Source: Methanospirillum stamsii (GTDB lineage: Archaea > Halobacteriota > Methanomicrobia > Methanomicrobiales > Methanospirillaceae). From it: DNA of 64,000 bases. A program made the translations under genes and the position numbers. Where the stretch lies: contig NZ_QGMZ01000018.1 of the NCBI RefSeq assembly GCF_003173335.1, forward strand, positions 124,001-188,000, in the 5' to 3' direction. This document shows, in pieces, positions 1-64,000 of the stretch (position 1 is the first letter of the stretch; each line of letters starts with the position of its first letter). A model generated the notes under the pieces. It saw nothing but the letters and a program-made list of their open reading frames with translations, did not search any database and had not been told where the DNA came from.

Positions 1-39
1 TTTTGCGGGTAATCCTGATACACCGGAATATAGATTTTT

Positions 40-777
40 ATGGCCGATAATGTCAGTGACAAGGAAGCAGAGCGCTTGAAAAAGGAGGGGAACCAGTTTT
101 CGGCGAATCAGAAGTTCGAGGATGCAATCCGTTGTTATGAAAAGGCATCTTCATTAAACCCGGTTGATGAAGATATATATTTCCAAAAGGGCCTTGCTTT
201 CATGAACCTCATCAGGTACCAGGAAGCAGTCGAGGCTTTTGAGGAAGCTCTCCGATTAAACGATAAAGATGCCAGGTACTGGCTGTACATGGGCATCAAC
301 TACTTTTTCATGGGACGATACAGTAAAGCAATACCCTGCTTTAACATGGTACTCGAGATTGAACCCGGAAATCTGCATGCGTTAAGCAATAAAGGTTCGG
401 CACTTGCTGAAATTAACCGGCATGAAGAATCAATTCATTGTTTTGACCGTATGCTGGAACTTGTGCCCGGAGATGTCAATGCCCTGTTTAACAAGGGTAT
501 CAGCCTGCAGAAATTGAAAGATTACAAGTCCGCAGTCGGGTGTTTTAAAGAGATCCTGAAACAGGATTCACAGGATTCAGATGCCTGGTTTGAACTGGGC
601 AACTGTCTGGCCAGGACTGATAACTGTAAAGAAGCGATAAAATGTTACGACCGGGTTATCAGGATTGAACCAAACCATGCAGAAGTATATGATGCAAAGA
701 TCGAATGCCTGCGAAGTCTTGGATTCAATGATGAAGCAGAGGAACTGATTGCCAAACGTGAGATGGATGAATGGTGA
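40..777 (+). CDS. TPR-repeat protein
   Basis: A 245-residue protein built almost wholly of tetratricopeptide repeats. About six 34-residue units are visible, each with the typical small residue/Ala pattern and a closing Pro (for example the segment ending in SLNPVD and the later EIEPGN and RIEPNH). There is no signal peptide or membrane segment, so it is probably a cytosolic scaffold for protein-protein contacts. The ATG at 40 begins MADNVSDKEAERLKKEGNQF, directly before the first repeat. It sits 66 nt upstream of purA on the same strand, but a TATA-like stretch in that gap suggests purA has its own promoter. TPR proteins are abundant in methanogens and the partner cannot be inferred from sequence. 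Confidence 0.85.
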   Translation: MADNVSDKEAERLKKEGNQFSANQKFEDAIRCYEKASSLNPVDEDIYFQKGLAFMNLIRYQEAVEAFEEALRLNDKDARYWLYMGINYFFMGRYSKAIPCFNMVLEIEPGNLHALSNKGSALAEINRHEESIHCFDRMLELVPGDVNALFNKGISLQKLKDYKSAVGCFKEILKQDSQDSDAWFELGNCLARTDNCKEAIKCYDRVIRIEPNHAEVYDAKIECLRSLGFNDEAEELIAKREMDEW

Positions 778-843
778 TCACCATCTCCGATCATCTGTAA
801 ATCTAAATCTTTATTTCTCCCGCTATCCTATGCCATAGGTTGG

Positions 844-1857
844 ATGACTTGTACAATAATCGTAGGTGGTAACTTTGGTGATGAAGGGAAGGGAAAGATT
901 GTTTCCCATGTTGCTCACCAGGACTGCCCCACAATAATAACCCGGGGGGGTGTAGGACCGAATGCCGGTCATACCGTTATGGTCGGTGAGAAAAAGTTCG
1001 GCGTTAGGATGTGCCCTTCCGGATTTGTGTATCCTGATGCAAGGCTTATGATTGGGACCGGTGTCCTTGTAGACCCCCGTGTTTTAAAGCAGGAGATTGA
1101 TGTTCTCGGGGTAAAGGGGAGAATATTTTTAGATAACCGGTGTGCAATCATCGAAGAGTCACACATCCAGGAGGACAAAACAAACACGCACCTTTCCAAG
1201 AAGGTAGGTTCAACCGGAACCGGTTGTGGTCCGGCAAACCGGGACCGTGCTATGCGGGTTGCAAAGCTTGCGCGTGACATTCCTGAACTGAATGAATATC
1301 TGGTCGATGTACCACGAGAAGTAAACACTGCTCTTGATAAGGGAGAGAATGTTGTTATTGAAGGAACCCAGGGATTTGGGATTTCACTCTATTTTGGTTC
1401 GTATCCTTATGTAACCAGCAAGGACACCTGTGCTGCACAGATGGCTGCTGATAACGGAGTCGGGCCGACACGGGTTGATGACGTTATTGTGGTTTTTAAG
1501 GCGTTCCCCACAAGGGTGGGTGAAGGTCCGTTCTCAACCGAGATGACCAGTAAGCTGGCACATGAAATCGGGATACAGGAGTTTGGGACCGTTACCGGAC
1601 GTGAGCGACGTATAGGTAACTGGGATAGCGAAATGGCACGATATGCTGCGATGGTAAACGGTTGTACCCAGGCGGCGATTACCGGAATTGACCATGTGGA
1701 TCCCACCTGTTTTGGTGCGACTGAATTCTCCCAGCTTTCAAAAACCGCAAAGGATTTCCTCAAACAGGCCGAAGAAGATATCGGGGCACCGATAACACTC
1801 ATCTCTACCGGGCCCGAACTCTCTCAGATCATTGATATACGGGCTGAATACGAATGA
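844..1857 (+). CDS. purA: Adenylosuccinate synthetase
   Basis: Catalyses GTP-dependent condensation of IMP with aspartate to adenylosuccinate, the first committed step from IMP to AMP. The N-terminal GGNFGDEGKGKIVSH is the P-loop-like GDEGKGK signature, followed by GPNAGHTV and the STGTGCGPANRDRAMR region for IMP contact. At 337 residues it is the short archaeal form, about 90 residues less than bacterial PurA. The ATG at 844 places the signature 8 residues in. An AT-rich box near 805-815 lies about 30 nt upstream, so the transcript may have a very short leader. The stop overlaps the next gene by 4 nt, implying coupled translation. Confidence 0.96.
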   Translation: MTCTIIVGGNFGDEGKGKIVSHVAHQDCPTIITRGGVGPNAGHTVMVGEKKFGVRMCPSGFVYPDARLMIGTGVLVDPRVLKQEIDVLGVKGRIFLDNRCAIIEESHIQEDKTNTHLSKKVGSTGTGCGPANRDRAMRVAKLARDIPELNEYLVDVPREVNTALDKGENVVIEGTQGFGISLYFGSYPYVTSKDTCAAQMAADNGVGPTRVDDVIVVFKAFPTRVGEGPFSTEMTSKLAHEIGIQEFGTVTGRERRIGNWDSEMARYAAMVNGCTQAAITGIDHVDPTCFGATEFSQLSKTAKDFLKQAEEDIGAPITLISTGPELSQIIDIRAEYE

Positions 1858-2036
1858 AAAGAGAATTAAATGATATCCTCTGTTGTCCGGTCTGCAAAGG
1901 GGATCTGGAACTCGTGGTAACCGAAGAAAATGATGTGGAAATCCTGACCGGAGCCTTAATCTGCCATGCCTGCTCTGTCACCTACCCGATAGATGAAGGC
2001 ATTCCAAACCTTCTTCCCCAGAATACAACATCCTGA
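1854..2036 (+). CDS. Trm112-like zinc-binding protein
   Basis: A 60-residue protein of the Trm112/YcaR family. The visible core is DILCCPVCKGDLEL near the N-terminus, then ALICHACSVTYPIDEGIPNLLP, which is the family hallmark C-terminal segment. Four cysteines in two CxxC pairs should bind one zinc. In archaea, Trm112 is a hub that activates several methyltransferases acting on tRNA, rRNA and release factor. Its partner methyltransferase is not adjacent here. The start overlaps the end of purA by 4 nt (ATGA) and its stop overlaps the start of cbiB by 1 nt, so the three genes are probably co-transcribed. Confidence 0.88.
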   Translation: MKRELNDILCCPVCKGDLELVVTEENDVEILTGALICHACSVTYPIDEGIPNLLPQNTTS

Positions 2037-2956
2037 TGATACTCCAGATTCCTGTTCTTTTTTTATCTCTTATAGTTGACAGGGTAACTGGTGATCCAAA
2101 AACATCTCTGCATCCGGTAGCGCTCATTGGGAGGTGGATCGGTTGGTGGGGGCGGCCCTCACGGTATCCGGTCAGAATCCAGCGGGTCATCGGGATAGTC
2201 GGGTGGTTTTTAACTGTAATCCTGTTTTGTGCTCCTTTTTTTGTAATTCAGGTTTATGCTCCCTGGTACCTGTATCTGCTTATTGCTCCGTTTATGCTGA
2301 AGATCTGTTTTGCCATTCGGGCATTGGAGGAACATGCACAGGCTGTATCTGATGCTGTCTCCTCTGATGAGCGTGCCAGAAAGGCTTCAATGCTGGTGTC
2401 CCGGGATACTACTATCCTTGATGATGAGCATCTTCTCTCCGCAGCTTATGAATCAGTTGCAGAAAACCTCAATGACAGTATCATCGCCCCGTTATTCTGG
2501 TTCATATTACTAGGTCTTCCTGGTGCTGCTTTATACCGGGCGGTCAATACCATGGATGCCATGCTGGGATACCGGGATGAACGGAGATATCTTGGATGGT
2601 GGGCTGCACGAATGGATGATCTTTTTTCTTTCATTCCGGCCAGAATTTGCGGACTGGTGCTCCTGGTTGTCTATGCATGGAAAAGAAGACTCAAACCTGC
2701 TGTCAGAGTATTGAAACATGACCGGAAGAAACGTCCCGGTTTTAATGGGGGGATCCCGATGTCACTCATCGCTGGTGGAGAAGGAATTCAGTTTGAAAAA
2801 CCCGGCGTATATCTGATAGGAAAGAAGGAAAAGACGTTTCTTGAAGCAGGGCCTTCAATAATCCGGACCGTTCGGGAAACAACCCTTCTTTTTTGTTTTT
2901 TTGCTGCTGTCACGCTATTATTATGGGGCGGTGTATCCAATATATACGGAACATGA
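2036..2956 (+). CDS. cbiB: Adenosylcobinamide-phosphate synthase (CbiB/CobD type)
   Basis: An integral membrane enzyme of cobalamin synthesis that joins the aminopropanol side chain to adenosylcobyric acid. Recognised by [21 protein letters not shown] near the N-terminus, [17 protein letters not shown], and [25 protein letters not shown] in the middle, which are family signatures. Several hydrophobic segments span residues about 1-15, 55-90, 150-170, 205-225 and the C-terminus. At 306 residues it has the expected length. Translation is probably coupled to the Trm112-like gene upstream (TGATG overlap) and to pdxS downstream (ATGA overlap at 2953-2956). Methanogens need corrinoids for methyl transfer, which fits the genome. 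Confidence 0.93.
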
Positions 2957-3849
2957 TACTTGAAGACCTCCGGTTCGGCACCGAACTAATTAAACGGGGA
3001 TTTGCTTCCATGCAGAAGGGAGGCGTAATAATGGACGTTGTTTCAGCCGAACAGGCCGGTATTGCAGAAGACGCAGGAGCTGTTGCAGTTATGGCACTTG
3101 AACGTGTTCCTGCTGATATCAGGGCTGCGGGTGGTGTTGCCCGGATGGCCGACCCGAAAAAGATAACTGAGATAATAGATACCGTCTCTATTCCGGTCAT
3201 GGGAAAGGCACGGATTGGTCATTTTGTTGAGGCACAGGTGCTTGAAGCACTTGGCGTTGATATGATTGACGAGTCAGAAGTGCTGACTCCTGCAGATGAA
3301 GAATACCATATCGATAAGACGAAGTTTACCGTCCCCTTTGTCTGTGGTGCAAGAAACCTTGGGGAAGCCCTGCGCAGGATAAATGAGGGAGCTGCCATGA
3401 TCCGGACGAAGGGAGAGGCCGGTACCGGAAATGTTGTTGAAGCAGTTCGGCACAATCGCACCATCCTGTCAGAGATAAGAAGACTCAAAGGGATGGAGGA
3501 GATTGAACTTGTCAAGAGGGCACGTGAACTTGAGGCTCCTGCTGAACTTGTCATTGAGACGGCTAAACGACAGCGGATTCCGGTGGTGAACTTTTCTGCC
3601 GGAGGTATTGCAACTCCTGCAGATGCAGCACTGATGATGCAGCTTGGCAGTGACGGAGTCTTTGTCGGTTCCGGTATCTTCAAGTCACAGCAGCCTGAGC
3701 TTATGGCAAAGGCAATTGTTGAAGCAGTAAATCACTGGAACGAACCAGCCGTGATTGCGGAGGTTTCAAAGGGTCTCGGAGATGCAATGAGAGGCCTTGA
3801 TGTTCATGCTCTTCCGCCCGATCAGGTGCTTCAAAACCGTGGCTGGTAA
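2953..3849 (+). CDS. pdxS: Pyridoxal 5'-phosphate synthase, PdxS subunit
   Basis: The synthase half of the ribose 5-phosphate-dependent vitamin B6 pathway. It condenses ribose 5-phosphate, glyceraldehyde 3-phosphate and ammonia to PLP. Signature segments are [20 protein letters not shown] at the N-terminus, [15 protein letters not shown], and [20 protein letters not shown], with the Schiff-base lysines in these regions. An upstream in-frame start would add 20 unrelated residues. I chose the ATG at 2953, which gives 298 residues, fits the family, and overlaps the cbiB stop as ATGA. The glutaminase partner pdxT follows with an 11-nt overlap. Confidence 0.96.
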
Positions 3850-4435
3850 TACTGCGATTGGTGTTCTGGCACTCCAGGGCAATGTATCTGAACACATCGG
3901 AGCCTTTGAGTCTGCAATTAAAGGTCTGGATCTGGACATTCCGGTAATTCCTATCCGGAAAGCGGATGAGATTCCTTCTCTTTTGGCCCTTGCGATACCT
4001 GGTGGTGAATCAACCACCATTATGCGACTTATTGACAAGAACCGGATGCGGGATGTTATCAGGGAATTTCAGGGAGGAATTTTTGCAACCTGTGCCGGGA
4101 TGGTATGTGCAGCCAGGAACCTCATAGATGAGACACGCTTTTCCCCCCTTGACCTGCTTGACATTACTGTCAGCAGGAACGCATTTGGAAGACAGCGGGA
4201 ATCTTTTGAAGCAGATCTCAAGATAACCGGGTTTGAGAAACCCTTTCATGCGGTTTTTATCAGGGCCCCAGTTATTACCAGCGCCGGATCTGATGTAACC
4301 GTCCTGGCTGAGATACCTCAGGGGATCGTCGCAGCCAGGCAGCAAAAAAAATTAATTTTATCCTTTCACCCGGAGATCAGTCATGACCTCCGGATGCATG
4401 AGTACTTCCTGAAAAAAGTGCTCTCTCTTTCCTGA
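3839..4435 (+). CDS. pdxT: Pyridoxal 5'-phosphate synthase glutaminase, PdxT subunit
   Basis: Class-I-like glutaminase that hydrolyses glutamine and channels ammonia to PdxS. Family motifs: [13 protein letters not shown] at the N-terminus, [10 protein letters not shown], the catalytic Cys in [10 protein letters not shown], and the His/Glu pair in [11 protein letters not shown] near the C-terminus. An upstream ATG in the same frame would add a 14-residue stretch lying entirely inside pdxS. The GTG at 3839 gives 198 residues, the usual length, so it is preferred. The gene overlaps pdxS by 11 nt and the two products form a 12:12 complex in characterised homologues. Confidence 0.94.
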
Positions 4436-5182
4436 TTATTTTGCTTTTCCCTGGTTTTTCACCGCTTCCATGGCGGCTTTTACCTTCTCCTCGTCACCAA
4501 GATAATAGTGCTTTATAGGTTTGAGGTTTGCATCAAGTTCGTACACCAGGGGGATTCCGGTTGGAATGTTCAGATCAGGGATATCTGCATCAGAGATCTG
4601 GTCAAGATGTTTGACTAAGGCCCGCAGGCTGTTTCCGTGAGCGGTGATGAGAACCTGTTTTCCTGATCTAACTGCCGGAGCAATCTCATCATTCCAGTAG
4701 GGGATAAATCGTGCAACGGTGTCTTTCAGGCACTCGGTCATAGGAAGGTCGCTTCTCTGAATCTCCTGGTACCGGCGGTGAAAGGCCGGATTGTCCTGGT
4801 CATCCGGGTTGTAGGCAGGTGGCGGGATATCATAACTTCTTCTCCAGATGTGTACCTGCTCCTCTCCGTACTTCTCCACCGTCTCGGTCTTATTAAGGCC
4901 AGTAAGAGCACCGTAATGTCGTTCATTAAGCCGCCAGGTCCTGATAACCGGCATCCACATAAGGTCCATCTCTTCCTGAATAAGCCAGAGTGTCCTGATA
5001 GCCCGTTTCAGAACTGATGTATATGCCATATCAAAATCAAGACCCTGCTCCCTGAGTGCTTTTCCGGCAGATCGTGCCTCTTCAATGCCCTGGGGAGAGA
5101 GATCAACATCACGCCAGCCGGTAAACCGGTTTTCCCGGTTCCAGAGGCTTTCTCCATGACGAATCAGAACCAGCGTATACAT
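4436..5182 (-). CDS. gpmA: 2,3-bisphosphoglycerate-dependent phosphoglycerate mutase
   Basis: Interconverts 3- and 2-phosphoglycerate in glycolysis/gluconeogenesis. The histidine-phosphatase signature [20 protein letters not shown] is at the N-terminus, with the second catalytic His in [16 protein letters not shown] and the family loop [15 protein letters not shown]. The 248-residue length matches bacterial GpmA. Many methanogens use the unrelated cofactor-independent ApgM, so a bacterial-type enzyme suggests transfer. The ATG at 5182 is preceded by AGGTGAT at a 5-nt spacing, a good ribosome-binding site. The gene ends directly against pdxT on the opposite strand. Confidence 0.95.
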
Positions 5183-5344
5183 GAATAATCACCTGAATGT
5201 TGGTACTACAACCGGTTAAAACTCTGTTAAATATTTCATGTCATCTTATTCCCAGGCATGATGATGATGATCCTCCCCGCGTAACCGCTCACGTTGGGTA
5301 TGGAGCATGTGAGAAATTTTGTGTAGCATGCTCATGAAACAAGT

Positions 5345-5362
5345 GTTGCAACCGGTTGCAAC
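5345..5362. promoter_or_regulatory. 18-bp perfect palindrome upstream of gpmA
   Basis: GTTGCAACCGGTTGCAAC is identical to its own reverse complement over all 18 positions. Its central octamer AACCGGTT recurs at 5210-5217, in the gpmA leader between the probable TATA box (AAATATTTA near 5226-5236) and the gene. A perfect palindrome plus a half-strength copy near the promoter is typical of a dimeric regulator's operator. A further inverted repeat, GAGCATG at 5303-5309 and CATGCTC at 5327-5333, lies between the two. No regulator gene adjoins it, so the bound factor is unknown. Confidence 0.4.
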
Positions 5363-5595
5363 TGTTTAAAACAATCGGTTATGGGAAATTAGTTATCATT
5401 TTATTATTTTTTTGAAAGTCCCCGTCTCATTAATAAACCAGATGCAACCACCGGAAAGTTTCTTGTTTATTCAGGGGAGAAGATTTGAGATTTCTTCACT
5501 GAATTAATGAGAAAATTCACTTGAATGGAGTTTCAGACTATTTTCCAGCGGTTTTATCTATATCGCTTATACACTGTTTCAGACAACACTTGTAT

Positions 5596-5812
5596 GTCAC
5601 AAAGAGACCTGCCTTAAACATCCGGGTAACCGGAAACCCAAGGCAGGATCTCTGTAGGTGAGTAGCGTTCAACATGTCCTCCTACAAATGTTGCATCCAT
5701 CTCATCTTGTAAAAGAAACATCCCCGGTCAGGAGGGGTGTTTCATGTCCTCCGGATTCTCCTCTCCTGACCAGAACCTAACTTCATCCGGCCGATGATAT
5801 GGCCGGTTTCCT
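5596..5812 (+). ncRNA. Candidate structured RNA or 5' leader with interleaved stems
   Basis: There is no coding potential here, but stems are dense. First, a 13-bp helix with one bulge (5603-5615 with 5640-5653) encloses an inner hairpin TCCGG-GTAA-CCGGA (5621-5634) capped by a GNRA-type tetraloop. Second, TGTAGG/CCTACA (5653-5658 with 5681-5686) interleaves with CAACAT/ATGTTG (5670-5675 with 5688-5693). Third, GAAACAtCCCC pairs with GGGGTGTTTC (5715-5725 with 5734-5743), and its whole 8-nt loop is complementary to 5764-5771. Fourth, CCGGCC/GGCCGG (5787-5792 with 5801-5806). A TATA-like TTATACA at 5567-5573 would place transcription start near 5596. It could be an independent RNA or the leader of the next gene. 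Confidence 0.5.
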
Positions 5813-5849
5813 CCTACTAACAACAAGAACAGTATTTATGGAGATAGAT

Positions 5850-6101
5850 ATGCTTCTACAAAGCAAGTTTGACACAACATATAATGAAAGACAGATCTGC
5901 CTGATGAATTACCTGAAAAATACTGTAAAACCTGGTGCAAATTTTTTCAAGTCTAAGTATATCGCCAAGGATACCGGCCTCTCTTCAAAAGAAGTTGGTA
6001 CGAATATGGCATTACTTGCTGAAATGTGTCATGAGTTTAAAATTGAACGGTACAGTTACTCCAATAGTACCACCTGGCTGATAACGGCATCCCAGATATA
6101 A
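5850..6101 (+). CDS. Small winged-helix-type protein (DUF7123-like)
   Basis: About 83 residues. It resembles small archaeal proteins, known to me mainly from haloarchaea as DUF7123, in the segment YIAKDTGLSSKEVGTNMALL followed by a C-terminal SYSNSTTWLI. The spacing of predicted helices and the closing beta segment suggest a winged-helix DNA- or RNA-binding fold. Three in-frame starts exist (5799, 5838, 5850). The ATG at 5850 is chosen because GGAG at 5840-5843 lies 6 nt before it. It sits just downstream of the multi-hairpin region and may be controlled by it. The family assignment is from memory and the function is unknown. Confidence 0.7.
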   Translation: MLLQSKFDTTYNERQICLMNYLKNTVKPGANFFKSKYIAKDTGLSSKEVGTNMALLAEMCHEFKIERYSYSNSTTWLITASQI

Positions 6102-6280
6102 ATCTATTTTTCCTCCTTCCTTTATTATATAGGTATGGACTTACTCCTCCTCTTACTTTCTTCCGATCTATTCCGGGTCTATTTCCGGAAATAAGTCCCG
6201 ATTATCCGTTTTTTAAAGAGTCATATCCTCTGATGTTGTAAATAAGTCAAAATGGGCTCTGATTAATTTTATCTCTATTA

Positions 6281-6375
6281 AAACCGATGCTGTAGATTGA
6301 CGGTAATGGTCTATTCTCGATAGGTACATGTTCAATGTGGGCGGGGTTGAGATCCTCCCTCTCCGTGCTTCTGTG
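6281..6375 (+). repeat. 95-bp dispersed element, copy A
   Basis: It matches 8821-8914. The first 25 nt align without gaps (AAACCGA at the start and GATTGACGGTA at the end). The last 27 nt (6349-6375, GAGATCCTCCCTCTCCG then GCTTCTGTG) differ at one base. The centre has the same length within 1 nt but a different sequence, and in each copy forms a short hairpin (here TCTAT 6310-6314 with ATAGG 6320-6324). Looser similarity extends upstream (ATATAAATCT, then a TTTCCGG stretch). The strand given is arbitrary. It could be a small RNA, a protein-binding element or a non-autonomous repeat. Confidence 0.55.
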
Positions 6376-6631
6376 GATGCATTTTTTAAAGAGATTTTAC
6401 TGGATATTTCTTTAAGAACTAGATATCCAGGAGTTATCTGGGTATATGCAGACTCCTGTGTGCATTGATTTCAAAAATTTATTCAATCCATGTGAGGGAG
6501 TTATTTATCGGGGATTAGGAAAGGGATAATCGGCATTTGAAAAGTTAAATCATATATATCTACTGAGAAAATTGGGATATCCATACCGCTCGGGTTCTCA
6601 CAATCCCCTCAATACTGGATGTATCTGATAA

Positions 6632-7165
6632 TCATCCTGTCAAATAGGCATTCAGCACAGCTGCCGGAGGATACTGAGAAAAGGCCTGTCGAAGACAGGA
6701 AGTGGTCAATGTAAGAAACTGGCCGATTCCTTCTGTATTGATCTTCCCATCCATTGTAAGAATAATATCTATGTGTAATAATTCTAACCGCCTGCCATAC
6801 GGGAGTTCTACGTAAAAGGGGTGGCCGTATTCATCCCACTGGAAGTTATAAAACGATTTATTCTGAGCCAGAGTTCCCATTTCATCAATAGATTGACAGG
6901 AATCAAGTGCAGTGATGAGTTCATCGATTTTTTCAGCACTATCCCCATAGAGTGTGAGATACGCCCTAATAAAATCAGAAAATCGATCTTCCAACAGGGA
7001 AGGGTTCACAAACCAGCAGAAATACTGTTCCTGATGATCCTCGGTAAAGAGTTCGAGTGGGTATAGAAAAGAGATCGCGGATTTGATCTGCGATAATTCA
7101 ACATCCTTATTGTCTTTTTTGACAAAGAGTGAAACTGTAAGGCCGGTTGCAAGATACTGTCCCAT
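6632..7165 (-). CDS. Hypothetical protein
   Basis: A 177-residue protein I do not recognise. It is acidic and soluble-looking, with no signal peptide or membrane segment, and contains many aromatic residues (for example YFCWFVNPSLL and FYNFQWDEYGHPFYVELPYG). The longer reading starts at a GTG at 7186. The ATG at 7165 (MGQYLATGLTVSLFVKK) is preferred because a TATA-like ATAATAAAA lies about 30 nt upstream, which would give a leaderless transcript. It stands alone between the dispersed element and the divergent MNT gene. Gaps on both sides are AT-rich and carry no other gene. Confidence 0.6.
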   Translation of the reverse strand: MGQYLATGLTVSLFVKKDNKDVELSQIKSAISFLYPLELFTEDHQEQYFCWFVNPSLLEDRFSDFIRAYLTLYGDSAEKIDELITALDSCQSIDEMGTLAQNKSFYNFQWDEYGHPFYVELPYGRRLELLHIDIILTMDGKINTEGIGQFLTLTTSCLRQAFSQYPPAAVLNAYLTG

Positions 7166-7251
7166 ATTTTTAAATATTGAATGCACGTTTTATTATTTCA
7201 ATGGGTCAGAAATATACAACGGTTTATTTTTTGTAAATCCAATATGGTACT

Positions 7252-7542
7252 ATGTATACGCTGGATATGGTCCGGTCACGGCGCAATGAAATTCTCAATA
7301 TTGCAGATAAATACCGGGTGAGTGACATCCGGATTTTTGGTTCAGTTGCACGTGGGTGTCAGGATGAGGCCTCTGATATTGATCTCCTTGTTCATCCAGG
7401 GCCAGGATTCTCTCTATTTCTCCATTCTGATCTCATGCATGAGCTTCAGGATCTTCTTGGTGTCCAGGTTCATGTTGTGAGTGATCGAGGACTCAGGCCT
7501 CGGGTATTTGATCAGGTGATGCGTGAGGCAGTTCCTTTATGA
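7252..7542 (+). CDS. MNT-type minimal nucleotidyltransferase (antitoxin)
   Basis: A 96-residue nucleotidyltransferase of the MNT family. The catalytic signature IRIFGSVARGCQDEASDIDLLV has GS and two Asp residues in the expected spacing. In characterised MNT-HepT pairs this protein neutralises the HEPN ribonuclease HepT by adding AMP to it. The gene overlaps the HepT-like reading frame by 4 nt, as is typical. That partner is frameshifted here, so the antitoxin may be a remnant without a functional toxin. No clear Shine-Dalgarno site precedes the ATG. Confidence 0.88.
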   Translation: MYTLDMVRSRRNEILNIADKYRVSDIRIFGSVARGCQDEASDIDLLVHPGPGFSLFLHSDLMHELQDLLGVQVHVVSDRGLRPRVFDQVMREAVPL

Positions 7543-7872
7543 GGGATGATCTTACTCGGATCGCTGATATTTTAGAGGCTATTCATCATATTGAAAGATA
7601 TCAACCTGCTGATTTTGATGAGTTTCTTGAGAATGAACTGATTCAGGTATGTTCTTCACTATATTCAAGAGATTGGAGAGGCATCAGCAGGTATCTCATC
7701 GGAATTTCGGAAGCAAAACCGTTCGATTCCCTGGAGGCAGATAGTGGATATGCGAAATCTGCTTGTTCATCAGTACTTTGGTGTTGATTTGAATGAGGTA
7801 TGGAATGCTGTGATATCTGATATTCCCTTCCTTAAGAAAGAGATTGAAGTTATACTGAGTGATAAACAATAA
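7539..7872 (+). pseudogene. HepT-like HEPN toxin, frameshifted
   Basis: The frame begins MRDDLTRIADILEAIHHIER, a HepT start, and follows the MNT gene with an ATGA overlap. Near 7648-7651 the family sequence moves to the +1 frame, continuing VLHYIQEIGEASAGISSEF and then MRNLLVHQYFGVDLNEVW, the RX4-6H HEPN active-site motif, to a TAA at 7870-7872. One extra base (or two missing) at the junction explains the break. Unshifted, the frame ends in unrelated sequence at 7787. It could be a true mutation or a sequencing error in a short region without a long homopolymer. Confidence 0.82.
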
Positions 7873-8004
7873 TCCTAAATCACAATCCAATTTGATTCTT
7901 TTTTATGTTAGCCTGCTCTATGAGTGGTATTCGAATCCATTCACATGGTCGTGCTAACTCCTCCTCTTGGATCTTCAGGGACAAAATATGAGATCCAGCA
8001 GTCC

Positions 8005-8662
8005 TGAATAATGGAAAACTGATCGTGCTTATTGAACAGGACATTGATACACCAATAGTAAAGGTTAAGGGTGCACTTGAGAACGGGGAGTTCGAAAGGA
8101 GTTAGAACAGGTATCCCTTCCACTCATGAAGAGCAGGCCCACCACAACTGAACTGTTCAAAAAGATGATTGAACCTGAAAAACAATTACCTGATGAAAGA
8201 CACTGAAACAAGGTTCGCGAATTTACCCTGTTATTATCAAACTAAATTGTCGATAAAGAAATACTGAATGAACTTTTAGAGGAGTTACGAATGTTGAAAG
8301 TGATTAAGGACGCTGAGGACAGAGGGAGAATAGAAGGAAGAGGAGATAATTATAACATCTGAAGACAAACCCGCAATTCAAAAAGCACATCATTCTCAAC
8401 AGGTTATGAGTCTTGATGAAGAAAACCGGCGACTCTATGAAGCTAGAGAGATGTTTCTTCATGATCAGGTACAAGAATGTATGAAGCGAAAGAGGAGGGA
8501 CTGCAAGAAGGGATGAAGAAGGGAATGGAGAAAGCAAAAGAAACCGTTGCAAAAAACCTCCTTTCCAAAGGTATGAATGATGAGTTTGTAATAGAAACAA
8601 CCGGTCTTGATCAAACAATCATCGATAAACTCAAAAAATCACTTCCCCTTCCCTCACAATAA
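8005..8662 (+). pseudogene. Decayed Rpn-family (PD-(D/E)XK) nuclease gene
   Basis: Fragments in several frames resemble the Rpn recombination-promoting nuclease/transposase-like family. GKLIVLIEQ near 8022-8048 matches the family's conserved GKLIVLIEHQS strand. VDKEILNELLEELRMLKVI near 8252-8310 and RRLYEAREMFLHDQVQ near 8430-8477 match the C-terminal helical part. EGLQEGMKKGMEKAKETVAK near 8499-8560 is the typical charged tail, ending at 8662. Several frameshifts and stops separate them, so the gene cannot be functional. These genes are often multicopy and mobile. The stretch 7873-8004 before it shows nothing I recognise. Confidence 0.7.
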
Positions 8663-8820
8663 TCCCTTAATTTACTCTCTTACTATCCCTGACCCCGGAT
8701 CCCCAATATAAATCTCGTTTATTTTCCGGATTTAAGGCTAATTCTCCCGTTTTCCAATCCAACACTCAAACCCGGTTATAATTTCCTCAAATTGCCCCTG
8801 GTTTCCCCATCCGGATGATG

Positions 8821-8914
8821 AAACCGACACTCTGGATTGACGGTACCGGACCTGGTATCCGGGGGTATATATACTATGGGTGAGGAGGAGATCCTCCCTC
8901 TCCGGGCTTCTGTG
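8821..8914 (+). repeat. 95-bp dispersed element, copy B
   Basis: Partner of the element at 6281-6375. The two ends are conserved (25 nt at 8821-8845, 27 nt at 8888-8914) and the middle diverges at nearly constant length. Here the variable hairpin is CCGGA (8846-8850) with TCCGG (8858-8862), a perfect 5-bp stem at nearly the same offset as the different stem in copy A. A second hairpin GGAGG-AGAT-CCTCC (8884-8897) overlaps the conserved 3' block. The remaining 300 nt up to the next gene contain a CCGGAATTCCGG palindrome (8988-8999) and a TATA-like ATGTATATTA near 9174-9184 that probably serves the pilin-type locus. Confidence 0.55.
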
Positions 8915-9214
8915 AGAGTGGCCGGAAAACGGAATATAATGGCGATTTTTGGCTTTTAATGGCAAATTCTCTTTTTGAATGAAGATTCCGGAATTCCGGC
9001 CGTTTTTTTCCGGTATGTCCTGGGTTATAAAAAAGAATGTATTTGCAGTATTTTGTTTTGTTTCCAGTGCTTCATCGGTTTTTACTCTGGTCCCGGTCCG
9101 AAAATCCGGGTATGTTGCCGGGTTTCGGGATTGGTATCCCAGAGTTTCAATTCCGGGTGGGTTCATCGAATGATATGTATATTAAGTGCCCGGTAGATAA
9201 CTCCTCCAGTATTA

Positions 9215-10858
9215 ATGTCTGGCAGGGTTAGTGATGACGCTCTCTCCGAGGTTATCGGGTTTATCTTAATTATCGCGATATTAGTCGTCATTGCATCGTT
9301 ATATGTTACATATGTTGTTCCGGCACAGGGGAGGGAAGCGGAAATTGAGCATATGACCTACATCAAGGACAAATTTGTAGATTTCAAGATCGCTTTGGAT
9401 TCCTTATGGATTAACCAGGAAACAAATGTAAGTGTAAGCCAGAATATTGAGATGGGAACGTTGGGCCAGAAAACACAGGGGCAATTTGTCTTTTTACCAT
9501 TGGCTAATCCAGTTGGTTCAGCTGGTCAAATGAAGATTGATAATTCAGATGATACAGGTACTATAAATATTACAATCAATGGTCTTTTCAAGGAAATTTC
9601 TGAAGATGATCGTGAGGCAATGGATTTATATGGATCCTCACAAATTATCGTAAACCCGGATATCTACCGTCAAATTCAGTATTATCAGGCATTGTATCCT
9701 GCTCATACAAAAAATATGATATTAATACCAATTTCTGATGAAACAGATCCAACAGCTCCAGATTACATCCCAAGTGATCCTAATGATTTTACTGACATAG
9801 TAGAGCTTGAGTTTCCCTTGGTAGATATTTATCCGAATACATCAGATACCATTAGGAACTGGACCGCATCATTTGAATTAGTGCGAGTACCTTCTTTTTA
9901 TATCCCAAATAGTGGCAATAATGCCACATTTTTTGAAACAGATAAATGGGCTGGTTATATGGAGGCTGATTACCGGTATGATCTTATGATGAATCTGGAA
10001 AAAAGGAATATGTCTACAGGATCAAATTTCCCAGTTTTTCAAAGTTTTACTGTTGGGTCATATTCCATTAAACCCAGTTCTGATGTTTGGATAAATCTGC
10101 AGGATCCAGCATATGGGCTTGATGCATCCGGGCCATTGGAAGTAAAAGATGATGATGGAAATGTTTACGTTGGAACATTGAATAACACCCAGAATTTTGA
10201 TGTTAACATGAGTTCCGCCATTAATTTTGATATCTCTTCATTTAATGAGGCCATAAAGTCAACGTATGATCTTTCTACCCACTCAACTCTTAATCAACCA
10301 ATGGGAAATTTCTCTTATACAGGCAGGAATTACTATTGGGTCAACCAGGAATACACCTATCAGATGGGAGGTGTTTTCCTCTCACAACAGGATACCGGAG
10401 GTAGTGTTGCCAAGGTTCTTCCATTGCTCACATTAGGGACAGAAAATGGCAATCCACTCGTAAAAATAACACGTTTGTTAATCAAAGGAGTAAATGGAAA
10501 TGTGGCCGGAACGACGCCGGTTCAGGTAGTATCCCAAGTGACTGGTATCAGAAAAAATATTATTCAAAATGACAATTATCTCGCTCCATCACCCAATAAT
10601 GCCCGTAAGGTGTCGATCACCATTAACTATCCGAAAGATAACCCTGAACAGGTTCAAATGTGGGCAAATGTTTTCAATTCAACGGTTTATGCTGCAAATA
10701 TGACTTCTGGTTTTAATCCTGCATGGAGAACCATTATAACTCCAACATCAAGAGAAACCGGAATAATTGTTGAAACTCCAGGAACAGATGTCTCTCTTGA
10801 ATACACTGAAGTAGATGTGGAAATTCTCCTTCAGCCAGTCGGATGGCAGGGATCATGA
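9215..10858 (+). CDS. Large surface protein with archaeal pilin-type N-terminus
   Basis: 547 residues. The N-terminus VSDDALSEVIGFILIIAILV is an archaeal type-IV-pilin-like signal: charged leader, a cleavage-type site before the SEVIG segment, then a hydrophobic helix to about residue 35. The rest is a single large extracellular region rich in Asn, Thr, Ser and Tyr with many N-glycosylation sequons and no domain I can name. It should be processed by the archaeal prepilin peptidase and either polymerise or stay anchored by its N-terminal helix. It is the first of four consecutive genes with this kind of N-terminus, 6 nt before the next, so an operon is likely. Confidence 0.8.
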   Translation: MSGRVSDDALSEVIGFILIIAILVVIASLYVTYVVPAQGREAEIEHMTYIKDKFVDFKIALDSLWINQETNVSVSQNIEMGTLGQKTQGQFVFLPLANPVGSAGQMKIDNSDDTGTINITINGLFKEISEDDREAMDLYGSSQIIVNPDIYRQIQYYQALYPAHTKNMILIPISDETDPTAPDYIPSDPNDFTDIVELEFPLVDIYPNTSDTIRNWTASFELVRVPSFYIPNSGNNATFFETDKWAGYMEADYRYDLMMNLEKRNMSTGSNFPVFQSFTVGSYSIKPSSDVWINLQDPAYGLDASGPLEVKDDDGNVYVGTLNNTQNFDVNMSSAINFDISSFNEAIKSTYDLSTHSTLNQPMGNFSYTGRNYYWVNQEYTYQMGGVFLSQQDTGGSVAKVLPLLTLGTENGNPLVKITRLLIKGVNGNVAGTTPVQVVSQVTGIRKNIIQNDNYLAPSPNNARKVSITINYPKDNPEQVQMWANVFNSTVYAANMTSGFNPAWRTIITPTSRETGIIVETPGTDVSLEYTEVDVEILLQPVGWQGS

Positions 10859-10864
10859 TGTAAT

Positions 10865-13800
10865 ATGAAAGAAGAAGGTATTTCTGAAATAGTCGGTGCG
10901 TTACTCCTTGTGGTTGTTCTAGGATTATTAGCAGCGATAATTCTCTCAATTCTTGTTTCACAATACCCAGGTGATGTCCTGCCTGACCCCCGTATTGAAA
11001 TATACAATGATACGTATTCGTATACCGAGGGGATCAATACAATTCATATCAGTTCTCTCGGAGGTGATCCTCTCCCAACAGGAGAATATACAATTAAGGT
11101 TCATCGAAAAGACGGAACATATGTTGCAATTCCATCAGGAGAAATTAATATTTCAACCGGTTTTGAAAAAGATATTTCAACCGGGAATGTCCTCTGGTTT
11201 TATGATAAGGATCCTGGTAATTTTATCACTACCGTTGATGTGATCTATCAGGATCCTGGGTCTGATTCAGAAACACTGATGTATAGAAAGAATCTTTCTG
11301 AATATGCATCAAGACCTGGTCCCGGTCCTGATCCTAGTACTCCATGTACCTCTGTTTCCATCTCCGGCACTATCACAGAGAGTGGAACAGGGAATCCTGC
11401 ACCTGGTATTGTAGTATATGCTTATTATGAAGGTTCTTTAAAAGAAACAAAAATAAGTGACAGTTATGGAACTTACTCTTTTACCTTTCCAGAACCTGGA
11501 AATTTTGACCAATATGAGATTCGTTGCCCAGATACTGGCACATGGATCACAACTGATCCGGTAAGTAAAATTTTTAATGTAATAATAGATTCTTCAACTT
11601 GTGATTCTAGGAATAACGATTTTGAAGGAACCTTCACTGGCACTCCGGGGCTTACTGTTACCTCTCCAAATGGCGGTGAAAGATTTGCTGTAGGATCCAT
11701 ACAGACCATATCATGGACTGTAGAACACGCATCTCCTGATCATTTCACAGTAGAGTATTCAATTGACAACGGGAATAATTGGGATAGTATCAGTTCTTCA
11801 GTATCAGGAATATTAAGGATCTTTGAATGGACTGTTCCAAACACCCCGACTGATCAAGCTCTGGTTCGTGTTACTGCCAAGGATAGTTCAGGAAACACCT
11901 TAGCTGATGATACCAGTGATAGTGTTTTTACAATATTTAATCCGGATTGTTACAGAATATCAGGCCAGGTACTCAATCAGGCAACAGGTAACCCGGTTGG
12001 TGGAATTCGGGTGAATGCATACTACCAAGGTGAACACGTAACTATTATTGGCTATGCTGATACCACTGGTGATGGGCGTTACACCATTCTTCTCCCTTCA
12101 ACAGGAAATATCGAACAGTATGATATTCATTGCCCTGATACCGGAACATGGCAGACAACAAACCCGGCCAGTAAATGGCATTATGGGATAGTAATTGATC
12201 CTTCATCCTCCACTCATTGTCATCCTGATGAGGTTGATTTCCAGGGAATGGATATTCTCCTACCAACTTTGAGTGTAATCTCTCCGAATGGAGGAGAAGA
12301 CTGGGTCGTTGAAACTGAACATCAGATCACCTGGAGTGCAGAGAATGTAGATACTGCATCATACAGGATTGAATACTCAATTGATAGTGGAGTGAACTGG
12401 ATTCTCATAGATGATGCTGTATCAGGATCTTCTGTGAGCTATTCCTGGACTATTCCGGAAACACCGAGTGAATTAGCACTTATCAGGGTTATTGCTAAAG
12501 ATAGTTCCGGAACAACGATCATTGAGGACGATAGTGATAATGTGTTTACTATCTCGGCTCCATGCACAAAAACGATAACCGCAACTGCTGGAGATCATGG
12601 TTCGATCTCCCCTGAAGGATCGGTAGAAGTTTCCTGTGGTTCTGATCAATCGTTCACCATTACTGCTGATCCCTGCTACAGGATTGAATCAGTAACAATT
12701 GAAGGGGTTCCCATTTCAGGACCATTCGATAGTCCTTATCCGTACACTTTTCCATCTGTCCAGTCAGTTCACACGATTCATGCAACTTTCACGCCCATCA
12801 CGTATACCATTACTGCAACCGCTGGAGATCATGGTTCCATCTCACCGGCTGGATCTATTCCCACCAACTGTGGCACTTCACCATCTTTTACCATAACTCC
12901 AAACACCGGGTATAGTATATCAGATGTCATTGTGAAAGGCATTTCGGTGGGTGCAGTATCAGAATATACATTCCCCCCCGTATATGAAGATCAGACAATC
13001 CATGCAACATTCAAAGAAGACTGCCCCCAACCAATTGCTTCATTTATTGCAAGTGCGAGTGAACGGAGACGAACTGTTTCATTTACTGATACATCCACAG
13101 GTAGTGTCACAAACTGGCTCTGGGACTTTGGTGATGGTTCAACATCTCCTGAGCAAAATCCTGTCTATACTTATGGTAGTTCAGGGACATACCTTGTCAC
13201 TCTTACCGTTTCAGGCCCATGCGGGTCAGATTCATACTCTCAACGGATCAAGACCGGGTGCTGGTATATATCAGGTATAGTTACCCTGACTTCTGGACCA
13301 TTATCACCCCAAGATCTAACCATAGTTGCAATTGGTGATAAGGGAAGTCATTATACCATCACACCATTTTCAGATGGAACCTATCTTATTGATATCACTG
13401 CTCAGAGAAGTGAAAAATTCACCGTATCTGTATTAAATTGTCCCGGTGCCGGGTGTTTAGAATATTCAATATCTCCAGTAAGTTATTCAGATGTTCAAAT
13501 AACACCAGGTCTGGGAAAATGTTCATCATCCAACAATAATTTCGATCTTACGTATAATTGTCCTCCGATGGCTGCTTCATTTACTGCCCTACCTTCGAAT
13601 GGGAATGCTCCATTAACCGTCTGGTTTACCGATACTTCTACAGGGTATTATGAATTGATCGAGTGGGTTTTTGGTGACGGTACTACTGGGGAAGGATCTC
13701 CAATTACACATGATTATGAAATCCCTGGAACATATTCCGCAACAATGACAGTTTCTGGTGATTGTGGGAGTGATACTGCATCAGAGTCGATTCAGGTAAA

Positions 13801-14305
13801 CCGGGGCCCCGGTTTTACTGTATACGGGTGGCTTCGGTTTACACAGCCTCCCACCCCTTCGGCACCTGACGAACGATGGGCGACTCTGGTTGTGGATGGA
13901 AATAGTGATAATTCAAGGCGATACCATCTACTACATAGCCAGCAAAACACACAGTTTGAAATGTTTTTCAAGACTGTTAACGAGGCAAATGGGTGGCAAC
14001 ATGCCCCTGAATCTTTCGGTCCGGTTCAAGGAGTATCATACCTCCTGGTGGCTGCATATGATCAGACAGATGGAATTGGACGCTTGTATGTAAACGGGGT
14101 TGAAGCAGCATCTCGTACTTATGATACAAGTGGCATTGCTCCGTCTCCCAATTTATACCAGGTTGGAGGTCCGAGTGGAATTTATTATAGTGGTACTGCC
14201 AATCAAAGACGTCTCCGGGGTGATGTTGGAGGGGTAAATACTATTGAAAATGTTCTCCTCGGCCCGGAAATTCAAACCATGTATGAGGATGGCCCTCCTT
14301 GGTAA
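10865..14305 (+). CDS. Giant pilin-anchored multidomain surface protein with PKD and LamG-like domains
   Basis: 1146 residues. Residues 1-35 ([20 protein letters not shown]) are a pilin-type signal and helix, followed by the pilin beta segment with SSLGGDPL. Recognisable modules follow: carboxypeptidase-regulatory-like fold about 159-255; Ig-like PNGGE domain about 265-360; a second regulatory-like fold 361-460; a second PNGGE domain 470-565; two InlB-type repeats ([13 protein letters not shown]) at 569-645 and 648-715; a PKD domain 720-797 (WDFGDGST); a third beta-sandwich 799-895; a second PKD about 900-980; and a C-terminal LamG/concanavalin-like domain from 982. This is an adhesin-like layout, and carbohydrate or surface binding is inferred, not shown. 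Confidence 0.85.
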
Positions 14306-14368
14306 ATCAACAGGGTATTCTTGGTCATGAAATGCTAGGTGAAGCCATAAAATCAGTAGGTAAAAATA

Positions 14369-14797
14369 ATGACAATACATCAAAGCCTGAAGCTAAGGGC
14401 CAGTATAAAGAAAGAATCTGCAGTATCTGAAGTCATTGGCGTAATAATCCTTCTTTCTTTAGTAGTTATCGGGCTGGGTATTGTCAGTTCAGTTCTGCTA
14501 TTCGATGGAACCCCGGGAAAAATTCCAAGAGTTGAGGTTCAGGCATGGAAATCCTCAACCACGCTATTTATTGTCCACCAGGGAGGTGATATCCTCTCTT
14601 CTGATACCATCGAGTTCCATGTAAACGGAAATGATGAACCTGCAGAGGTGAAGGATGAGGCAGACCTAGAATGGACAGGTTCATGGAAACTGGGAGAAGT
14701 CCTGCATATTGAAGTGACAGATCCCCAGTATGTACAAATCATCTACGTGAAAGGAAGAGGAGAAACATTGCTCAAGAATATCTCTGAAATTTATTGA
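14369..14797 (+). CDS. Archaeal type IV pilin-like protein
   Basis: 142 residues, the size of a simple pilin. The leader MTIHQSLKLRASIKKESAV is basic and precedes SEVIGVIILLSLVVIGLGIV, the prepilin-peptidase type segment. The short C-terminal beta domain carries FIVHQGGDIL, matching the HxGGDxL motif found in the giant proteins on either side. It could be a structural subunit of a filament to which the larger proteins are attached, or a minor pilin. The gene lies 63 nt after the 1146-residue gene and 22 nt before the next. Confidence 0.85.
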   Translation: MTIHQSLKLRASIKKESAVSEVIGVIILLSLVVIGLGIVSSVLLFDGTPGKIPRVEVQAWKSSTTLFIVHQGGDILSSDTIEFHVNGNDEPAEVKDEADLEWTGSWKLGEVLHIEVTDPQYVQIIYVKGRGETLLKNISEIY

Positions 14798-14819
14798 TTT
14801 TTTAAAAGGGGTGGTAAAA

Positions 14820-17800
14820 ATGCGCTTATTGAAAATAAAAATTGTGAAACATAATAAAATCATAAATCCTTCGAGAGAATGCGTGAAAGAACCGGGCATT
14901 TCAGAAGTAATTGCAGCGATATTACTTATCGGAGTTGTTGTTGGTGCAATGGCAATTGTAGGGGTGATTGTTACACAGAATATTAATCCGACAAAAATTC
15001 CGGTAATGGACTTTGAAGCATGCATTAAAGATAATACCACCTTGTATCTCTATCACTTGGGAGGGGATCCATTAAAACCAGGAGAAGAAGGTGCAAATTT
15101 TTATGTAAACCTCCTTGATGAAAATAATAATAAAATCAAGTCAATAAATCTGATGCCATGGATCAAGGATTCCTGGTCATCTGGTAATGTTTTACCGATT
15201 AATACCGAACTTCATCCAATTAATGATCCGGTTACCAAAAAAGTTCAAATTGTAACTTTTGATGGAACTGGAGAAAACCTCATTGAATGGGCTGAAATTG
15301 ATAGTTGTTATGGATTAGGAGGTTTCGGCCCAGGTTGTTTAGGGCGGGTCTTTGCTGAATTTGATGCAGATCGCAAAACAGGCCCAAAACCTCTGCCGGT
15401 AACATTTACAGATAAATCCTCATATGATGATCCCCACTATCCAATAACATTTCGAGAATGGAATTTTGGTGATGGGACACCTATTTCGAATGAGGTGAAT
15501 CCATCTCATCCGTTCACAAATGATGGAACATACCTTGTTCGGTTGCGAGTATATAATGAATGTGGAAGTGATGAAGTTGCTCACCCAATAACGGTTGGAG
15601 AAGGACTTTGTCCTCCGGTTACTGCTGATTTTGATACAGATCCGGATCCTCCCGTTATTACTGGTCCTGAAGTTTCAGGTCTTGATGTCACATTTACTGA
15701 TAAATCTGAACCATCTGGGAATATTACCCGCTGGGAATGGGATTTTGGTGATGGAAAAACCTATATCGGACAAAACCCTCCAACTCATCATTATTCAATG
15801 GGAATATATTGGGCCAGTTTGACTGTATATAATGGTTGTGGTGAATGGGACACAGATCAGGTTCAGGTATCTGTTACCAGTGAGAGTGATTGTTATGTCA
15901 CCCCATCATTTTCCGCCGATCCACAATCCGGTTCATCGCCACTGACGGTCACTTTTGAGGATCACTCTTTCACAAGCAGGGGATGGATTGATCGGTGGGA
16001 CTGGGATTTTGGAAACGGAAACACACATTCTGGTAAGAACCCACCAGATCAGATATATGAATACGAGGGACCGGGTGATAAAACATTCACTGTTACCCTG
16101 ACAGTTCATAACACCTGTGGTGCAGAAGGAACTACCTCTCAGACAATAACAGTCCACCCCCCCTGTGAACCAGCCTATGCAGACTTTTCCTGGGATATCC
16201 CGCTGGATACAGAACCATATATTGTTCAGTTCCATTCGCCGGAACAGAATTGTGGAAGTCTGGATTGTGAATTTGATATTGTAGACTGGGAATGGGACTT
16301 TGAAGATGGATTAGGTAATACCTCCGGGGATCGTCAACCCCCTCATACCTTCCCAATCGGGTATGATCCTACAGGCAAGTATGTCACGTTAACCGTCTGG
16401 AATAATGATCCCTGTCACAGTAGTGGCTCAATCAGGAAGCAATTGGACTTTGACTGCCCGGTTCTCGAACCTAATTTCACCGCTGAGCCAAATAGCGGAC
16501 CTCCCGGACTTGAGGTTAACTTTACCGATTACTCCAAAGAACAGGAAGATATCAAAAAATGGCGATGGATTTTCGGAGATACTACCCAACCATACGAGAG
16601 CTCTGATCCATCTGATCATACTCCTCCCCCTCATACATACTCAGATACGGTTCCCAGAATTTATACCGTCGTGCTACAACTTCAGAATAGTTGTGGACAA
16701 ACATTTTCGACTTCAAGGGAAATTTCAGTAACAGGAGAGGCCTCAATATCAGGTCATCTCTGGGATGATCGGAATGATAACGGTAGTGAAGATCCAGGGG
16801 AGCTACCATTAGTTGGTTGGACTGTAAATCTTGAAAAGAGACAAGGTAGTAACTGGATATTTCAGGAATCAACTATGACCGATTCATCAGGAAATTACCA
16901 GTTTAATCCAGATGTTGCAACAGCAGTTTTTCGAGTAAAAATAGATTATCCATCCGGAGAGCTCTGGAAGACAACATACTCATATCGGTCAGATAGGGAT
17001 AGAATAAGTGGTTTGCTTTCAATCGGTGCCGATAGAACGTTAACAGGGGTAGACTTTGGAAATGTTATGTGGAAAACATCCTCAATCTGGGTTCCGGCAT
17101 ATTTCAAGTATAATGGCCCTCCTTCATCATGGCAAACATTTTATTATCCGTCAAGTTGGCCATTTGATTATACCACTTCATATGACTCAAATGTAAAGAA
17201 ACTCTATAAGCGTTCTGGAAGTAATCCTCAACCCTTCACCTCTCCGATTTCCTATAGTGCCTGGGGGAATTCAAGTTTTGTTCTTATTCCTGGTTTCTAC
17301 AATTTATACTATAAAACGAGTACACAACCCAATACTGGTAGGTATTGGTTGGAGTGGTGGGATTACCGTGGATCACGATCATATGGGTTCAATTATCTAG
17401 TTCCAGACAACACCATAATGAATGATTGGACTAATTTAAATTTATACTATCCAACAGATCCATCAAAATTTTTTGAAGTTTTTCTCCCGAGAGAAAACGA
17501 AATAATTCCCCTTTCAACGAATTCATACATTGAGGTTCATTACGTAGGCCCATATGAAAAACAAACAAGTGGCAATACAAATTGTAAATTATATCTTCCA
17601 GATGGTACGATAATTGGTTTGCCATATGACAGTACTTTAGGATATAACAAAGGTTATTGGGATAATACGAATTGGGAAGGAGAAACAATAACACTTGAAG
17701 TAAGGGATTTACTTACATCAAACCCTCCAGCTACAGAATATGCATACAGGAATGTAACAATTGATTGGGAACCACTTACTGTTACAATCGATCCACCAAC

Positions 17801-18842
17801 ATCCGAAGCAACTGCTCCCCAGATACAGGGAATCACCACCGTAACCGGAACCGTATCAGGAAAATGGCGTGACAACAACAATGTTTTCCTCATTGTGAAT
17901 AATAATGAAACCATTCCCATGAACTTTATCTCGGAAACAACCACAACATCTACATTCAGTGCTTCATTCGACGCTGAACCATATGCTGGTTTGACGATTC
18001 CATTGATAATCAGGGCGTTTCCTGTAGCCGGTCACGGAGACATGGTTGAGTCAGCAGAATATCTTGCAGATGTCCTTTCTAAACTCCCCCTCGTGGCAGA
18101 TTTTACTGCTGATCCCTGGACAGGGCCTGTCCCAATCTGGGTTGCGTTTACAGATACTTCAGAAGGAGGAGCTAACTGGTGGCAATGGGATTTCGATGAC
18201 GGAAACACTTCTTCAGTGCAAAATCCAATAACACATTATTCAGTCCCTGAAAATTATTCAGTCACGCTTGAGGTAAGAAACATTACGGGAGCATCAGACA
18301 CAATTTCTAAGTGGGTGAACCTTACCGGTTTGTGGCATAAGGTTGAAGTTAACTCAAACCGGTTCAGTTATCTTAAATCAGGTGGGGAAGTTCGTTGGAT
18401 AGCTACTGTGGATAATTCTCTGATAACGGTGAACAATTCAGTTTATTCAATCATGGCAGATGATACTGTTCGTTTGGTCTTAAATTCAAATCTTCCGAAT
18501 ACTCAGGATAATAGAATTGAACTCGGTGGTGGGATTACTACCTGCAATCTTTCGAATGTATCTCTATCCATCAATGGAATACTGGTGGATAGTGGATCCT
18601 GTAAGGATGTTTTCATGCCTGATTATCAAAATTTCCATTCAAACCTTCAATTGGTTGCTGAAAGGAATTCAACGAAATACGCCATGATAAAATGGGATAA
18701 CGATGAATGGAGGACAATCAGTAAGACAAGAGATCTTAATGTATTAGATCTTATGCCCGACTGGGATAAAACCATGACCCTATATCTTAGTGACGGTTTT
18801 ACTACTTTTGATGGTTGGGCCTCTGATTATACACCCAAATAA
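14820..18842 (+). CDS. Giant pilin-anchored protein with six PKD domains
   Basis: 1340 residues from the ATG at 14820, which has GGGGTGG just upstream; a GTG at 14811 would add three residues. A basic leader is followed by GISEVIAAILLIGVVVGAMA, then the pilin motif HLGGDPL. Five PKD-type repeats lie at nt 15340-16735 (WNFGDG, WDFGDG and similar), then an SdrD-B-like fold from 16738 (ISGHLWDDRNDNGSEDPGE), a Trp/Tyr-rich region (17060-17760), an Ig-like segment, a sixth PKD (18090-18330) and a C-terminal domain shared with the protein at 21299. A long extracellular stalk with a distinct cap is the likely shape. AT content is higher than in the core genes. Confidence 0.85.
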   Translation: MRLLKIKIVKHNKIINPSRECVKEPGISEVIAAILLIGVVVGAMAIVGVIVTQNINPTKIPVMDFEACIKDNTTLYLYHLGGDPLKPGEEGANFYVNLLDENNNKIKSINLMPWIKDSWSSGNVLPINTELHPINDPVTKKVQIVTFDGTGENLIEWAEIDSCYGLGGFGPGCLGRVFAEFDADRKTGPKPLPVTFTDKSSYDDPHYPITFREWNFGDGTPISNEVNPSHPFTNDGTYLVRLRVYNECGSDEVAHPITVGEGLCPPVTADFDTDPDPPVITGPEVSGLDVTFTDKSEPSGNITRWEWDFGDGKTYIGQNPPTHHYSMGIYWASLTVYNGCGEWDTDQVQVSVTSESDCYVTPSFSADPQSGSSPLTVTFEDHSFTSRGWIDRWDWDFGNGNTHSGKNPPDQIYEYEGPGDKTFTVTLTVHNTCGAEGTTSQTITVHPPCEPAYADFSWDIPLDTEPYIVQFHSPEQNCGSLDCEFDIVDWEWDFEDGLGNTSGDRQPPHTFPIGYDPTGKYVTLTVWNNDPCHSSGSIRKQLDFDCPVLEPNFTAEPNSGPPGLEVNFTDYSKEQEDIKKWRWIFGDTTQPYESSDPSDHTPPPHTYSDTVPRIYTVVLQLQNSCGQTFSTSREISVTGEASISGHLWDDRNDNGSEDPGELPLVGWTVNLEKRQGSNWIFQESTMTDSSGNYQFNPDVATAVFRVKIDYPSGELWKTTYSYRSDRDRISGLLSIGADRTLTGVDFGNVMWKTSSIWVPAYFKYNGPPSSWQTFYYPSSWPFDYTTSYDSNVKKLYKRSGSNPQPFTSPISYSAWGNSSFVLIPGFYNLYYKTSTQPNTGRYWLEWWDYRGSRSYGFNYLVPDNTIMNDWTNLNLYYPTDPSKFFEVFLPRENEIIPLSTNSYIEVHYVGPYEKQTSGNTNCKLYLPDGTIIGLPYDSTLGYNKGYWDNTNWEGETITLEVRDLLTSNPPATEYAYRNVTIDWEPLTVTIDPPTSEATAPQIQGITTVTGTVSGKWRDNNNVFLIVNNNETIPMNFISETTTTSTFSASFDAEPYAGLTIPLIIRAFPVAGHGDMVESAEYLADVLSKLPLVADFTADPWTGPVPIWVAFTDTSEGGANWWQWDFDDGNTSSVQNPITHYSVPENYSVTLEVRNITGASDTISKWVNLTGLWHKVEVNSNRFSYLKSGGEVRWIATVDNSLITVNNSVYSIMADDTVRLVLNSNLPNTQDNRIELGGGITTCNLSNVSLSINGILVDSGSCKDVFMPDYQNFHSNLQLVAERNSTKYAMIKWDNDEWRTISKTRDLNVLDLMPDWDKTMTLYLSDGFTTFDGWASDYTPK

Positions 18843-18858
18843 TTTTTTGGAGATTTTT

Positions 18859-18945
18859 GTGCCAAATTCAGTAAAAATGAAAGATGATAAACCAGAAAAA
18901 TCAAAAATTTTCAATGTTGCTGAACGAACACTTAAAAGAAAATAA
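18859..18945 (+). CDS. Possible 28-residue basic peptide
   Basis: A GTG-started frame of 28 codons, highly basic, ending RTLKRK. TTGGAGA lies a few bases upstream and could be its ribosome-binding site. It directly follows the giant PKD gene by 16 nt on the same strand. There is no recognisable family, and a frame this short can occur by chance. It could equally be the 3' untranslated part of the surface-protein transcript. The remaining 200 nt to the next gene remnant show nothing else. Confidence 0.2.
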   Translation: MPNSVKMKDDKPEKSKIFNVAERTLKRK

Positions 18946-19146
18946 CTGTATAATTCTGCTTCAATCATTTTTCATCCCCCTTTGTAATAACTAAATAGTC
19001 ATAGAGAAATCGATATTGATATCCAGATAATCAAATGGTTAATCCCTTGAAAAAGGAAGCTGCTCGAAAGTGGATAAGACAATAAAACTCTCTTCACTCG
19101 AAAACATATTTAATATTCTTAAGGATAGGTACCTGGAGTGTATTCA

Positions 19147-19470
19147 ATGAATCCGGATACCTTACTTGAGGAATTTCAAAAAGATCTGGGTTCCACTCCT
19201 GAAAAAACGATACAATCCTGAAAAAATCATCTTTTTTGGTTCACAGGCAAAAAAACCTCTCATGAAGGTTCAGATGTGGATGTGATTCTGGTATCAGAGT
19301 ATTTCTCATCGATTCCGTTTATTTCACGAATGACTGATGTCTTATTGAATGTACCTTTCCGGATTCATGTTGATTATATCTGTTACACTCCGGAAGAATT
19401 CAGTCGTCTATCAGAGACCTCGGCCATTGTAAAAGAGGCTTTAGAAGGCCCGGTAATAGCATTGGTGTGA
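19147..19470 (+). pseudogene. Nucleotidyltransferase (MNT-like), frameshifted
   Basis: The frame starts MNPDTLLEEFQKDLG and soon stops. A second frame carries KKRYNPEKIIFFGSQAK, the GS of the nucleotidyltransferase motif, and a third continues SHEGSDVDVILVSEYF with the catalytic Asp pair, then IHVDYICYTPEEFSRLSETS to the TGA at 19470. At least two frameshifts (near 19212 and 19255, the latter at an A-rich run) are needed to join them. The order of motifs is that of small minimal nucleotidyltransferases. No HepT-type partner follows on this strand. Confidence 0.78.
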
Positions 19471-19541
19471 ATAATTTCTACCTTCTTTTGGTTACGTACT
19501 GTCACTGGAAATATAATAATCTAAAATAGTCACGACTTGGA

Positions 19542-19886
19542 TTATTGACTCGAATAATCACAAAGAACCCTATACAACTGGGCCTTCAGTGGATCTAATT
19601 CATTGGAAATTATATCCCAGACTATTACCCAATTGATGGAAAAATAACCGTGGATAATCCTGTCTCGAACCCCCACTATCTCTTTCCATGGAATATCCGG
19701 ATACTTGTCTTTCGTTTCCTGGGAAATATTTCTGGAAGCTTCTCCTATAATTTATAAGGCTCTGGAAACCATGTGCTGGAGGTCTTCATTTTCATTGAGA
19801 TCATCCTGTGTTTTTGTATTACATTTTTCTCTGATATACTCTATTTCATGAATAATGTGATCAATGAACACGGTATCTCTTTTCAT
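19542..19886 (-). pseudogene. HepT-like HEPN toxin with in-frame stop
   Basis: 115 codons in one continuous frame interrupted by a single TAA. Before the stop: MKRDTVFIDHIIHEIEYIRE to MVSRAL. After it: IIGEASRNISQETKDKYPDI, then GVRDRIIHGYFSINWVIVWD, with the HEPN RX4-6H motif intact. Functional relatives read LEIIGEA here, so a GAA to TAA change is the simplest explanation. The start ATG overlaps the stop of the MNT remnant as ATGA. The truncated toxin would lack its active site. Confidence 0.85.
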
Positions 19887-20206
19887 AACCAGATGACCTC
19901 ACATTCAATATCCGGCCGGATTCTTTGATCAAGTGAATGTTCGGTAATTAACTCGACTTTTCTCCCAAATATTTCTTCCAGATAAAAAATTCAATGTATA
20001 AAGGGCCTGAACCATTCCCTTCCTTCTTCAAATGATACCAATAGATCAATATCACTCGTGGGTCCTGCTTCATCACGTGCAAAGGAGCCAAATAATCCAA
20101 GTCTTGATATTCCATATTGTTTTTTGATTTTTGGAGCTTCTTTTCGAAGTTGATCCAATAAATCCGAACGACTCAGGATATTCTCTGATATTTGGACCAT
20201 AACCAT
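19883..20206 (-). pseudogene. MNT-type nucleotidyltransferase with in-frame stop
   Basis: 108 codons in a single frame with one TGA. The part before the stop has ISRLGLFGSFARDEAGPTSD followed by IDLLVSFEEG, a full nucleotidyltransferase signature. After the TGA it continues IFYLEEIFGRKVELITEHSL and ends CEVIWL, exactly as intact family members do. The TGA replaces what is probably a Leu codon, one base change away. The catalytic half could still be translated. The gene sits between a zinc-finger remnant (overlap TAATG) and the HepT remnant (overlap ATGA), a preserved three-gene arrangement in which every member is broken. Confidence 0.85.
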
Positions 20207-20355
20207 TACTTTGTTTCTTCTATGAAATAATCTATTTTTCTGGATATCTCTTGATTAAAATAACCTTCATGACGCCGTTCACACACTTATACCGGGATTT
20301 CACGAATGAATACCATTTCATTCTCATCACGAATAATGAATTCAAAGTGAAAAAT
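20206..20355 (-). pseudogene. Remnant of a YgiT/MqsA-type zinc-finger antitoxin
   Basis: The reverse strand encodes HFEFIIRDENEMVFIREIPV, a stop, then VCERRHEGYFNQEISRKIDY before a TAA that overlaps the MNT start by one base. Intact YgiT-type proteins read PAEVCxxCGExYF at this point, so the in-frame stop and the loss of the second Cys (CERRH for CxxCG) mark decay. The N-terminal CxxC half is missing. Family assignment rests on this short match only. The frame reaches a stop just upstream at about 20356. Confidence 0.5.
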
Positions 20356-20388
20356 AGTTCACAATCAAAACTATAATCTGCTATGGTC

Positions 20389-20398
20389 CACTATAGTG
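20389..20398. promoter_or_regulatory. Palindromic operator candidate before the RelE-type pair
   Basis: CACTATAGTG is a perfect 10-bp palindrome ending 4 nt before the antitoxin ATG. A TATA-like ACTATAATC about 25 nt further upstream would start the transcript close to the palindrome, giving a leaderless mRNA. A site covering the start point would let the antitoxin repress its own operon, as is usual for type II toxin-antitoxin systems. That role is inferred from position. Confidence 0.35.
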
Positions 20399-20402
20399 AG
20401 AT

Positions 20403-20660
20403 ATGGGTACTACAACAATTCAGGTAGGAACTGAAACCAAAGAGAAATTAAACGGACTGAAAATTCATCCCAGGGAAACATATGACGAATTAATTAATAG
20501 ATTAGCGGATGCGGCATATGATGACGAATCACTTTCGGTTAAGGAACTAGAAGAAATACGGGCCAGTGAACAGGACATAAAAACCGGAAAGGTACGTGAT
20601 ATGTTTGAGATCATGAAGGATCTTGGAGATGACAAGGAAATCCAATCTTTGGAGAAATGA
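20403..20660 (+). CDS. Antitoxin of a RelE/ParE-type pair
   Basis: 85 residues. The N-terminal half (TTIQVGTETKEKLNGLKIHP, then ETYDELINRL) looks like a ribbon-helix-helix DNA-binding domain of the kind found in archaeal VapB/RelB-like antitoxins. The C-terminal half is acidic and helical, suited to wrapping the toxin. The stop overlaps the toxin start by 4 nt. Its position directly before a RelE-fold gene, with a palindrome at the promoter, supports an antitoxin and autorepressor. The exact family is unclear to me. Confidence 0.78.
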   Translation: MGTTTIQVGTETKEKLNGLKIHPRETYDELINRLADAAYDDESLSVKELEEIRASEQDIKTGKVRDMFEIMKDLGDDKEIQSLEK

Positions 20661-20929
20661 TGGGATATAGGGTTCAATTCACTCACAGGGCTGAAAAAAC
20701 GTTTGTCACATTACCTCAACATATTCGGATAAGAATTGAAAAAGCTTTGAATAATTTCTCTCAAGTCCCTTTCTATCATCAGGATGTTAAAAAGGTCCGA
20801 GGTTGTCCTCCGGATAAACCAAGATATAGGATGAGGATTGGCGAATACAGGGTTACATTTCGAATTATTCAGAATCGGTTAATCATTTGTGTAGTTGCTC
20901 TCGGAAAAAAGGAGAATTTTGAGTATTGA
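20657..20929 (+). CDS. RelE/ParE-family toxin
   Basis: 90 residues with the RelE-fold pattern: VQFTHRAEKTFVTLPQHIRI at the N-terminus, then KKVRGCPPDKPRYRMRIGEYRVTF with the central RxRxGxYRV strand, and a final ICVVALGKKENFEY. Relatives cleave mRNA on the ribosome or poison gyrase. The basic residues in the YRMRIGEYR strand are those usually needed for mRNA cleavage. Two adjacent ATGs are possible; the first overlaps the antitoxin stop. Unlike neighbouring toxin-antitoxin modules, both genes of this pair are intact. Confidence 0.88.
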   Translation: MMGYRVQFTHRAEKTFVTLPQHIRIRIEKALNNFSQVPFYHQDVKKVRGCPPDKPRYRMRIGEYRVTFRIIQNRLIICVVALGKKENFEY

Positions 20930-21298
20930 ATGAGGTCAGGACCCAGAGATTTGGTATTAATATCTGGATATTTTCAGTTATTTTCAGAATATGGCTGGTC
21001 CGGTAAGACGAGGGCATGGAATTTTGGATACTTATTATTCTCCAAATATGGCATTTTTTACCAATATTTTTCAGTTTTTATCGCAAACTTAGTGCTTACC
21101 ATTAGATTACATGCCATATTTCTCCTCATCATCTGAAAAACCATTTACTGCTCCACAAAATTCCCTGCCTAAACCTGATGTGATATTTCCTATGGTTTAT
21201 ATTATCTCATGTGCAAATACTATCTTTAATATATCTGCAAACTCCCCTCTTATCCTAATTATCCTGTCATTATCGCAATAAATATCACACTCCCTGAG
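20930..21298. other. AT-rich intergenic region
   Basis: No credible gene. A 68-codon frame at 20930-21136 lacks family resemblance, has a hydrophobic random-like composition and no ribosome-binding site. TTTAATATA near 21224-21232 is a good archaeal box A and would start the transcript about 40 nt before the next gene. It is bracketed by the near-direct repeats TGCAAAT (about 21212) and TGCAAAC (about 21235). Confidence 0.5.
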
Positions 21299-23422
21299 GT
21301 GAAAATCATAACAGATCTGTACGATGCCGGAATCAATCTTTATAAAGAAGGTGAGTATGAAAAAGCGGCTGAAAAATTTGTTAAATTATTAGACTTTGAC
21401 AAAACAAATCCAAAAGCCTGGAATGCTCTCGGTATTTGTCTTTCAAAGATGGAGGACTACCAAAAAGCACGGACCTGTTTTATCAATGCAATGAAATTTG
21501 ACCCGGACAATCCGGTCTACTTAAAAAATCTTAAAAAAACAACTGAAAAAATCCGACCAACAAAGCCTGAAGAACCAAAAACCTCTATTTTAAAACAAAT
21601 CCGCAGGACATTATCTGAATTTAATATTGGAACAACTGAATACACCTGCCTGCTCATTGGATTTATCCTGCTTGGGATATATTTCCTCACTCCTTTAGCC
21701 GGTATTATCGTCCCCTCTCCAACTCATGAGATAATTGGAATCTGTGGAATCATATTCATCTTCTTCTTTCTAATCACCGCTCTCATGAAATACCTCCAGT
21801 TCCTTGGAGTGAAACGAATTCACTTCATAATTACCCTTATCGCAATACTCATCGTCGCTTTTCCCATCTTTCACCTCTTAAATTTATCCGGATCAAAAGA
21901 ATTAATTCCGGCAAATCTGTCTGAATTTCATGAAAGGACTTATGAACCTTTGATTACACCCGATGAACCCTCAAATATTGATCCCTATGCTATCATGGCA
22001 TCAGCAGATACCGGCAAAAATGAGACGCTCGCACCGGAACCAGTCCTGAATAAACACTGCACAAAACCAACACCTCTCTTCGAGTACCAGATCGTGAGCA
22101 TTGACCCGTACATGGTACAGTTCATCGATAAAACAGACACATTACTCTCCCCTTCCTCAGTCAACTGGGATTTTGGTGATAATACCATTTCAGCAGAAAA
22201 AACTCCTGTCCATGAATACCCCAGACTTGGATCGTATGCCGTAAACCTCACCGTCCGGAATGACTGCGGAGATACTGACTCACTGGTCCGGACCATTCAT
22301 CCGGTCTATGCAAACCTCACTCCAAACATTCTCATCAATCCGGTTCAGGGCAATGTTCCGCTGACTATATCCTGCACAGACCTTTCATCCCCCTTTTCTG
22401 AAATATCCTCATGGAGGTGGACATTTGGTGACGGGGCGGTCTATGAAACAGGCAGCCCGGAAAACCGCAACAGTACCCATACCTATCAAAAAAGCGGAAC
22501 ATATTATGTAACCCTCACGGTCGAAAACCGGTATCATCAGCAATTCATCACCACCGGACAGGTAACAGCGAAAAGCTATGGGATTATATCCGGATATCTC
22601 TGGAGTGATGACAACAGGAATGGTATCCGGGAAGATACAGAACAGAACCTGACCGGATGGCATGTAATTCTTGAGAAAAAGCAGGACAACGGGTGGGTCC
22701 CGGTAGAAACCAGGTCAACTGATACCCTTGGGACCTACCACTTTACCATTACAGATACCGGTGGAACATACCGGGTCAGGGTTTTCTACCCTCCCTCAAA
22801 AATTTTTGAGATAACAAATCCGGATAACACCATACTCCCCAATGTATCAGGATCACTCCGGCTATATAATCCAGAAGATATGCACCAACAAAACTTCGGG
22901 ATTCTTGAGACCTACCCGGACCAGTATCATGAAGTATCACTCATTACATCCCGGACAGGGCACATCAATGCAGGAGGGAAGATACGGTGGCAACAGGATG
23001 GGGATGATGGGTCTATCATCGTGAACGGCACTACGTATTCAATGAAAGATGGCAGTATCGATGAAATTTCGTATTTCGCCCCGTCGAACTCATCACATAT
23101 CTCAATCGCCGGAGACCTCCATGCACAAAATCTCTCGAATGTCTCCTTCATGATGGATAAAACACTTATTGATTCAGGTGAGTGCAGTTATCTGGAATCA
23201 TCATCCGAATCCGGGTATCATACCACACTAACGCTTACCCTGAACCCTGAACGGGAATCAGACGTTTCCCTCATTTGGGACGGAAAGGAAATCCCCGTCA
23301 GCTGGCGTGAAAAAATAACAATAATCGGCCTCACTCCTATGGAAAACCAGAAGATGGAACTTGAATTGCGTCCGGATCAGGTGTTTTTTATTGGCCGAGC
23401 AGAGTCATATGAGATAACCTGA
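21299..23422 (+). CDS. TPR - three-helix membrane - PKD - SdrD-B-like protein
   Basis: 707 residues. Residues 1-75 are two TPR units (LYKEGEYEKAAEKFVKLLDF). Three membrane helices follow at about 110-130, 142-165 and 175-198. The C-terminal two thirds hold two PKD domains (VNWDFGDN near 285, WRWTFGDG near 375), an SdrD-B-like fold (ISGYLWSDDNRNGIREDTEQ near 430) and a C-terminal domain from about 545 that is shared with the giant protein ending at 18842. An odd number of helices after a soluble start suggests TPR inside and PKD outside. The only in-frame start is a GTG lying within GAGGTGA, itself a Shine-Dalgarno-like string, so the true start is uncertain. Confidence 0.82.
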   Translation: MKIITDLYDAGINLYKEGEYEKAAEKFVKLLDFDKTNPKAWNALGICLSKMEDYQKARTCFINAMKFDPDNPVYLKNLKKTTEKIRPTKPEEPKTSILKQIRRTLSEFNIGTTEYTCLLIGFILLGIYFLTPLAGIIVPSPTHEIIGICGIIFIFFFLITALMKYLQFLGVKRIHFIITLIAILIVAFPIFHLLNLSGSKELIPANLSEFHERTYEPLITPDEPSNIDPYAIMASADTGKNETLAPEPVLNKHCTKPTPLFEYQIVSIDPYMVQFIDKTDTLLSPSSVNWDFGDNTISAEKTPVHEYPRLGSYAVNLTVRNDCGDTDSLVRTIHPVYANLTPNILINPVQGNVPLTISCTDLSSPFSEISSWRWTFGDGAVYETGSPENRNSTHTYQKSGTYYVTLTVENRYHQQFITTGQVTAKSYGIISGYLWSDDNRNGIREDTEQNLTGWHVILEKKQDNGWVPVETRSTDTLGTYHFTITDTGGTYRVRVFYPPSKIFEITNPDNTILPNVSGSLRLYNPEDMHQQNFGILETYPDQYHEVSLITSRTGHINAGGKIRWQQDGDDGSIIVNGTTYSMKDGSIDEISYFAPSNSSHISIAGDLHAQNLSNVSFMMDKTLIDSGECSYLESSSESGYHTTLTLTLNPERESDVSLIWDGKEIPVSWREKITIIGLTPMENQKMELELRPDQVFFIGRAESYEIT

Positions 23423-23511
23423 TTTCACCTATTTTTTAATTCTTATTCGTTTTATCAATACGGAAAAGAAAAGACAAATAATTATTCATGTATCTGTCAT
23501 TAAGTACAATC

Positions 23512-25122
23512 ATGAGGTTTTTCAATACTGCCGGTCCGGTCAATCCAACAGATCATTACTATCTGGATCCTCTCTCCCGGTTTGATCTTGAAGAAATTCT
23601 GAACCTGATACAACAGAAAAAATATTTTGTCCTCCACGCTCCCCGGCAGACCGGTAAAACCTCATCATTACTTGCCTTACAGGAGTATCTGAATGCCGGA
23701 TCGGAATTTAAGGCACTATATATGAATGTAGAGCGTGCACAACCTGCACGTGAAAATATTGCACAGGGAATCCATGCTATCATTGATGAAATATTTGATA
23801 GGTGTGCCAGCAACCACATTATTCCTGACCCCCGAGTTCTAATTGATGGATTATGGGATCAATATAATGAACTGAGCGTTTTAAGTACTGTTTTTAGTCG
23901 TTTAAGCATTGCATCAACCCTGCCTGTGGTAATCCTTCTGGATGAGATCGATTCTCTGGTAGGTGACACTCTGATTTCTGTTCTTCGGCAGATAAGGGGT
24001 TCTTACGATCGAAGACCAGATCGGTTTCCCCAGTCAATTATTCTCTGTGGAGTTCGGGACGTTCGTGACTACCGGATTTATTCTGACCAGGAAAAATCCA
24101 TCATCACTGGTGGCAGTGCGTTCAATATCAAAGCAGAATCGCTCCGTCTGGGTAATTTTTCCAAAGGAGAGGCCAAAAGCCTTTGTCTGCAACATACTGA
24201 AGAGACCGGCCAGCAATTTGAACTGGAAGCACTTGAAAAAATCTGGGAAAATTCACAGGGTCAACCCTGGCTAGTCAACGCCCTTGGATACGAGGTCTGT
24301 TTTAAAATGGATGCCGGGAAGAATCGTTCTGTTCCAATATCTCCCGGAATGATAGAAGAAGCAAAATCCCGGCTGATTCTTCGTCATGAAACTCACCTTG
24401 ACCAGCTTGCTGACAAACTCCGGGAAGAACGGGTACGTCGGATTGTGGAACCAATGATTGAAGGCACATCGGTTGACTCCACCATTAACGATGATGATCT
24501 CTCATATGTCATGGATCTTGGCCTTGTAACCCGTGGACCGGACGGTCTGCAGATTGCAAACCCTATCTACCGTGAGGTCATTCCCCGTCAGTTGACGACA
24601 ATTACAAGTTATAATCTTGAAGCAACCATTCCTCGTGCACCTTTTATCCGGCCTGACGGCAGACTTGACACCCGGTATCTGTTTACCGAGTTCCAGCAGT
24701 TTTACCGCGAAAATTCCGGAAGCTGGCTTGAGATTGCCCAGTATCGTGAGGCCGGCCCCCAACTCCTGCTTATGGCTTTCCTGCAGCGGGTAGTCAATGG
24801 AGGTGGAAGAATTGAGCGTGAATATGGTCTTGGTCGGGGTAGACTTGACCTTCTTATTATCTGGCCGGTACAGTCTGGTGAAACCCAGCGGATCGTTATT
24901 GAATGCAAAGTCCTTCATCATTCACTTGAAAAAACCATTCGAGATGGTCTTTCCCAGACGTACCGGTATGCAGACACGTGCAGTGCAACTGAATCCCACC
25001 TGGTCATCTTTGACCGGACTCCGGGAAAATCCTGGGATGAGAAGATATTCAGCCGGGAGGAGGTATATTCCGGAACAGAGGATCATCCGGTGACTTTCCC
25101 TGTTACAGTCTGGGGTATGTGA
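23512..25122 (+). CDS. AAA-like ATPase fused to PD-(D/E)XK nuclease domain, copy 1
   Basis: 536 residues. The N-terminal ATPase has a Walker A (LHAPRQTGKTSS, about residue 42) and a Walker B (PVVILLDEIDSL, about 147), then a sensor-like IILCGVRDVRDYR. After a winged-helix-like middle, the C-terminus has GRGRLDLLIIW and IVIECKVLHHSLEKTIRDGL, the D...ExK pattern of PD-(D/E)XK nucleases. The start MRFFNTAGPVNP is chosen because the tandem paralogue begins identically and the preceding 15 nt are nearly the same. Related archaeal ATPase-nuclease fusions are linked to mobile elements or defence, but no role is established here. Confidence 0.82.
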   Translation: MRFFNTAGPVNPTDHYYLDPLSRFDLEEILNLIQQKKYFVLHAPRQTGKTSSLLALQEYLNAGSEFKALYMNVERAQPARENIAQGIHAIIDEIFDRCASNHIIPDPRVLIDGLWDQYNELSVLSTVFSRLSIASTLPVVILLDEIDSLVGDTLISVLRQIRGSYDRRPDRFPQSIILCGVRDVRDYRIYSDQEKSIITGGSAFNIKAESLRLGNFSKGEAKSLCLQHTEETGQQFELEALEKIWENSQGQPWLVNALGYEVCFKMDAGKNRSVPISPGMIEEAKSRLILRHETHLDQLADKLREERVRRIVEPMIEGTSVDSTINDDDLSYVMDLGLVTRGPDGLQIANPIYREVIPRQLTTITSYNLEATIPRAPFIRPDGRLDTRYLFTEFQQFYRENSGSWLEIAQYREAGPQLLLMAFLQRVVNGGGRIEREYGLGRGRLDLLIIWPVQSGETQRIVIECKVLHHSLEKTIRDGLSQTYRYADTCSATESHLVIFDRTPGKSWDEKIFSREEVYSGTEDHPVTFPVTVWGM

Positions 25123-25172
25123 AAATCCCTTTTTGAAAAACATTATTCCGGTATCTGTCGTTAAGTACAATC

Positions 25173-26783
25173 ATGAGGTTTTTCAATACTGCCGGTCCGG
25201 TCAATCCAGCAGATCATTACTGTCTTGATCCCCTATCCCGGTTTGATCTTGAGGAAATCTTCTCCCTTATCAGACAGAAAAAATATTTTGTTCTTCATGC
25301 TCCCCGGCAGACCGGAAAGACCTCATGTATGCTTGCCCTGATGCAGTATCTGAATGATACCGGGGAATACCTGTCATTATACACAAATATTGAAAGTGCC
25401 CAGGCTGCACGTGAAGATGTAACTGGTGGAATACGTTCAGTTATGAGTTCAATTGGAATATATGCCCGTGACTTTTTAGGTAATCAGTTCGTCCTTGATC
25501 ATGATAATGAAATACTGCAGGAAAGAGGGGCCTATAATGCACTTGAGGAAGTCCTAAGTCGATGGTCCAGCCATGAACAATTACCAATCGTGCTCATCAT
25601 TGATGAGGTAGATGCACTGATTGGAGATACTCTCATCTCTCTTCTCCGCCAGCTTCGTTCAGGATATTCTCGCAGACCGGCAAACTTTCCTTCATCTATA
25701 ATCCTTTGTGGAGTCCGGGACGTTCGTGACTATCGGATTTATTCAGACCAGGAAAAATCCATCATCACCGGAGGCAGTGCGTTCAATATCAAAGCAGAAT
25801 CGCTTCGCCTGGGCAATTTTTCCAAAATAGAAGTCAAATCCCTTTGTCTGCAACATACTGAAGAGACCGGACAGAAATTTGAACCGGAAGCACTTGAAAA
25901 AATCTGGGAAAATTCACAGGGTCAACCCTGGCTAGTCAACGCCCTTGGATACGAGGTCTGTTTTAAAATGGAAACCGGGAAGAACCGTTCTGTTTCAATA
26001 TCTCCCGGAATGATAGAAGAAGCAAAAACCCGGCTGATTCTTCGTCACGAAACTCACCTTGATCAGCTTGCTGACAAACTCCGGGAAGAGCGTGTAAGGC
26101 GGATCGTAGAGCCAATGATTGAAGGAACATCGGTTGACTCCACCATCAACGATGATGATCTCTCATATGTGATGGACTTAGGTCTTGTAACCCGTGGACC
26201 GGATGGTCTTCAGATTGCAAATTCAATCTATCGTGAGGTCATCCCTCGTCAGTTAACGACAATTACAAGTTATAATCTTGAAGCAACTATTCCTCGTGCA
26301 CCTTTTATCCGGCCTGACGGCAGACTTGACACCCGGTACCTGTTTACAGAGTTCCAGCAGTTTTACCGCGAAAATTCCGGAAGCTGGCTTGAGATTGCCC
26401 AGTATCGTGAGGCCGGCCCCCAGCTCCTGCTCATGGCTTTTTTGCAGCGGGTAGTTAATGGAGGTGGAAGAATTGAGCGTGAATATGGTCTTGGGCGGGG
26501 CAGACTTGACCTTCTTATTATCTGGTCGGTTCAGTCTGGTGAAACCCAGCGGATCGTTATTGAATGCAAAGTCCTTCATCATTCATATGAAAAAACCATT
26601 CGAGATGGTCTTTCCCAGACGTACCGGTATGCAGACACGTGCAGCGCAACTGAATCCCACCTGGTCATCTTTGACCGGACCCCGGAAAAACCCTGGGATG
26701 AGAAGATATTCAATACGGAGGAAGTATATTCCGGAACAGAAGATCATCCGGTTATGTTCCTGGTCACCGTCTGGGGCATGTGA
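25173..26783 (+). CDS. AAA-like ATPase fused to PD-(D/E)XK nuclease domain, copy 2
   Basis: Also 536 residues and a tandem duplicate 50 nt after copy 1. The first 50 residues and everything from about residue 190 (the IILCGVRDVRDYR segment) are almost identical to copy 1, differing at roughly 15-20 positions in the last 345. Residues about 55-185, between Walker A and just past Walker B (IVLIIDEVDAL), are far more divergent. All ATPase and nuclease motifs are intact. Both genes share the leader string TTAAGTACAATCATGAGG, so each may have its own promoter. Confidence 0.82.
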   Translation: MRFFNTAGPVNPADHYCLDPLSRFDLEEIFSLIRQKKYFVLHAPRQTGKTSCMLALMQYLNDTGEYLSLYTNIESAQAAREDVTGGIRSVMSSIGIYARDFLGNQFVLDHDNEILQERGAYNALEEVLSRWSSHEQLPIVLIIDEVDALIGDTLISLLRQLRSGYSRRPANFPSSIILCGVRDVRDYRIYSDQEKSIITGGSAFNIKAESLRLGNFSKIEVKSLCLQHTEETGQKFEPEALEKIWENSQGQPWLVNALGYEVCFKMETGKNRSVSISPGMIEEAKTRLILRHETHLDQLADKLREERVRRIVEPMIEGTSVDSTINDDDLSYVMDLGLVTRGPDGLQIANSIYREVIPRQLTTITSYNLEATIPRAPFIRPDGRLDTRYLFTEFQQFYRENSGSWLEIAQYREAGPQLLLMAFLQRVVNGGGRIEREYGLGRGRLDLLIIWSVQSGETQRIVIECKVLHHSYEKTIRDGLSQTYRYADTCSATESHLVIFDRTPEKPWDEKIFNTEEVYSGTEDHPVMFLVTVWGM

Positions 26784-26877
26784 AATATCCGGATTTTCAG
26801 ATCCGGTCGGATAAAATACCCTGGGTTTTTGATATCACAGGTATACCATTTAACGAAATATTGTCCATGTGGTCGCA

Positions 26878-29800
26878 ATGAAATATCTTCACGCAGTGTA
26901 TGATCCAATAGTCCCGGAAAACCTCCTTTTCTTTGGAGAAGATTATTCCCGGACAACTCCTAAAAAACGAGGAAGAAAACCCAAAACCAGTCCGGAACCC
27001 ACTCATCCGAATGGCATCACCGTTGATGAACTACATAATTTCGTCTATGGTTCTGATAAACCCGCAACTCCTCAAGTCTCCGTGATTTCACTATCTCTTC
27101 CCGTTTCAGGTAATAATCCCCTTTCACCGGACGATCCGCTTCTCGAAGGGGATATCACCTATGCTCCATTCCAGTATCCGGCACTGGTCGTTCCGATAGA
27201 TCTCCTCTCTTCGATTCTCGATAATTCTGAACGTTTTGACCATAATGGCATCATATTATCTGACAGTATCCGTTTTTACCAGACTTTGTATTCATTAGCC
27301 CTTGAATTTGTCTCTCGTGAACTCTTCCTTCCGGAAATTGATGATTCCGGTCCTACCGGAAGATGGTGCGGGTTTTTTGGGCCGGATGAAAGAGAACGAC
27401 TTTCCTCTCTTGTTGAAGCGATGCCCGGAATCTGTTTTGCATTCGCTAAAAAGACCATAAACCCGGATACGATACTCATATCTTTTATCAATGACAGTAT
27501 CAATGGAATCGTAAAGAAAGCCCTGAGTAATAGTCCTTCTCCTGTCCGTGGACGCGCAAAACCGGGCAAAAATTATCTGGCCAACTGGGTTCTTTCGCTC
27601 TGGCAACAGGAATTACCTGCTGATCCTCTCATCCCTGACCCAAAAAATGCAAAGGAAATCACAACCTGGATATCACAGCCCCTGAAAAGTTCAGGATCCC
27701 GGAAATTTTACACCTGTCTGCGACTACTTGAACCCTCAGAAGGAACCTCTGATTTTCAGGTTCAGTTTTTAATCCGGGATGGTGAGGATCCGTCTCTTCT
27801 CATTCCCGCAGAGGAGATCTGGAAGAAAAAAACTGCCAGTTTTACCTATCTGAATCGTCGGTTTGACCGGCCGTCAGAACAGATGCTGTCAGATCTCTTT
27901 TGTGCAGGAAATATATTTGAACCCATCAAAAACGCCCTCCGGAAAAAAGCACCTTCAGGCATGGTTCTTGCAGGTGATCTGGTCTTTCCGTTTTTGCACG
28001 AGGCAGTCCCGCTATTACGGCAACAAAATATCCCTGTTCTTCTCCCTTCCTGGTGGAAAGATACCTCAAAACGACCTGTATTGAAGGTACTGGTAAAACC
28101 GAAAGAGAAAAAGAAATGGAAAAAGGGGATGGGATTTTTCACTCCCGATGCTCTGCTCTCCTATTCATGGGAGATATCAGTCGGTGACGTCATAATAAGC
28201 AGCGAGGAATTTTATAAACTCGTTGATCTGAAGATGCCGCTGGTCCGGATAGGGGGAAAGTGGGTTTCATTTAGTCCTGATGAAATTAAAAAGGCCATCA
28301 GCACTTTTGAACGGACATATCCGGATGGAGAAATGAACGGAATGGAGGCACTCCGGCTTGGTCTTTCTGGTCAGGATGAGCAGGGTTTACCTGTTGAAGT
28401 CACCGGAACTGACCGGGAGACAAAAAAACTCTTTTCACAGTTCCTTGGCGATGAAAAGCGTACTCTAACGTCCATCACCGTTCCAAAAACCTTTACCGGG
28501 GTACTTCGTCCATACCAGCAGAAAGGGCTCTCCTGGCTCTCCTTTGTTACCGGATATGGGCTTGGAGCATGTCTTGCTGATGATATGGGTCTTGGAAAAA
28601 CAGTCCAGTACATTGCATATCTTCTTGCATGTAAAAAAGAAGGAATGACCGGAACCAGCCTGCTTATCTGCCCAATGTCACTGATTGGAAACTGGCAGCG
28701 GGAGATCAGCCGGTTTGCTCCCTCTCTTTTGATTCATGTTCATCATGGTCCGGGAAGAAAAACCGGTGATGACTTCATCAGTGCTGCAAAAGCCAGTGAT
28801 ATTGTGCTCTCAACGTACCAGATGGCGTACCGGGACCAGGCCCTTTTTGAGTCATGTACCTGGAACATGATTGTTCTGGATGAAGCACAGAACATAAAAA
28901 ATTCCGAAACAAGGCAGACAAAAGCTATTCGTTCACTTCGGGGAGACCGCAGAATTGCTCTTACCGGAACACCGGTTGAAAACCGCCTGACCGAACTCTG
29001 GTCTATCATGGAATTTTTAAATCCAGGGTACCTGGGAACTGAAAAAATCTTTGAACGGACCTATAGTTCTCTTATTGAAAAATACCATGACAAGGAGGCT
29101 GCAGAGCGTCTGTCACGTCTTGTTCAGCCATTTATTCTCCGGCGTGTAAAGACAGATAAGTCAATCATCGCAGACCTTCCGGAAAAGAATATCATGCGGA
29201 GATACTGCACGCTCACCACCGAGCAGGCAACCCTGTACCAGGCAATGGTGGAAAGTCTCCTCAAAGAAGTGGACGAAGCAGAAGGAATTACACGAAGGGC
29301 GAAGATTCTGACTGCACTCCTCAGGCTGAAACAGATCTGCAATCATCCGGATGCATTTCTCGACGACGGAAAGATGGTTCCGGAGAGATCAGGAAAGATA
29401 AGTCTCCTCTTTTCCCTGCTTGAAGAGGTTCTCATTGCCGGCGATGCAGCGGTTCTATTCACCCAGTTCTCATCATTCGGGGAAAAATTAGTCTCCCTTA
29501 TTCAGAAAACATTCCATGATGAGGTTCTGTTTCTCCACGGCAAAACTCCCCGGAAGACACGGGATGAGATGGTGCAGCAGTTTGCCCATCCGCATGGTCC
29601 GAAACTTTTTGTCCTCTCACTAAAAGCGGGTGGGGTTGGCCTGAATCTGACCCGTGCAAATCATGTGTTTCATGTTGACCGGTGGTGGAATCCGGCGGTG
29701 GAAGACCAGGCTACAGACCGGGCATATCGTATCGGTCAGAAGAAAAATGTATCAGTTCACCTGCTCATCAGTGCCGGTACCATCGAAGAGCGTATTGACC

Positions 29801-29934
29801 TGCTGATTAATGAGAAAAGAAAACTCGCCGGAAGTATCATCGGTACCGGAGAAGACTGGATTACCTCGCTTTCAACCGATGAACTCCGGGATCTCATGAG
29901 TTTAAGGGGAGAACTAATCGGGGGTGAATCATGA
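26878..29934 (+). CDS. SNF2-family DEAD/DEAH-box helicase
   Basis: 1018 residues from the ATG at 26878 (a GTG three codons earlier is possible). The N-terminal 540 residues form the accessory region seen in bacterial/archaeal HepA-like proteins. The helicase core follows: LRPYQQKGLSWLSF, Walker A DDMGLGKTVQYIAYLL near 568, VLDEAQNIKN, ALTGTPVENRLTELWSIMEF, LSLKAGGVGLNLTRA and ATDRAYRIGQ. These are all SNF2 motifs, so ATP-driven DNA translocation is expected. It overlaps the SWIM gene by 4 nt (ATGA), a pairing common in bacteria and archaea. Remodelling of nucleoprotein in repair or defence is inferred, not shown. Confidence 0.9.
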   Translation: MKYLHAVYDPIVPENLLFFGEDYSRTTPKKRGRKPKTSPEPTHPNGITVDELHNFVYGSDKPATPQVSVISLSLPVSGNNPLSPDDPLLEGDITYAPFQYPALVVPIDLLSSILDNSERFDHNGIILSDSIRFYQTLYSLALEFVSRELFLPEIDDSGPTGRWCGFFGPDERERLSSLVEAMPGICFAFAKKTINPDTILISFINDSINGIVKKALSNSPSPVRGRAKPGKNYLANWVLSLWQQELPADPLIPDPKNAKEITTWISQPLKSSGSRKFYTCLRLLEPSEGTSDFQVQFLIRDGEDPSLLIPAEEIWKKKTASFTYLNRRFDRPSEQMLSDLFCAGNIFEPIKNALRKKAPSGMVLAGDLVFPFLHEAVPLLRQQNIPVLLPSWWKDTSKRPVLKVLVKPKEKKKWKKGMGFFTPDALLSYSWEISVGDVIISSEEFYKLVDLKMPLVRIGGKWVSFSPDEIKKAISTFERTYPDGEMNGMEALRLGLSGQDEQGLPVEVTGTDRETKKLFSQFLGDEKRTLTSITVPKTFTGVLRPYQQKGLSWLSFVTGYGLGACLADDMGLGKTVQYIAYLLACKKEGMTGTSLLICPMSLIGNWQREISRFAPSLLIHVHHGPGRKTGDDFISAAKASDIVLSTYQMAYRDQALFESCTWNMIVLDEAQNIKNSETRQTKAIRSLRGDRRIALTGTPVENRLTELWSIMEFLNPGYLGTEKIFERTYSSLIEKYHDKEAAERLSRLVQPFILRRVKTDKSIIADLPEKNIMRRYCTLTTEQATLYQAMVESLLKEVDEAEGITRRAKILTALLRLKQICNHPDAFLDDGKMVPERSGKISLLFSLLEEVLIAGDAAVLFTQFSSFGEKLVSLIQKTFHDEVLFLHGKTPRKTRDEMVQQFAHPHGPKLFVLSLKAGGVGLNLTRANHVFHVDRWWNPAVEDQATDRAYRIGQKKNVSVHLLISAGTIEERIDLLINEKRKLAGSIIGTGEDWITSLSTDELRDLMSLRGELIGGES

Positions 29935-30815
29935 GTTATTGGTATTTTCCAAAGAGCAGTCCACGTCCGGTAAAAGATGGAATTAAGACTGCAAGCAAAA
30001 GGGGGGCTATCGGAGAACAGTGGTGGTCAAAACGGTTTATTGATGCTCTTCATCAGATGGGGATGGACAACCGCCTGGCACGTGGAAGGACATATGCCAG
30101 AAAAGGGCAGGTAATGAGGCTTGATATATCCGGTGGAGTTGTAACCGCAGCAGTCCAGGGATCAGCCTCAAAACCATACCAGATATCAATCAGCATCAGC
30201 CACTGGAATGAGAAGGAATGGAAGAATGTTCTATCTGCTATTAGTGAACAGGCACTTTATTCTGCCCAGATGCTTGCCGGAGAAATGCCTCATGAAATCG
30301 AGGGGATAGTAGAAAAGGCAGGGGCAATCCTCTTTCCACGTGATGGTCGTGACCTGAAAACAAGTTGTTCGTGTCCGGATTATGCAAACCCCTGTAAACA
30401 CATCGCAGCGGTGCATTACATTCTGGCTGAACAGTTTGACAAGGATCCTTTCTTGATCTTTGCAATGAGGGGGATGGGAAAAGATAACCTTCTGGATGCC
30501 CTGAGGCAGGAAAGGGGGATGGCAGAACCTGAAATGCCTGATGAAACACCACTCATACCGGAAGTTACCCGTCCGGTCGTTTCAGGAGCCGGGTTTTTTT
30601 CCATGAGAAAACCCCTTGATTGCATCGAAATTCATCTGACCAGGCAGGCAGAGGTAAAAGGAGGACTTATCCGGTCACTTGGACCTTCTCCGGGTAAGAT
30701 CGGAAAGAATGACGTTGCAGATCTGATTGCGAAAGCCTACGTGATTGCTCCTGAATATGTCTCACGGCTTGTACATGGGAACCTGGAGAAAGATGGCAGG
30801 GATAAGAAGGATTAA
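29931..30815 (+). CDS. SWIM zinc-finger protein
   Basis: 294 residues with a SWIM motif, SCSCPDYANPCKHIAAVHYI (CxC...CxH) near residue 145. This metal-binding motif is thought to mediate DNA or protein contact. The N-terminus (MSYWYFPKSSPRPVKDGIK, then GEQWWSKRFIDALHQMG) is typical of SWIM proteins encoded beside SNF2 helicases. The stop of the helicase overlaps this start, indicating translational coupling and probably a physical complex. The remainder is helical with no other recognisable domain. Confidence 0.9.
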   Translation: MSYWYFPKSSPRPVKDGIKTASKRGAIGEQWWSKRFIDALHQMGMDNRLARGRTYARKGQVMRLDISGGVVTAAVQGSASKPYQISISISHWNEKEWKNVLSAISEQALYSAQMLAGEMPHEIEGIVEKAGAILFPRDGRDLKTSCSCPDYANPCKHIAAVHYILAEQFDKDPFLIFAMRGMGKDNLLDALRQERGMAEPEMPDETPLIPEVTRPVVSGAGFFSMRKPLDCIEIHLTRQAEVKGGLIRSLGPSPGKIGKNDVADLIAKAYVIAPEYVSRLVHGNLEKDGRDKKD

Positions 30816-30913
30816 TTCAAAAATCACAGTTTTACCCGATCCTACCTGAAGGTTGGAAAAAGATTTTACCTCATACTGGTAATACTCGGCATGGTGTAAA
30901 CCAGGAGGCAATT

Positions 30914-31468
30914 ATGAACACCCGAATGTGCATATCCCTTACCTTTGTAGTTCTCCTCGTAGTAATTCCGGTTTTAGGAGAGGAACTGACAAAAATTTAC
31001 GGGAGTGTTCCAAAGAATGGAGTTAACAAGGTTACTCTTGACAACTCCCACAATGAAAAAGAAGCGGTTGTTGTTTTTAAAGAATTAAACTGGCCTATCC
31101 CGTTTGCTGTATATGTTTCACCAAAAGAGACCGGCGTTTTATCACTCCCATCAAAATCATACCAGGTCTATTATACTCTCGGGTTTGGATGGAATGATGC
31201 GGAAAAGAGGTTTATTAGTCAGCCAGAATATTTTATGCTCGGTAATGTTCTGAATGCAGGAGGAGATGGAACGGTTCATGAAGAAAAAGGTGATACGTAC
31301 ACGTACGTTGTGGGAACATATGTTGACCCTGTGGATAACCTTACCAAGTATGTGACAGATGAAACTGGCCAACCTGAATGGACATGGGCGGAGAATACCA
31401 TTATGTTATCCGCAGATTCTCCTGATCCGGTAGTTCCGATTGATGCATTAGATTTCCCGCTTACGTAA
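30914..31468 (+). CDS. Secreted hypothetical protein
   Basis: 184 residues with a clear signal peptide (MNTRMCISLTFVVLLVVIPV, cleavage probably near LGEEL). The mature part is a beta-rich, Tyr/Val-rich region with no family I recognise and no cysteines. AGGAGG lies 8 nt before the ATG, one of the strongest ribosome-binding sites in this window. It stands alone between the SNF2/SWIM pair and a degraded region. Surface or cell-envelope location is inferred from the signal peptide only. Confidence 0.75.
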   Translation: MNTRMCISLTFVVLLVVIPVLGEELTKIYGSVPKNGVNKVTLDNSHNEKEAVVVFKELNWPIPFAVYVSPKETGVLSLPSKSYQVYYTLGFGWNDAEKRFISQPEYFMLGNVLNAGGDGTVHEEKGDTYTYVVGTYVDPVDNLTKYVTDETGQPEWTWAENTIMLSADSPDPVVPIDALDFPLT

Positions 31469-31643
31469 TGAATTACATAAATCTTTTTTTAAATAAGGCC
31501 TGCCATTAGAACTTGGATATTCATCAATGAAAATTTGAAGCAAATCAGTGTTGTTCGAATTAATCCATATAAAAAAAAGGATCACAAATTTGATTATGGA
31601 CTCGTTCTTTTATTTTAATACACGAAATAGCCGGAAAAACCCA

Positions 31644-31804
31644 TGGATCTGATAACACCTCATTTCCTCCATCAGGAAGAAAAAGATACATTATTGCATG
31701 AAATTATCGATGATCTAAAAACTTGACCTGAAATTATTGCTGCACTCTTATTTGGTTTATTTACCGAAGGTCGGTTTCGGGATATTGATATCGTGAGGAG
31801 ATAA
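31644..31804 (+). pseudogene. Nucleotidyltransferase fragment
   Basis: Within a 385-nt stretch lacking intact genes, a frame begins MDLITPHFLHQEEKDTLLHE, meets a TGA, and continues PEIIAALLFGLFTEGRFRDI then DIVRR and a stop. The second part resembles the FGSFxEGRxRDxDI core of small nucleotidyltransferases with the Ser replaced by Leu and everything downstream lost. It is a short relic. The rest of 31469-31853 is AT-rich with no gene; a TATA-like ACTATAATATAAG near 31830 probably serves hicBA. Confidence 0.5.
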
Positions 31805-31853
31805 GTATAGAGTATACCTATTATTGATTACTATAATATAAGGAGGAAGGATA

Positions 31854-32099
31854 ATGGAAAATGGTCCGTTTGAAAATGAAACAGTAAACACCTATACAGC
31901 TGTTATTATCAAAGAAGAAGAGTGGTGGATTGGATGGATTGAAGAAATTCCTGGTGTAAATTGCCAGGAAGAAACCTATGAAAAACTCATAGAGAGTCTG
32001 AAAATTACCATTCGCGAGGCTCTGGAATTTAATAAAAACGAAGCTTTGGAGATAGCAGGGTCTGGTTATCGGGAAGAGAAAATCAGGATAACTGCATGA
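31854..32099 (+). CDS. hicB: HicB-type antitoxin
   Basis: 81 residues with the degraded-RNase-H-like HicB core: YTAVIIKEEEWWIGWIEEIP, then GVNCQEETYEKLIESLKITI with the usual helix. It lacks the extra C-terminal DNA-binding domain of longer HicB proteins. It is preceded by AAGGAGGA at good spacing. The gene overlaps the downstream hicA by 4 nt. Antitoxin-before-toxin order occurs in many hicBA loci. Expected role: bind and block HicA. Confidence 0.85.
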   Translation: MENGPFENETVNTYTAVIIKEEEWWIGWIEEIPGVNCQEETYEKLIESLKITIREALEFNKNEALEIAGSGYREEKIRITA

Positions 32100-32284
32100 A
32101 AAGGCGTCTTTTCATTAAACATCTTCAGGATCACGGGTGCTATCTTTTACGGGAAGGTGCATGTCACTCATGGTTTATCAACCCGACGGAAAATAGAAGA
32201 TCAACAGTGCCACGCCATTATGAAATAAGTAATGTACTCATCATCAAGATTTGCAGGGATCTTAATATTAAACCTCCAAAATGA
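32096..32284 (+). CDS. hicA: HicA-type mRNA interferase toxin
   Basis: 62 residues with a double-stranded-RNA-binding-like fold. It begins KRRLFIKHLQDHGCYLLREG and has the conserved active-site His region (GACHSWFINPTENRRSTVPR), followed by HYEISNVLIIKICRDLNI, the canonical end. In most HicA proteins the catalytic His lies in a G-S/G-H context; here it is ACHSW, a typical variant. The gene is intact and coupled to hicB by an ATGA overlap, unlike the decayed MNT/HepT modules nearby. Confidence 0.87.
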   Translation: MKRRLFIKHLQDHGCYLLREGACHSWFINPTENRRSTVPRHYEISNVLIIKICRDLNIKPPK

Positions 32285-32324
32285 TCCTTTTTCCAAAGGA
32301 TGAAACAATATAAAATTTGATGTA

Positions 32325-32770
32325 TAACCTTTCCGATATCCATTTTTTACAGGGTGTGGAGATCAACAGTACAGTGGTCTTCCACAATCTGCTTTATACC
32401 CAGATATGGGAAGTTTTCCATACAGAAAATACTAATTAGCGAGGGAAATCTTATTTGTAACATACAGGAAACCCCCCGGATACAGCTGAGTTTTTCTGGG
32501 TCTGCATCAGGCAGGTGGTATCTATTACCAGTTTTGTCAAGATCCTGACTTTCGTACTTCGTCTTTGATTACTGCCATGTTGGGGCAAATAATCCATTTT
32601 GTCCCATATGCTAAGAGGGTTTTTTCTTCCAGATTGGTAGCAATAATGACTCTGATTTCCACTGCTCTTTTTTAGATCCTTCGACGATTGCTCCAGCGAT
32701 GATACCTCCGAGAGGGGTATAGAAAAACATCGAGGTTACAATGCCATCACACAGTGAATTGCGAATCGAA
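32325..32770 (-). pseudogene. Decayed partial copy of frhB
   Basis: Reverse-strand fragments in several frames match parts of the intact FrhB next door. CDGIVTSMFFYTPLGGIIAG corresponds to its [39 protein letters not shown] with CTVDLHTL matches GIFCMENFSYQSMTQIVQDH with CNVDLHSL. The middle is scrambled by frameshifts and stops. Together it covers roughly residues 25-158 of FrhB and lacks the C-terminal half. Order and strand are the same as the functional gene, about 60 nt away, so a tandem duplication followed by decay is the simplest history. Confidence 0.85.
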
Positions 32771-32829
32771 ACTCGATGAAAACACATCGAGTTTTCATAT
32801 CCGGTCAAATATACAGACAGTAAAAAAAA

Positions 32830-33696
32830 TTAGATATAGGGGTTCCGGAGACCCTTTCCAACACCGAAGGTTGCACGGTGTTCGAGCTCCTTCTGGTTCT
32901 TGGTGATCTTTTCGGTTGCAAGCTTGGTGACGAGTTCAAGACCTGGCTTGACACTCTCAATCGGCTTGGTCTCAAAGATACCGGCAGCGACTGCCTTGTT
33001 CCAGATATTTTCTCCATTGTTGTTCCGGATAAACACAGTAGACCATCCGTCCGGAGATCCGACTGAACCGGTGGAGATATCAGCAAGGTTTGCCACGTAG
33101 TCAAGACAGACATGGCAGCCTGGCTGTTCGTACTTGTGGGTGAGTTTGAGCGGAATCTGGGAGACTGCACCACGGTTGGTGTATGCCCAGTACTTTCCTT
33201 TTCCGATATCGGTCTTCTTGAGTGAGTGCAGATCGACATTGCAGTGGTCCTGCACAATCTGGGTCATGCTCTGGTATGAGAAGTTCTCCATACAGAAGAT
33301 ACCCATTGCAAGAGCAATCTTATCACAAACGTCACGAAGTCCGACCGGGTAGAGTTGTGCTTTTCTGAGTGCCTGGATCTGACAGGGAGTTCCAACAATA
33401 CCGACCTTGTCAAGACCGTACTTGCGTACAGACTCTTTCAGGACAGACATGTTTGGACAGACATTGTATCTGGTTCCCCGTGAAGACAGAAGCTCTTCAA
33501 CACTGGTTGCCACAATCGGCTTTGGCTGCCATGGTTTTTCTCCCTGGCCTGCGACGATTGCACCATCAATGATACCCTCTTCAAGGGCATAGATGAACAT
33601 TGAGGTGACAATCCCGCCATCCTGGGAACCTGCCAGAACTTCTGAACAGGTGCTGCGGGCAGCGACTGCGGATTTATATTTGCCAAGATAATCCAT
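32830..33696 (-). CDS. frhB: Coenzyme F420-reducing hydrogenase, beta subunit
   Basis: 288 residues. FrhB carries FAD and one [4Fe-4S] cluster and passes electrons from the hydrogenase core to F420. Visible features: GGIVTSMFIYALEEGIIDGA near the N-terminus, RYNVCPNMSVLKESVRKYGL, VGIVGTPCQIQALRK, and the Cys-containing HKYEQPGCHVCLDYVANLAD followed by DISTGSVGSPDGW, all typical of the FrhB/FdhB family. It is the last gene of frhADGB, 2 nt after frhG. Downstream lies a degraded copy of the same gene. Confidence 0.96.
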   Translation of the reverse strand: MDYLGKYKSAVAARSTCSEVLAGSQDGGIVTSMFIYALEEGIIDGAIVAGQGEKPWQPKPIVATSVEELLSSRGTRYNVCPNMSVLKESVRKYGLDKVGIVGTPCQIQALRKAQLYPVGLRDVCDKIALAMGIFCMENFSYQSMTQIVQDHCNVDLHSLKKTDIGKGKYWAYTNRGAVSQIPLKLTHKYEQPGCHVCLDYVANLADISTGSVGSPDGWSTVFIRNNNGENIWNKAVAAGIFETKPIESVKPGLELVTKLATEKITKNQKELEHRATFGVGKGLRNPYI

Positions 33697-33698
33697 GA

Positions 33699-34487
33699 TT
33701 AGTTCCCTCCCGGGTTCATGGCACCATCTATAATACCAAGAATGTTTTCGTACTGGTTCACAACATCAAAGCTGAAGAATGCACGTGGACATGCTGCATA
33801 GCAGGCACCACACTTGATACACATATCACGGTTGATGTTCGGTTTTCCTTCTTCCATGGTTATGGCAAAGACCGGACAGGATGCGGCACAGGTACCGCAG
33901 CCCATACAAAGACCCTGGTTGATAACCTTGGTCATGATGTCACAGCCACAGGCCTCGCTGCTGGTTGCCTTGCTTCCTTCGCTGGCGAGTGCCATTAATG
34001 GTGCAAGGTATGCTTTTGCAAGTGCCTGCTGCTCCGGAGTTCCTTTCAGGAGCAGGTATGCCATGACACAGACATTTCTGATCTGTTGCGGGCATGGTGC
34101 ACAGCCGGGGATATAGACATCCACATCGATGACGTCACCGATTGGAACAAATCCCTCATGCTGTGGCTGGTTCCACTGACCACCACGGCAGAACCGGGTG
34201 ATGTTTCCATATGCAGCACATCCACCAAGAGCGACAACAACTGCTGCCCTCTCTCTGGTTTCCTTAATCTCTTCTACAGAACATTCATCCTGAAGACAGA
34301 CTGACCCCTCGACCAGTGCAACATCCATTTTTGGAATATGACGTGCATCGGCAAGAGTTAAACAATATACGAGGTCAGCGTAATTGTCAAGGATGGTGAA
34401 TAACCCCTCGTAGTTGTCGGCGAGGGAGACAAGACATCCTGTACACCCACTCATGTGTACATGTCCGACTGTTATTTTGTTAGCCAC
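33699..34487 (-). CDS. frhG: Coenzyme F420-reducing hydrogenase, gamma (small) subunit
   Basis: Small subunit with the iron-sulfur chain linking the NiFe site to FrhB. The proximal cluster motif HVHMSGCTGCLVSLADNYEG is at the start. Two ferredoxin-like motifs close the protein (CMGCGTCAASCP and CIKCGACYAACP). I chose the GTG at 34487 (262 residues, VANKITVGHV), because AAGGAGG lies 8 nt upstream and homologues begin here. An alternative ATG at 34613 adds 42 Lys/Glu/Pro-rich residues (MGLLSLIFGKKEKKEPAPKS at the front) and overlaps frhD by 71 nt; it cannot be excluded. Confidence 0.93.
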   Translation of the reverse strand: MANKITVGHVHMSGCTGCLVSLADNYEGLFTILDNYADLVYCLTLADARHIPKMDVALVEGSVCLQDECSVEEIKETRERAAVVVALGGCAAYGNITRFCRGGQWNQPQHEGFVPIGDVIDVDVYIPGCAPCPQQIRNVCVMAYLLLKGTPEQQALAKAYLAPLMALASEGSKATSSEACGCDIMTKVINQGLCMGCGTCAASCPVFAITMEEGKPNINRDMCIKCGACYAACPRAFFSFDVVNQYENILGIIDGAMNPGGN

Positions 34488-34542
34488 AGGCCTTTCCTCC
34501 TTCTTTGGTTCTTCTTTTGCAATCGGTTCAGATACTGGAGCT

Positions 34543-35079
34543 TTAGGCACCTGCGATTTTGGAGCAGGTTCCTTCTTCTCCTTCTTCCCGAAGATCAATG
34601 ATAGTAGTCCCATGATTTACCCCAATCATTTTCAGCACGAGCTGTACTGTCCTTGGGATCGCTTCTGTTACCTCTTCGGAGAGCCCTATCTCATATTCAG
34701 GTTCAGAAACCCGTTTTGGCTGACACCCGATGATATCAATCTTCACCCGGTTTTTCAGCTGATGAATGGGTTCAACTAAATCCCAGGAATGAGCATCCCG
34801 GTATTTACCCGGTGGCAGGTCATCAGGACTGATGATTGCGATGTCTCCTGGTTTTCCTCCGAAATCAGCAATATCTATGATGAAGAGGTGTTTTACCGGT
34901 TCATCCGATTGCGCAAGAAGGGTAAAGAGGAAATGCGGACCACCTAGGCCGGCATCTATTACCTTTACATTCTCGGGCAGGTCGAGTTTTTGGAGTTCCT
35001 CGACCACGGCCGGTCCAAACCCATCATCCGCAAAGAGCGGGTTTCCGCACCCGCAGATTACGATCTCCTGGAACAGCAT
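34543..35079 (-). CDS. frhD: F420-hydrogenase maturation protease
   Basis: A peptidase that trims the C-terminal tail of the large subunit after nickel insertion (HycI/HoxM family). IVICGCGNPLFADDGFGPAV carries the first metal-ligand Asp/Glu region, and DAGLGGPHFLFTLL and FIIDIADFGGKPGDI carry the others. The ATG at 35079 (MLFQEIVIC) is preferred over an in-frame start at 35136 that adds 19 Arg/Ser-rich residues overlapping frhA. It gives 178 residues and starts 13 nt after the frhA stop. Its place between frhA and frhG is the standard methanogen order. Confidence 0.92.
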   Translation of the reverse strand: MLFQEIVICGCGNPLFADDGFGPAVVEELQKLDLPENVKVIDAGLGGPHFLFTLLAQSDEPVKHLFIIDIADFGGKPGDIAIISPDDLPPGKYRDAHSWDLVEPIHQLKNRVKIDIIGCQPKRVSEPEYEIGLSEEVTEAIPRTVQLVLKMIGVNHGTTIIDLREEGEEGTCSKIAGA

Positions 35080-35092
35080 GCGCAGGGCACTC

Positions 35093-36460
35093 TCACTGGA
35101 CGAGCTTCTGGGTGACAATCTTCTTGCTCTCGTCAACTACCAGCATATGGGTAGCGCAGGACACACAGGGGTCATATGCACGCATGATGACCTCGGCAAG
35201 CTGCCATGGTGCTCCTTCGAGAGCCCGACTGCAGGTTGGGAAGTTCCATGTGGTCGGAACAAGAAGGGTGTACTCCTGAACTTTTCCTTCCTTGACACGG
35301 GCAAGATGAACGTCACAACCACGTGGTGCTTCGTTTGCATTCCATCCAAGGCTACCGTCACCCTGTGGTATCTCGTCTGCAAGCACTGAACCATTACAGT
35401 CAAGTGCATCACAGGCTTCGATCATGGTGTAGAGACAGTCCGGATACTCCATCTGCCTTGCAATCTGGAGACCCATTGCACCCTTGCGGTCATAGTTCTT
35501 GAACTGGACCAGACGGGCACGTGGACCTACTTCAACCGGGCATCCATCATAGAGCGGAACTGAAGTACAGGCCTGCATCTGTGGCCAGGTCTTGGTTCCT
35601 GCCTTGGTGGTTCCACCGACCGGATAGTCTGCATCTTCAAGGCTGACTTCCATTTCTCCCTGGTACCAGTTGTACGGTGAGACATCAGTCCACCGGTCTG
35701 GATCCCAGCGTGGTTCAAAGTCAAGGCTTGAACTGTCAAATACCGGGTCAACTGCCATGTATCCCTGGTCGTGCCATCCGAACTTCTCCGGAATCTCGAC
35801 TTCGGTCTTTCCGACAGTAACGGTGCCACGGTTCTCCCAGTTCTTCAGGACCGAAATCATGAAATCCATCTGAGCGATGGAAAGGGAAACACCTTCTTTG
35901 GCAAGGTCGAAAATTTTCTGTTTTGCCTGTGGGGAGATGTTGTAATACATACCACCGACCCGGGGGTTTCCTGGGTGAATGGCTTCTCCACCGACAATCT
36001 CACCGACGGTCTGCCCGATCTCACGGAGACGCTGGATCCGCTTTGCAACGGTTCTGACTGGTTCTTCCGGAGTAAATGGGTTGATCTTAGTGTCTGTACC
36101 TGGAATGTACATATCTGGCAGAGTCAGAATATTGTGGAGTGCGTGGCTGTGCAGCCTGTTTGCGCACTGAAGGATTGTTCTGAGCAGATATGCATCCTGT
36201 GGGATTTCACAGCCTATCGATGCCTCCATGGCACCGACACCTGCGAGGGTGTGGGCGATTGGACAGATACCACAAACACGGGATGAGATCTTGGGTGCCT
36301 GGTGCATGGACTTGCCAACACACAGTTTCTCAATACCTCTTACCGGAGTGATACTCAGCCAATCTCCACGCTCAATTATTCCCGCATCGTTGACTTTAAG
36401 GACAAGCTTGGAGTGTCCTTCATGTCGTGTGGTTGGGGAAACTTCTACTACTTTGGACAA
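35093..36460 (-). CDS. frhA: Coenzyme F420-reducing hydrogenase, alpha (large, NiFe) subunit
   Basis: The catalytic subunit that splits H2 for F420 reduction in methanogenesis. The nickel ligands are visible as RVCGICPIAH (about residue 62) and DPCVSCATH near the C-terminus. Seventeen residues after that His would be removed by FrhD. An ATG 14 codons upstream gives 469 residues, but the TTG at 36460 (LSKVVEVSPTTRHEGHSKLV) matches the family start and has GGCGAT a few bases upstream, so 455 residues is preferred. It is the first gene of frhADGB and has a leader of about 90 nt with a hairpin. Confidence 0.94.
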   Translation of the reverse strand: MSKVVEVSPTTRHEGHSKLVLKVNDAGIIERGDWLSITPVRGIEKLCVGKSMHQAPKISSRVCGICPIAHTLAGVGAMEASIGCEIPQDAYLLRTILQCANRLHSHALHNILTLPDMYIPGTDTKINPFTPEEPVRTVAKRIQRLREIGQTVGEIVGGEAIHPGNPRVGGMYYNISPQAKQKIFDLAKEGVSLSIAQMDFMISVLKNWENRGTVTVGKTEVEIPEKFGWHDQGYMAVDPVFDSSSLDFEPRWDPDRWTDVSPYNWYQGEMEVSLEDADYPVGGTTKAGTKTWPQMQACTSVPLYDGCPVEVGPRARLVQFKNYDRKGAMGLQIARQMEYPDCLYTMIEACDALDCNGSVLADEIPQGDGSLGWNANEAPRGCDVHLARVKEGKVQEYTLLVPTTWNFPTCSRALEGAPWQLAEVIMRAYDPCVSCATHMLVVDESKKIVTQKLVQ

Positions 36461-36515
36461 GAGAATCGCCTTTGATATTTGTTTGTTCGCAATGCTGTAC
36501 AACTCATATCAAGAG

Positions 36516-36534
36516 CCCTCAGGAGATCTGAGGG
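36516..36534 (-). promoter_or_regulatory. Hairpin in the frh operon leader
   Basis: CCCTCAG and CTGAGGG form a perfect 7-bp stem around GAGAT. It lies inside the predicted 5' leader of frhADGB, about 55 nt before the frhA start. It is followed on the plus strand by a second short inverted repeat, CGTAC-CATT-GTACG at 36541-36554, close to the expected transcription start. The hairpin could stabilise the mRNA or regulate its translation. Nothing in the sequence decides between these. Confidence 0.4.
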
Positions 36535-36555
36535 TATGACCGTACCATTGTACGA

Positions 36556-36597
36556 CAAATGGCATTTGGCTATAAGATATATTTAATTTGCCATTTG
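36556..36597 (-). promoter_or_regulatory. frhADGB promoter flanked by a 9-bp inverted repeat
   Basis: CAAATGGCA (36556-36564) and TGCCATTTG (36589-36597) are perfect reverse complements. Between them, read on the minus strand, lies the AT-rich box AAATATATCTTATA (36571-36584), a good archaeal TATA element. A start point about 26 nt downstream falls near 36552. One repeat arm covers the BRE side and the other the stretch between TATA and start, so a protein bound to both would shut or bend the promoter. Transcription of the hydrogenase is known to respond to H2 and growth in methanogens, but the regulator here is unknown. Confidence 0.5.
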
Positions 36598-37007
36598 AAC
36601 GTAAATCAAGTCAGAATTTTCGGTATCTAAAAGCAGAATAATAATACGGTTTGAGAATTCTTCATAATCAGTAGTACGAAAAAACTGATAGACTCAGTAT
36701 TTGCAGGTTGAGGTTTTCTCCCTCTTTTATGAAATTAATTAAATCAAATCTATATATCCTAACAATTTTTCGGTTTTTTTTCAAGAATGAAAATTCAGAA
36801 AAATCTTTGATTGTGTTACTGGTGCAATCGGCCGATTTTCCTGTTAGCGTTTCTTTCATCGAATGATTTTTCAAAATATCTGTGAATCTGTCGTTTTATT
36901 ATCAAAAGACATGAGCATCCTCCTTCGCGCTCAAGACTGTTTCAGGCAAACGGATGACAGATTGAAATTTTTGAAAAGCAGAATAATAGAAAGGCGGGTT
37001 ACTGTGA
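36598..37007. other. AT-rich intergenic region
   Basis: About 400 nt without a credible gene between divergent transcription units. The string AAAAGCAGAATAATA occurs at about 36629-36643 and again at about 36974-36988, in the same orientation. A 68-codon reverse frame at 36668-36874 has a random-looking composition. The region upstream of the HEPN-type gene at 37008 shows no strong TATA box. Confidence 0.4.
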
Positions 37008-37523
37008 ATGGATGACGCACCATATGATCCATCCGGCTTTGATGATATTATCCGGGATATCAGGCGCTACCTGGATGATGCAGATAGTATCTTCCGAAGA
37101 AAAGAACGACTTGACAAAGACCAACGGGATTATTATGCCCGAACCATGGTACTTTTTGCTCTTAGTAACCGGATCATGGACCTTGCCCGTCTGGTGTGTC
37201 TTGAGCGGAGGTACGTATCCGGAGATGAACCGGTGAAGAACAAGGTGTTATTCAAGCGGTTACATGACCATTCGGTATTATCCTGGGATCTCAGGCAGGA
37301 GATGATCGCTCTGGTAAACTTTCGTAACAAGGTTTCTCATCACTTCTCAGAATTATCCCGTGATGACCTAGAAATGATGTATGCACTCATCCCGGTGTAC
37401 AATGAATTTATCTCTCTGATGGAACTGGAACATTCCCGTGCCAGGTTTCAGACGAAAAGAAATATGATTATCGGGGCTGTCCTGGTGGCAGTTGTCCTGA
37501 TTCTGCTCTGGTATTTTAGTTAA
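37008..37523 (+). CDS. HEPN/HepT-like protein with C-terminal membrane anchor
   Basis: 171 residues. The central helices and the motif LVNFRNKVSHHFSELS near residue 107 match the RX4-6H active site of HepT/DUF86 HEPN ribonucleases. A single membrane helix (MIIGAVLVAVVLILLWYF) closes the protein, after the basic RFQTKR. No nucleotidyltransferase gene adjoins it, so this is not a standard MNT-HepT pair. It would display a HEPN domain on the inner face of the membrane. It is convergent with mptA, 2 nt apart. Alternative: a structural helical protein with a chance RxxxxH match. Confidence 0.7.
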   Translation: MDDAPYDPSGFDDIIRDIRRYLDDADSIFRRKERLDKDQRDYYARTMVLFALSNRIMDLARLVCLERRYVSGDEPVKNKVLFKRLHDHSVLSWDLRQEMIALVNFRNKVSHHFSELSRDDLEMMYALIPVYNEFISLMELEHSRARFQTKRNMIIGAVLVAVVLILLWYFS

Positions 37524-37525
37524 AT

Positions 37526-38518
37526 TTATATATATTCTGTGGTGATATTTTCACCATTTATCTCGTCTGCAAGTTCAGCAATGGTTGCCTGCCGTTCTGC
37601 AAACGCATCATGCTGGTGAATGCTCTCTTCATTATCCTGTGCAATTGTCACCACTGAATCTCCGGGAAGATCACCAAACTCCGTATGGACCCTTCGTGCC
37701 ATCTCCCTGACACAATCCTCAACAAACCTGGGATTTTTATGAGCTGATAGGACAACATGACCTTCATCACCTCGTTTGAGGAGTTCGAAGATGGGGGTAC
37801 TCATGGAATTTTTGAGGATCATGATGATCTTCTCAAGTTTTACATGGCTCTCGTCATCGGTTTCGATAGAGAGAAAACCCCTCCCCCGCTGATTATGGGT
37901 TGCCATGGGAACTTCAGCGAAGAACTGCTCGATCTTGTTTTTCTCAATCCCAAGTTGTTCCATGACTTCGCGTGCCCGCTCCTGCATAATGTTCTGGGCA
38001 CAGGGACAGGCGGTCATACCGGTAACTTCAGCACCGATACTCTTTCTTACAATAGGTTCCTTGAAGGTCCGCTGGGCAATAGCACTCGCAAAGACCTTCA
38101 CAACCTCCTGGCAGGCAGTTCCGGTCACCGGGGTCTCTCCAGATACCATAAATTCGGATCGCATCTGGACCTCTGTTCGGTCTGCATACTCGTGCTTATC
38201 AAGAAGTCTTCTTGCAACCCTGCTGCAGAGCTGCTCTATCTCTTTTACCTCTCCTTCAATGGCAGACTGCAAAACTTCGTCTATAACCTCAAAGTTCCTG
38301 GAAAGATTAGCCCCTTTCAGGCTACCCGGAAGGTCAACAAAGATGTCAAAGTTGGAAATAAATATGACCGGACGTTTTCCTACCCTTGTGACTTCAACCA
38401 GTTTTTTTACATTCTTTACGCCGACCCTAGTCAGGTTGATCCTGACATCAGGAAGAGTGGACTGCACATCAGGCAGTTCGCGGGAAAAAACCCTTTCAGA
38501 TGTTTTTAACGGAGACAT
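37526..38518 (-). CDS. mptA: GTP cyclohydrolase MptA
   Basis: Fe(II)-dependent cyclohydrolase making 7,8-dihydroneopterin 2',3'-cyclic phosphate, the first step to tetrahydromethanopterin. It is related to FolE2. Key parts: GTACQEVVKVFASAIAQ, GMTACPCAQNIMQERARE with the metal-binding Cys, and VPMATHNQRGRGFLSIET with the catalytic His. At 330 residues it is of the usual length. The start at 38518 lies next to the divergent aIF2-beta gene. Membership in the methanopterin pathway fits a methanogen. Confidence 0.94.
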   Translation of the reverse strand: MSPLKTSERVFSRELPDVQSTLPDVRINLTRVGVKNVKKLVEVTRVGKRPVIFISNFDIFVDLPGSLKGANLSRNFEVIDEVLQSAIEGEVKEIEQLCSRVARRLLDKHEYADRTEVQMRSEFMVSGETPVTGTACQEVVKVFASAIAQRTFKEPIVRKSIGAEVTGMTACPCAQNIMQERAREVMEQLGIEKNKIEQFFAEVPMATHNQRGRGFLSIETDDESHVKLEKIIMILKNSMSTPIFELLKRGDEGHVVLSAHKNPRFVEDCVREMARRVHTEFGDLPGDSVVTIAQDNEESIHQHDAFAERQATIAELADEINGENITTEYI

Positions 38519-38655
38519 TGAGCCCTCGGGGAAAAATATTGAATGGTTCCCATAACTGGGATCCCGGAATACTAAAACTTTTCAGTATGAGTTATTACCA
38601 ACTGGTTAAAAAACAGGGGACATTTAATTGCCGTTCAGAAAGAAATTATAAAGGC

Positions 38656-39267
38656 ATGGTCGAATCATACGAGGCCCTTCTGAATAAGGCATATGAGGAG
38701 GTGACAGAACCGTCAGAGGATGGAGAACGCTGGTCATATCCTGAACCAAGATCAATAATCGAGGGAAAGACCACCATCCTTGAGAATTTCTCTGAAATTG
38801 TAAGTGCTCTCAGGCGTGATGCTGATCACCTGATGAAGTTCCTACTTGGAGAATTGGGAACTGCAGGAAAGATCGACGGGTCACGTGCAATCTTCAATGG
38901 AAAATTCGAAGACTCGCTCTTCTCCCCGATGATCCGTAGTTATGTGGATGACTATGTTATCTGTTCCGAGTGTGGAAAACCTGATACCCGCCTCTTTAAG
39001 GATGATCGGGTGCTCATGCTCAAATGTGAAGCCTGCGGGAGCCATCGTCCGGTCAGGAAACGTAAGTCAAAAGTCGAAACCGGCGCATCCGGACTTGAGG
39101 CAGGAAATGTAATTGAAGTCTCAATCGAGTCTACGTCGCGGCGTGGAGACGGAGTTGCAAAAGTCGGGAAATATATTGTATACGTTGCCGGCGGAAGGCC
39201 TGGTCAGAAGGTAAAAGTGAGAATAGCAAAGATTTCCGGGTCAATTATCTTTACAGAAAAACCCTGA
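38656..39267 (+). CDS. Translation initiation factor aIF2 beta subunit with TRAM domain
   Basis: Subunit of the factor that brings initiator tRNA to the ribosome. It has the N-terminal helix (MVESYEALLNKAYEEV), the central alpha/beta fold, and a C-terminal zinc ribbon (CSECGKP then CEACGSHRPV). It extends into a TRAM domain, VIEVSIESTSRRGDGVAKVG then VAGGRPGQKVKVRI, which bacterial and most other aIF2-beta proteins lack. I chose the ATG at 38656 (203 residues). Upstream starts at 38587 or 38500 add sequence unlike the family. The extra 23 codons between 38587 and 38656 could still be translated. Confidence 0.92.
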   Translation: MVESYEALLNKAYEEVTEPSEDGERWSYPEPRSIIEGKTTILENFSEIVSALRRDADHLMKFLLGELGTAGKIDGSRAIFNGKFEDSLFSPMIRSYVDDYVICSECGKPDTRLFKDDRVLMLKCEACGSHRPVRKRKSKVETGASGLEAGNVIEVSIESTSRRGDGVAKVGKYIVYVAGGRPGQKVKVRIAKISGSIIFTEKP

Positions 39268-39269
39268 AT

Positions 39270-39548
39270 CTATTTTTTTGCTGATTGTTCAAGAGAGGAT
39301 AAAAGATCCTCGCACTGGCCTGAAAGGCGTTTACATGCGTCCAAAATTGGTTTTACCGGATCTGCCTTATTATGGGTAGTTACCGTCAGTACCGGGTCTG
39401 AAAACTGGAATTCAATGACATAATTCGCAACATCAACCGTTGAATCAGTAAGAATCTCGGTTTTAAGTGCATTCATGAACGTATGTCCCTGGCCGGCAAG
39501 TGAAATCCTGACCATATCCTCACCGAGTTCGAGAACCGTAATATTCAT
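39270..39548 (-). CDS. rpoL: DNA-directed RNA polymerase subunit L
   Basis: 92 residues, the archaeal homologue of eukaryotic Rpb11, which pairs with subunit D to nucleate polymerase assembly. MRISLAGQGHTFMNALKTEI-type sequence near residues 12-31 (here MVRISLAGQGHTFMNALKTE) is the conserved dimerisation segment, with the family's VIEFQFSDPVLTV strand in the middle. It ends 2 nt from the stop of the convergent aIF2-beta gene. The start ATG at 39548 has no strong ribosome-binding site. Confidence 0.93.
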   Translation of the reverse strand: MNITVLELGEDMVRISLAGQGHTFMNALKTEILTDSTVDVANYVIEFQFSDPVLTVTTHNKADPVKPILDACKRLSGQCEDLLSSLEQSAKK

Positions 39549-39607
39549 TTGTACTCTGTTGGAGTTTAGATCAGATAAAGGTACAGCGCATTAGCCATGC
39601 TTATGGT

Positions 39608-40330
39608 TTACAACCTGAATTTTTCCCCATCATGGCCCTGCTCAGGAGTCAGGAACGGTATGATATGACTCATGTGAACAACTCTGAAATCTTTTGCCCG
39701 AAGTTCCCGGGCCATGTCAATTGCTTCTTCGTAATTGAGATGTTTCTCCACTTTTCTAAATGAATCCGGAAACAGACCGTCAATAAAGAGCAGATCCGCA
39801 TCTTTCATGATTTCTTTTGATTCCTGCGGGATATATTCATTGGTATCAGAGGTGTAAGCGATTTTTGAAATTCCGTCTGAAATGACAACCCCGGTCGTAT
39901 ATATGTCCGGATGCACCACTCTGACAAGAATGACCTCAAGACCGCACACCGTAAAAGGAGTATAGGCAGGAACCGGGATTTCCTGTTTTAGCAGGAACTT
40001 AAAGGCAGGTCTGCATGATGCCAGGACTTCCGGAGCACCGTATACCGGGGGGATCCTCTGAACCCGGTAAAAATCACCAAATCCCATGAAATGGTCATAA
40101 TGCCCATGTGTCCAGATAACCGCATCAATCTTTGGTGACCCGGCATTCAGGAGCTGTCTTCGCATATCCGGTGTGGTATCAATAAGCAGGTGACAGTCCT
40201 CGTTTTTAATGAGTACAGAAGTCCGGAGCCGTTCTATTCCATGTTCCTTTGCATAGGTACAGTTTGGACACGAGCACCCGACATGAGGTGTTCCTACAGC
40301 ATCCCCTGTCCCAAGGAGTGTTACCTCCAT
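39608..40330 (-). CDS. MBL-fold metallohydrolase (PhnP-like)
   Basis: 240 residues of the metallo-beta-lactamase superfamily. The zinc motif WTHGHYDHFMGFGD (HxHxDH) is near residue 75, with IAYTSDTNEY and the later VVHMSHIIPF supplying more ligands. CSCPNCTYAKEHG near the N-terminus is the additional metal-binding loop of PhnP-type phosphodiesterases. A role in cleaving cyclic phosphodiesters is suggested by family. It shares a 1-nt overlap with the AAA ATPase gene upstream, so they are probably co-transcribed. Confidence 0.88.
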   Translation of the reverse strand: MEVTLLGTGDAVGTPHVGCSCPNCTYAKEHGIERLRTSVLIKNEDCHLLIDTTPDMRRQLLNAGSPKIDAVIWTHGHYDHFMGFGDFYRVQRIPPVYGAPEVLASCRPAFKFLLKQEIPVPAYTPFTVCGLEVILVRVVHPDIYTTGVVISDGISKIAYTSDTNEYIPQESKEIMKDADLLFIDGLFPDSFRKVEKHLNYEEAIDMARELRAKDFRVVHMSHIIPFLTPEQGHDGEKFRL

Positions 40331-41607
40331 CAGATCCAGTTCCTTGCCCTGTGTTCGTCTCTGGTTTTGATGAGTGATTCACCCTTTTTGACGTCCTCGG
40401 TTGAGATTTCAGATCTGCCGTCGGTTAGCGCAGAAAGAATTGCTTCCCTGACCAGCATCTTCAGATCTGCTCCGGAGAAACCGTCGGTATTTTTGGCAAT
40501 ATTGGGAATATCCACTTCAGTATTTGATTCTATTAACAACCGGCGAAGGATGAGTTCACGGGTTTGAATATCCGGCAGGTCAAAAGGAATGACCTCATCA
40601 AATCGTCTCCATGCTGCTTCGTCCAACAGCTGTGGATGGTTAGTTGCCCCGATGAGAAGTACCTTATTCCTGATAAGGCTAATCCGGTCAATATTTTTCA
40701 AAAGAGCATTAACCGCACGTTTCATGGCTCCATGGTCATCACCGACACGGCTCTTTGCCAGAAAATCAAACTCGTCGATGAAAAGAATACAGGGAGAGAG
40801 CAGCCGTGCCACATCAAAAATCCGGTCAATGTTCTTTGATGTCTCACCAAGGTACTGGGATGTGACCATCGAAAGCCTGACTTCAAGGATGGGCATATGG
40901 AGGACCCGGGCCAGGGCAAATGCAAGTGATGTTTTTCCTGTTCCAGGAGGTCCGATAAAGAGCAGTTTTCCAATATCGTAGACTCTTCTGCTCTTCAGGA
41001 ATTCAAGATGCTCAAGGGCGACTTTAAGTTTGACGATCCGGCTGAGCTGGTCTGGCGAACAGATGATATCATCAATCGTCTGTTCTACCTCTTCGGGAGC
41101 ACTGATGATGATGAGGTCAAGACCTGACCTGAGTTTGTCATCCTCTGCAAGCATCCGTGAGATACGACGGTCAAGGTAAACCCTGCTATCCTCGAACCGT
41201 GGATTCATTTCCCTGACTTTTTCGTATGAAATTCCAATGGAGGGATCCTGTTCATGGGCATACCAGGCAAGGGCCGGGTTTTTCTCAATCAGTGGCTTTC
41301 CTCCGTTCTTTAAAAACCAGGTCAATCCGGCTGGAAGAGAAGTAATCCGCAGCCGATGTCCGAATTCTTCGTACAGGGTGAGGGGATGTTTATCCAGTCT
41401 GAGATGTGCATCCGGAATGCCGAGCACCCTTTGCAGAGCACTTTCGGCGACCACAATCGGAGCACGTTCCCCATCCATTGAATGTATACCATACACTTCA
41501 CGGGCAACCGGCGTTAGGTCGTTGACATTCAGATTAGTATTCTGATTATAGATCTCAGCGGTCAGAAGCAGTTCAATCAGGTTCAGGATCTCCTCATCAC
41601 GGGTCAT
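40330..41607 (-). CDS. AAA family ATPase
   Basis: 425 residues. The AAA module has Walker A FIGPPGTGKTSLAFALARVL near residue 217, Walker B CILFIDEFDFLAKSR near 275, an Arg-finger segment AAWRRFDEVIPFDLPD and the GADLKMLVREAI sensor region, close to proteasome-activating and Cdc48-like ATPases. The N-terminal 190 residues lack a known domain. It could be an unfoldase or chaperone. It precedes the MBL gene and follows the M24 peptidase pair, so a link to protein turnover is plausible but unproven. Confidence 0.87.
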   Translation of the reverse strand: MTRDEEILNLIELLLTAEIYNQNTNLNVNDLTPVAREVYGIHSMDGERAPIVVAESALQRVLGIPDAHLRLDKHPLTLYEEFGHRLRITSLPAGLTWFLKNGGKPLIEKNPALAWYAHEQDPSIGISYEKVREMNPRFEDSRVYLDRRISRMLAEDDKLRSGLDLIIISAPEEVEQTIDDIICSPDQLSRIVKLKVALEHLEFLKSRRVYDIGKLLFIGPPGTGKTSLAFALARVLHMPILEVRLSMVTSQYLGETSKNIDRIFDVARLLSPCILFIDEFDFLAKSRVGDDHGAMKRAVNALLKNIDRISLIRNKVLLIGATNHPQLLDEAAWRRFDEVIPFDLPDIQTRELILRRLLIESNTEVDIPNIAKNTDGFSGADLKMLVREAILSALTDGRSEISTEDVKKGESLIKTRDEHRARNWI

Positions 41608-41651
41608 TTCGATAATCCTTATAATACGTTTTCATCACAGAAGAATCGCTA

Positions 41652-42527
41652 TCATGCAGTGGTTATGATACATCCGTCATCGGTCACGATCATCGTGTGT
41701 TCCGCCTGCGAAACATAAGAGCCTGAAACATCACAAAGGACCGGGTATGACCGTAAAATTCCATCGTGAACAAGGCGTGCAAGACCCAGATCTACCGACT
41801 TCACATGAAGGTGTCTGCGGGCAAAGGGGAGGCCGTTTCTCTCTTCAATCTCTTTTAGGATCTTACGTGCCGCAGGAAGCCTGACCGGGCGGTTCACCAC
41901 CTGTCCGAATATCTCTTCCCGCTTGCCATCATGGACAAATCCTGTGCCGGTTGTAGCAAAAGGCTCTATTGCAACGACCATGTCCTCTTCAAGGATTGCT
42001 CCCCCGGTTCCGGGAATATTTGGTACATTCGGGCCTTTATGGAGGCAGTAGTGGTCAAGCCCGTGCCCGGTCAGGTTAGCAACCGGCAAAAATCCCCTGC
42101 TTTTGATCTCCTGTGCTACGATGGTTCCAAGTGAACCGATTGCAACACCTGGTTTTACTGCAGAAATTGCTGCATCACGCGCAACAATAGAGGCTTCACG
42201 GAGTAATGGCTGGTCACCGAGGTCTACCGTGCAGGCTGTGTCGGCTATATACCCGTCAAGATGGACTCCGATGTCAAGTTTTACCATATCCCCCTGTGTA
42301 AATGTCCGGGTATCGTCAGGACGGGGGGTGTCATGGGCTGCTGCTTCGTTCAGTGAGATGTTTGCCGGAAAAGCAATCTGAAATCCCTGTTCAATGATCA
42401 TGTCTTCAACAAATGTGCCTACTTCAAGAAGCGGGACATCAGGTTTTATCCGGTCAGCTCCTGCGGTCAGGATCTTTTTTGCTGCTGCTCCTGCCTGTAT
42501 GTACCGGTCAAATATCTCTTCTTTCAT
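41652..42527 (-). CDS. map: Methionine aminopeptidase, type II
   Basis: Removes the N-terminal Met of nascent proteins using two divalent metals. The M24 pitta-bread ligands are in VKLDIGVHLDGYIADTACTV (two Asp), LTGHGLDHYCLHKGPNVPN (His) and VVAIEPFATTG (Glu), with SQAEHTMIVTDDG supplying the final Glu at the C-terminus. The large insert between the ligands is characteristic of type II archaeal/eukaryotic enzymes. At 291 residues it is of family length. Its start overlaps the preceding M24 peptidase stop by 4 nt. Confidence 0.95.
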   Translation of the reverse strand: MKEEIFDRYIQAGAAAKKILTAGADRIKPDVPLLEVGTFVEDMIIEQGFQIAFPANISLNEAAAHDTPRPDDTRTFTQGDMVKLDIGVHLDGYIADTACTVDLGDQPLLREASIVARDAAISAVKPGVAIGSLGTIVAQEIKSRGFLPVANLTGHGLDHYCLHKGPNVPNIPGTGGAILEEDMVVAIEPFATTGTGFVHDGKREEIFGQVVNRPVRLPAARKILKEIEERNGLPFARRHLHVKSVDLGLARLVHDGILRSYPVLCDVSGSYVSQAEHTMIVTDDGCIITTA

Positions 42528-43654
42528 ACTATCATGTCCATGGAATAATCGGTTATCCTTGAAAAACCTGATTTTTCCACGATTCCAAGGTTTTCTATTC
42601 TGACTCCCCCGATCCCCCGGTAGTAAAGGCCGGGTTCAAGGGTGATAACATTGCCACTGGAGAGTTCTCCTCCGATTCCGGAAAGAGAGGGTGCTTCATG
42701 GATTTCAAGCCCAACTCCATGACCCAGACTATGGATGAATCCTTCGGTATCTGATCTGAATCCGAGTTCGGCAAAATAGTCCCTGACCGCCTGGTAGCAC
42801 TCAGCTCCGGTCTTCCCTGCACAGACCATCCTCTCCGATAACAGCAGGGCATCTTTCACTGCTTCATAGAGTTCAGTAACTCTTCCTGAAGGCATCCCCC
42901 TGCTGACTGTCCTGGTCATATCAGCATAGTATCCTGTTTTATTATCGCGGGGAAAGACATCGATGACAATGGGTTCGTGGGTCAGCAGTGTTCCTGCCCC
43001 GATGCAATGGGGCATTGCTGTTTCCGGTCCACAGGAAACGATGGTGTCATCAGCTGTACAGTCATACCGGAGCATCGTCTTATTCATCTCATACCTGACC
43101 ATGTCTGAAGTAAGGGGTGCATCATCGTGATAGAGCGCCCCGGATCGTATCTCCGCATGCCGGATCAGGCTTATTGCAGTCTCCATTGCGGCTTCTGCAG
43201 CTCGTTGTGCCCGTGTTATCCAGGAAATTTCATCAGGTGTTTTTATGGCACGGGGGGCAGAAAGCCGATCCGTGGAATCAATGATCACCGCGTCATGGGA
43301 TTCAAGCGCACGCGCAAGTGCAACCGGGTAGTCCGGGGGAAGCAGGTACGGACCTTTTGAGAGCCGGGATATCATCTCCGCCTGAATCTTCCAGGGGTCT
43401 TTTTCATGCTCAAAGATCTCAAGGTATCCGGCCTGTTGACGGGTAATAACCTGTGCAGGGGATTCGCGGGCCGCCCGTTCCGCTTCCATCTGGGGGACGA
43501 TCATCAGGGGCGGCTCGTTAATTTTTTTAATAATTGTAACCGGATCATGGGTTACGAACCGGCTCATGTGCCGCATCGCTGCGTTCTCCGATGAAGCGTG
43601 CAGGCAATATGCTGTTGCGCCGGAACTAGTGATCAGGTCATCCAGGCTGGCCAT
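42524..43654 (-). CDS. pepQ: M24 family Xaa-Pro peptidase
   Basis: 376 residues. The C-terminal two thirds is the catalytic fold: VIDVFPRDNKTGYYADMTRT (two Asp), HSLGHGVGLEIHEAPSLSG (His), VITLEPGLYY and GGVRIENLGIV (two Glu), all five metal ligands of aminopeptidase P/prolidase. The N-terminal 130 residues form the usual creatinase-like domain. It cleaves peptides with proline at the second position. Its stop overlaps the map start (ATGA), so two related M24 peptidases are coupled. Confidence 0.9.
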   Translation of the reverse strand: MASLDDLITSSGATAYCLHASSENAAMRHMSRFVTHDPVTIIKKINEPPLMIVPQMEAERAARESPAQVITRQQAGYLEIFEHEKDPWKIQAEMISRLSKGPYLLPPDYPVALARALESHDAVIIDSTDRLSAPRAIKTPDEISWITRAQRAAEAAMETAISLIRHAEIRSGALYHDDAPLTSDMVRYEMNKTMLRYDCTADDTIVSCGPETAMPHCIGAGTLLTHEPIVIDVFPRDNKTGYYADMTRTVSRGMPSGRVTELYEAVKDALLLSERMVCAGKTGAECYQAVRDYFAELGFRSDTEGFIHSLGHGVGLEIHEAPSLSGIGGELSSGNVITLEPGLYYRGIGGVRIENLGIVEKSGFSRITDYSMDMIV

Positions 43655-43713
43655 CTTATACAGGTTTTAAGTGAAACCACAAGTACTTTTACGCAAAACG
43701 AGATGTATGAATA

Positions 43714-43941
43714 ATGAATGATGCTTCTAAAGAGCAGTTCAAATGGAGATTCTGGCACCTCACGGTGATTCTGAACGGTGTAATTCTCTTTTACGCACTC
43801 GCAGTTCTTGCTTTATTCCTGTTTCCTGAATCTTTCAGGTTGCCGGGGGCAGTAATCAGTCTTATTCTGGCAGTTATCCTGACGGTGATCTTCAGAAAGA
43901 ACTATTATAAAACGAAATCCTGGCTGAATGACCATGCATGA
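43714..43941 (+). CDS. Small two-helix membrane protein
   Basis: 75 residues with two hydrophobic segments (VILNGVILFYALAVLALFLF and LPGAVISLILAVILTVIF) separated by a short loop, and charged ends. There is no recognisable family. It overlaps the downstream winged-helix-type gene by 14 nt, so the two are co-transcribed and may act together, for instance a membrane partner for a small regulator. The spacing to the divergent pepQ start (60 nt) leaves room for one shared promoter region. Confidence 0.65.
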   Translation: MNDASKEQFKWRFWHLTVILNGVILFYALAVLALFLFPESFRLPGAVISLILAVILTVIFRKNYYKTKSWLNDHA

Positions 43942-44245
43942 AGAAGAAACGGAGAGTATGATGCTGGAAAAAATCCAGGAAGACATCAGTCTCGCGTCAC
44001 GGCATATTGAAGTACTTCGTGCTGTGGCCAGTCACCAGCCGATTGGAATAATTAAACTATCAGAGCTCCTCACCGTCCCCCAACATCGGGTCAGGTATTC
44101 TCTCAGGGTGCTTGAGAGCAGCGGGTACATTCGCGCTTCAAGTGCCGGAGCCATGGTGACTCCCAAGGCAGAAGCGATGTTTCTTCACCTGAATGAAGAT
44201 ATTGAGGAGATTATACAGATTTTAAATCGAATGAAACGACCCTGA
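43928..44245 (+). CDS. Winged-helix transcriptional regulator-like protein
   Basis: 105 residues. The core IEVLRAVASHQPIGIIKLSE, then VPQHRVRYSLRVLESSGYIR, is a winged helix with a recognition helix at residues about 58-72 and a wing ending in MVTPKAEAMF. Archaeal single-domain regulators of this kind bind as dimers through their C-terminal helix (HLNEDIEEIIQILNRM). The start could be the ATG at 43928 or 43934. It overlaps the preceding small membrane gene. Confidence 0.78.
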   Translation: MTMHEEETESMMLEKIQEDISLASRHIEVLRAVASHQPIGIIKLSELLTVPQHRVRYSLRVLESSGYIRASSAGAMVTPKAEAMFLHLNEDIEEIIQILNRMKRP

Positions 44246-44311
44246 TGACCAGTCCTCATGTAATCATTAAATTTATTAAGAATAATGTCGCACGTATTAG
44301 AGCACATCTGT

Positions 44312-44384
44312 GCCGCCATAACTCAGTTGGTAGAGTGACTGGCTGTTAACCAGTTTGTCACAGGTTCGAGTCCTGTTGGCGGCG
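44312..44384 (+). tRNA. tRNA-Asn (anticodon GUU)
   Basis: A full cloverleaf of 73 nt. The acceptor GCCGCCA pairs with TGGCGGC and the discriminator is G. The anticodon GTT is at 44345-44347 in the loop CTGTTAA, with stem ACTGG/CCAGT, and the T-loop is GGTTCGAGTCC. No CCA is encoded, so it is added after transcription. It lies 10 nt upstream of a second tRNA, so both are probably transcribed together. A box A-like AAATTTATTA lies near 44267. Confidence 0.96.
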
Positions 44385-44394
44385 TCCCTTTTTT

Positions 44395-44467
44395 GGGCCT
44401 GTAGCTTAGCGGTGAGAGCGCCCGGCTCATAACCGGGCGGTCATGCGTTCGAATCGCATCAGGCCCA
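44395..44467 (+). tRNA. tRNA with CAU anticodon, probably tRNA-Ile2
   Basis: 73 nt. The acceptor GGGCCTG pairs with CAGGCCC and the discriminator is A. The anticodon CAT is at 44428-44430. The anticodon stem CCCGG and the whole T-arm (ATGCGTTCGAATCGCAT) are shared with tRNA-Ile(GAU) at 59174-59247, and the acceptor differs by one pair. This kinship argues for the AUA-reading tRNA-Ile2, whose C34 is modified to agmatidine in archaea, rather than elongator tRNA-Met, the label an automatic caller would give. No CCA is encoded. Confidence 0.85.
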
Positions 44468-44507
44468 TGACCTTAATTTTTATTGTACGGGCTATTATGT
44501 TACTTCA

Positions 44508-45542
44508 ATGAAATGTTCCTGTTGTGGTGAGGATCATATCATCTGCCCTGGAGATCTTGGTCGGCCTTCAGCTCTTTTTGCTCCCTGTCCTCACTGTAAT
44601 CCTCATATAAGGGTGAAAGAAAGTCCCGTTTCTCCTGATGAAATAGTGAATGGTCCCTGCCAGTGTAACAGGAGATTTATCGATGACGTTATGGCTTCTC
44701 TGTATCAGGTATTACAAACTGAAGGGGTCATCAAAGGGACTGAACCTCTATCCGCCCTCGGAACTCCTCTCATCTGTCCGGGTCTTTTTCTTCGTCGCCC
44801 CCCGGTACTTCCCTCCCGATCTCTCATCCTGATATCAGATCTGATTTCTGAAAGTGCAGCAGAGATTGCATACCGTAAAGTCCCTGAACTTCTTGGAGTT
44901 GTGTATCATTCACATGAATTCCCCGGTCCGGGTGATGTAAGATGCGGGTGTGAACCCTCCATTCATGAAGGCAGACTGCTTTTTGGCTGTGACGTCAGGG
45001 CGGATATTTTTCTGTGTGGGAAAGGGCCGGTTATTATCATCAAGAAACAGGCTGATCTGCATATTGAATTTCCAAAAGGCATTGATCCAAAGGTTATGGG
45101 TGTAGAAGAACAGGTACGAAGGTTCCACCCCGATGTGTTTATCGATGCCTGTGCAGGGCCTGGAACACTAGGTATTACTGCCGCTCTTTTTGGTGTTCCA
45201 GAGATAATCATGTGCGATGTATGGCATGCATCTGTCTGGAGCGCAATACAGAGCATCCGGGTAAATAAGATTAAACTTGGAATCTCTCAAATCAGTATAT
45301 TCAAGGATATTTCAAAATGTCCCCCGGTATGGGGTGGAAAACCTGTCCTCATCTGCGAGGCAACCGGCGAAAAGATTCATATCCGACTTTATAATGGATC
45401 ATATGAATTTCTTGGCTCTGATCTTCCTTCCGGAAAAAGACTGACGGTTTTTGATCCGTTTGATAAAGATACATTTCGTAAAAACGATCAATTTCTTTCT
45501 TATTGGAATGAAACGATTGGAGGGGAAGTTTTTATTCCGTAG
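44508..45542 (+). CDS. Methyltransferase-like protein with Cys-rich N-terminus
   Basis: 344 residues. The first 60 hold several Cys in zinc-ligand spacing (CSCCGEDHIIC, then CPHCNPHI, then CQCNRRFID). The C-terminal part has DACAGPGTLGITAALFGVPE near residue 215, a glycine-rich motif I of a SAM-binding Rossmann fold, followed by an acidic residue (MCDVWHA). I do not recognise the exact family; it looks like a methanogen-restricted protein. It lies just downstream of two tRNA genes on the same strand and its stop is 14 nt before SRP RNA. An RNA or cofactor methyltransferase is possible. Confidence 0.65.
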   Translation: MKCSCCGEDHIICPGDLGRPSALFAPCPHCNPHIRVKESPVSPDEIVNGPCQCNRRFIDDVMASLYQVLQTEGVIKGTEPLSALGTPLICPGLFLRRPPVLPSRSLILISDLISESAAEIAYRKVPELLGVVYHSHEFPGPGDVRCGCEPSIHEGRLLFGCDVRADIFLCGKGPVIIIKKQADLHIEFPKGIDPKVMGVEEQVRRFHPDVFIDACAGPGTLGITAALFGVPEIIMCDVWHASVWSAIQSIRVNKIKLGISQISIFKDISKCPPVWGGKPVLICEATGEKIHIRLYNGSYEFLGSDLPSGKRLTVFDPFDKDTFRKNDQFLSYWNETIGGEVFIP

Positions 45543-45556
45543 CTGCAGCATAATTA

Positions 45557-45864
45557 TGGGGACTAGCCCGGGTGGATCGGCGTCACTTGTGACCTGAAAT
45601 CGTCGGTATGCAGGGGGCGAAGTTTGAGGAAGGTTGGTACATACGGCCCGTATCTGTCGTGTTTCTGACGTAGAAACCCTGTCCTGTGAGGTCGATGGCC
45701 AGGTATCATACCTTCGGAGGAAGGAACGACCTGTTGTCGCGGGGACCGGTTCAGGCCCGGAAGGGAGCAGACTTACCGTGAACATTCGGCGCCCATAGGG
45801 TTGCGGGGTGGAGAAGGGAACCCTTGGAAAAGGCTGAAATGGCCGATCGACTGATAACATGTCC
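45557..45864 (+). ncRNA. Signal recognition particle (7S) RNA
   Basis: About 308 nt. The diagnostic helix-8 segment is at 45751-45770, reading CAGGCCCGGAAGGGAGCAG, the GGAA tetraloop with the asymmetric AGCAG/C bulge bound by SRP54. Terminal helix 1 can form between GGGGAC (45557-45562) and GTCCCT (45859-45864), which sets the ends. The long paired regions between give the rod shape of archaeal SRP RNA. It starts 15 nt after the preceding gene's stop, so its promoter must overlap that gene (AT-rich GTTTTTATTC near 45530). It targets membrane and exported proteins to the translocon. Confidence 0.93.
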
Positions 45865-45881
45865 CTAATATTCTGATTTTT

Positions 45882-46838
45882 ATGGCAAAAGTTGCGATTG
45901 TTGGTGCAACCGGAAAGGTAGGCCAGTATGCAGCACTCTCAATCTCACGTATCCCGTATGTGAATGAGGTTCAACTCTATGGCAGACCGGGTTCTGAAGG
46001 GATTCTTGAGGGTATCGCTCGCGATCTCATCGATTCATTTGCTGCGACCGGGACAGACAGCAGCGTTAGCTGGAGCTGCTCGATTGAGGATCTGAAAGGA
46101 TCGGATGTAATCATCTTTACTGCAGGTGTCCCCCGCAAAGCTCATCAGACGCGAAATGATCTTGCGCTCGAAAATGCACGAATTGTGAAAGATTTCGCTG
46201 AAAAAATCGCCACCATCGCACCGGATTCATTGTTGCTCATGATCACAAATCCGGTTGACATCATGACTCATGTGGCCCTAAAATATTCAGGAAAAAAGTC
46301 AAATGAAGTCTTTGGAATCGGGACACACCTGGATTCAATGCGACTCAAATCTGCAATAGCCTCGTTCTTTAAAGTCCATGTCAGTGAAGTTCACACCCGT
46401 ATCATCGGAGAGCATGGTGAAAGCATGGTACCACTCTGGTCTGCAACGACCATTGGAGGTATACAGATATCAAACCTGCCCAGTTTCGCCCGTGTACCGA
46501 TTGATGAGATCATGACCCAGGTGAAGTGCTCAGGTCAGCGCATCATCGCTTCAAAAGGTGCAACGGTATGGGGGCCAGGTGAAGCAATCGGTACTCTTAT
46601 CCGGACAATACTTGGAAATGAGGATCGAATCCTGACTGTTTCAGCATATATCAAAGCGGAAGTTCATAACATCGGTGATGTGTGTATCGGTGTGCCGGTA
46701 CGGATTAACCGGAGTGGAGTATATCCTGTTCCAATACGAATTGAACCGCTTGAAGTGAGAAATTTCCAGATGTCTGTCGAAAAGATCCGGAGAATTACAA
46801 AAGAAGTCTTTAATGCTCTTGAGAACGGGGAAGAATAG
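45882..46838 (+). CDS. mdh: Malate dehydrogenase, lactate/malate dehydrogenase family
   Basis: 318 residues. The Rossmann motif VAIVGATGKVGQ is at the N-terminus, then the TAGVPRKAHQTRNDLALENA loop with substrate Arg, ITNPVDIMTHVALK, GTHLDSMRLKSAIAS, and the catalytic His in IIGEHGESMVPLWS. Archaeal homologues reduce oxaloacetate with NADH or NADPH and serve an incomplete reductive citric-acid route. The coenzyme preference cannot be read with confidence. It begins 18 nt after the SRP RNA end. Confidence 0.92.
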   Translation: MAKVAIVGATGKVGQYAALSISRIPYVNEVQLYGRPGSEGILEGIARDLIDSFAATGTDSSVSWSCSIEDLKGSDVIIFTAGVPRKAHQTRNDLALENARIVKDFAEKIATIAPDSLLLMITNPVDIMTHVALKYSGKKSNEVFGIGTHLDSMRLKSAIASFFKVHVSEVHTRIIGEHGESMVPLWSATTIGGIQISNLPSFARVPIDEIMTQVKCSGQRIIASKGATVWGPGEAIGTLIRTILGNEDRILTVSAYIKAEVHNIGDVCIGVPVRINRSGVYPVPIRIEPLEVRNFQMSVEKIRRITKEVFNALENGEE

Positions 46839-46875
46839 AAAGATCCCCTGAACGTTTTACAAAAAATTCTTGTAA

Positions 46876-47133
46876 TTACACAAGAGTTGATTCAACGATT
46901 TCTGCACGTTCAACACCCTCAATGGAGTTGAGCGTCTCTTCTATGACTTCAGTTTGTCCTTCTGCATCAGGAACGACCAGCGCGACCTTTAATGCAACAA
47001 GTCCAAAGCCGATGGGCTCTTCCCTGATATCCTGAACACGGGGGAATTTTTCTTTGATGGAGGCAATTATTCCTTCCCTGTTGATCTCAGGAGATTCCGG
47101 CATCACTTTTATAATAAGCGCTACGTCTCCCAT
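46876..47133 (-). CDS. Elongation factor 1-beta (aEF1B)
   Basis: Nucleotide-exchange factor for archaeal EF1-alpha. The 85-residue form starting MGDVALIIKVMPESPEINRE fits the family; an upstream start at 47178 would add 15 residues inside the zinc-finger gene. Key segments are VQDIREEPIGFGLVALKVAL and a C-terminal IEGVERAEIVEST. It follows the small zinc-finger gene by 4 nt. The same pairing is seen in haloarchaea, where a small zinc-finger protein is encoded beside EF-1-beta. Confidence 0.92.
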   Translation of the reverse strand: MGDVALIIKVMPESPEINREGIIASIKEKFPRVQDIREEPIGFGLVALKVALVVPDAEGQTEVIEETLNSIEGVERAEIVESTLV

Positions 47134-47137
47134 CGTC

Positions 47138-47299
47138 TCAGGGTCCCCGGAGGCCACAGGTGGGGCATACATATTCAACGCTCTGTTCTCTGCACCGGTA
47201 GCACCGGCGGATTCTGGCCCCGCATGCCGGGCAGCCGAACTCTACTGAGCCCTCTTCTGCCATTGGGCCATTACATGATGTGCAGGTTGTTCCACTCAT
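47138..47299 (-). CDS. Small zinc-finger protein (HVO_2753-like)
   Basis: 53 residues starting MSGTTCTSCNGPMAEEGSVE, with four CxxC-type pairs (CTSC, CPAC, CYRC, CPTC) and the ending YVCPTCGLRGP, which matches the haloarchaeal two-zinc-finger family. A longer in-frame start at 47389 adds 30 residues and is less likely. It is coupled to aEF1-beta. In haloarchaea relatives affect swarming and biofilm formation, and the molecular role is unknown. Family named from memory. Confidence 0.8.
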   Translation of the reverse strand: MSGTTCTSCNGPMAEEGSVEFGCPACGARIRRCYRCREQSVEYVCPTCGLRGP

Positions 47300-47345
47300 A
47301 TTCAGACTTCCAAAAAGCTGCTTATCTGGTTTGTTCATCATCACC

Positions 47346-47987
47346 TTAAATGGTACTGCCAAAGCTGGTCCCTGGTACCTTATCACCATCCAGAAGACGG
47401 GCCAGTCTCATGATGTCAGATCCCCGTATAATCTGCCCGGATATTCCATAAGAAAAGATATAGGGGATAAATGCGGGATCAAGGTCGCAGGTCACCATCC
47501 CTTCTGTGAGTCTGCTGACCGGATTGTCTCCTGTCCTGATGTAATCGATTGATTTCAGGATGATAAGGGGAGAAGAGAGAAGATTTGCATAGTATGCACT
47601 GATGGTATCTGAAGTAATGTCCCACGAATGAGGGAGCGGATCAGTTTTCATAAGGTGTATATAGGGAAGAAGAATTTGAGTCCTGTTTATACTGGGTTTT
47701 GTGGTTACTGGAATTCCTGAGGTCGAAAGTAACCATCCGTACTGGTCCATGGCTGCAATTGACATGAAATGCGCTGCAGTATCTGAAACATTCGTCTGCC
47801 TTACTGTGTCTGCAAAAATCCCGCCCCCGGGAATGATAAGGACTTTCCTGTCAGAATCACGTATCGTCCTGATGATTTCCGGCCCATGTTCAATCAGGCT
47901 TCCCCCTATCTTGATTACCACAGCCTGGCCCTTACGCATCAATTCAGTACTTTCATGTATCCATGACCGATAAACCCTGTTCCCCAT
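47346..47987 (-). CDS. mfnE: Amino-acid-kinase-fold protein, probable MfnE (methanofuran synthesis)
   Basis: 213 residues from the ATG at 47987. VVIKIGGSLI and VLIIPGGGIFADTVR are the kinase-fold nucleotide loops, followed by AAHFMSIAAMDQYGWLL and LPHSWDITSDTISAYYA, as I recall from the archaeal kinase that phosphorylates the aminomethylfuran precursor of methanofuran. Methanofuran is the C1 carrier of the first step of CO2 reduction. The start is uncertain: 47987 has GGGAG upstream but shares CATG with the divergent gene; 47939 (MRKGQAVVIKIGG) is the alternative. Could be another amino-acid kinase. Confidence 0.68.
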   Translation of the reverse strand: MGNRVYRSWIHESTELMRKGQAVVIKIGGSLIEHGPEIIRTIRDSDRKVLIIPGGGIFADTVRQTNVSDTAAHFMSIAAMDQYGWLLSTSGIPVTTKPSINRTQILLPYIHLMKTDPLPHSWDITSDTISAYYANLLSSPLIILKSIDYIRTGDNPVSRLTEGMVTCDLDPAFIPYIFSYGISGQIIRGSDIMRLARLLDGDKVPGTSFGSTI

Positions 47988-49668
47988 GCGGCTCTCCCTG
48001 ATGTTCCTCATACTGTTTGTTTTTTTCATCTCTCCCTGTTCTTCTGTTCCCTATTTCCTGGAAGTGTATCCGGATACCTGGGTAGACGGGGATGAAGACG
48101 AGTATGTCACTATCGGGTGGGAAGAGGAGCCAGGACAGGTTACCATATCCGATGGTGAAGGAACTATCATCCTAACTCCTCTGCCTGGTTCCCGGACCTG
48201 TACCATAGCGCGAAATGCAGAGGCTTATGAAAAGGTCTGGGGACAGTACCCGGATTTTGAGATCCTTGATGGGACACCTTTAGTCCCACAGGCAGCCCTC
48301 TCTGGAAAATTCCAGTTGTCCAATAAAAAAGATGAACTGACTCTCACGAAGAATGGGGTGGTGCATGATTCAGTCTCCTGGCCCGGAACCTTTCCCTCAA
48401 GGAAAGGACAGATTCATTTCAAATCCTGTAAAGGATTGTGGGATGAACGCATCCTGATGGCCGGGGGGAGTCGGCTTGAACCAGAAACCTTTCTGGATGT
48501 ATCAGGTATTTCGTTTGTCTCACCTGACTGTTCAAGAGCAGTTCTGGAAGATGTCATCAGGCAGGCGAATACATCAGTTCTTCTGAATGTCTATGAATTC
48601 ACTGACCCGGGATTTGCAGGACTCTTATGTGATGCGCAAAAAAGGGGTGTATCAGTCATTGTTCTCCTTGAGGGTGGTCCGGTTGGAGGTATCCCTGCCG
48701 AGGAATTTCCTGTTATATACGATCTCATCCGGGCAGGTGCACAGGTTCTCGTTATGGAAGGAGACAGAGAGGATCATGCACCGTATCGGTATAATCATGC
48801 AAAGTACCTGGTTGCTGATGACCTGAGAGTGTTTCTGACAACTGAAAATTTTAAGGAACACTCTTTCCCAAAAGCAGGTTATACCGGAAACCGGGGGTGG
48901 GGTGTGCTCCTTGAATCTCCTGACCTTGCTGCCTCCTTTACGCGGGTTTTCAAGGATGACAGTGACGGCCCTGGAGTAGTTCCAGCCAGTGGCCGGCCTG
49001 GGGCCTTTGAAGAGTCGGTAACAGACAGGTATCAACCGGTGTTTCATCCTCTCTCCTTTTCAGGAGCGGATGTAATGCCGGTCTTTTCTCCGGATACCAG
49101 TCATCTGATTGCTGATGTTATCAACAACAGCAGTCGGAGGGTGTGGATTGAGCAGGCCTATATTACTGAATATCCGGGAAATGGTTCAAATCCGTTTCTT
49201 TCTGCGGCGATAGGTGCTGCCAGAAGAGGAGCGGATGTCAGGATTCTCCTTGACGGGTATTATTACAACATCGAGGATGACAATGACAATGATGAGATGG
49301 TGACTACGCTGCAGACTCTTGCTGCCCGTGAAAATATCACTCTTGAGGCCCGGGTGCTCTATCCGGAAAAAACCGGGTTATTAAAGGTCCATACCAAGGG
49401 AGTAATCGCTGATGACCAGGTTCTGATCTCAAGCATGAACTGGAATGAAAATTCCGCCTGTTTTAACCGTGAAGCCGGGGTTATTATCCGGAATAAGGAG
49501 GTGGCTTCTTACTTTGCATCAGTATTCCTGTCTGACTGGTCCGGAAAAGGCGGATATTCAAAGGTTGAGGATACTGCCGGCAGGGATTTCTCCGGGGTAA
49601 TGCAGATGATAGCTCTTGCAGCGGTGATAATATTCTTAATTCTTCTGTATCGCAGGCATCATCGATAA
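47986..49668 (+). CDS. Exported phospholipase D-family protein
   Basis: 560 residues. The signal peptide MRLSLMFLILFVFFISPCSS is followed by a beta-rich N-terminal part resembling a lamin-tail domain (residues about 20-150). Two PLD motifs follow: HAKYLVADD near 277 and HTKGVIADDQVLISSMNWNE near 468, both with the catalytic HxK. A C-terminal membrane helix (MIALAAVIIFLILLY) and basic tail anchor it, so the active domain lies outside. The PLD family cleaves or transfers phosphodiester bonds; the substrate in an archaeal envelope is unknown. The start may be the ATG at 47986 or 48001. Confidence 0.85.
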   Translation: MRLSLMFLILFVFFISPCSSVPYFLEVYPDTWVDGDEDEYVTIGWEEEPGQVTISDGEGTIILTPLPGSRTCTIARNAEAYEKVWGQYPDFEILDGTPLVPQAALSGKFQLSNKKDELTLTKNGVVHDSVSWPGTFPSRKGQIHFKSCKGLWDERILMAGGSRLEPETFLDVSGISFVSPDCSRAVLEDVIRQANTSVLLNVYEFTDPGFAGLLCDAQKRGVSVIVLLEGGPVGGIPAEEFPVIYDLIRAGAQVLVMEGDREDHAPYRYNHAKYLVADDLRVFLTTENFKEHSFPKAGYTGNRGWGVLLESPDLAASFTRVFKDDSDGPGVVPASGRPGAFEESVTDRYQPVFHPLSFSGADVMPVFSPDTSHLIADVINNSSRRVWIEQAYITEYPGNGSNPFLSAAIGAARRGADVRILLDGYYYNIEDDNDNDEMVTTLQTLAARENITLEARVLYPEKTGLLKVHTKGVIADDQVLISSMNWNENSACFNREAGVIIRNKEVASYFASVFLSDWSGKGGYSKVEDTAGRDFSGVMQMIALAAVIIFLILLYRRHHR

Positions 49669-49670
49669 AA

Positions 49671-50345
49671 TCAGAGGTGTTCCAGAAGGAATACGAACAC
49701 CAGGTAGTATAAAGCAACAGAAAGCATCAGGACTCCCGCAACCCGGTTGATGATCAGGTGGTGTGAGGTAAAAAACCTGATAAACGTCCTGCTTTTTTCC
49801 ATGGATAGCGCTGAAAGGAAAAGGAGGGGACTTGCCATTCCTATTCCGAACAGAACAAAATTGATAAAATTCGCAATAAAATCTGCAGTTGATGCAGAGA
49901 TGGCAAAGAGCAGGATGATGGACCCGGGATTACAGGGGAGAGCCACAAGGCCGAAAAATGCTCCAAAAAGCACTGCTGTGATGTACGGAGTTTTCCCGAC
50001 CGGAGTTGAAATCATCGGGAAGAATCTGCTAATATCAAATCCTGCAATCATTGCGATACTCATCGCAGCGAGTACCAGGTAAATTACCGGTCCAAGGATC
50101 TCCAGAACATCTCCTGTGGATATTTTCAGAATAGAAACAAAGAGCAGGCCAAATGAGAACATTGCAAGAAGAACCCCTCCGGTGACTGCAAGACCGAGTG
50201 ATGCGGTAGAAGTACTTCCTGTTTTAGTTCGGCCGGCAAGAAATGCAAGATATCCGGGATAGAGTGGAAGCACACACATCGCTCCCAGCGGAGTATAAAC
50301 CCCGGCTAAAAAAGAGATGATCCAGGTTTCAGGGGTAAAATTCAT
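49671..50345 (-). CDS. ccdA: CcdA-type thiol-disulfide membrane transporter
   Basis: 224 residues with six membrane helices. The conserved SFLAGVYTPLGAMCVLPLYP near the N-terminus and the second conserved LVALPCNPGSIILLFAIS carry the paired cysteines that ferry reducing power across the membrane. It lies 2 nt after the thioredoxin-like lipoprotein gene on the same strand, an arrangement that suggests CcdA reduces that protein. Cytochrome c maturation, the classic role, is unlikely in a Methanomicrobiales member without such cytochromes. Confidence 0.88.
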   Translation of the reverse strand: MNFTPETWIISFLAGVYTPLGAMCVLPLYPGYLAFLAGRTKTGSTSTASLGLAVTGGVLLAMFSFGLLFVSILKISTGDVLEILGPVIYLVLAAMSIAMIAGFDISRFFPMISTPVGKTPYITAVLFGAFFGLVALPCNPGSIILLFAISASTADFIANFINFVLFGIGMASPLLFLSALSMEKSRTFIRFFTSHHLIINRVAGVLMLSVALYYLVFVFLLEHL

Positions 50346-50347
50346 GT

Positions 50348-50911
50348 TTATTCTGTGCAGAGTTCGTCTGTAGCTCGTTTCAGGACATCTGCACTGAAAA
50401 CCCCGTCTTCAAGGTAGGTTGCAGTCTTTCCACATATGATGATGGTCTGGGGTATGGACTGGACAAATCCTGGTCCGTATGCATTGACAAGGCTCCGGGT
50501 CACATCGGTGGGAGCTGCGGTAAATATCCCCTTGAAATTGTTAGATTCCTGGTGGCGTTTTACCTTTTCTGTATTCTCGTTTGGATCGATATCCAGAGCC
50601 ACAACGATATAATCATCCGGATAGGCAGTCTGAAGTTTGGTTGATTCTAACAGCTGCATCGAACATCCCGGACACCAGACCGCAAAACTATGAATGATTA
50701 CGGGTTTTCCTTTCTGTGCAAGGTCCATAAGGGAAAATCGTTCACCCGTGGCTGCATTGGTCAGCGATGAGGACAACCAGGCGAGTTCTGGTGATGCTGT
50801 TTCGGTGTAAGCGACTTCTGGTTCTTCCTCACTTGCAAGGCACCCTGTGCAAAAGAGGGAGGCGATGAGAACACCCACGATGACCGGGAGTATTGTCCGG
50901 TTATATTGCAT
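50348..50911 (-). CDS. TlpA-like thioredoxin lipoprotein
   Basis: 187 residues. The leader ends LIASLFCTGCLASEEE, containing a lipobox-like TGC, so it is probably lipid-anchored outside the membrane. The thioredoxin fold follows, with the active site SFAVWCPGCSMQLLEST (CPGC) and the cis-Pro in SIPQTIIICG. It is a disulfide reductase partner for the membrane CcdA protein encoded just downstream. The substrates are unknown; exported cysteine-containing proteins are the likely targets. Confidence 0.88.
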   Translation of the reverse strand: MQYNRTILPVIVGVLIASLFCTGCLASEEEPEVAYTETASPELAWLSSSLTNAATGERFSLMDLAQKGKPVIIHSFAVWCPGCSMQLLESTKLQTAYPDDYIVVALDIDPNENTEKVKRHQESNNFKGIFTAAPTDVTRSLVNAYGPGFVQSIPQTIIICGKTATYLEDGVFSADVLKRATDELCTE

Positions 50912-50979
50912 AGAGAAAGATCTGAAGCTTCTTGTTCATATACTTCAAGGAAGAACCCCTAAAAAGGTGGAGCCAGGTC

Positions 50980-52239
50980 TTATATTACAGGCATAAGGAA
51001 CTGGATGAGAAGTGCAACCAGGTATGTGGCGAGTCCGAAAATAATCTGAGGCACCGTGTACCGTTTAAACACTGTTTTTACATCGTCTCCCGTAGTCCGG
51101 TGGAGCAGCCAGAAGTAGGGGTCGGTCACAAAACAGATGAGTCCTGCACCGCCGATAATCATCAGGAAGAGCGCCAGGGGATTAAGCATTGATGGAATGA
51201 CCGTTGTTGCAAGAACCTGGGCAGTCAGGTATGAGGTAACGATCCTCGAGCCCTGTGCAGTCTGGATAAGTGCAGCTAGTACAAAGGGGAATAGAAAAAC
51301 CGGAAGTGATGTTGCAAGCAGGATTGATGCATCTGCCGGAAAACTGCTCTGTTGAATGATGTAACCAAGAGCTCCCGCACCACAGATATCAAAGATGACA
51401 ACGCCGGCATGCTTTGCTCCAAGAACCCATCCGCTCCATCTGATATCCTGCCGTGCGGTTGCAACAGCGGTGATCATACCGGCAATCATGATAAACTGCA
51501 GGAGTCCCGCATGGGTCAGTCCAAGGAGCAGGTATCCGACAGGGATTGCCAGCAGTATCACAAGGAATGGTGCCCATGCCCGAAGGTGGAGTGTTCCTTC
51601 CTCTCTTTTGTATCCTATCTGTTCATTGGTGATATCAGCAAAATTGCATTGTCTTCTGACATACCAGATAAGACTCCCGATAAAGGCAAGAGAAAGAGGA
51701 ATGGCAACCAGGTTATAGATGAGCGGAGAAAAATCCGGTGCAAATGCATCAAACAGGGTGTACGTGACCGGAGTCGGATATACATAGGCGACTCCAAGAA
51801 CTGATCCGATTGCAACCAGGTAGATGAGCAGTGAGCGTTTTTTCTCATCTGAAGTAAAGAATTCGATAACCGGAGTCAGGATGATAAACGCGGTTATCGG
51901 GCAGGTTGAAGGGACGGCAATCAGGTATCCTGCAATACCTGCAAGACTTGGCGGCCTTTTCAGAAGCGTCTTCAGGTCTGATACAATCTGCTGGATAAGT
52001 CCCTGTTCGGCAAGGTATTTTGCAATGACTGAACCGGCCAGAATTGGGATACCAAGGCTGTTAAAGATGCTGGCGCATCCCATGGCAACCTGCTGAAACA
52101 CGGTATCCGGGTCAGTTCCGATAAGAAGGCCGAAGGCTATTGCCCCCCCGACAAGGGTGAAAAATGGTGGAAGCCTGTATCGAAAACCGATTACAGATAT
52201 TGCCACCATCACGATGATGAAGATGAGGATGGTATTCAT
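50980..52239 (-). CDS. GntP-like permease
   Basis: 419 residues with about 10-12 membrane helices. The opening segment (FFTLVGGAIAFGLLIGTDPD) and ILAGSVIAKYLAEQGLIQQI resemble the gluconate:H+ symporter (GntP) family, and the VPSTCPITAFIILTPVIEFF region is a probable substrate loop. Family membership suggests an organic-acid/H+ symporter, but the substrate cannot be predicted. It stands as a single gene between the thioredoxin pair and the small membrane protein at 52325. Confidence 0.75.
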   Translation of the reverse strand: MNTILIFIIVMVAISVIGFRYRLPPFFTLVGGAIAFGLLIGTDPDTVFQQVAMGCASIFNSLGIPILAGSVIAKYLAEQGLIQQIVSDLKTLLKRPPSLAGIAGYLIAVPSTCPITAFIILTPVIEFFTSDEKKRSLLIYLVAIGSVLGVAYVYPTPVTYTLFDAFAPDFSPLIYNLVAIPLSLAFIGSLIWYVRRQCNFADITNEQIGYKREEGTLHLRAWAPFLVILLAIPVGYLLLGLTHAGLLQFIMIAGMITAVATARQDIRWSGWVLGAKHAGVVIFDICGAGALGYIIQQSSFPADASILLATSLPVFLFPFVLAALIQTAQGSRIVTSYLTAQVLATTVIPSMLNPLALFLMIIGGAGLICFVTDPYFWLLHRTTGDDVKTVFKRYTVPQIIFGLATYLVALLIQFLMPVI

Positions 52240-52324
52240 TCCTTATTCTATCTGCAGGTGATCATATCAAAGCCTCTTGGTCTTTGCATAACTGCTGATA
52301 GTCTTTACAACAAACCGGATAGGG

Positions 52325-52693
52325 ATGGTTGTGCTTTTTCAGCAGGAGTGGATTGCGGTGTGGATTCTGGTCCTGGTCACCGGAGTGTGCCTTGCAGGAA
52401 CCATTCTACTTGATGGAATAGGAAAAGAACCTTTCACCAAGGAGTATATGCCTGGAATGGCAGATGGAACATTAGTCCGGTATTCTGGTGTTGCCGGTCA
52501 GGTTACCCATGTTACCGGTGGGAGTGCTATGCTTGAAGTATCTGGGGTAAAAATTTTCATTCCAGCTTCGGCGGGTATCATCCCGGATATTCGGGAAGGC
52601 AGCGGAGTTTCACTCATTGGGGTTGTTCAGCACTGGAAAGGGGCAGAAGAGATTTTAATCGAGGATTCCACAGATATCCGGATTATTTCATGA
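52325..52693 (+). CDS. Membrane-anchored OB-fold-like protein
   Basis: 122 residues. One N-terminal membrane helix (IAVWILVLVTGVCLAGTILL) is followed by a compact beta-barrel-like domain from about residue 45, with VRYSGVAGQVTHVTGGSAML and VKIFIPASAG, suggesting an OB fold like those in NfeD or nucleic-acid-binding proteins. The function is unknown. Its last 11 nt overlap the end of nadC on the other strand. The ATG at 52325 has no evident ribosome-binding site. Confidence 0.65.
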   Translation: MVVLFQQEWIAVWILVLVTGVCLAGTILLDGIGKEPFTKEYMPGMADGTLVRYSGVAGQVTHVTGGSAMLEVSGVKIFIPASAGIIPDIREGSGVSLIGVVQHWKGAEEILIEDSTDIRIIS

Positions 52694-53525
52694 TATCAAG
52701 AGAAAGATCAGCGTTTGTAACCGAGTGAGTAAGCATCCCGAGACTTATCCGGTCAATGGGCAGGGATGCATATGAATCGATCGTGTCTCCGGTAATACCT
52801 CCGGATACTTCGATGACAACCTTTTCACGGAGTCCCTTTTTTTTCAGAAGATTGACTGTTTCCAGTACTTCCTGGGGAGACATGTTATCAAGCAGGATAA
52901 TGTCTGCTCCGGCCTCTGCTATCATGACTGCTTCTTCGATGGTATCTGCTTCAGCCTCGATGCAGTGATAGGCACCGGATTTTCGTGCCCTTCTGACTGC
53001 CTCGTCAGCACTCACTAAAACACGGTGATTATCTTTTATGAGCACGGCATCAGAGAGTGAGAACCGGTGAGGGTCTGCCCCTCCTGTCATGGCTGCTTTT
53101 TTGTCCATCAGCCGGAGTCCCGGAGCAGTCTTCCTGGTCGCTGTAATCCGGCAGTCCGGGTTTATTGTTGAAACTCTCTCCTGCAGTATTCTGGTCTGTG
53201 TTGCAATCCCGGACATCCGTCCGAGAATATTAAGGAGTGTCCGCTCAAGTAACAGAATGGTATGGGCATCTCCCCTGACAATAAGGATCTCATCCCCGGG
53301 GGCATACGAAATGCCATCGGTACCTGCCCTTATGATGGAAAGGTCGTACCATTCTGAAAGCCGTATGCATTCTGAAATACCAGAAAGGATCAGGTTTTGG
53401 CGTGCTGTTATTACTGCTGTAGAGTCCTGTTCATCTATTACCGCCGCTGATGTTATGTCTCCATAAGGACTGTCTTCTTCGACAAATGAGATGAGTTTTG
53501 AAAGAGGGATGTCAGGGAGTTTCAT
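52683..53525 (-). CDS. nadC: Quinolinate phosphoribosyltransferase
   Basis: Converts quinolinate and PRPP to nicotinate mononucleotide, the third step here to NAD. Recognised by EEDSPYGDITSAAVI, ITATRKTAPGLRLMDKKAAM, AVLIKDNHRVLVSADEAVRR, and VMIAEAGADIILLDNMSPQE, with Arg/Lys ligands for the phosphates. It is 280 residues, as expected. Its start overlaps the end of nadA by 4 nt (ATGA), the last gene of the nadX-nadA-nadC run. Confidence 0.96.
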   Translation of the reverse strand: MKLPDIPLSKLISFVEEDSPYGDITSAAVIDEQDSTAVITARQNLILSGISECIRLSEWYDLSIIRAGTDGISYAPGDEILIVRGDAHTILLLERTLLNILGRMSGIATQTRILQERVSTINPDCRITATRKTAPGLRLMDKKAAMTGGADPHRFSLSDAVLIKDNHRVLVSADEAVRRARKSGAYHCIEAEADTIEEAVMIAEAGADIILLDNMSPQEVLETVNLLKKKGLREKVVIEVSGGITGDTIDSYASLPIDRISLGMLTHSVTNADLSLDIMK

Positions 53526-54424
53526 GGGACACTAAGCATATAATCAAGAGATTTACGTGCTCCATCCATTATCTCCGGTGGAACCTTTACTTCACCTGAA
53601 AGGTCACGAAGGCATACAAGAAGTTCCTGGAGGGTGGTCTTTTTCATATCTGCACAGATGGCATCTTCATTACCGATGAATGACTGCTCCGGGCAGAGAA
53701 CACACAACCTCTCAAGCATACCGGTTTCTGTGCAAATATACCATCTATCACCGGATTTTGCAATCTCTACCATCTTTCCGGTTGAAGCGATATGATCTGC
53801 ATAAGTCCGTATTTCTTCCGGACATTCAGGGTGAGCAATAATTGATATTCCTGCTGCCTTTACCTCAACCAGGTCATCGGGAGAGAACTGCATATGGACA
53901 TAACAGTGTCCTCCTTCAGGAATCGGTATTATCTCCTTTTCCGGAAGGACTGACTGGACATAAGAGGCGAGGTTATTGTCTGGTCCGAAGATGACCTGCC
54001 GGTGAGGAAGAGATTTTACAATTTTCACCGCATTTCCTGATGTACAGACCGAATCAGCAACCGCTTTACATGCTGCGGTACTGTTGATGTAGACAACGAC
54101 CGCTGCCTGCGGGTATTCTTCTTTTGTCTTCAGGATGAGTTCCGGGGTTAAATAGTCCGCAAGCGGGCATCCGGCGTTAATATCCGGCATCAGAACCGTC
54201 CGGTCGGGGTTTAATATGTGGGCAGTCTCGGCCATGAACCTGACACCACACATGACAAGTACCGGCTCTGTCGCTTTTCGTGCAGCAAGAGCGAGTTCAA
54301 GACTGTCGCCGATGACATCAGCTACGGCATGGATTTCCGGGAGCTGATAGTTGTGTGCAAGGATCAGGGCTTTTCGTTCTGATTTCAGACGTAGGACATC
54401 TGCAATGAGGTTATGCTTGGTCAC
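53522..54424 (-). CDS. nadA: Quinolinate synthase
   Basis: Iron-sulfur enzyme that condenses iminoaspartate with dihydroxyacetone phosphate to quinolinate. ILAHNYQLPEIHAVADVIGD is the N-terminal substrate loop, and VMCGVRFMAETAHILNPD and TAACKAVADSVCTSGNAV with the later CVLCPEQSFIGNEDAIC hold the cysteines, three of which bind a [4Fe-4S] cluster. It is 300 residues. Both ends overlap neighbours by 4 nt, so nadX, nadA and nadC are translated as a coupled unit. Confidence 0.96.
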   Translation of the reverse strand: MTKHNLIADVLRLKSERKALILAHNYQLPEIHAVADVIGDSLELALAARKATEPVLVMCGVRFMAETAHILNPDRTVLMPDINAGCPLADYLTPELILKTKEEYPQAAVVVYINSTAACKAVADSVCTSGNAVKIVKSLPHRQVIFGPDNNLASYVQSVLPEKEIIPIPEGGHCYVHMQFSPDDLVEVKAAGISIIAHPECPEEIRTYADHIASTGKMVEIAKSGDRWYICTETGMLERLCVLCPEQSFIGNEDAICADMKKTTLQELLVCLRDLSGEVKVPPEIMDGARKSLDYMLSVP

Positions 54425-55179
54425 GATCCTATCACCAGGGGGTTGTCAAGGTTTTTCAGAAGTGAGAGTACAGAAAGGGCTGCAAGATAACTCGTTGCCG
54501 GATTATCCGGACTTGGGTGGTTGATAACCCTGATGTTTGCCTCTCCGAATTCTCCGGTCACAAAGATATCATGAATATTCCTGTCAACTTCCGGATCTGC
54601 CCAGAGTTCAACATCCACGTCACAACCCGTGGCAATGGCAATTGCAACTGATACGTTGATATTTTTTGGGAACTGTTTGATGCACTCGTTCGCCTTTCCC
54701 CTAAAGGCAAGAGTCCTTTCAGTAACCTGCATGTTCAGGCTTTCAGGACTTTTTGTGGTTCTGAGTAGAACGGAGTCAATCTTACTGATCTGACCTACTT
54801 TCAGGTTATCAAGCCCCATGATGGCACCACTTGGGATATGGATCTTCCTGCCATGTTCCCGTGCCTTATCAAGGAGAGACTTCCGGAAATATGTGTCTGA
54901 AAGGGCCCCCACCGAAAGTATGAGTATATTTTTGTTGTTTTCCAAAACTTTTGGGGCATATTCCCTGACTGCCAGTACTGACGCTGCTTCTACACAGATA
55001 TCAAAGTCCTGGGATATGAATTCCTGAAAATCGGAGTATGCAGGAGCGCCACAGATCCGGGCCAGATCCTCTGCATGGTCCGGCAGGCGATCAAAGAGTG
55101 CCTCTACCGTAAATCCATCCTGATGGGTAGCAATTATTTTGCCGACATTGCCACAACCAAGGAGCCCGATTCTGACCAT
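54421..55179 (-). CDS. nadX: L-aspartate dehydrogenase
   Basis: Makes iminoaspartate from aspartate with NAD(P)+, the oxygen-independent entry into NAD synthesis that replaces NadB in many archaea. VRIGLLGCGNVGKIIATHQD is the Rossmann loop. Further signatures are VEAASVLAVREYAPKVLENN, IPSGAIMGLDNL, and the catalytic His region with NVSVAIAIATGCDVDVELWA and NHPSPDNPATSYLAALSVLS. It is 252 residues. It is first in the nadXAC operon and starts 50 nt after an AT-rich TATA-like tract. Confidence 0.95.
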   Translation of the reverse strand: MVRIGLLGCGNVGKIIATHQDGFTVEALFDRLPDHAEDLARICGAPAYSDFQEFISQDFDICVEAASVLAVREYAPKVLENNKNILILSVGALSDTYFRKSLLDKAREHGRKIHIPSGAIMGLDNLKVGQISKIDSVLLRTTKSPESLNMQVTERTLAFRGKANECIKQFPKNINVSVAIAIATGCDVDVELWADPEVDRNIHDIFVTGEFGEANIRVINHPSPDNPATSYLAALSVLSLLKNLDNPLVIGS

Positions 55180-55303
55180 TGCCTACATATATGCAGAATA
55201 GCTTAATATGGCCTCTGGAAGATAAACCTTAATTGAATATATAATACGTTTTTTTATTTATTTTGAAAATTTTTTTTCTCGTTCTATTTTTTTAATGATT
55301 TAT

Positions 55304-56668
55304 TTAACAAGCTTCACGGGTAAAGGTTATAGTGCCGCCTGCGGTAAGTGTATCAGTAGCATAATCATAATTCCCAAGCGACATAAACGTATATTCCCCA
55401 ATTGGTGCATCATTAATAGTTTGGGTACCCTGACCACCATCATAATTAGATGGCCCTGTGAGTTCCCACCAACACTGCGCTACGATAATTATTGTCCCTG
55501 TTTGTGGATTTGGTGTTGGGGTTGGTGTAATACTTGTGCGACTTAACCTATCGTAGTCATCTGGATCTCCTGTTCCGGTTATTCCTGAAGTATATGCTGG
55601 ATCTCCGAAGGTCTTCTGGAATGTCTTTATGCCCCCAGTAACTGATGCTACATCTCTCCAGTTGTTCGTAGCAGAGGGGATATTGTTTCGTCCGTGAGCT
55701 TCCATGATTGACCCTCCGAACAAGGTTTTTACTGCTCCCTCAGCAAAACCACTGTTTGAATTCGAATCCGGTGAGACTGCAATCCGATAACTCATCGCTC
55801 CAGGTACATCGCCTGTTTCTGCAACACCTCTAACCGCACCTCTGGAAGAAATCTGACCTGAATTCATATTGACAAGTTCACTTTTTGCTTTGACTACATT
55901 ACAAAATGCAGGAATGATGGATCCTGAAGTATCAGTAAAAACACAACGAATAGAATCCCCGGTTCGCTCCCAGTTTCCTGCGACATCAAAAACCCATTCC
56001 TCCGACCCGATTAAATGAGCCCCTTCAGTACTCGCATAGGTCAGAATTTTCTCTGATTTGAGGTTGGAGAGGCTTTTTCCTTTATCCTGTGAATCAAAAT
56101 CAATGTTTTTGTTTAGAGATATCTTACCCCCGTTGCTACGCAGAAAATCTGTCCAGGTAAGGATCATGATCTCTTCAGTTGAATTGAGTTTAGTATTGTG
56201 AATGGATCCTGTGTCTATTTTCTGATCAACAATATAATCGTTGTAATCTTCATCTAATGTCTCTAACAGTTCTCCCCAAGATGTAGAAGTGCCCGGAATA
56301 TGCTTGGTATATAAATAATCATCAACATTGAGATACGTCAGACGCAGGTTGCCGTTATTATCTTTTACCCATTTATAATCTGCAGAATTGAGATCGTTTA
56401 TTGCACTCGCAATGGTCTGCGATGGCGAATATAAATTATTTACATTGTATCCGTCGGCTACATATGCGTAATGAACAGCTCTGTTCTGGTCATCCAATGT
56501 CCAGTCCAAACTACTTTCATCATATATCGGTCCTGTTGAATCGATCAAAGTATCAACGGTAAATATCTGGTTTTCCGGAACCTGTGATGGAAGGCGATCT
56601 GCAGTTATTATGCCAATTAATATTATGAATGTCGCCAAAATTATGGAGATTGAGATATACTTTTTCAT
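55304..56668 (-). CDS. Secreted protein of unknown function
   Basis: 454 residues. The signal peptide MKKYISISIILATFIILIGI is followed by a mature region rich in Asn, Ser, Thr, Asp and Tyr with only three cysteines late in the sequence. I recognise no domain. The C-terminus has a Pro/Thr spacer (TPTPTPNPQTG) then a beta-rich end (TIIIVAQCWWELTGPSNYDG), an arrangement typical of cell-surface proteins. GGAGGAAAG precedes the ATG. The gene is AT-richer than its neighbours. A cell-envelope or sheath-related role is possible but nothing in the sequence proves it. Confidence 0.75.
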   Translation of the reverse strand: MKKYISISIILATFIILIGIITADRLPSQVPENQIFTVDTLIDSTGPIYDESSLDWTLDDQNRAVHYAYVADGYNVNNLYSPSQTIASAINDLNSADYKWVKDNNGNLRLTYLNVDDYLYTKHIPGTSTSWGELLETLDEDYNDYIVDQKIDTGSIHNTKLNSTEEIMILTWTDFLRSNGGKISLNKNIDFDSQDKGKSLSNLKSEKILTYASTEGAHLIGSEEWVFDVAGNWERTGDSIRCVFTDTSGSIIPAFCNVVKAKSELVNMNSGQISSRGAVRGVAETGDVPGAMSYRIAVSPDSNSNSGFAEGAVKTLFGGSIMEAHGRNNIPSATNNWRDVASVTGGIKTFQKTFGDPAYTSGITGTGDPDDYDRLSRTSITPTPTPNPQTGTIIIVAQCWWELTGPSNYDGGQGTQTINDAPIGEYTFMSLGNYDYATDTLTAGGTITFTREAC

Positions 56669-56815
56669 CTTTCCTCCACTCTATTTTAAAATGAAAAGAT
56701 TGTCTATATATTACGTATATAAATGCGCTGATTTGGATCTCGCGTCAGAAAATATCCCGAGATCATAATCAATTCTTAATATTACACGAAACAGGTACAA
56801 TAATCATTTTTGACT

Positions 56816-58084
56816 ATGTCACTCTATAATGCTGGAATTAATATTGCTGATAACCATGTTTGGGTCCATTCTCTCTCGAAAAAACAAATTTACATTGGAA
56901 CTTTCGGATGTGCATATAATGAGGGGGATTCAGTTTTTTTAAAAAAAATTCTGAAACACAAGAATTGCACTATTGCTACCAATCCGGATGATGCAGATGT
57001 TATAATTCTGAATACCTGCATTGTGATTGATAAAACCGAGAGAAAGATGATAAAACTCCTCCGGAAATATTCCGGGAAAGAGCGTTGGGTCACCGGTTGT
57101 CTTCCCCTAGCCCGTCCTGATCTCTTGCAGGATTTCCCCGATGTAGGGATTATCTATCCGGATTCCATTCACGAAGCTGCAGAAGACCTTACTATAAATT
57201 GGGAAGGGCCGATACAGGTTGTGCAGGTAGGTCCCGGATGTACGGGTTCATGCAGGTATTGCATTACTAGGTGTGCACGGGGTATAATCCGGAGTATTCC
57301 TCCCGATATTATAATTTCACAGATAATTGCATGTGAAAAGGGAGGTGCGGCAGAGATCCGACTTGCCGGGCAGGATCTCTCCTGTTATGGTCATGATACA
57401 AAAGTCCTGTCTCTTTCCTCTCTGCTAAACAAGGTGCCCCACCTTCCGGAAACCTGTCGGATTCGGCTTGGCATGATGAACCCTGCCACACTGCTCCCTA
57501 TTGCACGTGATGTTGCGAAGGCAATGAAACAGGGTCCGTTTTTCTCTTTTCTTCACCTGCCAGTTCAGTCAGGTTCGGACCGGGTGCTTGAACTGATGGG
57601 ACGAAGATATCAAATCGCCGATATTCTCAACATTCAGGAGATATTCAGATCAGAAATGCCTGGGATAACCATAGCAACAGATATCATCACGGGTTTTCCC
57701 GGAGAGACTGAAGAGGATCATAGAAAAACCCTTGAGTTCCTTGAGAAGATGAAACTAGGCATGGTCAATGTCACGAGATACTCATGGCGGCCCGGCACCG
57801 GGATGGGCCGCGAAGGAGAACTTCCTGATCGGATACGAAAAGACCGGTCCCGCGAGATCATCCGTGATGCATATGCGATGCTGCTGGAAGCGAATGAGAA
57901 GAAGGTTGGCACCGTAATGCAGGTCATTACCACTGAGTCACTCCGGCCAGGTTCAGTCATGGCTCGGTCATTATCATATGAGGGAGTCGTAATCCCGGAG
58001 GAAATTACGCCTGGAACATTGTGTAAAGTTAAGATCTCCGGCTGTACTCCGCATTACCTGGTAGGTACCCTGGTTGGAGACTGA
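56816..58084 (+). CDS. tRNA methylthiotransferase (CDKAL1/MtaB type)
   Basis: Radical-SAM enzyme that methylthiolates t6A at position 37 of tRNA. It has the N-terminal UPF0004 domain (YIGTFGCAYNEGDSVFL, then ILNTCIVIDKTERK and WVTGCLPLARPDL with three Cys), the radical-SAM motif GCTGSCRYCITRCARG (CxxxCxxC), the LPVQSGSDRVLELMGRRY region and a C-terminal TRAM domain. I took the ATG at 56816; a TTG two codons earlier also reads. The extra 20 residues before YIGTFGC are unusual, so the true start may lie further in. About 422 residues. Confidence 0.92.
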   Translation: MSLYNAGINIADNHVWVHSLSKKQIYIGTFGCAYNEGDSVFLKKILKHKNCTIATNPDDADVIILNTCIVIDKTERKMIKLLRKYSGKERWVTGCLPLARPDLLQDFPDVGIIYPDSIHEAAEDLTINWEGPIQVVQVGPGCTGSCRYCITRCARGIIRSIPPDIIISQIIACEKGGAAEIRLAGQDLSCYGHDTKVLSLSSLLNKVPHLPETCRIRLGMMNPATLLPIARDVAKAMKQGPFFSFLHLPVQSGSDRVLELMGRRYQIADILNIQEIFRSEMPGITIATDIITGFPGETEEDHRKTLEFLEKMKLGMVNVTRYSWRPGTGMGREGELPDRIRKDRSREIIRDAYAMLLEANEKKVGTVMQVITTESLRPGSVMARSLSYEGVVIPEEITPGTLCKVKISGCTPHYLVGTLVGD

Positions 58085-58131
58085 CCAGACGATTCTTTGC
58101 CTGGCCGGATGACCTGTATATACTGGTACTG

Positions 58132-58668
58132 ATGGAAGAACTGATAGAAAAGGGATTTAATCGGCTTGTTGAGGTAATCAACCTGCATGATACGTCTATT
58201 GATGCATATTCTGAAGATATCCGTAAGATGGATGCCGAGCTCATGAACCGGATGGCAATGCAGGTGACAAAAGTTATCTCAAAAACCGGGATTGAACTTC
58301 TCGAAAAAGGAAAGAAGGACAACCATGGGGAGATTTATGACTCGCGGCATTATCCTACGAAGATGATTATCCTGGGAAAAAGTGCTGAACCTGCCCCGTA
58401 CCGTCCGGATAACATGTCACGTGCGGTGCAGGATCAGTTCTGTCTTTTAGGTGACGATGGAAAATTTTACGAGATTATGTATAGTGCCGATGAACTGGTA
58501 ATTGATTCATATATGGCCGAAATTTCTTCCCGCCAGGTCATTGATCTTTATGGATATGAAGCCATGTTCATGCTCTATAAAGCAATGCAACAATACCTGG
58601 AAAATCAGGAAGATCTCTTATTTGCACTCGAAAAAACGATATCTTTTATCCGTGCAGGAAACTCTTGA
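58132..58668 (+). CDS. Conserved-looking hypothetical protein
   Basis: 178 residues, probably all-helical and soluble, with no signal peptide and a single cysteine in the middle. The segments DAYSEDIRKMDAELMNRMAM, RHYPTKMIILGKSAEPAPYR and VIDLYGYEAMFMLYKAMQQY look like a well-folded domain, but I do not recognise the family. It follows the methylthiotransferase by 47 nt on the same strand and ends directly before a convergent gene. Strong coding character and clean start support a real gene. Confidence 0.7.
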   Translation: MEELIEKGFNRLVEVINLHDTSIDAYSEDIRKMDAELMNRMAMQVTKVISKTGIELLEKGKKDNHGEIYDSRHYPTKMIILGKSAEPAPYRPDNMSRAVQDQFCLLGDDGKFYEIMYSADELVIDSYMAEISSRQVIDLYGYEAMFMLYKAMQQYLENQEDLLFALEKTISFIRAGNS

Positions 58669-59163
58669 TCACTTCTTTTCTTTCCAATTAAAAAGCGGAA
58701 ATGTCGGTTTGAATGGATCATCCTGAACTTCATATGATCCAAGGGTAAATGCCTTCGATTTTCTGTTCTCATTCCCTGCCTGATATGTAACTTCAATAGT
58801 CAGATTGGTTACCATCGTTGGGAGCGAAATCTCGGTTTGAGTATCAGGCTCGAGAACAGGGATATCCCATGGTTTTTCAATACCTGCAGCGGTAACCTGG
58901 ATCTTTTCTGCTGCCTTATTTCCGGCGTTCTCCAGGATAATTCTTCGGTGATTGGCTGACAAATCAGCGAGAAGAATGGGACGAGGGGATCTCGCTGCAT
59001 CTGCTGATATAATCATACCAAGGGCCGCTGTCCCGCATATGATGATCGTAAAACCTGCAAAAATTGGCTGATTGAGAACAAAAAAAAGTCCTGCAAGTGC
59101 AATACCAACAATTGAAAGAATTATGATGCGGGTATTTCCTGCTATAAACTTTGAAGATGACAT
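58669..59163 (-). CDS. Membrane protein with two helices and a beta-rich tail
   Basis: 164 residues. Two hydrophobic helices (IIILSIVGIALAGLFFVL and FAGFTIIICGTAALGMII) near the N-terminus are followed by a soluble domain with LSANHRRIILENAGNKAAEK and WDIPVLEPDTQTEISLPT, resembling a small Ig-like or CARDB-type beta fold. Topology is probably N-in with the tail either side. The function is unknown. It ends at the same base where the convergent hypothetical gene stops, and its start is 11 nt from tRNA-Ile on the same strand. Confidence 0.7.
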   Translation of the reverse strand: MSSSKFIAGNTRIIILSIVGIALAGLFFVLNQPIFAGFTIIICGTAALGMIISADAARSPRPILLADLSANHRRIILENAGNKAAEKIQVTAAGIEKPWDIPVLEPDTQTEISLPTMVTNLTIEVTYQAGNENRKSKAFTLGSYEVQDDPFKPTFPLFNWKEKK

Positions 59164-59173
59164 AAAAGAGAAA

Positions 59174-59247
59174 TGGGCCCGATGCGATTCGAACGCATGA
59201 CCTCCCGGTTATCAGCCGGGTGCACCACCTGTCTATGCTACGGGCCC
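59174..59247 (-). tRNA. tRNA-Ile (anticodon GAU)
   Basis: 74 nt on the minus strand. The acceptor GGGCCCG pairs with CGGGCCC and the discriminator is A. The anticodon GAT lies at 59213-59211 in the loop CTGATAA, with stem CCCGG/CCGGG, and the T-arm is ATGCGTTCGAATCGCAT. No CCA is encoded. It shares the anticodon stem and T-arm with the CAU tRNA at 44395, evidence for a common isoleucine origin. It reads AUU and AUC codons. Confidence 0.96.
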
Positions 59248-59338
59248 GAGGCTCTTATCAGGTGGATCATCCTCTTTATTAAACCTTGCGAATCCTGATC
59301 TGCCTTCTTGCGGATCATAACAGAACAGAACTCATACG

Positions 59339-61150
59339 ATGACAGGCAATACTGTTAGAGAATCTGCTCCGGGATTGAATATGGTAGTTCATTATCTGCT
59401 AGGAAATGAGGCGATTGCGCACGGATGCCTTGAAGCAGCCGTTGATATCGCCTGTGGGTATCCGGGTACTCCCTCATCCGAAGTGATTGATACCCTCAGG
59501 ATGGACCCTGACCGCGCCTGCAAGGTTGAATGGTCTGTGAATGAAAAAGTCGCATTTGAGGAAGCTCTTGCCGCATCATGGTGTGGGCTTCGAACCATCT
59601 GCACGATGAAACATGTTGGTCTGAATGTTGCCGCTGATCCCCTGATGACCTCGGCGTATACCGGAACAAAAGGTGGTTTTGTCATCCTGAGTGCAGATGA
59701 TCCGTTCGCCCATTCATCACAGAATGAACAGGACAGCCGGTGTTATGCACAGTTTGCGCGAATACCCTGTTTTGATCCCTCAACCCTTCAGGAAGCCCAT
59801 GACATGGTTCGTGACGCCTTTTCCATTTCTGAGGAATTCTCTCTGCCGGTCATGTTCCGTCCGACTACCCGTATCTGTCACTCAAAAAGTGACGTTGACA
59901 TGGGTGAAGTGAAGGTTTCCGACAGAACCGCGTTGTTTGAAAAGGATCCCCGGCAATATGTGGTAATTCCCGCGCACACTCGCATTCTTCACCAGAAACT
60001 GAATCAAAAACAGCCGGCAATAAAGAAAAAACTTGTAGAATTGGGATACAATCGATATGAGGTAAAAGGAAAGACCGCTGTCATCTGCAGCGGTGTCGGA
60101 GCTTCCTATGTCCGGGAAGTCATCGGGTCTGACGTTTCTCTTGCGGTTATTGGTGCATATCCTATTGATGAAGGATGGTTGGCCGGGTTTATTCAGAAAC
60201 ATGAGAAGGTCCTCGTTGTCGAAGAACTCTCTCCGATAATTGAGGAAATCGCAAGACAGGTAAGTGGGTTTGTCCTGATTTATGGCAAAAAGACCGGACA
60301 AGTACCATATGAGGGAGAACTTTCACCAGAACGGGTTGCAAAGTACCTGACCGCAGCAGGGATTCAAACATCAGTCAGGTATGAAGAGCCACAAAAACCT
60401 GCCGCACTTCCGGTTAGGTCTCCTGTCCTTTGTGCAGGATGTATGCACCGGGCTGCCATGTATGCGATGAAGAAAGTTTTCCGTGACGGGATTTTCCCCA
60501 GTGATATCGGATGTTACACCTTAGGCATTCAGCTTGGAACTGTTGACACCACGATCTGTATGGGTGCTTCAATTACAATTGCATCCGGTATGTCCCTTGC
60601 TGGTGAGAAGCGGGATATTGTATGCACGATTGGTGATTCCACGTTCCTTCACACGGGTATCCAGGGCCTCATCAATGCAGTGTATAATGGTGCGAATATT
60701 ACCGTTGTCATCCTGGACAATCGTATCACGGCAATGACCGGTCACCAGCCAAACCCGACCACGGGACTTACTGCCTGTGGAATTTTGACCCCTCCGGTGT
60801 CCATTGAAGCGATCTGTCGTGCAGCCGGAGCAACGTTCGTCGAAACGGTAAGTCCGAGTAATCTAACCACCTTCATGAATGTCCTGAAAGAGGCAAAATC
60901 AAAAACCGGAGTAAAAGTAATTATCGCCCGCCAACCCTGCGTCATATCGGAAAAGAGGTCTAAAATTAACCGGGGTAAATATATCGTACATCAGGATGTC
61001 TGTATCGGATGCAAGGCATGCATTAAATTCGGTTGTCCGGCAATAGAACTTCGTGGTGGTCTTGCTTTTATTACTGATCTCTGTTCCGGGTGCGGAGTGT
61101 GCTCAGAATTATGTCCGGTCGGAGCAATCAGCAGGGAGGTGAAGGAATGA
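59339..61150 (+). CDS. iorA: Indolepyruvate ferredoxin oxidoreductase, alpha subunit
   Basis: 603 residues. Oxidatively decarboxylates aryl-2-oxoacids from aromatic amino acids to acyl-CoA with ferredoxin, and can run in reverse in methanogens for aromatic synthesis. The pyrimidine-binding half has ACGYPGTPSSEVIDTL and NEKVAFEEALAASWCG. The ThDP half has IGCYTLGIQLGTVDTTICMG, TIGDSTFLHTGIQGLINAVY and GANITVVILDNRITAMTGHQ. Two ferredoxin motifs close it (CIGCKACIKFGCP and CSGCGVCSELCP). A start at 59381 is also possible. A box A-like TTTATTAAA sits near 59275. It overlaps iorB by 4 nt. Confidence 0.96.
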   Translation: MTGNTVRESAPGLNMVVHYLLGNEAIAHGCLEAAVDIACGYPGTPSSEVIDTLRMDPDRACKVEWSVNEKVAFEEALAASWCGLRTICTMKHVGLNVAADPLMTSAYTGTKGGFVILSADDPFAHSSQNEQDSRCYAQFARIPCFDPSTLQEAHDMVRDAFSISEEFSLPVMFRPTTRICHSKSDVDMGEVKVSDRTALFEKDPRQYVVIPAHTRILHQKLNQKQPAIKKKLVELGYNRYEVKGKTAVICSGVGASYVREVIGSDVSLAVIGAYPIDEGWLAGFIQKHEKVLVVEELSPIIEEIARQVSGFVLIYGKKTGQVPYEGELSPERVAKYLTAAGIQTSVRYEEPQKPAALPVRSPVLCAGCMHRAAMYAMKKVFRDGIFPSDIGCYTLGIQLGTVDTTICMGASITIASGMSLAGEKRDIVCTIGDSTFLHTGIQGLINAVYNGANITVVILDNRITAMTGHQPNPTTGLTACGILTPPVSIEAICRAAGATFVETVSPSNLTTFMNVLKEAKSKTGVKVIIARQPCVISEKRSKINRGKYIVHQDVCIGCKACIKFGCPAIELRGGLAFITDLCSGCGVCSELCPVGAISREVKE

Positions 61151-61725
61151 GCTTTGACGTCATGATTGTAGGTATCGGAGGTCAGGGGACCATTCTTACT
61201 TCCAACATTCTGGGGAAGGCATGTGTGATTGAAGGTATCCCGGTCAGGGGAGCTGAGACGCATGGGATGGCCCAGCGTGGTGGATCCGTGGAGTCACAGA
61301 TTAGAATCGGGCAGCAGTATGGTCCACTGATCGCCCCCGGCACTGCGGATCTTCTCCTGTCATTTGATCTTCTTGAGGCTGCCCGTGCTGTTCACTGGTT
61401 AAAGCCCGACGGAAAGATATACACCAGCCAGGAGTTTGTAGTTCCAACTTCGGTGTTCATGCAGGACTATCCATCACCGGAAGAACCGATGTTACTTGAA
61501 ATGCTTGGTTCGCGGCCTTACAAGGTCGTTGACTGCCGCCGTATAGCAGAAGAAGCCGGTAATGTCCTGACCCAGAACATTGTGCTCCTTGGTGCAGCAT
61601 CGCCTGACATCCCCCTGAAAAAGGAATCGTTACTGGAAGCTATCAGAAGAACTGTTCCTCAAAAAACAGTTGATATGAATCTGAAAGCCTTTGATATGGG
61701 AATTGATGCGGGAAAAAGTGAATAA
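61147..61725 (+). CDS. iorB: Indolepyruvate ferredoxin oxidoreductase, beta subunit
   Basis: 192 residues. The gamma-type domain of 2-oxoacid:ferredoxin oxidoreductases, with IVGIGGQGTILTSNILGKAC at the N-terminus and the family block ETHGMAQRGGSVESQIRIG. An upstream frame adds 19 residues inside iorA; the ATG at 61147 overlapping the iorA stop (ATGA) gives the usual length. It completes the enzyme with IorA. After the stop, a poly-T stretch at about 61739-61745 may end transcription. Confidence 0.95.
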   Translation: MSFDVMIVGIGGQGTILTSNILGKACVIEGIPVRGAETHGMAQRGGSVESQIRIGQQYGPLIAPGTADLLLSFDLLEAARAVHWLKPDGKIYTSQEFVVPTSVFMQDYPSPEEPMLLEMLGSRPYKVVDCRRIAEEAGNVLTQNIVLLGAASPDIPLKKESLLEAIRRTVPQKTVDMNLKAFDMGIDAGKSE

Positions 61726-61818
61726 AATTTATAAATCCCGTTTTTTGGCCTTCATGTTTGTAAAATCGAGTTTTATAGGAAAAACCTCTTCTTATTCTCC
61801 GTTAGATTATCTACTGGT

Positions 61819-62331
61819 ATGAATTCCTGTTACATTCTCCCAATATTGCTTCTCTTCATTTTCATTCCATGTAGTGTTCAGGCGTTTTCTGTAGATATGG
61901 TGGACATTTCGATTGACAGTGCCGGTGACGCAACTGTGCAGATGAATTACAATACAAATCATATTGAACTGGGTGCATATTCTCTTGCCAATGTGGTGAT
62001 GGATGTAAGCAGCGTTGCAAAGGAGAGACTTGAAGCTGTTTTTGATAAATCTGTATCGGTTGAGGAAATTACTCCTGAAGTAACCAGGTTCAGGGTGTGT
62101 AATTTTGCCTATGTGGATAACAAGACCTGCACAAGTCCGTCATTTCAGTTTCTGCAGGCCGAAGACCTCTTTGATAAAAACTTGCTATGGGTGAAAGACA
62201 GCCTTTCTTTGGATTTCACTCCAAAGGTAACAAAAGTTCATTTTTTTGATGGGTATATTGAAACATTTGAAGATACGGATTCAATTCCGAAAATCAGGCA
62301 TACTCTCAACTCTCCTGGTTCAGCACCATGA
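61819..62331 (+). CDS. Secreted hypothetical protein
   Basis: 170 residues. The signal peptide MNSCYILPILLLFIFIPCSV is followed by a soluble beta-rich domain (VDMVDISIDSAGDATVQMNY), two cysteines close together in VCNFAYVDNKTCTSPS that may form a disulfide, and no C-terminal anchor. The family is not recognised. It resembles small exported archaeal proteins with a fibronectin-like beta fold. It stands alone, 94 nt after iorB and before the leader of the leuA-type gene. Confidence 0.68.
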   Translation: MNSCYILPILLLFIFIPCSVQAFSVDMVDISIDSAGDATVQMNYNTNHIELGAYSLANVVMDVSSVAKERLEAVFDKSVSVEEITPEVTRFRVCNFAYVDNKTCTSPSFQFLQAEDLFDKNLLWVKDSLSLDFTPKVTKVHFFDGYIETFEDTDSIPKIRHTLNSPGSAP

Positions 62332-62342
62332 TTGCATCGATC

Positions 62343-62434
62343 TGCACCAAAAACCGTTCCCGCATCACCTCGCCCTGAGGTTCTGGTGCAATTCCCTCTC
62401 ATTCGTATGCACCAGTGATCAAAACATATATTAA
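62343..62434 (+). promoter_or_regulatory. Promoter and repeated heptamers before the leuA-type gene
   Basis: The heptamer TGCACCA occurs at 62343-62349 and 62408-62414, with its inverse TGGTGCA at 62384-62390. The stretch ends at a TATA-like CATATATTA (62424-62432), with a start point expected near 62455. Inverted heptamers just upstream of the box A are a typical layout for an activator or repressor of the Lrp type. A role in amino-acid control of leucine synthesis is inferred from position only. Confidence 0.4.
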
Positions 62435-62498
62435 TCGCAACTTACTACCTGTATGATCATGTCTCAACAAGTAACCGGGACAGGGAACGTCGTATCAT

Positions 62499-64000
62499 GT
62501 GGTACGGCAGGTCGCTTTCTCCAGCGATAAGAATAGCAGACGAAGAATTACTGTTTTCGATACGACACTCCGTGACGGTGAACAAACGCCGGGTGTGTCA
62601 TTTACGCCTTCAGATAAAATCGAGATCGCTCATCAGCTGTCTGACATTGGTGTTCACATCATTGAGGCAGGTTTTCCGGCATCATCGGCCGATGAATACT
62701 CGACGGTAAAAGCCATCGCAGCAGAAAATCTGGATGTAATTATCTGTGGCCTGGCTCGTTCGGTTAAACAGGATGTTGACCGGTGCATCGATGCCGGAGT
62801 TGACATGGTACATGTCTTTATCCCGACATCTGAAGTCCAGCGGATCCATACCATCCGGAAAAGCCACGAGGAAGTTGTAGCAATCACCGGAGATATTGTC
62901 AGGTATGCACGTGACCATGCGGACAAAGTGCTTTTTTCTGCGATGGATGCAACACGGACCGGCATTCCTGAGTTGATTGAAGTTTATACTGCAGCAGTTG
63001 AGGCCGGTGCTACCGCTATTAATGTGCCAGATACTGTGGGTGTTGCAACACCGACATTCATGCAGGCAATGATTGGTGCGTTACGCCCGAAGATTCCGGT
63101 CACTATTGATGTCCATTGCCACAATGACTTTGGGATGGCCACTGCCAATACCATTTCAGCAGTAGAAGCAGGTGCTGATCAGGTCCAGGTGACGGTGAAC
63201 GGGATCGGGGAACGTGCGGGTAATGCAGACTTAGCCTGCACGGTGATGGTTATCGAGTCAATCTTCGGATGTAACACCGGAATTAAAACCGAACGGCTGG
63301 TTGAGACTTCGCGGATGATTTCACGATTTTCCGGCATCATGGTCCCGCCGACCTATCCGGTAACCGGAGAGTTTGCCTTCTCACATGAGAGTGGTATCCA
63401 CTCACAGGGGGTCATAGAAAATTCCAGTACCTTTGAGCCTGGGATCATGACTCCGGAGATGGTAGGTCATAGGCGAAGGCTGAAACTGGGTAAACATGTC
63501 GGAAGGCATGCAGTCCGTGAAATGTTAAGCCAGGTTCATATCTCACCTGATGATGCACAGATGGACGAGATTATCAGCAGGATTAAACAGATCTCCTCAA
63601 AAGGAAAGAAGGTCACCGAACATGATCTGTATGAAATTGCAGAGACCGTAACCGGAATGTCCACCGGGGGTCGTTATGTTGAACTGGTGGATATTGCCAT
63701 CATGACTGGCAATCACATGATCCCGACTGCTACTGTAAGGGCGAGAGTGAATGGTGTGGAAGAGGTCTGTTGCAGGACCGGAAACGGGGCAGTGGATGCT
63801 GCTATCAAAGCCCTGATTGGAACCGTTCCAAAGCCGGCGACCTTAAAAGAGTTTCATATCTCTGCGATATCTGAAGGAAGTGATGCAATCGGTCATGTCA
63901 CTCTGGTGGTCGAAGATGAAAAGGGCAGAGTGTTTGATGCTGCCGCATCAGGTGATGACGTGGTTTTAGCGTCTACGGAGGCAATGATTAACGCAATAAA
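62499..64000 (+). CDS. leuA: 2-isopropylmalate synthase-family enzyme (partial at window edge)
   Basis: About 500 codons, still open at the right edge. The N-terminal aldolase-like domain has VFDTTLRDGEQTPGVSFTP, SAMDATRTGIPELIEVY, INVPDTVGVATP, DVHCHNDFGMATANTISAVE and VNGIGERAGNADLA, with metal ligands in the HCHND motif. The C-terminal part from about residue 370 (VELVDIAIMTGNHMIPTATV) is the LeuA regulatory domain. It condenses acetyl-CoA with 2-oxoisovalerate; citramalate or homocitrate synthases share this fold, so substrate is not certain. The GTG at 62499 (VVRQVAFSS) is the only in-frame start after the stop at 62472. Confidence 0.88.
   Translation, partial: MVRQVAFSSDKNSRRRITVFDTTLRDGEQTPGVSFTPSDKIEIAHQLSDIGVHIIEAGFPASSADEYSTVKAIAAENLDVIICGLARSVKQDVDRCIDAGVDMVHVFIPTSEVQRIHTIRKSHEEVVAITGDIVRYARDHADKVLFSAMDATRTGIPELIEVYTAAVEAGATAINVPDTVGVATPTFMQAMIGALRPKIPVTIDVHCHNDFGMATANTISAVEAGADQVQVTVNGIGERAGNADLACTVMVIESIFGCNTGIKTERLVETSRMISRFSGIMVPPTYPVTGEFAFSHESGIHSQGVIENSSTFEPGIMTPEMVGHRRRLKLGKHVGRHAVREMLSQVHISPDDAQMDEIISRIKQISSKGKKVTEHDLYEIAETVTGMSTGGRYVELVDIAIMTGNHMIPTATVRARVNGVEEVCCRTGNGAVDAAIKALIGTVPKPATLKEFHISAISEGSDAIGHVTLVVEDEKGRVFDAAASGDDVVLASTEAMINAI

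Follow-up and report, generated by a model that had tools for sequence, protein, structure and literature searches.

Genus-restricted structured leader RNAs of Methanospirillum with probable antisense function towards the sheath protein gene mspA

The segment 5540–5860 of the window (the whole stretch of 64,000 nucleotides from Methanospirillum stamsii analysed here) comprises a promoter and the ~250-nt leader of a gene for a winged-helix DUF7123 protein. This leader probably belongs to a multi-copy, genus-specific family of trans-acting antisense RNAs, most of them 5' leaders of DUF7123 mRNAs, which silence translation of the sheath proteins. The structure of the leaders, their conservation, a specific two-part complementarity to the mRNA of mspA and matched changes in RNAs and targets were established computationally. 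The sheath of Methanospirillum is a functional amyloid and the defining structure of the genus. Few archaeal small RNAs are known to have a named target; here, a specific RNA–mRNA pair is proposed in the type strain, seen via matched changes in several lineages, and the layout, with antisense RNAs as leaders of a paralogous regulator family, is unusual. Literature searches revealed no paper on this RNA, on DUF7123 or on how the Methanospirillum sheath is regulated. The features of the window copy are as follows:

5530–5593, plus strand: conserved promoter, 78–88 % identity in copies across the genus
5530–5538 and 5576–5584, plus strand: direct repeats GTTTCAGAC, conserved in class-1 copies
5566–5573, plus strand: BRE/TATA-like element CTTATACA, from sequence
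5594–5601, plus strand: invariant ATGTCACA; offset of TGTCAC from the promoter identical in all copies
5603–5653, plus strand: stem P1 with apical hairpin; AGAGACCTGCC (5603–5613) pairs with GGCAGG-a-TCTCT (5642–5653)
5657–5706, plus strand: stem-loop P2; outer pairing GGTGAG/CTCATC, inner pairing CAACAT/ATGTTG
5677–5686, plus strand: m1, TCCTCCTACA, anti-Shine-Dalgarno (anti-SD) seed in the P2 loop; complements the mspA ribosome-binding site (RBS) TGTAGGAGGA perfectly
5715–5771, plus strand: P3 block of subgroup A; hairpin 5715–5725/5734–5743, with loop GGTCAGGA complementary to 5764–5771
5776–5786, plus strand: start-codon seed (core AACTTCA, 5779–5785), complementary to mspA GUGAAGUU
5787–5806, plus strand: hairpin P4, flanked on either side by an antisense seed
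5807–5817, plus strand: m2, TTTCCTCCTAC, the other anti-SD seed; its partner in mspA is GTAGGAGGAAA
5840–5843, plus strand: Shine-Dalgarno (SD) sequence GGAG of the DUF7123 gene, from sequence
5850–6101, plus strand: DUF7123 gene, 83 aa, winged-helix fold (Pfam PF23438)

A DNA search of 41 genomes detected matches to 5540–5860 in all 12 Methanospirillum genomes (one to six each) and in none of the 29 genomes outside the genus; the conservation in related genomes to which the initial annotation had looked is thus borne out. Four leader subgroups were distinguished: A (including the window copy), B, C and D. Of the ~31 class-1 copies, 27 are followed by a DUF7123 ORF, intact or as a broken remnant; the ORF is lost at leaders L009, L016 and L021_6647 and broken at L014. 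The ORF at 5850–6101 was assigned to DUF7123 (PF23438; E 3e-12, 46.9 bits, cut-off 27), and its AlphaFold2 model (mean pLDDT 86, order H-E-H-H-E-E) found its best solved-structure matches by Foldseek, weak ones, among winged-helix regulators. In the class, every genome searched has one leaderless, housekeeping DUF7123 gene (119/119). Methanospirillum possesses one to four extra DUF7123 genes per genome, and among archaeal members of this family it is only these extra paralogs that carry the leader, which precedes every one examined and never the housekeeping gene.

The first ~70 nt are the best-conserved part of the copies across the genus (78–88 % identity). They contain the TATA-type promoter suspected earlier in front of the first stem, with CTTATACA at 5566–5573. 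The TATA box is bracketed by the GTTTCAGAC repeat (5530–5538 and 5576–5584) in an operator-like arrangement. Apart from two sites, which look like chance occurrences, the pattern of promoter plus initial transcribed sequence is restricted to leader loci in the 12 genomes, and controls yielded 0 matches. Judged from the sequence, the 5' end of the RNA is predicted within about 5593–5598, 22–27 nt past the TATA box.

The stems in 5596–5812 are real and belong to a genuine structured RNA. The window RNA (219 nt) folds at -80.7 kcal/mol compared to -56.9 ± 4.4 kcal/mol in dinucleotide shuffles (z -5.4; equally good shuffles, 0/200), and with the DUF7123 ORF downstream the earlier description of a compact structured RNA 5' of a small regulator-like gene proved correct. 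The sequences quoted in that description were likewise located as claimed, to within a few nucleotides: CATGTCCTCC at 5673–5682 and again at 5743–5752, GGTCAGGA at 5726–5733 with its complement TCCTGACC at 5764–5771, TGTAGG (5653–5658) and CCTACA (5681–5686), and CAACAT (5670–5675) and ATGTTG (5688–5693).

Pairing across the copies was assessed with an alignment-free arm-swap test, in which each 5' arm was combined with its own 3' arm or with that of another copy (5000 permutations), because the consensus from MAFFT and RNAalifold was uninformative owing to mixed subgroups and misaligned arms. Base-pair covariation, proposed earlier as a check, was found for P1 (0/5000; compensatory pairs counted), outer P2 (0/5000; 98 % of cells paired) and P4 (0/5000 overall, 17/5000 within groups), the last of these being a position at which many different stems occur across copies. 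Inner P2 was weaker (91/5000; 88 % of cells paired). The structure drawn for nine subgroup-A sequences displays changes on both sides in 9 pairs versus 4.3 expected (0/500 shuffles). The P3 block occurs in nine of 12 subgroup-A leaders and is absent or replaced elsewhere; its hairpin was not significant in the arm-swap test (972/5000), and its loop-distal pairing is conserved and nearly invariant (275/5000). Based on these outcomes and on the confinement of P3, the structural core consists of P1, P2 and P4, and the P3 block is a lineage feature. Of the two interleaved pairings reported initially, the one involving TGTAGG/CCTACA found no comparative support as a pseudoknot (3697/5000) and was rejected; the other is confined to the subgroup-A insert and could be either a pseudoknot or a switch.

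The conserved parts of the leader are predicted to be single-stranded. They are TCCTCCTACA, which occupies the P2 loop (m1) and recurs immediately 3' of P4 (m2), and AACTTCA before P4. m1 is kept in every copy except the decayed L014, and m2 with few exceptions; the orphan leaders L016 and L021_6647 retain the start-codon seed, and L021_6647 retains m2. Predicted unpaired fractions are 0.71 for m1, 0.73 for m2 and 0.79 for the start-codon seed, at a leader mean of 0.45. The 16S rRNA of the window's genome has the 3' end CACCTCCTAAAG, and m1 and m2 therefore contain the anti-SD core CCTCCTA. The proposed masking of the leader's own RBS by CCTCC does not agree with these predictions, and the motifs pair with their own SD in a minority of copies; masking of the DUF7123 SD by m2 was also dismissed as a general rule, as it is not consistent across copies. 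The importance then ascribed to the CCTCC elements is retained on other grounds, since they contribute to a bipartite antisense match with mspA mRNA. A conserved short ORF starting from ATGTCCTCCTAC (MSSY) was ruled out by CATC in place of CATG in three loci, and also by m2 lacking ATG.

Targets were sought by pattern search, and three genomes were scanned in full for the 10-mer TCCTCCTACA. Apart from sites in the RNAs, the complement TGTAGGAGGA was found at the RBS of an orthologous secreted-protein gene in the window's genome and in G003, as well as at those of two G008 paralogs. The G003 protein (377 aa, 40.5 kDa, 23-aa signal sequence, Cys271) is with near certainty MspA, because size, signal sequence and Cys271 agree with the published major sheath protein of M. 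hungatei JF-1 (377 aa, 40.6 kDa, 23-aa signal peptide, Cys271; PMC6242892); it has a second cysteine at 257, which is absent from the description in PMC6242892. The start of mspA has the layout TGTAGGAGGA-AATTTAC-GTGAAGTTCGG, and the leader segment AACTTCA–P4 hairpin–TTCCTCCTAC is antisense to its SD and start codon (CGAACTTCAC–P4–TTCCTCCTACA in typical A leaders). The 3' segment covers the SD and the 5' segment the start codon, in correct antiparallel order and with P4 remaining folded.

Cofolding of the window copy with mspA yielded a three-way junction at -18.0 kcal/mol versus a mean of -6.0 for 23 control gene starts, all from the window (0/23 as good), and other leaders formed the same junction at down to -29.8 kcal/mol. 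Nineteen of the 23 A/B/D leaders surpassed all 23 control starts, a count which, like all counts over leader copies, does not comprise independent cases because the copies share ancestry. Paired with the mspA starts of their own genomes, the seeds reached -14.0 (A), -14.1 (B) and -17.6 kcal/mol (D), shuffled seeds -7.4, -9.0 and -8.6 kcal/mol, respectively (0/200 as good each). The fit is not uniform. That of the window copy is moderate and poorer than in most: its start-codon seed forms seven Watson-Crick pairs, and its m2 ends in one mismatch. Start-codon pairing is weak in L009, L018 and L026 too, and subgroup C (7/30 leaders, one of them in the window's genome) keeps m1 and m2 and is missing the start-codon seed (59/200 shuffles as good). 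The 3' flank of m1 has lower energy with the hairpin in the mspA 5' region than shuffled flanks in all classes and is individually unconvincing. In their 5' regions, mspA and most of its close paralogs share a conserved hairpin, GATGCTGAGAGTATCAGCAT, immediately 5' of the SD (L191–L202, L207, L208). The window itself contains an mspA-family paralog (458-aa open frame; 56486–56653, minus strand), the SD of which has no TGTAGG element.

The SD half of the match alone proves little, because an anti-SD motif is by nature complementary to many SDs. The two-part pattern TGTAGGAG-N3-9-RTGAARTTYG, searched in four whole genomes, occurred nine times, always at starts of the mspA family; class-wide, it was present in all seven Methanospirillum genomes drawn and in two of 142 others, both unrelated and hit by chance. 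Different RNAs carry different start-codon patches, which match different mspA paralogs. Within one lineage, the seeds CGAACTTCAC, TACGAACTTCAT, TCCGAATTTCA and AGAATCTCA accompany the targets GTGAAGTTCG, ATGAAGTTCGTA, TGAAATTCGGA and TGAGATTCT, respectively. Lineages with an mspA starting with GTG tend to TTCAC, those with ATG to TTCAT in subgroup-D RNAs, and paralogs with AAATTCGGA or AGATTCT correspond to RNAs of the same genome with TCCGAATTTCA or AGAATCTCA. Such matching of variants is what pairing partners should show, although the copies are related and not independent.

Based on these matches, we infer that the RNA is produced, pairs in cells and represses the mRNAs of mspA and its paralogs in trans, either free or still joined to the DUF7123 mRNA. 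On the 3' side of P4, UCCUCCUACA would pair with the mspA SD UGUAGGAGGA; on the 5' side, AACUUCA with its neighbours would pair with the start codon and codons 2–4, such that P4 loops out above the spacer and the P2 loop presents a second anti-SD copy. Pairing over the mspA start would block 30S binding and is therefore proposed to repress sheath synthesis.

Two known systems resemble this arrangement. sRNA162 of Methanosarcina mazei pairs with a trans-encoded mRNA, masks its RBS and uses separate domains for separate targets (PMC3510493); the mode, i.e. a methanogen RNA masking the RBS of a distant mRNA, is shared, and the leaders are specifically complementary to a distant gene at its SD and start codon, their pairing regions being predicted as single-stranded. 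Unlike them, sRNA162 is single-copy, concerns the MM2441/MM2440 transcript, is not a leader of regulator genes and has no envelope-protein target. Rhizobial alpha-r14/NfeR1 RNAs consist of several hairpins with identical, ultraconserved unpaired anti-SD motifs, which cover the translation start and cause silencing (PMC10746234). The likeness lies in a repeated unpaired anti-SD motif on stems of varying sequence; the rhizobial RNAs differ in being bacterial stand-alone sRNAs with the motif CCUCCUCCC, identical in three hairpins where the leaders have UCCUCCUACA twice, and without a start-codon seed across a hairpin. The leader RNA probably works like both and is a member of neither. Rfam 15 covariance models gave 0 matches to 5530–5900 up to E 5 and, at the gathering score, 0 matches to eight related loci, which agrees with the initial statement that no RNA family matches.

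Several other readings of the locus were weighed. The C/U-rich loops might constitute a general anti-SD RNA pairing with many SDs, mspA being one target among many. Repeated, identical, unpaired CCUCC on divergent stems is the exact alpha-r14 layout (PMC10746234), and RNAs of subgroup C, class 2 and class 3 have the anti-SD motif only. We nevertheless consider this reading unlikely, if the most serious of the rivals: the motif exceeds an anti-SD in length and specificity (invariant TACA), the genomes show no enrichment of its exact complement, and A/B/D copies add a seed specific for the mspA start codon. More improbable still is a leader acting solely in cis on translation of its own DUF7123 ORF, as riboswitch, thermosensor or, through its UCCUCCUACA loops, binding site for a protein, be it DUF7123 or a different one. 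The position of 27 of the ~31 class-1 copies before DUF7123 would suit it, as would a winged-helix protein able to bind nucleic acid and SDs predicted mostly paired (0.26 unpaired). However, the element pairing with the SD differs among copies, no conserved alternative fold over the own SD was found in the leaders, and with TGTAGG/CCTACA also unsupported the riboswitch suggested initially is not favoured. Control in cis alone moreover leaves unexplained the AACTTCA seed with its mspA start-codon match and paired variants, the orphan copies devoid of an ORF and the class-3 loci. Action in cis could occur in addition to action in trans. Least credible is that the leader is a by-product of recent duplication of the DUF7123 locus, the mspA match being chance or a relic of an inverted copy; the paralogy of the copies and the decay of some (L009, L014) would suit this, but compensatory changes accompany the divergence of the stems, the seeds have been kept, and those of a lineage track the targets of that lineage.

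Beyond antisense action in trans, the locus may form a two-output module, which we regard as a slightly doubtful extension: the leader would be antisense to the amyloid sheath family, the co-encoded winged-helix protein would serve the same programme, and the seeds would have diversified in tracking the expanding mspA paralogs. The role of the DUF7123 protein as a regulator on this programme is a guess. If true, an archaeal RNA family and a family of surface proteins would here be engaged in an evolutionary chase.

Loci with the motif beyond the leaders (class-2 and class-3 RNAs) have the anti-SD motif only and are devoid of the start-codon seed. A second locus per genome (L159–L164, L166–L168, L171) combines a CATGTCCTCCTACA loop with a related promoter and a related start, ATGTCACAGGAAGACCTG; in the window's genome, it lies outside the window (G000:C10, about 112,060). 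It precedes a small ORF ending in DLVxSDDxFLDQLExMHYLxFSD and adjoins a conserved gene; in some species, the ORF contains the motif as MSSY. Three genomes possess a third locus (L034, L165, L170), which has the promoter with a TCCTCCTACA loop and no ORF; a hairpin followed by a T run at L165 and L170 suggests a stand-alone small RNA. A possible second target, TGTAGGAGATwAACCGGTGAAATT, was observed at G003:C1:138041-138064, G009:C25:9708-9731 and G001:C1:1269191-1269214. In L027 (G005:C164:1336-1357), the start-codon seed and CTCCTACA are separated only by a short spacer, constituting a near-continuous antisense of the target layout.
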